IMG/VR virus record: IMGVR_UViG_3300043446_005594
Coordinates: 1-20,377 of that record
Source of the DNA: a virus
Length of the DNA stretch: 20,377 bases
Strand: one strand, 5' to 3'
Below, piece by piece: positions 1-20,377 of this stretch. The translations under genes and the position numbers were made by a program. Numbering within the stretch: position 1 is the stretch's first letter; every line of letters starts with the position of its first letter. The notes beneath the pieces are model-generated. The model was not told the origin of the DNA. It was given only the letters and a program-made list of their open reading frames with translations, and ran no database searches.

Positions 1-948
1 CCAAGATCCACTCAAATAATAATCGAAATTGATAATGACCAAAAATATTTAAATATTTTGGGTGTTGATAATGAAGAAGATATCTGGGTTTGGAACCGGT
101 TTGTTGATAATAGTCATTACTACGATGATTATAGTTGGGATAGATATCGAGATGATTTTTTTGAAGGTTATATTTTTGATAGTTTAAATCAGGAAAACTT
201 AAGACTAATTTCCAAAATTAGAAATTTAACTCCGGTTCCAAAGACTAAAGAACAGGACCCTCAACACAAGTTAGAAAAATATTTACATACTAAATTTTAT
301 TCAGAAATAGATGATATTATTGGTATATTTCAAACTTATAATGATGATTGTGTTGCCAGAGCTGTTCAAGATATATTAATTAATGAAACAAAAAACCCAT
401 TTCAAAAATTTGGAATAGTTGAAATTTATCCTCACCATAAATTTAAAACAACTGTTGGAATTCTTCTTAATTTATATAAAATGATGAACGCTCAAGAATT
501 GGACTTGTTTGGTCTTCTTAAAGAGATTGATCAAAAATACAATAACTCCTATTCCAGAGGAGATTGGTATGAATTAGAATATAATTCTTGGTGTGATGAT
601 TTTGACAGTCTTGGTATGAATAATGAAATCAAAATTGAGTTAGAAAAAATTATAGAACAAATAGAAGAAACTATTAATGATGATGAGGATCTTAAAAATT
701 ATAATGAATTGTTTGATGCCGTATTTAATTTAGGTGGGTTTGAAAGATGGATTAATTTACCTCAAAAAAGAAGTGCTGTAAATTTCCAAGAATTAAAAAC
801 AAATCCAACAAGACTTAAATTTTTATACAACAAACCAAATAAGGGAGTGGAAGCTAGAAGTGTAAAAAATCTTGAGGAACTAAATATGATGTTACATCAA
901 GGAGAATTATTTGAAAATGTCAAAAAAACATTAAGAAAACTTTTGTAA
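1..948 (+). CDS. Unrecognised acidic phage protein, 5'-truncated by the window edge
   Basis: The reading frame is open from base 1 and encodes at least 315 residues ending in TAA at 946-948, so the true start lies upstream. The first in-frame TTG (58) is not a convincing start, because the codons before it continue in the same style (QIIIEIDNDQKYL). The product is rich in Asp, Glu, Asn, Tyr and Trp, with a striking aromatic/acidic stretch near its visible N-terminus (DIWVWNRFVD, then many Tyr and Asp), a helical middle, and a basic C-terminal region (about the last 60 residues). There is no signal peptide, membrane segment or recognisable enzyme motif. It lies 29 nt upstream of the peptidase gene on the same strand. 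I do not recognise the family. The frame is very likely a real gene given its length and the absence of a competing frame. Confidence 0.8.
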   Translation, partial: PRSTQIIIEIDNDQKYLNILGVDNEEDIWVWNRFVDNSHYYDDYSWDRYRDDFFEGYIFDSLNQENLRLISKIRNLTPVPKTKEQDPQHKLEKYLHTKFYSEIDDIIGIFQTYNDDCVARAVQDILINETKNPFQKFGIVEIYPHHKFKTTVGILLNLYKMMNAQELDLFGLLKEIDQKYNNSYSRGDWYELEYNSWCDDFDSLGMNNEIKIELEKIIEQIEETINDDEDLKNYNELFDAVFNLGGFERWINLPQKRSAVNFQELKTNPTRLKFLYNKPNKGVEARSVKNLEELNMMLHQGELFENVKKTLRKLL

Positions 949-972
949 GTCAATAAAAGTTTCTTATCTTTG
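941..972 (+). promoter_or_regulatory. Candidate Bacteroidetes-type promoter before the peptidase gene
   Basis: TATCTTTG at 965-972 matches the Bacteroidetes -7 consensus TAnnTTTG, and TTTTG at 941-945 supplies a -33 TTTG/TTG element with a 19-nt spacer, which is the spacing known for this promoter class. The start codon at 978 is only 5 nt past the -7 element, so transcription would begin at or very near the ATG and give a leaderless or nearly leaderless mRNA. TAnnTTTG alone is common by chance in AT-rich DNA; the paired boxes at the right distance make it more credible. Confidence 0.45.
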
Positions 973-977
973 TTTCT

Positions 978-1763
978 ATGGAAAGAGATTTCGAATTATT
1001 GAAAAAGGTTTTATCGGTTCCTTCAAAAACTTATCGGGAAGATTTAATGATTGATTTTATTACCACATGGTTGGAAAAAAATAATATTCCATTCTATGTT
1101 GATCAATTTTATAACATCTACGCAACAAAACAAACGGACAAAGATATTGAATATTTTCCCTGTGTGGTTTCACATACCGACACCGTTCATAACATTGATT
1201 CTATAAATGTGGTTGAAGAAATGTTACCAAACGCTCAAAATGAGATTAAACTTTCTTTAAAGGCATACAACAACGATGGTAATCCCACTGGTATTGGTGG
1301 TGATGATAAGTGTGGTATTTTTGGATGTTTGGAACTATTAAAAGAACTTCCAAATTTAAAGGCCGCGTTTTTTGTTGCCGAAGAAACCGGATGTAAGGGT
1401 TCATTTAATTCTGATCCTTTATTTTTTGAAAACGTGGGATATGCAATTCAGTTCGATGCTCCTGAAAATAATATGATATCAGAATATCTTATGGGAAAAC
1501 CAATGTTTAAACGAGATAGTGAATTTTTTAGTATTGGTTCTGAATTACTTACAGAACATTTCCCAAAAGATACAAAATATCATAACCACCCCTATACCGA
1601 TATTTATCCTTTAAACCAACTATTTGGGTTGTCCTGTTTTAATATTTCTATAGGATATTATAACTATCACACCAGAAACGAATACGTCGTTGTAGAAGAC
1701 ACTTATAACGGTATTAAGGTTGGTAAACTTATGATAGAAAAACTAGGTTATACTAAATATTAA
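978..1763 (+). CDS. Single-domain co-catalytic zinc metallopeptidase (M20/M28/M42-like, clan MH)
   Basis: The 261-residue protein carries the full ordered ligand set of two-zinc amino/carboxypeptidases: SHTDTV (65-70; His66 and Asp68), GGDDKCG (107-113; bridging Asp), the catalytic Glu-Glu pair in VAEETG (133-138), FDAPE (Asp160) and YHTRNEYV (His231). All expected metal and catalytic positions are present, so it is predicted to be an active exopeptidase or amidohydrolase in the cytoplasm. It is short for an M20 enzyme and has no room for the usual lid/dimerisation domain, so it is nearer the one-domain M28/M42 architecture. The exact family and substrate cannot be fixed by eye. No signal peptide is seen. 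The ATG at 978 gives an N-terminus (FELLKKVLSVPSKT) typical of these peptidases. It ends at a terminator shared with the convergent ClpC-like gene. Confidence 0.85.
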   Translation: MERDFELLKKVLSVPSKTYREDLMIDFITTWLEKNNIPFYVDQFYNIYATKQTDKDIEYFPCVVSHTDTVHNIDSINVVEEMLPNAQNEIKLSLKAYNNDGNPTGIGGDDKCGIFGCLELLKELPNLKAAFFVAEETGCKGSFNSDPLFFENVGYAIQFDAPENNMISEYLMGKPMFKRDSEFFSIGSELLTEHFPKDTKYHNHPYTDIYPLNQLFGLSCFNISIGYYNYHTRNEYVVVEDTYNGIKVGKLMIEKLGYTKY

Positions 1764-1764
1764 A

Positions 1765-1790
1765 AAAAAGGAGGTTTAATCCTCCTTTTT
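1765..1790. terminator. Bidirectional intrinsic terminator between convergent genes
   Basis: An inverted repeat with arms AAAAAGGAGG (1765-1774) and CCTCCTTTTT (1781-1790) encloses a 6-nt loop, giving a GC-core stem with a T-run on either strand. It starts right after the peptidase stop codon (1761-1763). It also contains the stop codon and last codons of the minus-strand ClpC-like gene, so one hairpin could end both transcripts. Confidence 0.8.
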
Positions 1791-3839
1791 CTTTCTTATT
1801 CTCTTTTTTGGTTCCGGTTTAATTATTTCTTTCAAATCAACAAATTCGTCTTCACCATTTTTCTTTATAAATAAAATATACTCTTTTTCTTCTTCAACTT
1901 CGTTAGTTAAAATCTTTTCTGAAATCAAATCCTCGATTTTATCTTGAATTGCTCTTTTGATTGGTCTTGCTCCGTATTGATCGTCAAATCCAATTTTTGC
2001 AATATAATCAATTAGACAATCTTCATAACCAATATTGTATTTCATGTTATTTACTCGAATGATTAATTTATCAACTTCTAATTTAACAATTTTATCAATA
2101 TCATTTTTTTGAAGTGAATTAAAGATTACAACCTCATCGATTCTATTTAAAAATTCTGGTGCAAAAAACTTACTTAATTCTTTTTTCAATACCTCTCGTT
2201 TATGTTCTTCTGCAATTGCGTCACTATTATTTGAGGATTTGAATCCAACACCAGTTCCAAAGTCCTGAAGTTTTTTAACCCCAATGTTAGATGTCATGAT
2301 TATCAAACAATTTTTGAAATTAATCTTTCTACCCAATCCATCAGTCATATGACCATCATCCAACATTTGAAGAAGTGTTGAGAATATGTCTTTATTTGCT
2401 TTTTCGATTTCGTCAAATAAAATAACAGAATATGGTTTATTTTTAACTTGTTCTGTTAATTGACCTCCATCATCATGACCAATATATCCTGGAGGAGAAC
2501 CAATAAGTCTAGAAATGGTATGTTTTTCTTGGTACTCACTCATATCAACACGAATTAAACTATCCTCACTTCCAAAAATCTCTTTTGCCAATTGTTTTGC
2601 TAAAAAAGTTTTACCAACACCCGTTGACCCTAAAAAGATGAATGAACCAATTGGTCTATTTGGATCTTTGATCCCAACCCTATTTCTTCTTATTGATTTT
2701 GAAATCTTTTTAACCGCATCTGACTGACCTATAATCAACTTATTTAATGTGTCTTCCAAACTAACCAAAGAATTTTTCTCATCTAAATTAATTTTGGAAA
2801 CTGGAATTTTTGTCATGTTGGACACAACCTCATAAATCAAATCTTCGGGAATTTCTCTTTTATTATTTTTAAGGTCTTCTTCAAATTTATTTTTTTCAAC
2901 CTCTAATTTTATATTAACAGTTTTTTCACGGTCTCTTAATTCCGCAGCTAACTCATATTTTTGTTTTTTAATAACTTCGGCCTTTTCTTGTTTAATTGCA
3001 ACAATCTCAGCTTTTAATTTTTCTATACTTTCTGGTAATTTTATGTCAATTTGCATTCTTGACCCAACCTCATCTAAAATATCAAAAGCCTTGTCTGGAA
3101 ATTCTCGATCAGTTATGTATCTATCGGCAAGTTCAACAAACAACCACAAAACATCATCACTATAATGAACCATGTGGTGATTTTCATACTTACCTTTACT
3201 TAACTTTAAAATTTCAAACGTCTCACTTTTCGACGAAGGGTCTACAATAATTTTTTGAAATCTTCTTTCCAACGCCCCATCTTTTTCAAAATGTTTTCTA
3301 TATTCATCTAAAGTTGTTGCACCTATACACTGTATTTCACCTCTAGATAATGCGGGTTTAAATATGTTAGAAGCATCCAAAGATCCGGAACTATTACCGG
3401 CACCTACCATAGTATGAATTTCATCAATAAAAATGATTATGTTTGGATTTGCTTGAAGTTCTTCAATAATAACTTTCATTCTTTCTTCAAATTGTCCACG
3501 GTATTTCGTACCGGCAACTATTGAATTCATTTCCAAAGAAACAATTCTTTTGTCTGCCAAATTTTTAGGACATTCACCGGAATGAATCATCATTGCCAAA
3601 CCCTCGACAATTGCTGTTTTACCAGCACCCGGTTCACCAATAATAATAGGGTTGTTTTTCTTTCTACGAGATAAAATTTGGGCGATTCTAATAATCTCTT
3701 TTTTTCTACCAATAACAGGATCAAGTTTACCTTGAGCTGCTAGCTTATTAAGGTCTTTACTAAAATTATCTAACACAGGTGTGGTGTTATCCCCCTTTTT
3801 CTTGTTTTTATCTCCATCATCAACGAATTCAATTGCCAT
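1776..3839 (-). CDS. clpC: ClpC-type double AAA+ unfoldase (Hsp100), N-domain missing
   Basis: This 687-residue ATPase unfolds proteins for a partner protease or for disaggregation. Domain D1 has Walker A GEPGAGKT (68-75), pore-loop region KYRGQFEER (112-120), Walker B IIFIDEI (135-141) and an arginine pair (192-193). A short middle region with a UVR-like stretch (about 287-306, ELAAELRDREK) is the hallmark of ClpC. D2 has Walker A GSTGVGKT (404-411), pore loop GYIG (451-454), Walker B ILFDEIEKA (473-481), sensor-1 TSN, arginine finger FLNRID (563-568) and sensor-2 GARPIKR (623-629). Residues 531-533 are VGF, in the place of the ClpC loop that docks on ClpP. Host ClpC/ClpA proteins begin with about 140 residues of Clp_N repeats. 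Here only about 25 residues precede D1, so adaptor and substrate recognition must differ. The C-terminus is a basic tail (KKRIRKKK). No clpP is present in the window. The gene diverges from the UVR-protein/dnaK genes. Confidence 0.92.
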   Translation of the reverse strand: MAIEFVDDGDKNKKKGDNTTPVLDNFSKDLNKLAAQGKLDPVIGRKKEIIRIAQILSRRKKNNPIIIGEPGAGKTAIVEGLAMMIHSGECPKNLADKRIVSLEMNSIVAGTKYRGQFEERMKVIIEELQANPNIIIFIDEIHTMVGAGNSSGSLDASNIFKPALSRGEIQCIGATTLDEYRKHFEKDGALERRFQKIIVDPSSKSETFEILKLSKGKYENHHMVHYSDDVLWLFVELADRYITDREFPDKAFDILDEVGSRMQIDIKLPESIEKLKAEIVAIKQEKAEVIKKQKYELAAELRDREKTVNIKLEVEKNKFEEDLKNNKREIPEDLIYEVVSNMTKIPVSKINLDEKNSLVSLEDTLNKLIIGQSDAVKKISKSIRRNRVGIKDPNRPIGSFIFLGSTGVGKTFLAKQLAKEIFGSEDSLIRVDMSEYQEKHTISRLIGSPPGYIGHDDGGQLTEQVKNKPYSVILFDEIEKANKDIFSTLLQMLDDGHMTDGLGRKINFKNCLIIMTSNIGVKKLQDFGTGVGFKSSNNSDAIAEEHKREVLKKELSKFFAPEFLNRIDEVVIFNSLQKNDIDKIVKLEVDKLIIRVNNMKYNIGYEDCLIDYIAKIGFDDQYGARPIKRAIQDKIEDLISEKILTNEVEEEKEYILFIKKNGEDEFVDLKEIIKPEPKKRIRKKKED

Positions 3840-3991
3840 ATCTTTTTGTTTTTTTGATAAAATTAGTTATAATTTAACTTATAGTAAACTATTTTAAACC
3901 ATGTCATAAAAACTGACAATTTGTCAGTTTAGATTATGTGGCACGTTTTTGATAAATAGTTTTACAAAATAAACTTTTAAAAAAACAAAAA
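3840..3991. other. Divergent control region of the chaperone island
   Basis: This 152-bp gene-free stretch separates the minus-strand ClpC-like gene from the plus-strand UVR-protein gene and must hold promoters for both directions. It contains the palindrome at 3910-3930 and an ATAAATA at 3952-3958. I found no TAnnTTTG plus TTG pair on either strand. Confidence 0.5.
3910..3930. promoter_or_regulatory. 21-bp near-perfect palindrome in the divergent ClpC/UVR intergenic region
   Basis: Arms AAACTGACAA (3910-3919) and TTGTCAGTTT (3921-3930) are exact reverse complements around one central T. The site sits 70 bp upstream of the minus-strand unfoldase start and 61 bp upstream of the plus-strand UVR-protein start. 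The one-base centre fits a dimeric repressor or activator operator better than an RNA hairpin, and there is no T-run suggesting a terminator. This suggests joint control of both arms of the chaperone island. Confidence 0.5.
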
Positions 3992-4366
3992 ATGAATTTC
4001 AATAGTTTTGACGATTTATTTAACAAGATGTACAACTATGTAAACACATCTAGTTTTTCAGCTGATGATTGGACTGAAAAAAAATTTAAATCACCAGACG
4101 GTAAAATTACCTTTACTTATTTTTCTAGAACTAATAAGTTTGAGCCCACCCTAGATGAAATAGGTCAATTAAAAAGTGAGTTGGAAACTGCCGTAGAATC
4201 ACAAGATTTTGAACAGGCCGTAGTGTTGAGAGATAGAATTAAAAATCTAGAAAAAAATAAACAACAGATTCTTGATCTTGAAAGTAAATTAAAAGAATGT
4301 GTCAAATCACAGGATTTTGAAAAAGCGATCGAGTATAGGGATCAAATAAACAAACTAAAATCATAA
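3992..4366 (+). CDS. Small protein with two UVR motifs, candidate ClpC adaptor (McsA-like)
   Basis: The 124-residue protein has an N-terminal segment (1-55) of unknown fold, then two tandem UVR motifs: residues about 57-87 (core [18 protein letters not shown]) and about 97-123 (core [17 protein letters not shown]). Each is a short helical hairpin. UVR motifs occur in UvrB/UvrC, in the ClpC middle region and in McsA, a ClpC partner in Firmicutes. This gene is divergent from a ClpC-type unfoldase that has its own UVR-like stretch, so a partner or adaptor role is the natural inference, but it is not proven. The four-cysteine zinc fingers of McsA are absent. The gene is 2 nt upstream of dnaK and surely co-transcribed. 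Its start is preceded by an A-rich leader with no Shine-Dalgarno motif. Confidence 0.85.
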
Positions 4367-4368
4367 AA

Positions 4369-6228
4369 ATGGGAAAGATTATTGGTATTGATTTGGGTAC
4401 TACAAATTCTTGTGTTGCAGTAATGGAAGGCAAAGAACCTGTAGTTATCACAAATAGTGAAGGGAAAAGAACAACACCATCGGTTGTTGGTTTTATTAAA
4501 GACGGGGAAAGAAAGATTGGTGACCCCGCAAAACGTCAGGCTGTTACAAACCCCAAAAAAACAATTTACTCGATTAAAAGATTTATGGGGACATCATTCA
4601 CCGAATCAAAAAGTGAAATTGATAAAGTTCCATATAAAATCGTAAACGAAAAAAATTCACCTCGTGTAGACATCGATGGTAAAAACTTTTCACCACAAGA
4701 AATATCTGCTGCGATTCTTCAAAAAATGAAACAAACCGCAGAAGATTATTTAGGTCAAAGTGTTACGGAAGCCGTTATTACAGTTCCGGCTTATTTTAAC
4801 GACGCACAAAGACAAGCAACAAAAGAAGCTGGTGAAATTGCCGGACTTACAGTGAAAAGAATTATCAACGAACCAACCGCAGCCGCTCTTGCTTATGGTT
4901 TGGACAAACAATCTAAAGACATGAAAATTGTTGTGTTTGACTGTGGTGGTGGAACACATGATGTTTCTGTATTAGAGTTAGGTGGTGGTGTTTTTGAGGT
5001 ATTATCAACCGATGGTGATACACATCTTGGTGGTGACGACTTTGATCAGGCGATTATTGATTATTTGGCTAGTGAGTTCAAAAGAGAACATGGTATGGAT
5101 ATTACTCAAGATCCTATCGCACTTCAAAGATTAAAAGAAGCTGGTGAAAAAGCTAAAATTGAATTATCATCATCACCACAAACTGAAATCAACCTACCCT
5201 ACGTAACCGCCGACGCTTCTGGACCTAAACACCTTGTTATGACAATTACAAAAGCCAAGTTTGAACAATTGGTGGAACCTTTGGTCCAAAGAACAATTAA
5301 ACCCTGTGAATCAGCATTGAAAAATGCTGGGTTAAAACCAAGTGATATTGATGAAATTATTTTAGTTGGAGGTTCGACTCGTATTCCGGCAATTCAAGAT
5401 GCGGTTAAGAAATTCTTTGGTAAAGATCCATCGAAAGGTGTGAATCCAGATGAGGTGGTTGCGTTAGGAGCGGCAATTCAAGGTGGAGTTTTGGCTGGTG
5501 ATGTTACTGATGTATTATTATTAGACGTAACTCCACTTTCTTTAGGTATTGAAACTATGGGTGGAGTATTCACCAAGTTAATTCCATCAAACACCACAAT
5601 TCCAACAAAAAAATCGGAAAAATTTACAACAGCAGCCGATAACCAATCTACGGTGGAAATTCACGTTTTACAAGGTGAAAGAGCAATGGCTAAAGACAAT
5701 CGAACCATTGGTAAATTTCACTTGGATGGAATTCCACCGGCAATGAGAGGTGTTCCTCAAATTGAAGTAAGTTTTGATATTGATGCGAATGGTATTATTC
5801 ATGTTTCCGCAACAGACAAAGGTACCGGTAAACTACAATCAATTAGAATTGAATCATCTTCTGGTTTATCAAAAGAAGAAATCGAAAAAATGAAAATGGA
5901 AGCTGAAAAAAATGCCGAATCTGACAAACAATTAAAAGAAGACGCTGACACATTGAATTCTGCGGACTCACTAATTTTTAGAGTTAATAACTCACTTAAA
6001 GATTTGGAGGGCAAAATTACTGACGAAGAAAGATCTGATGTTGAATCTTCTGTAAACAAATTAAAAGAGGCTTTTGAAAGAAAAGACGTATCCGAAGTTA
6101 AAACATTAACAGAAGAGGTTAACAATAAGTTTCAAACAATAAGTCAAAAACTTTATTCTCAATCTAATAGTGATGATGAGGTTACAGATCAAGATTTCGA
6201 AAATGTTGATTACCAGGAAGTAAAATAA
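4369..6228 (+). CDS. dnaK: Chaperone protein DnaK (Hsp70), full length
   Basis: The 619-residue protein has a complete Hsp70 layout. The nucleotide-binding domain has [13 protein letters not shown] (6-18), [15 protein letters not shown] (138-152), [14 protein letters not shown] (167-180), the phosphate-2 loop [10 protein letters not shown] (191-200), [10 protein letters not shown] (217-226) and VGGSTRIP (333-340). These are followed by the interdomain linker DVLLLD (381-386), the beta substrate-binding domain (about 387-500), a helical lid, and a tail ending DYQEVK. The wording ([33 protein letters not shown]) resembles Bacteroidetes DnaK, suggesting acquisition from the host lineage. The phosphate-2 loop is unusual: most bacterial DnaK has DLGGGTFD, whereas here Cys192 replaces Leu and His197 replaces Phe. 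No dnaJ or grpE is in the window, so host co-chaperones are probably used. It is co-transcribed with the UVR protein and ends before a strong terminator. Confidence 0.97.
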
Positions 6229-6250
6229 TCTCCCAAGATTAGATAAATTA

Positions 6251-6280
6251 AAATCCACCACAAAAGGTGGATTTTTTTTT
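6251..6280 (+). terminator. Rho-independent terminator after dnaK
   Basis: A perfect 9-bp stem AAATCCACC (6251-6259) / GGTGGATTT (6266-6274) with loop ACAAAA is followed by further T residues to 6280. It closes the UVR-protein/dnaK operon. Confidence 0.9.
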
Positions 6281-6285
6281 GTACG

Positions 6286-6292
6286 TATTTAT
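6286..6292 (+). promoter_or_regulatory. TATTTAT motif before the KTSC gene
   Basis: TATTTAT lies just past the dnaK terminator and 16 nt before the ATG at 6309. It is one of six such motifs in short plus-strand intergenic gaps and a candidate -10-like phage promoter element. Chance is not excluded. Confidence 0.3.
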
Positions 6293-6308
6293 TTTAAAAG
6301 AAAAAACT

Positions 6309-6554
6309 ATGGCAATTACAAAAGAAGAAATCCAGGGAACAAAAATTTTAAATGAAGTTGAGTCATCAAATTTAGTTAGAACTGAATATGACACTGAAAC
6401 AAAAAAAATGATTGCAGAATTTAAAAATGGAATGAGATATGAATATGAGGGAGTTCCTCATCAGACATATACATCATTTAGATCTGCACAATCACAAGGA
6501 AATTTTTTTAATAAAAATATTTCTAAAACATTTCCATACAAGAAAATAAGTTAA
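6309..6554 (+). CDS. KTSC-domain protein
   Basis: The 81-residue protein is almost entirely one KTSC domain. It shows the expected order: VESSNLVRTEYD (17-28), then a hydrophobic strand ending FKNGMRYEYEGVP, then Y..FRSAQSQGNFFNKNI. KTSC is a small domain found alone in many phage and bacterial proteins and fused to lysyl-tRNA synthetase-related proteins; its function is not established. The ATG at 6309 is chosen over an in-frame GTG at 6267, because the GTG lies inside the dnaK terminator hairpin and would add a run of Phe codons read from its T-tract. Confidence 0.88.
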   Translation: MAITKEEIQGTKILNEVESSNLVRTEYDTETKKMIAEFKNGMRYEYEGVPHQTYTSFRSAQSQGNFFNKNISKTFPYKKIS

Positions 6555-6569
6555 TTTGACTTTGAACAA

Positions 6570-6577
6570 TATTTATA
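6570..6577 (+). promoter_or_regulatory. TATTTATA motif before the nucleotidyltransferase gene
   Basis: TATTTATA ends 4 nt before the ATG at 6582, in the 27-nt gap after the KTSC gene. If it is a -10 element, the transcript would be leaderless; it may instead be only AT-rich leader. It is an instance of the recurrent intergenic motif. Confidence 0.22.
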
Positions 6578-6581
6578 TCTG

Positions 6582-7316
6582 ATGGATAAAGATGTTTTAA
6601 AGAGTTTTGAACAAAAAGAAACTTTAAATCCTAAACTTTGGGATAATGTCGATGGTCAATATGTACTAAACAACGATGTTAGAGAACATCTTTTAGAGAT
6701 TGCGAATACTTTTATTGAATACCTTGGTGTTGATATCTTAATAACCGATATTATTATGATCGGATCGGCAGTAAATTACAACTGGTCAAAATTTTCTGAT
6801 ATAGATGTACACATATTATTAAATTTTTCCCAGTTTCCAGAAAACACTCAAGAATTATACATTGAATTTTTTGACCTAAAAAAAACTTTATTTAATCAAA
6901 AGCACGAATTGTCTATTTATGGATTAGACGTAGAGTGTTTTGTTCAAAATGAGGCCGAAACAGCATTTAGTAGTGGGGTTTATTCGATATTATATGATAT
7001 GTGGGTAAATGAACCTAAAAAGGGTGATACTCCGGATATAGATTTTGAACTACTCAAAGAAAAAGTTAATCAGTGGATGGAAATAATTGATGGTGTGATT
7101 GAAAATATTGAAGATGAGGATCCAGAAACTATTTCAGAACTTGTGAAAAAATATAAAAATAAATTAAAGAAATATAGACAGTGTGGATTAGAAAAGGGAG
7201 GTGAGATGTCGATTGAAAATCTTGTATTCAAATACTTAAGAAGAAACGGATACATAGAAAAACTATATAATAAACCAACGGAACTTATTGATAAAAAATT
7301 ATCAATGAACCAATAA
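6582..7316 (+). CDS. Nucleotidyltransferase-fold protein (Pol beta superfamily)
   Basis: The 244-residue protein has the minimal Pol beta-type nucleotidyltransferase signature. MIGSAVNYN begins with the Gly-Ser pair (61-62), then SDIDVHILL gives the two metal-binding aspartates (Asp73, Asp75), and YGLDVECFV (113-121) supplies the third acidic position (Asp116 or Glu118). Such enzymes transfer a nucleotide to a protein, RNA or small molecule. The target cannot be read from the sequence. The C-terminal half (about 145-244) is helical and charged and might be an accessory substrate-binding domain. No neighbouring HEPN partner typical of MNT/HEPN toxin-antitoxin pairs is seen. Its ATG is 27 nt after the KTSC stop, with no Shine-Dalgarno motif. 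Confidence 0.75.
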   Translation: MDKDVLKSFEQKETLNPKLWDNVDGQYVLNNDVREHLLEIANTFIEYLGVDILITDIIMIGSAVNYNWSKFSDIDVHILLNFSQFPENTQELYIEFFDLKKTLFNQKHELSIYGLDVECFVQNEAETAFSSGVYSILYDMWVNEPKKGDTPDIDFELLKEKVNQWMEIIDGVIENIEDEDPETISELVKKYKNKLKKYRQCGLEKGGEMSIENLVFKYLRRNGYIEKLYNKPTELIDKKLSMNQ

Positions 7317-7351
7317 TAATTTCGAAAAATAAATATTCTTACTTAATGATA

Positions 7352-7358
7352 TATTTAT
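7352..7358 (+). promoter_or_regulatory. TATTTAT motif before the 7393 gene
   Basis: TATTTAT lies in the 76-bp gap between the nucleotidyltransferase gene and the next gene, 34 nt before its ATG. It is another instance of the recurrent intergenic motif and could start the 7393-11716 transcript. Confidence 0.3.
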
Positions 7359-7392
7359 TAAGAAAAATAATACATTATTAAAAATAATTAAT

Positions 7393-7764
7393 ATGGGAGG
7401 ATTAAGACCTATTGGTAGTGAAAAACTACAAGGAATGGAGAAGATCAAAAGAATGATCGAAATTTCTCGTTATAACGAGAGTACTCCTACCAATATAAAT
7501 GAGGACAAAAGTACGGTTTACAAAGTAGATTTGGCCGATGGTAAAACTTATAGTATTGTACGTGAAAAGGGCGGATATATTATTAAAGAAAACATTGCAG
7601 AAATCTATGATGAGTATATCGAGCCTATTCAAAACAGAAAATACTTTTCATCTTATTCTCAAGCGTTAAGAAAACTTAACCTTATGGCCAAAGAATTTAA
7701 TGCTATTTTTGAGAACGAAGAGGGTACCCCTCTTTTAGGTGAACAAAAAAAAAGTATAAACTAA
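7393..7764 (+). CDS. N-terminal part of a phage protein split by an A9 run (unknown function)
   Basis: As read, this frame gives 123 residues ending just after a run of nine A (7745-7753) with the abrupt tail KKSIN. The body contains a compact segment, about residues 38-68, that looks like a small beta domain (VYKVDLADGKTYSIVREKGGYIIKEN split by turns), followed by helices. The -1 frame is open through the A-run and continues without a stop into the Pro-rich protein to 8927. I therefore think this is the N-terminal third of a single protein of about 511 residues, made by -1 frameshifting or broken by a homopolymer indel. If termination also occurs, a 123-residue short form would be made as well. 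I do not recognise the family. Confidence 0.7.
   Translation: MGGLRPIGSEKLQGMEKIKRMIEISRYNESTPTNINEDKSTVYKVDLADGKTYSIVREKGGYIIKENIAEIYDEYIEPIQNRKYFSSYSQALRKLNLMAKEFNAIFENEEGTPLLGEQKKSIN
7745..7753 (+). other. A9 homopolymer, candidate -1 frameshift site
   Basis: In the upstream frame the run reads as caa AAA AAA agt, with A AAA AAA available as a slippery heptamer (7746-7752). A -1 shift leads into a frame open from 7743 to 8927. Downstream there is only a weak 4-bp hairpin (GACT/AGTC, 7775-7785) as a possible stimulator. A single missing A in the assembly would explain the same pattern. Confidence 0.6.
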
Positions 7765-8927
7765 AGTTAGGTAAGACTAAAAGTCAAGAAACCGCACCCC
7801 CTGCTGAAGCACCCACACCGGAGATGCCACCCCCAGCAGATGCTCCTGTAACTCCTCCACCGGCGGATATGGGTGGAATGCCACCAGCACCAGACGCAGG
7901 AATGTCACCAGATGATATGGGCGGAATGCCTCCAGCACCAGACGCAGGAATGTCACCAGATGATATGGGCGGAATGCCTCCAGCACCAGAAGGTGATGAT
8001 ATGGGTGAAATGCCACCAGCACCAGAAGCTGATGATATGGGTGACGTACCTCCACCATCAGATGATGAGGATCTACCAGAACCTGAAGAGGGTGACGAAG
8101 AATCATCAAAAAAAGATGAAGGAACATCATTTAAAGTAATTCAAAAACTTACTGGTAAATTAGCACAAAAAATTAGAAAATTTAATAATAACGATGACAT
8201 GGACCCAAATGATGTAAAATACATCATTAATTCTATTTTGTCTGCACTTGATGTTGATCTTTTAGATGAAGACGATATCGAAGAAATAATTTCAAGACTT
8301 GAAGGTGATACTGATGAAGATGAGGATGAAGATGGTGAAGAAATGCCAACATCAGATGAAGATGAAAATATGGGGGATGAAGAACCTATGGAACCATCTG
8401 ATGAGGATATGCCACCACCACCAGAATCTCCAGAAGGAGGTGAAATGAAAGAATATACACCACACCATGAATTAGATGAGATTATGAGTTTACCGGACGC
8501 AATTAACAAAACAATTGGTTCAAAATTTGCCGGTAATGTTTATGATAAAATGGAAGAAATGGGTGAAGAATATGGAATGCATGGAGCAAGAAAACCAAGA
8601 CATACTTACGACCATTTTTCTCATGGAACTTTTGGTGAATCAAAAGTAGACAAGATTTTGTCAAAATATTTTATTCAAACAAAACAAGAAATTATTAATG
8701 AAGAAAAGAAAAGATTAAAAAAGGAATCTTTATTTGAGTCTAAATTGGAAAAAGATTTAAAATATTTAAAAACAATTTCTGAAAATGTTAGACAAGAAAG
8801 AGCAGCTTTCAAGTATTTGGAAAATAACCCAACATCAAAACTTGTCGGAAAAACAAATCAAGGAAATATTATTTTCCAAGAAGGAAATATTATTACAAAA
8901 CTTACAATTAACGGAACAGTAATATGA
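7752..8927 (+). CDS. Pro/Met/Asp-rich continuation of the split protein (unknown function)
   Basis: This frame has a stop at 7740-7742 and no ATG until 7824. Yet codons 7752-7823 read KYKLKLGKTK then SQETAPPAEAPTPE, matching the Pro/Ala/Glu style downstream, so translation probably enters by frameshift; the ATG at 7824 is the fallback start (367 residues). Regions in order: a Pro/Met/Gly/Asp tandem repeat (7878-8050), a long acidic linker, a helical segment (KVIQKLTGKLAQKIRKFNNN, then residues likely to form an EF-like acidic helix pair), a second Asp/Glu/Pro linker, and a charged helical C-terminal domain ending in a short beta-rich stretch (about the last 30 residues). Alternating helical blocks and flexible linkers suggest a scaffold or virion-associated role, which is inference only. 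It overlaps the next gene by 4 nt (ATGA). Confidence 0.72.
   Translation, partial: KYKLKLGKTKSQETAPPAEAPTPEMPPPADAPVTPPPADMGGMPPAPDAGMSPDDMGGMPPAPDAGMSPDDMGGMPPAPEGDDMGEMPPAPEADDMGDVPPPSDDEDLPEPEEGDEESSKKDEGTSFKVIQKLTGKLAQKIRKFNNNDDMDPNDVKYIINSILSALDVDLLDEDDIEEIISRLEGDTDEDEDEDGEEMPTSDEDENMGDEEPMEPSDEDMPPPPESPEGGEMKEYTPHHELDEIMSLPDAINKTIGSKFAGNVYDKMEEMGEEYGMHGARKPRHTYDHFSHGTFGESKVDKILSKYFIQTKQEIINEEKKRLKKESLFESKLEKDLKYLKTISENVRQERAAFKYLENNPTSKLVGKTNQGNIIFQEGNIITKLTINGTVI
7878..8050 (+). repeat. 48-bp in-frame tandem repeat, Pro/Met/Asp-rich
   Basis: Two full copies (7878-7925 and 7926-7973) encode the 16-residue unit MPPAPDAGMSPDDMGG. They are followed by two shortened, diverged copies starting MPPAPEGDDMG and MPPAPEADDMG. 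The near identity of the first two copies at the base level points to recent expansion. Confidence 0.9.
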
Positions 8928-9331
8928 GTTTTTTAATTTACATCAACGGACTTGGTTCTAACTATAAAGGAGAGCACATCTATGAATTTATTTTTTCAAA
9001 TTCTATTGATGAAGTCTGGGGTGAAAATTGGGAGTCAAAACCGGCAAATGGTTATCCATCACCACCTGATATCGAATACGTATCAAAGGTTGGTGTTTTG
9101 ACACATGGGGATATTAAATTAGAATTGATTCAAAACTCTGATGTTTTTTCGGTTCAAGACTCACTTGATGATGTTATTGCTCTTGGTTGGGAAATTGAAG
9201 ATGAAATTGATTTTTCTTTAGTAAAAAGATTAGTATTTAGATTTGGAGAACAGGAACAAATCGTAAAAGATAAATTATATGAGAGAGATCTTGTATTACA
9301 ATTTGAAAAAAAAGTAGTTTATGAAAGCTAA
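8924..9331 (+). CDS. Unrecognised 135-residue phage protein
   Basis: The start overlaps the preceding stop as ATGA and the end overlaps the next gene by 11 nt, so it is translationally embedded in this operon. The protein begins with alternating hydrophobic residues (SFLIYINGLGSN), then an aromatic/acidic stretch (DEVWGENWESKP), and ends with a charged strand and helix. The pattern suggests a mixed alpha/beta globular protein with no signal peptide or membrane segment. I recognise no family. Its tight packing makes it very likely real. Confidence 0.75.
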   Translation: MSFLIYINGLGSNYKGEHIYEFIFSNSIDEVWGENWESKPANGYPSPPDIEYVSKVGVLTHGDIKLELIQNSDVFSVQDSLDDVIALGWEIEDEIDFSLVKRLVFRFGEQEQIVKDKLYERDLVLQFEKKVVYES

Positions 9332-10319
9332 AAACAATGTATTAGTTTTATTGGAAAATGGTTTCCATTTTGATTTTGTTTCAAAATTAGACCCTAAACA
9401 AGTTTCTGTTTTGGCAGAAAAAGTCAGTAAAAAAAATAAAGAAACTAAAGAAGCTGTTGACACTGTTACTAAAATAAGAACGTTTAACCCAACTGAAGTT
9501 GCAAATGCAAAAAATAAAGGGGAATCTCTTCCAGGTGGTAAGGCAGTAAAAATTAATCCGGATGGTAGTGTTTCTGTAACAATGGAAGGTGAAGTAACTG
9601 AAAAGTTTCAGTCAAAAAAACAACAAGGTTTATTCTGGGCTCGTTGTAATCGATGTGAATCAAAAAATTGTAAGTGGTGTAAAATGGCAAAAGAATTTTC
9701 AGATAAAACCACTAAAAAAGATTATGAAAATATGCCAGATGAGGTTGCTGAAGATATTTTTACCAAAAAACAACCAAAAGGAAAATCAAGTGAAGAAATT
9801 GAAAATTATCTTGAAGATAGAATTTTTGAAATGATTGAAAGACATATTAATCCAAGCATGACTAAAGGAGAACTTATCAACACAATTTTAGAAAAGGTTG
9901 CTAAGCGTGAAAACATGATTTTGAAAAATCCAAAAAAAATGTCTATGTTTTCAAAAGATGAGGGAATGGAAATGAAAACTCCAATCGGAAAAATGTTTAG
10001 TATGTCAGGAGAAATGAAAGAAAATACAAAAGAAAAAGAAAGAACTCGAGAAAAAGATAGAACTAAAGAAAAGGATAAGGGTAGAAGAGGAAATCCATTC
10101 AAGGATCCAAATCCAGACGTTGAAGAAAAACCAAAAGCGTCCACAAAAGAAAAGGAAAGAACTCGAGAAAAAGATAGAACTAAAGAAAAAGATAAGGGTA
10201 GAAGAGGTAATCCATTTAAGGATCCGAATCCAGATGTTCAAGAAAAACCAAAAGCTGGTCAAGAAACAGAAAAGCAAAAAAGTGATTTTATGCAAGTTAT
10301 AACTATGGCTTTAAAATAA
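9321..10319 (+). CDS. Unrecognised protein with Cys4 zinc-knuckle-like motif and charged repeats
   Basis: This 332-residue protein has an N-terminal region of unknown fold. A four-cysteine cluster follows, CNRCESKNCKWC (Cys109, 112, 117, 120; C-x2-C-x4-C-x2-C), that could bind one zinc. A helical middle (about 150-215) comes next, then two near-identical 39-residue highly charged repeats (236-274 and 275-313) built of Lys/Glu/Arg heptads followed by a RRGNPFKDPNPD turn, and a short hydrophobic end. The Lys/Glu/Arg repeats are likely helical or disordered and might bind nucleic acid or act as a scaffold. That is inference. It starts inside the preceding gene (11-nt overlap) and ends 5 nt before the next one, so it is part of one transcription unit. 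Confidence 0.78.
   Translation: MKAKNNVLVLLENGFHFDFVSKLDPKQVSVLAEKVSKKNKETKEAVDTVTKIRTFNPTEVANAKNKGESLPGGKAVKINPDGSVSVTMEGEVTEKFQSKKQQGLFWARCNRCESKNCKWCKMAKEFSDKTTKKDYENMPDEVAEDIFTKKQPKGKSSEEIENYLEDRIFEMIERHINPSMTKGELINTILEKVAKRENMILKNPKKMSMFSKDEGMEMKTPIGKMFSMSGEMKENTKEKERTREKDRTKEKDKGRRGNPFKDPNPDVEEKPKASTKEKERTREKDRTKEKDKGRRGNPFKDPNPDVQEKPKAGQETEKQKSDFMQVITMALK
10026..10259 (+). repeat. Two tandem 117-bp in-frame repeats
   Basis: Copies at 10026-10142 and 10143-10259 encode 39 residues each, differing at only two residues (Glu/Gln in the DV(E/Q)EKP segment and the final Ser/Gly). The base sequences are also nearly identical, so the duplication looks recent. Each copy contains a smaller degenerate Lys-Glu-Arg repeat. 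Confidence 0.92.
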
Positions 10320-10324
10320 TAAAA

Positions 10325-11716
10325 ATGAGTGAAGAACTATTAAAAAGATTGATTAAAAGGGTTATCAAAGAAGCTCCTGTAGATGATTATCTTCAGGATT
10401 ATGAAGAAAGAATGCACCCAAGAACAAAAGAAAGAATTGAGGACCCAGAAGGGATTTACGCAAAAAACAAAGCGTTCAGGGGTGGTGCTTCAGACGTGGA
10501 AAGAGTTGCCGCAACAAGGTTTAAAGAAATTGTTGATTACGTAAAAAGATATTTTGGAACCGATCAAAATATTACAGACCCAAGAGTTAAAAGAGCAATT
10601 CAAATGGAACAAATGATGGCCGTTAGACAAGTCATGTCTATTGAACCTCGACATAGAGAAGCTCTACGTGATCTTGCAATGGAAATCGCATCTAAAGAAG
10701 AAGGATGGATGCCTTATTCAGTTGAAGATGATAAACCGCTTACCATGAAAGATGCAATCGAAAGTGGTCTTGTGTTAAAAAAACAATCAAATACGGGTGG
10801 AGTTATTTATGAATTTGATTACGTAAAAATTCAAACTTATTTAGGTGAAAAACCAATTGACCCAAATGCATTTCAAATGAAACCGGCAAAACAGGAAAAA
10901 CTACCAATACCTCCAAATTTTTCATTTGATGTTGATGATTTAACTCCTGAAGAAGAAAAACAATTGGAAATTGAAAAAAGAAACGTTATAAACGCTCTTA
11001 TTCAAGGTAACGCAAAAAAAGGTCAATTCGCATATCAAATTGAAGAATATAAAAGACAGCTGGACCAAATAGACCCTAGTTTATACCCTCTTTATAATAA
11101 AATTATGAGTGCAAATGATTTGATGTACTTTACCGATGAAGATTTAATAGAAGCTTTGGGTGGAAATGCCGCTGGTGAAGCTGGTAAGGGTGAAGTTGAT
11201 GATGATGACGAAGATGAGGACGGAGAAGAACCAAAAGATTTATGGTACGCAAATGGACTTATATTTCCAATATTAGTTCATGAGTTGACAAAAGTATTTG
11301 ATATGATTCCAGCAAGAAGTCAGTGGAAAGGAATGGACCCAGAAATGGCAGGTCAAGTAATTAGTCAAACTGATACAATGCAAAACGAACCTATGAATTT
11401 TAGAGTTGGGGCTCAACTTGTTAAAGATATTCGTTTTTTATTACCGGACGAATTAATTACAAACCCAAAAATGAGAGTTATTAAACCTTACTTCCAACAA
11501 GCTTTATATTCGGTACCGGCAAAAGAATTTCTACAAGATATTATTGCAAATGTAGTCTCAACAGATCCAAAAGATAAAGAAAAGGCTAGAAAAAAATTCC
11601 AAGAATTATATGAAAAGGCAAAGGCTGAATACAAAAAATACCAAGAAAACACTGATGATGACGATGATGATGATTATGACGAAGAAGATGATTTTTTTAA
11701 ATCTTTAGGAATTTAA
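10325..11716 (+). CDS. Unrecognised 463-residue acidic phage protein
   Basis: The start ATG at 10325 is 5 nt after the previous stop and is preceded by an A-rich leader. The N-terminus is basic and helical (ELLKRLIKRVIKEAP). The middle contains charged helices and two long acidic linkers, one at about residue 293 (DDDDEDEDGEE) and one at the C-terminus (TDDDDDDDYDEEDD). Between them lies a likely globular domain (about 305-400; LWYANGLIFPILVHELTKVF). The protein ends with a short hydrophobic FFKSLGI. I recognise no enzyme motif or family. Sitting last in the operon just before the packaging genes, it may be a morphogenesis factor; that is guesswork. It is followed by a terminator. Confidence 0.78.
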   Translation: MSEELLKRLIKRVIKEAPVDDYLQDYEERMHPRTKERIEDPEGIYAKNKAFRGGASDVERVAATRFKEIVDYVKRYFGTDQNITDPRVKRAIQMEQMMAVRQVMSIEPRHREALRDLAMEIASKEEGWMPYSVEDDKPLTMKDAIESGLVLKKQSNTGGVIYEFDYVKIQTYLGEKPIDPNAFQMKPAKQEKLPIPPNFSFDVDDLTPEEEKQLEIEKRNVINALIQGNAKKGQFAYQIEEYKRQLDQIDPSLYPLYNKIMSANDLMYFTDEDLIEALGGNAAGEAGKGEVDDDDEDEDGEEPKDLWYANGLIFPILVHELTKVFDMIPARSQWKGMDPEMAGQVISQTDTMQNEPMNFRVGAQLVKDIRFLLPDELITNPKMRVIKPYFQQALYSVPAKEFLQDIIANVVSTDPKDKEKARKKFQELYEKAKAEYKKYQENTDDDDDDDYDEEDDFFKSLGI

Positions 11717-11737
11717 TCAATCATTAAATATTATTAT

Positions 11738-11767
11738 AAACCCTCGACTATAAAATCGGGGGTTTTA
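11738..11767 (+). terminator. Intrinsic terminator before the terminase gene
   Basis: Stem AAACCCTCGA (11738-11747) / TCGGGGGTTT (11756-11765), with one G-U wobble and an 8-nt loop, is followed by a T/A-rich tail. It separates the 7393-11716 operon from the morphogenesis block. Confidence 0.8.
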
Positions 11768-11775
11768 TATTTATA
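11768..11775 (+). promoter_or_regulatory. TATTTATA motif before the terminase gene
   Basis: TATTTATA directly follows the terminator hairpin and ends 13 nt before the ATG at 11789, a natural place for a new promoter. It has nearly the same motif-to-start spacing as the copy before the 19108 gene. Confidence 0.38.
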
Positions 11776-11788
11776 ATAAAGTATATTC

Positions 11789-13561
11789 ATGGCTTTAACT
11801 AAAGAACAACTTACTATTGAGTATGTAAAATGTATGAGAGATACTCCATACGCACTTCGTACATATTTACAAACTTACGATAACACAGTACAAAAGTATG
11901 TTCCATTAGAGTTATTTCCAGATCAGGTAACTCTTTTAACTGACTATGAAAACTTTGAAGAAAACATTGCGTTAAAATACCGTCAGGCTGGAGTATCTAC
12001 CGTAACCGCGGCATGGATATCTAAAAGGTTAGTTTTTGCAAAAAAAGAAAGACCAGAAAAAATTCTAATTATTGCAAACAAACTTGACACATCAATGGAG
12101 ATGGCCAATAAAATTAGATCATTTGTTGATCAATGGCCAAAATGGGTTGGTGCTGGATTTTCAGCCGATAAAAACTCACAAAGACATTATAAATTAACAA
12201 ATGGATGTGAAGTCAAGGCGGTTGCAACATCAAGAGATGCTCTTCGTGGATATACACCAACAATTCTTGTTTTTGACGAGGCAGCATTTATTGAAGCTGA
12301 CAATGATTTCTGGGCGGCTTGTATGGCATCCTTATCCACCGGTGGTAAGGTTATTGTAGTTTCCACACCCAACGGATACGATCCGATTTATTACGATGTT
12401 TACAACCAAGCAACAAAAGGTATTAACAACTTTAAGATTACCGAAATGTTTTGGTGGAGAGATCCAAGATATACGAAAGATTTATATTTGGTACCCACTG
12501 ATGACATGGTTGATTATTTGTTAAATAAAGATGAAAAAGATCATTCCCAAAATATATCATTTGAACATATTGATCCCTATGAAAGAGATTATGAAGAACT
12601 AAAAAAATATTTTCAAGAAGGGTATAAACCATGTTCATCTTGGTATGAAAAAATGGTTAAAAAACTTAAATACGATAAAAGAAAAATAAACCAAGAGTTG
12701 AATTGTGAATTTCTTGGATCAGGTGATAACGTATTTAACAACAAAGAATTAGATTATATCAAAGAAAATTTACTTCAGGAAGCGCCAACAAAAATGATGG
12801 GTAATTCTCTTTGGATTTGGAAAGACCCACAAGAAGGTCATAAATACATTATGGGAATTGACGTGTCTCGTGGTGACAGTGAAGACTTTTCATCAATTCA
12901 GATTATAGATTTTGACGAAAGAGAACAAGTTTTAGAATATGTTGGAAAAATCCCACCGGATTCATTAGCAGAAATTGCATATAAGTGGGCAATTATGTAC
13001 AACGCATTTATTGTAATTGATATAACCGGAGGAATGGGAGTTGCAACAAGTAGAAAACTTCAAGAGATAGGATATAAAAACCTATACATAGATGGAGTTG
13101 ATAGTACAAACATTTGGAATTATAATCCAAAAGCTCAAGATAAAATTCCTGGAATTAATTTTAACAATAAAAGAGTTCAAATTATTGCTGCTTTTGAAGA
13201 GTATGTCAGACATAGATTCAAGATTAGAAGTGTTCGTTTATATAACGAAATGAATACATTTGTTTATGTAAATGGAAGACCTGATCACCAGAAAGGTCAA
13301 CATGATGACTTAATAATGGCAATGTCCATGGCCATTTATGTTGGTGAAGTAGCATTTCAAAAATTAGAAAAGGTTACTCAACAGACAAAGGTTATGATTG
13401 AATCGTGGACTGTATCAAATAATGATGCGGTACAAAAACAAATTCATTTTGATCCTGTTTTACCAAATGCAAATTTGATGAATGAAAGAAGAGGATATAA
13501 CACAAACCCGTCAAAAGATGACTATATTAAGTATGGTTGGTTATTTGGCGGTAAAAGATAA
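11789..13561 (+). CDS. terL: Terminase large subunit, T4 gp17-like packaging ATPase/nuclease
   Basis: The 590-residue motor docks on the portal, pumps DNA into the prohead and cuts the concatemer. The ATPase domain has an atypical Walker A KYRQAGVSTVTA (63-74), in which the usual GKT lysine is replaced (GVST) and Arg65 precedes the loop. Walker B is ILVFDEAAF (159-167; Asp163, Glu164), and the coupling motif is VVSTPNG (190-196). The RNase H-like nuclease domain has three acidic sites: GIDVSRGDSED (356-366; Asp358), VIDITGG (409-415; Asp411) and HDDLIMA (505-511; Asp506/507). Length (T4 gp17 is 610) and domain order fit. No small terminase is recognised in the window. The ATG at 11789 follows a terminator and a TATTTATA motif; there is no Shine-Dalgarno motif. 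Confidence 0.95.
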   Translation: MALTKEQLTIEYVKCMRDTPYALRTYLQTYDNTVQKYVPLELFPDQVTLLTDYENFEENIALKYRQAGVSTVTAAWISKRLVFAKKERPEKILIIANKLDTSMEMANKIRSFVDQWPKWVGAGFSADKNSQRHYKLTNGCEVKAVATSRDALRGYTPTILVFDEAAFIEADNDFWAACMASLSTGGKVIVVSTPNGYDPIYYDVYNQATKGINNFKITEMFWWRDPRYTKDLYLVPTDDMVDYLLNKDEKDHSQNISFEHIDPYERDYEELKKYFQEGYKPCSSWYEKMVKKLKYDKRKINQELNCEFLGSGDNVFNNKELDYIKENLLQEAPTKMMGNSLWIWKDPQEGHKYIMGIDVSRGDSEDFSSIQIIDFDEREQVLEYVGKIPPDSLAEIAYKWAIMYNAFIVIDITGGMGVATSRKLQEIGYKNLYIDGVDSTNIWNYNPKAQDKIPGINFNNKRVQIIAAFEEYVRHRFKIRSVRLYNEMNTFVYVNGRPDHQKGQHDDLIMAMSMAIYVGEVAFQKLEKVTQQTKVMIESWTVSNNDAVQKQIHFDPVLPNANLMNERRGYNTNPSKDDYIKYGWLFGGKR

Positions 13562-13567
13562 AAAAAC

Positions 13568-13825
13568 ATGGGATTACAATTAAGACCAACATCGGGTAAA
13601 ATTTTAAACGGATCAACTTTAATTGTTCCCGGACAACCTATTTCTAGTTCAAAAGTGTTTCCAACAACGTTTCAGTTTAAAAAAGGAACATCTAGAGAAT
13701 TAACCAAGGAATATAATGTTATTCCACCAACACCAACTCCAACACCCACCCCAAGTCAAACACCAATGGTGTCACCAACTCCATTACCAACTCAAACGCC
13801 AACACCAAGTCCTACAAGAATTTAA
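13568..13825 (+). CDS. Small Pro/Thr-rich phage protein, probably structural
   Basis: The 85-residue protein starts 6 nt after the terminase stop. Residues 1-50 include short beta-like stretches (GSTLIVPGQPISSSKVFPTTFQFKKG). Residues 53-83 are an extended Pro/Thr/Ser tract (PTPTPTPTPSQTP and variants) ending in Arg-Ile. Such tracts are extended linkers found in virion and surface proteins. With the fibre gene following, a minor tail or decoration role is likely but unproven. There is no signal peptide. Confidence 0.7.
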   Translation: MGLQLRPTSGKILNGSTLIVPGQPISSSKVFPTTFQFKKGTSRELTKEYNVIPPTPTPTPTPSQTPMVSPTPLPTQTPTPSPTRI

Positions 13826-13842
13826 TTTTTGAATTTAGAAAG

Positions 13843-13849
13843 TATTTAT
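13843..13849 (+). promoter_or_regulatory. TATTTAT motif before the tail fibre gene
   Basis: TATTTAT lies in the 54-bp gap between the Pro/Thr-rich gene and the fibre gene, 30 nt before the ATG at 13880. A strongly A-rich leader (aaacaataaaa) follows it directly upstream of the start. Confidence 0.3.
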
Positions 13850-13879
13850 CTAAATAAATAAAAATTAAAAACAATAAAA

Positions 13880-16800
13880 ATGGCTTTTGTAATTATTGAT
13901 GATCCCGTTGGTGGATTATCGTCAACAGTGAGATGTGGATTGTATAATACCGCTGGAGGTTCGTATAGTACAGTTTTATCTGGACAAAAAAATAATGCTT
14001 CATCAACCTATGGTATAGTTGTTGGTGGTTATCAGAATACGGCAACTGATTCTTACGGTGTTGTAGTTGGTGGAAAATCGAATACGGCACAGATGTCAAA
14101 TTCATTAATAGTAAACGGAACATCAAATGACGTTACATTTGCATACGGAACTGTAGTCAATGGTAGTAACAACACGTCAATAAATAATTATTCTTCAGTT
14201 TTGAATGGGTCGTTTAATACCGCATCTGGCGTAAATTCATTAATTGGAAATGGTATTCGTAACTCATCTACAAACTGTAATTCATTTGTTGGTGTTGGGG
14301 TTTATAATACTTCATCAGGTAGATACTCATCAATAATAAATGGGGCTTATAATACAGTTAATGGTAATTGTTCTTTTATTAGTGGTGGTAGATCCAATAC
14401 TTTAACAGGAACTAAATCCGCAATTATAGGTGGAAGTAATATTGTAGGTAATAATAATGATACCGTTTATGTTCCATATTTAAATATTTCATTTTTACAA
14501 ACCGGAACTTCAATCAATAATCTAGGTGTTGATGTGAATGGTAATGTTGTGGCAGGAGGAGCTCAACCAGATGTTTACATTACTGGAGGTACTATTGATT
14601 ACAACACAGGCGATTTAACATTAAATAATAACAACTCAACGTCTGTTGTGATTTCGGGATTACAAGACATTTATGCAACAGGTGGTACTTTTACCACAAA
14701 TACTCTTACAATAGAAAATAATAATGGGACATCATTTGATGTTACCGGATTTACTTCGGGTGGTGGATCATATGAATCATTAACGTATATGGAACTTAAG
14801 GATATGGTAACCGGAGGTACTTTAACTCCCGGTGGATATTACTTAATTAATGATTATCAAACATGTTATGACCAACCAGATTTTGATTACAATGGAAATA
14901 CAATAACAACACCCGAAACATACCATGTTTCTGATATCGAGCAATTATTAGTTTTTGCAACATCATCAGAAAGTTTGTCCCCAACGGCTTATAGTTTAGT
15001 TTATCCAAATGATAAAATCACATATGACTATTCTTTCAGTGTTACAGAAGCAACTACAAATCCTGCAAAAGGAAGAATAACAGAAAGAATTGATGAGTAT
15101 GGAAATAGAACGGATTATGACCACAGATCAATACTATTCAAAAGATATCGATCATATTTTAGTGATGGTGAAATTACAGGTAGAATAATAGATATGAATA
15201 ATGGGAATGTTACAGGTTTGAATACGTTTTTCAGTGGTAATTTAAATGTGGGTGATGTTATTAAAATTTATTCTAATTCACCTAAATTATATGAAGTTAT
15301 CAATATTGCTTCTGATACAAACATGCAGGTTGTCGGATTCAATTATGATAATTTTTCAGATTCCGTTGGTTATGTTTGTGATTTAATGTATTCAAACAGT
15401 AGCCCTGAATCTGGATCGTTGTACTATTTTAATGATGTTCCTAGCGGTGAGGGTATTGATGATGGAGGAAATGACATGTATGATGGTGGTAACTATTTAA
15501 ATACCAATTTATTTAGTTTCATACCATATACTCATTCAAGAATGTCTGACCCCCCAGTCAATAACACAAGTCAAGCTTCTTTTGGTGATTTTGTATTTGA
15601 TGGGTCAATTATGAACGGAGACTCGTACTTTAATACGGGATCTAATTATTTTACTAACTTATATCCAGGTCTTTTTGTTATGGTTGCGTATGATGTTGCA
15701 ATTGACACTTTTTTCATTGACGGAGGTCTTGGTGCAGACGGCGGTGGAGTAATAAGCGACTATTCAAATACTTTTTCCGGATACACGGCCTATGGTAAAC
15801 TTGTGTCTGGAGCTCAAGATCCATCAGTAAACCATATCATGATTGTTAACACAATTGATAGTGGAATTACTCATACTTATTCTGTTAACACAGACGATGA
15901 TTTAGATACATTGTCTAATTTGAGTGGTGTCACAAAAATACATTATTTGTTATTTGCACTTGCTGGAGGTGTAGAACCAACATATAACCAAATAAACAGT
16001 GTGGTTGAAAGTTATCTTTTAACAATTGACGAATCTAACTTGAATAACACACTATCTAATTTAAATTCTAATTATTCGGCAATTACATCAAATCTTCCGG
16101 CAAATAATTTTTCTTATGATTCGCTAGATTATAAACAAAATAATATAACGGGAGATACAGGATTTTATAAAGAAATTCCTACTTTTAATTTTAATGGAAA
16201 TACAATTATTAATAATAATGTTGGAAACTACGCAAATACTAAAGATTGGAATGGAAATACATTTTTACTTGCAAATAACGTATTTTATGATGGTGATTAT
16301 CTAAATAACGCTTTTGGTGATTCTTGTTTTAACAACACATTCTGGGATGATTGTACGGATAATATCGTTGGAAGTAATTTCTATAATAATTACTTTGACG
16401 ATGACTTTGATAGAAACATAATAGGTTCATATTTTCACGACAATTATGTGACAAGTAATTTTCAATACAATAGAATTGGAGATAATTTTTATAATAATAC
16501 AATTGAGATTGGTTCATTTTATAGAAATAATGTAGGTAATGATTTTAGAGAAAATATTATGACAAATGATGATTTTCAGAATAATGAAATTGGAAATCAA
16601 TTTAATAATAATTTCGTTTATGGTCAGTTTTACAAAAATGATATTGGTAATGGATACAATAACAACAATATTTATGGTGAATTTTATTCAAACTTTATTA
16701 CAAATGGATATAACAACAATAATATCTATAGTCAGTTTCATGAAAACGTAATTGGTGAATATTTTGAAAACAACAATATTGGTGATCCTTTAAGTTTGGG

Positions 16801-17215
16801 GTCTTTTAACTTTATTAAAAATAATATTGGTACAAGTTTTACAAACAATAATATTTTAGGAACATTTTCGTATAATAAAATTGGAAATAATTTTTACAGC
16901 AATACTATTGGAGATGGTTTTGGTTTTGGGTATAGCACAAGTCAAGGAAATAATATTGGAAATTATTTTTATAGTAACACAATTGGTGAGTATTTTTATA
17001 ATAATGTAATTGCCGATGGTTTCTATTCAAATATAGCCTCTGATTATTTTCAATTAAATAATGTGAAAACTTCAGTATCTAGTGTTGACTTCACACCCGC
17101 ATCTCATGTTTATGGGACTTACAATTGTGAAATATTTAAAAGACAAGATAGTAACAATAGACTATCGTACTATGATGGTGCTGACGTTATACAAATTGTG
17201 AATATTGACGCATAA
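13880..17215 (+). CDS. Large tail fibre / adhesin with two repeat arrays
   Basis: The 1111-residue protein is rich in Asn, Ser, Thr, Gly and Tyr, as in phage fibres. A short N-terminus is followed by eleven 15-residue repeats (29-193) of the type Y-G-x-V-V-x-G-x-x-N-T-A, like the YadA-type trimeric adhesin head. A linker (YLNIS..GVDVNGNVV) and Gly/Thr-rich beta repeats (about 240-300) come next. A large central region (about 300-810) includes a globular part starting SYESLTYMELKDMV. Then 26 nonapeptide repeats (810-1059) form a predicted Asn-rich beta-solenoid, and a 52-residue C-terminal segment follows (TYNCEIFKRQDSNNRLSYYDG). The likely role is receptor binding on the host surface, assembled as a trimer. 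It sits between terminase and portal genes rather than with other tail genes. No chaperone domain such as peptidase S74 is visible at the C-terminus. Confidence 0.85.
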   Translation: MAFVIIDDPVGGLSSTVRCGLYNTAGGSYSTVLSGQKNNASSTYGIVVGGYQNTATDSYGVVVGGKSNTAQMSNSLIVNGTSNDVTFAYGTVVNGSNNTSINNYSSVLNGSFNTASGVNSLIGNGIRNSSTNCNSFVGVGVYNTSSGRYSSIINGAYNTVNGNCSFISGGRSNTLTGTKSAIIGGSNIVGNNNDTVYVPYLNISFLQTGTSINNLGVDVNGNVVAGGAQPDVYITGGTIDYNTGDLTLNNNNSTSVVISGLQDIYATGGTFTTNTLTIENNNGTSFDVTGFTSGGGSYESLTYMELKDMVTGGTLTPGGYYLINDYQTCYDQPDFDYNGNTITTPETYHVSDIEQLLVFATSSESLSPTAYSLVYPNDKITYDYSFSVTEATTNPAKGRITERIDEYGNRTDYDHRSILFKRYRSYFSDGEITGRIIDMNNGNVTGLNTFFSGNLNVGDVIKIYSNSPKLYEVINIASDTNMQVVGFNYDNFSDSVGYVCDLMYSNSSPESGSLYYFNDVPSGEGIDDGGNDMYDGGNYLNTNLFSFIPYTHSRMSDPPVNNTSQASFGDFVFDGSIMNGDSYFNTGSNYFTNLYPGLFVMVAYDVAIDTFFIDGGLGADGGGVISDYSNTFSGYTAYGKLVSGAQDPSVNHIMIVNTIDSGITHTYSVNTDDDLDTLSNLSGVTKIHYLLFALAGGVEPTYNQINSVVESYLLTIDESNLNNTLSNLNSNYSAITSNLPANNFSYDSLDYKQNNITGDTGFYKEIPTFNFNGNTIINNNVGNYANTKDWNGNTFLLANNVFYDGDYLNNAFGDSCFNNTFWDDCTDNIVGSNFYNNYFDDDFDRNIIGSYFHDNYVTSNFQYNRIGDNFYNNTIEIGSFYRNNVGNDFRENIMTNDDFQNNEIGNQFNNNFVYGQFYKNDIGNGYNNNNIYGEFYSNFITNGYNNNNIYSQFHENVIGEYFENNNIGDPLSLGSFNFIKNNIGTSFTNNNILGTFSYNKIGNNFYSNTIGDGFGFGYSTSQGNNIGNYFYSNTIGEYFYNNVIADGFYSNIASDYFQLNNVKTSVSSVDFTPASHVYGTYNCEIFKRQDSNNRLSYYDGADVIQIVNIDA
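13964..14458 (+). repeat. Eleven 45-bp (15-residue) YadA-head-like repeats
   Basis: Eleven consecutive 15-residue units follow the pattern [Y/N]-[S/G]-x-[V/I]-[V/I]-x-G-x-x-N-[T/N]. They diverge at the base level but keep an exact 15-residue spacing. This left-handed beta-roll type repeat is typical of trimeric adhesin heads and phage fibres. Confidence 0.85.
16307..17056 (+). repeat. Twenty-six 27-bp (9-residue) Asn-rich solenoid repeats
   Basis: The 250 residues parse into 26 units of consensus N-x-I-G-x-x-F-x-x. Twenty-two are exactly 9 residues, two are 10, and two have 7-residue insertions (units 18 and 22). Ile and Phe/Tyr would point inward and Asn would ladder along a beta-solenoid. 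In the first half IG units alternate with non-IG units, so a coil may be 18 residues. Confidence 0.85.
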
Positions 17216-17269
17216 ATAAAGTAAAGACTGGAGTATTTAATTTTAGAGTTTTATAGTTAGATTTCAAAT

Positions 17270-19084
17270 ATGGAAGAAAATAAAAAATTAACGGTTTGGC
17301 AACGATTATCTAAAACTTTTGGACCTAATTCGTTGTTAGGTCAAGACATACCAACTTATCGATTTGATAAGAAAGAATTATTAAAAACTAGAGATAAAAA
17401 TCAATACGAAAAAGAATTACTCCAGTCTCAACAATCTTTATATTTGTCTAATCAGTGGGCAAAAATTGAAAGTAATTTATATACTCAAGCGATTTATTAC
17501 GAACCAACAAGATTGGCTTCTTTTTACGATTATGAATCTATGGAATTTACACCAGAGATTTCAACTGCTTTAGATATTTACGCTGAAGAATCGACAACAC
17601 CAAATGAAGATGGTCATGTTTTGTCAATCTATTCTGAATCAAAAAGAATAAAGGCCATATTGGCCGATTTATTTAACAACACATTAGATATTAATACAAA
17701 CTTACAGATGTGGATTCGAAACACTTGTAAGTATGGTGATAACTTTGTTTACATGAAGTTAGATCCGGAAAAAGGTATCATCGGAGCGGTTCAATTACCA
17801 AATATCGAAATTGAAAGATTAGAAAGAGGTATGAAACCAAAAACTCAAAACACTGAAGTAAAAACTGATGAGAAAGGGTTGAAGTTTAATTGGAAAGAAA
17901 AAAATATGGAGTTCAATAGCTGGGAAGTTGCACACTTTAGACTATTAGGTGATGATAGGAAACTTCCTTACGGAACATCAATGTTAGAAAAAGCTCGTCG
18001 TATTTGGAAACAATTAGTATTAGCAGAAGACGCAATGTTAATTTACCGTACATCAAGAGCCCCAGAAAGACGTGTATTTAAAGTTTTTGTTGGTAATATG
18101 GATGATAAGGATGTTGAAGCGTACGTACAAAGAGTTGCAAACAAATTTAAAAGAGATCAAATTGTTGATAATAAAACTGGAAATGTAGATTTGAGATTCA
18201 ATCAAATGGCAGTTGACCAAGATTACTTTATTCCTGTTCGTGATGCCGCTCAAACAATGCCAATTGAGACATTACCTGGTGGTACAAATCTATCTGAAAT
18301 TGCAGATATTGAATATATCCAAAAGAAACTTGTTACCGCATTACGTATACCAAAGGCGTATTTAGGTTTTGAAGAACCGGTTGGAGATGGTAAAAACTTA
18401 TCATTGTTGGATATTAGATTTGCAAGAACAATTAATAGAATTCAAAAAAATATTTTATCGGAACTTAATAAAATTGCAATAGTTCATTTATTCTTATTAG
18501 GATTCGAAGATGAATTACAAAACTTCACATTAGGATTAAACAATCCATCTAAACAGGCAGATTTATTAATGGTGGATGTTTGGAAAGAAAAAGTCTTATT
18601 ATACAAAGATTTAGTCTCTGAAATTCCTAACTCAATTGCACCGACATCAGCAACTTGGGCTAAAAAACATATTTTTGGATTCTCTGATGAAGATATTAAA
18701 CTTGACGTTCAAAGAATGAGAATGGAAAGAGCGGTAGCCGCTGAATTGGCAAACACCGCAACAATAATTTCACATACAGGTATGTTTGATCAAATTGACA
18801 AGTTATACAAGACTGTATCTGGAGCAACTGAAACAGCTCCTGCAGAAGGAGGTGAGGAAGGATTAGGAGGTCTTGGAGGACCGCCATCTCCACCATCAGG
18901 ACCACCATCTCCACCACCAGGACCACCACCAGGACCAGAACCGGGTGGACCAGCGGGAGGTCTTCCAGAAAATAAAATTAATTTAGAAAAATTGATTTTA
19001 GAATCTGAAGAGGATGATTTTTTCCAAAGAAATGTATCTATTGGGGAAATGGAAGAAGAATTGTTGCGAATATTGAAAGATTAA
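17270..19084 (+). CDS. Portal protein, T4 gp20-like
   Basis: The 604-residue protein would form the dodecameric ring at the head vertex that receives the packaging motor and later the tail. Recognisable portal features include the N-terminal helix and wing region MEFTPEISTALDIYAEES (about 87-104), RNTCKYGDNFVYMKLD, the RTSRAPERRVFKVFVGN strand segment, and a long crown/stem helix block (EIEYIQ-like residues through RIPKAYLGFEEPVGDGKNL, then DIRFARTINRIQKNILSEL). Length is close to T4 gp20 (524) plus an extra C-terminal Gly/Pro-rich linker (GGLGGPPSPPSGPPSPPPG) and an acidic helical tail ending EEELLRILKD. The linker is an unusual extension. The ATG at 17270 is the first in this frame after the fibre stop, with a 54-bp gap holding a TATTTAA. 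Confidence 0.9.
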   Translation: MEENKKLTVWQRLSKTFGPNSLLGQDIPTYRFDKKELLKTRDKNQYEKELLQSQQSLYLSNQWAKIESNLYTQAIYYEPTRLASFYDYESMEFTPEISTALDIYAEESTTPNEDGHVLSIYSESKRIKAILADLFNNTLDINTNLQMWIRNTCKYGDNFVYMKLDPEKGIIGAVQLPNIEIERLERGMKPKTQNTEVKTDEKGLKFNWKEKNMEFNSWEVAHFRLLGDDRKLPYGTSMLEKARRIWKQLVLAEDAMLIYRTSRAPERRVFKVFVGNMDDKDVEAYVQRVANKFKRDQIVDNKTGNVDLRFNQMAVDQDYFIPVRDAAQTMPIETLPGGTNLSEIADIEYIQKKLVTALRIPKAYLGFEEPVGDGKNLSLLDIRFARTINRIQKNILSELNKIAIVHLFLLGFEDELQNFTLGLNNPSKQADLLMVDVWKEKVLLYKDLVSEIPNSIAPTSATWAKKHIFGFSDEDIKLDVQRMRMERAVAAELANTATIISHTGMFDQIDKLYKTVSGATETAPAEGGEEGLGGLGGPPSPPSGPPSPPPGPPPGPEPGGPAGGLPENKINLEKLILESEEDDFFQRNVSIGEMEEELLRILKD

Positions 19085-19086
19085 TA

Positions 19087-19094
19087 TATTTATA
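19087..19094 (+). promoter_or_regulatory. TATTTATA motif before the 19108 gene
   Basis: TATTTATA lies in the 23-bp gap after the portal gene and ends 13 nt before the ATG at 19108. It is the same element and almost the same spacing as before terL. The gap is too short to rule out plain AT-richness. Confidence 0.3.
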
Positions 19095-19107
19095 AAATAA
19101 ATTAATT

Positions 19108-19824
19108 ATGAAATTCGGTCTTTTAAAAAGTAAAATAGAAAAATATTTGGTAGAGTCTTACATGAATAAAGACTTTAAAGATACATTGTTTGTTTTTAAC
19201 GAACTTGTTCTTAAAAATAAAAACATGTCAAAACTATTTTATTTGTATGACGAGTTATCCGCAAACAAATCTTTGAACGAATCTGTTGCCAACGATTACA
19301 TAAATGAATCTATTGTTATTTACGAAAATACAATTAACAAAATTTCAAAAAAACAACTTGACGAAATTAAATTGTGGGTTGGTCACGTTCAAACCAAAAA
19401 TGAATATACAGAAATAGATAATTTATTTTCTTCAAATATTTTAACATTAGAAAATAAAATTCAAAGTAGAAAAGTTATTTTAGAAAATTTAAAAAAATCA
19501 ACTGAAAAAGAAGATTTGGTTGAAAATGTAAGTTTAAATACCCTGGTTAAAGTGGCAAACAAAACTGTAAATAATTTTCTAAATGAATTAAATGAAACCA
19601 GTAAAAAATCTTTACTTAAAGTATTATCTGAAGATGATAATAAATTACAAAATAAGTATGAAATACTAAAAGAAACTGTTGTCGAAAAATTAGAAGATTT
19701 AAAATTAACAGAATCAGAGTCTGATGTGATAAAAAGAATCGACGAAACAATTCAAAAAGTTTCAAACGAAGAATACAATAAAATTGCATACTTCAAATTA
19801 TTTGAATTGAATAAAAATATTTAA
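19108..19824 (+). CDS. Unrecognised helical protein downstream of the portal
   Basis: The 238-residue protein is almost wholly helical and rich in Lys, Glu, Asn and Leu, with coiled-coil-like stretches (about 70-140 and 165-238). There is no signal peptide, catalytic motif or cysteine. In T4-like phages the gene after the portal often encodes a prohead core or protease, but the serine protease motif of gp21 is not visible, so at most a scaffold/core role can be suggested. Its stop overlaps by 3 bp the stop of the convergent bS21 gene, and no terminator hairpin separates them. Confidence 0.75.
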   Translation: MKFGLLKSKIEKYLVESYMNKDFKDTLFVFNELVLKNKNMSKLFYLYDELSANKSLNESVANDYINESIVIYENTINKISKKQLDEIKLWVGHVQTKNEYTEIDNLFSSNILTLENKIQSRKVILENLKKSTEKEDLVENVSLNTLVKVANKTVNNFLNELNETSKKSLLKVLSEDDNKLQNKYEILKETVVEKLEDLKLTESESDVIKRIDETIQKVSNEEYNKIAYFKLFELNKNI

Positions 19825-20006
19825 TTCTGATTGAATTTTTTCTGAACGTAAATTGCCTTTTTAGTTTCTTGTCTTTTAATAACAGATTTTTTTGTAAATT
19901 CTTTTCTGTCATTTAAAATAGAATTTTGTCTGGTCTTAATAACCTTACTTTTGAGTTCTTTAATCGCTCTTTCGATGTCGTTCTTTTTTACTTTTACAAT
20001 TAACAT
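19821..20006 (-). CDS. rpsU: Ribosomal protein bS21 homologue, Bacteroidetes type
   Basis: The 61-residue basic protein starts MLIVKVKKNDIERAIKELK and ends with SVIKRQETKKAIYVQKKF, closely matching Bacteroidetes bS21 in length and layout: an N-terminal beta/helix segment, a basic middle, and a C-terminal helix with Tyr53. bS21 sits on the 30S platform near the 3' end of 16S rRNA and the anti-Shine-Dalgarno. In Flavobacterium the equivalent tyrosine (recalled as Tyr54) is reported to help hide that sequence. A phage copy could replace the host protein in ribosomes during infection. The start at 20006 is chosen because an upstream in-frame ATG would add 23 unrelated residues. It is convergent with the helical protein and diverges from the 20094 gene. 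TAAATTTG on the minus strand (20042-20049) is a weak -7 candidate without a clear -33. Confidence 0.88.
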   Translation of the reverse strand: MLIVKVKKNDIERAIKELKSKVIKTRQNSILNDRKEFTKKSVIKRQETKKAIYVQKKFNQN

Positions 20007-20093
20007 ATTGATTTTTGATGTTTTATATTTGATATATACTTCAAATTTATGTAATATTTCTAAAAATAAACGCATTTACTATGAAAAATTTTT

Positions 20094-20377
20094 ATGAAAA
20101 AGGGCAAAACCTCAAAAATCAATGGTTTTAGATCATCAAAAGTATCTTATGGAACCGTAGACTCCAAAGAATTTAAATCTTTATACTTAAACATCCAAAC
20201 CTGGGTAGAACCAAAAAAAGAAGTCGATAACTGGCAAAGATTAGTATTAAACACAAATCGATCAATTAAACATTCTGTTTATAACAATGTTGATAAAACC
20301 TTATTTGATGACAAGTTCATAGTAGATATGGACTTAAGAACAAGTGGTTTACAACTAAAAAAGAAATCTTTTATGAA
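20094..20377 (+). CDS. Unrecognised protein, 3'-truncated by the window edge
   Basis: The frame is open from ATG 20094 to the window end (94 codons visible). The sequence begins with a basic stretch (MKKGKTSKINGFRSSK), then a likely globular region (EFKSLYLNIQTWVEPKKE, DNWQRLVLNTNRSIKHSVY, DDKFIVDMDLRTSGLQL). An upstream ATG at 20081 is in another frame and stops after 16 codons. The basic N-terminus hints at nucleic-acid or structural contact but I recognise no family. The 87-bp gap to the divergent bS21 gene contains TATATTTG (20024-20031), a -7-like match with no well-spaced -33. Confidence 0.75.
   Translation, partial: MKKGKTSKINGFRSSKVSYGTVDSKEFKSLYLNIQTWVEPKKEVDNWQRLVLNTNRSIKHSVYNNVDKTLFDDKFIVDMDLRTSGLQLKKKSFM

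Follow-up and report, generated by a model that had tools for sequence, protein, structure and literature searches.

Phages that encode their own copy of ribosomal protein bS21 are known from Bacteroidetes hosts (Chen et al. 2022, PMC9723584). Their genomes of 293-331 kb fall into clades a-e; bS21 lies on the reverse strand among the TerL, portal, protease, and capsid genes and is co-expressed with structural genes; all 61 phage copies carry an aromatic residue at the position of Tyr54; several positions diverge in the N-terminal helix region; and the authors proposed that the protein enters host ribosomes and confers a preference for phage messages. In F. johnsoniae, whose ribosome is represented by 7JIL (PMC9723584), bS21 Tyr54 stacks on A1534 of 16S rRNA (PMC9723584, PMC9976891). 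The F. johnsoniae rpsU gene carries an extended Shine-Dalgarno sequence (SD), and since loss of bS21 or the Y54A mutation raises rpsU'-gfp expression, bS21 represses its own synthesis (McNutt et al. 2023, PMC9976891); McNutt et al. speculated that such autoregulation benefits the host during or after phage attack. A phage-encoded bS21 is also found in Pelagibacter phage HTVC008M, which unlike the phage described here infects a non-Bacteroidetes host, and that protein was shown to enter E. coli 70S ribosomes (Mizuno et al. 2019, as cited in PMC9723584 and PMC9976891).

The window analyzed here is a whole virus contig of 20,377 bases, and a bS21 gene (rpsU homologue) of 61 codons plus stop occupies the complement of 19821-20006, with its ATG at 20006 and its TAA at 19823-19821; the listed reading frame can be extended upstream to 20075, and the ATG at 20006 is the start in every homologue. 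The encoded protein, MLIVKVKKNDIERAIKELKSKVIKTRQNSILNDRKEFTKKSVIKRQETKKAIYVQKKFNQN, passes the Ribosomal_S21 cut-off (PF01165, E 3.5e-8, 33.5 bits versus 27), its residues 4-55 covering positions 2-54 of the 55 in the profile; among PDB sequences, nothing matches at E up to 1 besides two bS21 chains, 9i5v_9 (1.7e-6) and 7jil_z (6.4e-6). Together with the tree placement described below, these matches bear out the original prediction of a phage bS21 of the Bacteroidetes (Bacteroidia) type. An AF2 model (pLDDT 82) predicts helices at residues 11-35 and 40-58, for which Foldseek gave no PDB match, a small two-helix protein offering little signal. The gene is present in at least 80 IMG/VR loci (80 kept of 210 relatives), and with a dN/dS of 0.05-0.15 between the window copy and 11 relatives it is under purifying selection.

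We found no essential difference between this locus and the phages of Chen et al. 2022: the bS21 is of Bacteroidetes type with an aromatic residue at the Tyr54 position, its gene, flanked by two hypothetical genes, is on the opposite strand within the TerL/portal/head region, Clp and chaperone genes are present, and the relatives of the window phage have genomes of about 290 kb, compared with around 300 kb. The window is syntenic with a 290,887-bp relative, where bS21 again follows the portal gene on the opposite strand. Specifically, the plus strand encodes a T4-like terminase large subunit (11789-13561; PF03237, E 2.5e-13; phrog_2) and a T4-like portal protein (Gp20, 17270-19084; PF07230, E 4.7e-77), and between them lies a repetitive, Asn-rich protein of 1111 residues (13880-17215) that matches nothing in Pfam or PHROG and is possibly a fibre or adhesin. 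Beyond bS21, the next gene (20094-20377, plus strand, KKGKTSKINGF...) is divergent, runs off the window, and is conserved in relatives whether or not they have bS21. Pfam domain searches also identified an M20 peptidase gene, a Clp-type double-AAA ATPase (1776-3839, minus strand), and a protein with two UvrB/UvrC (UVR) motifs (3992-4366, plus strand), the latter two lying side by side and resembling a ClpC/McsA-like adaptor pair; a full-length phage-encoded DnaK (HSP70) follows at 4369-6228 (E 7e-261) and is absent from the corresponding place in the syntenic relative.

The original prediction had also equated Tyr53 of the phage protein (codon TAC, 19850-19848, minus strand) with Flavobacterium Tyr54, and when we aligned it with host bS21, using as Flavobacterium reference a sequence (L162) identical to the 7jil_z stretch, the two residues fell in one column. 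That column is aromatic in all 47 distinct phage bS21s (42 Tyr, 3 Phe, and 2 His) and is Tyr in 54 of 54 Flavobacterium-like hosts; in a wider host sample drawn from the GTDB phylum (68 distinct bS21 proteins), 44 have Arg instead. The window and F. johnsoniae proteins belong to the same family, with about 43% identity and a shared C-terminal context KA.Y.Q, but differ in having V-I for F-D at 23-24, R for G27, Q for T28, E for A37, and K for P41, and in lacking a residue at N11. Some of these differences are phage-wide and nearly absent in hosts, namely F/Y23-D/E24 to V-I (V-Y in one copy), G27 to R/K, T/V/I28 to Q, and A37 to E.

In our tree the two sets of phage bS21s form a single clade inside Bacteroidia (support 98/93), nested within a 49-row group that includes Tyr-bearing hosts (100/99); the phage proteins are placed next to Flavobacteriales-like hosts with weak inner support, the alignment having few columns and the inner forks being weak. 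As the phage bS21s are one clade, shared descent would explain the phage-wide residues without repeated selection. A host-like bS21 on one viral contig (L257) was excluded as nearly equal to the host gene of L348. Two Bacteroidota hosts (L356 and L357) have, as the phage copies do, R or K for G27 and no rpsU SD; lineages such as these could be donors or hosts of phage bS21.

Phage and Flavobacterium-type host genes differ sharply in their leaders. The extended SD that McNutt et al. 2023 describe upstream of the rpsU start is absent from the window bS21 gene, whose A-rich leader (20007-20031, minus strand) has an anti-SD duplex energy of +1.6 kcal/mol, whereas all 25 unique Flavobacterium-type host rpsU leaders, drawn from 80 Flavobacterium-like host loci, pair with the 16S anti-SD at -17.5 kcal/mol or stronger. 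Among phage leaders, the median duplex energy is +1.6 for the window's clade (31 unique leaders) and -0.5 for other phages (8 leaders); none of these 39 reaches -6 kcal/mol or below, the same as for shuffled leaders, and the host and phage energies are separated by a rank test at p 2e-11. The absence of SD motifs from phage genes in general, claimed at the outset, stands as well: every gene in the window has at most 5 nt of anti-SD complement, and the syntenic 290,887-bp relative has no SD signal genome-wide, either by anti-SD complement count (291 genes, equal to the shuffled expectation) or by duplex energies (322 unique leaders). The original prediction was right about the identity of the protein, its tyrosine, and the SD-less leaders, but overlooked the autoregulatory SD of host rpsU and its absence from the phage copies.

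The phage bS21 genes have a specific promoter-like element upstream, TTTGAAGTATATATCAAATATA in the window (20024-20045, minus strand), with its core TATATATCAA at 20038-20029. The motif TATNTATCAA is found in all 31 unique phage bS21 upstream regions, 24-37 nt ahead of the start codon, against a chance rate of 0.0015 per 45 nt (about 0.15%) estimated from a relative's genome, and it is absent from all seven related loci that have no adjacent bS21; because it is missing where bS21 is missing, gene and element appear to come and go together. Of 8 relatives, 5 contain a single exact copy of the 14-mer TATATATCAATATA, which in the 290-kb pair falls in the bS21 upstream region. By contrast AAAATAAAC (20063-20071, plus strand), which belongs to the region upstream of the divergent gene itself, is kept in most bS21-less loci and so is not part of the bS21 unit.

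We infer from its position and distribution that the element would be a bS21-specific promoter. We considered an RNA element held at constant spacing from the start codon but rejected it: the element's position relative to the ATG ranges between -24 and -37, whereas the start of the divergent gene stays at a nearly fixed distance, an arrangement that a promoter fits better. That a general late promoter alone accounts for the element was partly rejected, since the phage-wide motif TATTTATaaaaAAAA (TATTTAT..., 90 sites in the 290-kb relative) reaches only p ~0.02-0.07 at most bS21 elements; those of L020 and L075 match it well (TATTTATCAA), most other copies are a weaker variant, and the bS21 element may be a variant of this motif class. 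Bacteroidetes promoters have a TAnnTTTG box. Separately, in the 290,887-bp relative (L242-L256), ATATTTAT is found upstream of 68 of 323 genes versus 6.5 expected, typically about 20 nt before the start and including TerL and the bS21 neighbor, and a second upstream class, TATCTTTGT, fits the TAnnTTTG box; the two classes may be late and early promoters.

On its other side, bS21 adjoins a convergent gene (19108-19824, plus strand) for a protein of 238 residues with an all-helical model (AF2 pLDDT 83); a fold search gave no PDB match, only uncharacterized phage proteins, and PHROGs gave no consistent family. The two genes are adjacent in 69 of 76 relatives, and in 68 of these 69 loci their stop codons overlap in the identical four nucleotides TTAA (19821-19824 in the window). 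Matched by position and behavior rather than sequence, the neighbor is probably the bS21_CN family of Chen et al. 2022, who reported it to be absent from bS21-less outgroups (PMC9723584). If so, the seven related loci that keep the neighbor without an adjacent bS21 (L111, L112, L118, L119, L120, L121, and L126) are exceptions, although these are short fragments and bS21 could lie elsewhere in the genomes concerned. A strong terminator-like hairpin (AACCCCTC...GAGGGGTTTTTT) is predicted in place of bS21 in all seven, and in the four whose sequence was read through, the intrinsic-terminator-like hairpin is followed by the same divergent gene.

How might these features fit together? The reading we favor, and consider rather more probable than its negation, is that the phage protein replaces host bS21 and keeps ribosomes SD-blind while its gene escapes rpsU feedback. 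Specifically, i) a T4-like phage of a Bacteroidia host would encode a bS21 that replaces the host protein on 30S subunits late in infection; ii) the C-terminal helix and aromatic residue of the phage protein would hold the 16S 3′ tail, so that ribosomes carrying it would stay blind to SDs and be suited to SD-less phage messages; iii) the phage-specific residues of helix 1 and the loop may tune mRNA choice; and iv) the phage gene, with its own promoter-like element and no SD, would be spared the SD-dependent feedback that restrains rpsU in Flavobacterium-type hosts, while its product could shut host rpsU down. The link to feedback is that host rpsU is autoregulated through its SD and the phage leader has none, so the phage gene should escape; and since the aromatic residue at 54 is kept in 47 of 47 phage copies, the phage protein could still repress host rpsU. 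For the original suggestion that phage bS21 might maintain or shift translation toward phage leaders, "maintain" appears to fit better than "shift", because the anti-SD-blocking aromatic is kept in all phage copies and the phage leaders are A-rich and SD-less like those of the host. We would put forward only tentatively the stronger version in which phage bS21 acts as a one-way switch, triggering repression of host rpsU while its own gene, SD-less and driven by a separate promoter, escapes that repression, so that host bS21 is progressively replaced.

Several points count against escape. Nearly all phage genes lack an SD anyway; with the phage bS21s being one clade, the absence of the SD may go back to one event or be an inherited default instead of a product of repeated selection; and among the 24 host sequences of the phylum sample in which position 54 is Tyr or His, a very strong rpsU SD (-17 kcal/mol or below) is present in 13 and no strong SD in the other 11, so the argument holds only for an SD-bearing host.

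A competing explanation, to which we give real but lesser credence, is that of Chen et al. 2022: phage bS21 would enter ribosomes, where its altered N-terminal half would select phage over host messages, the rpsU feedback being irrelevant. The phage-specific residues do fall in helix 1 and the following loop, near the mRNA path according to Chen et al. (PMC9723584), and are fixed across phage groups; however, they may only reflect the shared descent of one clade, and the phage leaders are SD-less and A-rich, as reported for hosts, with no obvious feature by which messages could be selected. Unlikely, in our judgment, is a simple top-up, in which the many new or repaired 30S subunits needed for infection draw on the phage for a limiting, loosely bound protein and specificity is unchanged: retention of the Tyr54 contact, strong purifying selection on bS21, and the DnaK and Clp-type ATPase genes in the window (as part of a general proteostasis role) would all fit, but the fixed changes G27 to R/K, T28 to Q, and A37 to E are left unexplained. 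Finally, a non-ribosomal role, with bS21 packaged in the virion or binding phage RNA or protein during head assembly, might be read from the fixed convergent pair that the gene forms with its neighbor (68/69), located among the head genes immediately downstream of portal, but is very improbable given that the conserved residues are ribosome contacts, Tyr54 above all, and that the neighbor is kept without adjacent bS21 in seven relatives.

The observation that started this analysis is correct and the phenomenon already published: bS21, Tyr54 conservation, the reverse-strand site by terminase and portal, and the idea of ribosome entry with its Tyr54 argument are all in Chen et al. 2022. Promoters and leaders are not mentioned in the main text of that paper (PMC9723584), phage leaders are not reported in the phage-related passages of McNutt et al. 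2023 (PMC9976891), and a search of open-license literature found no later paper on phage bS21 leaders or promoters. Beyond the papers searched are i) the contrast between host SD and its absence in phage; ii) the bS21-specific upstream element; iii) the TTAA stop overlap in 68 of 69 loci; and iv) the single phage clade inside Bacteroidia; the natural bS21-less loci are a further useful addition.

An SD present in the host gene and absent from the phage gene, with Tyr54 kept, suggests the reverse of the McNutt et al. idea, namely that the phage may both exploit and escape the rpsU feedback.
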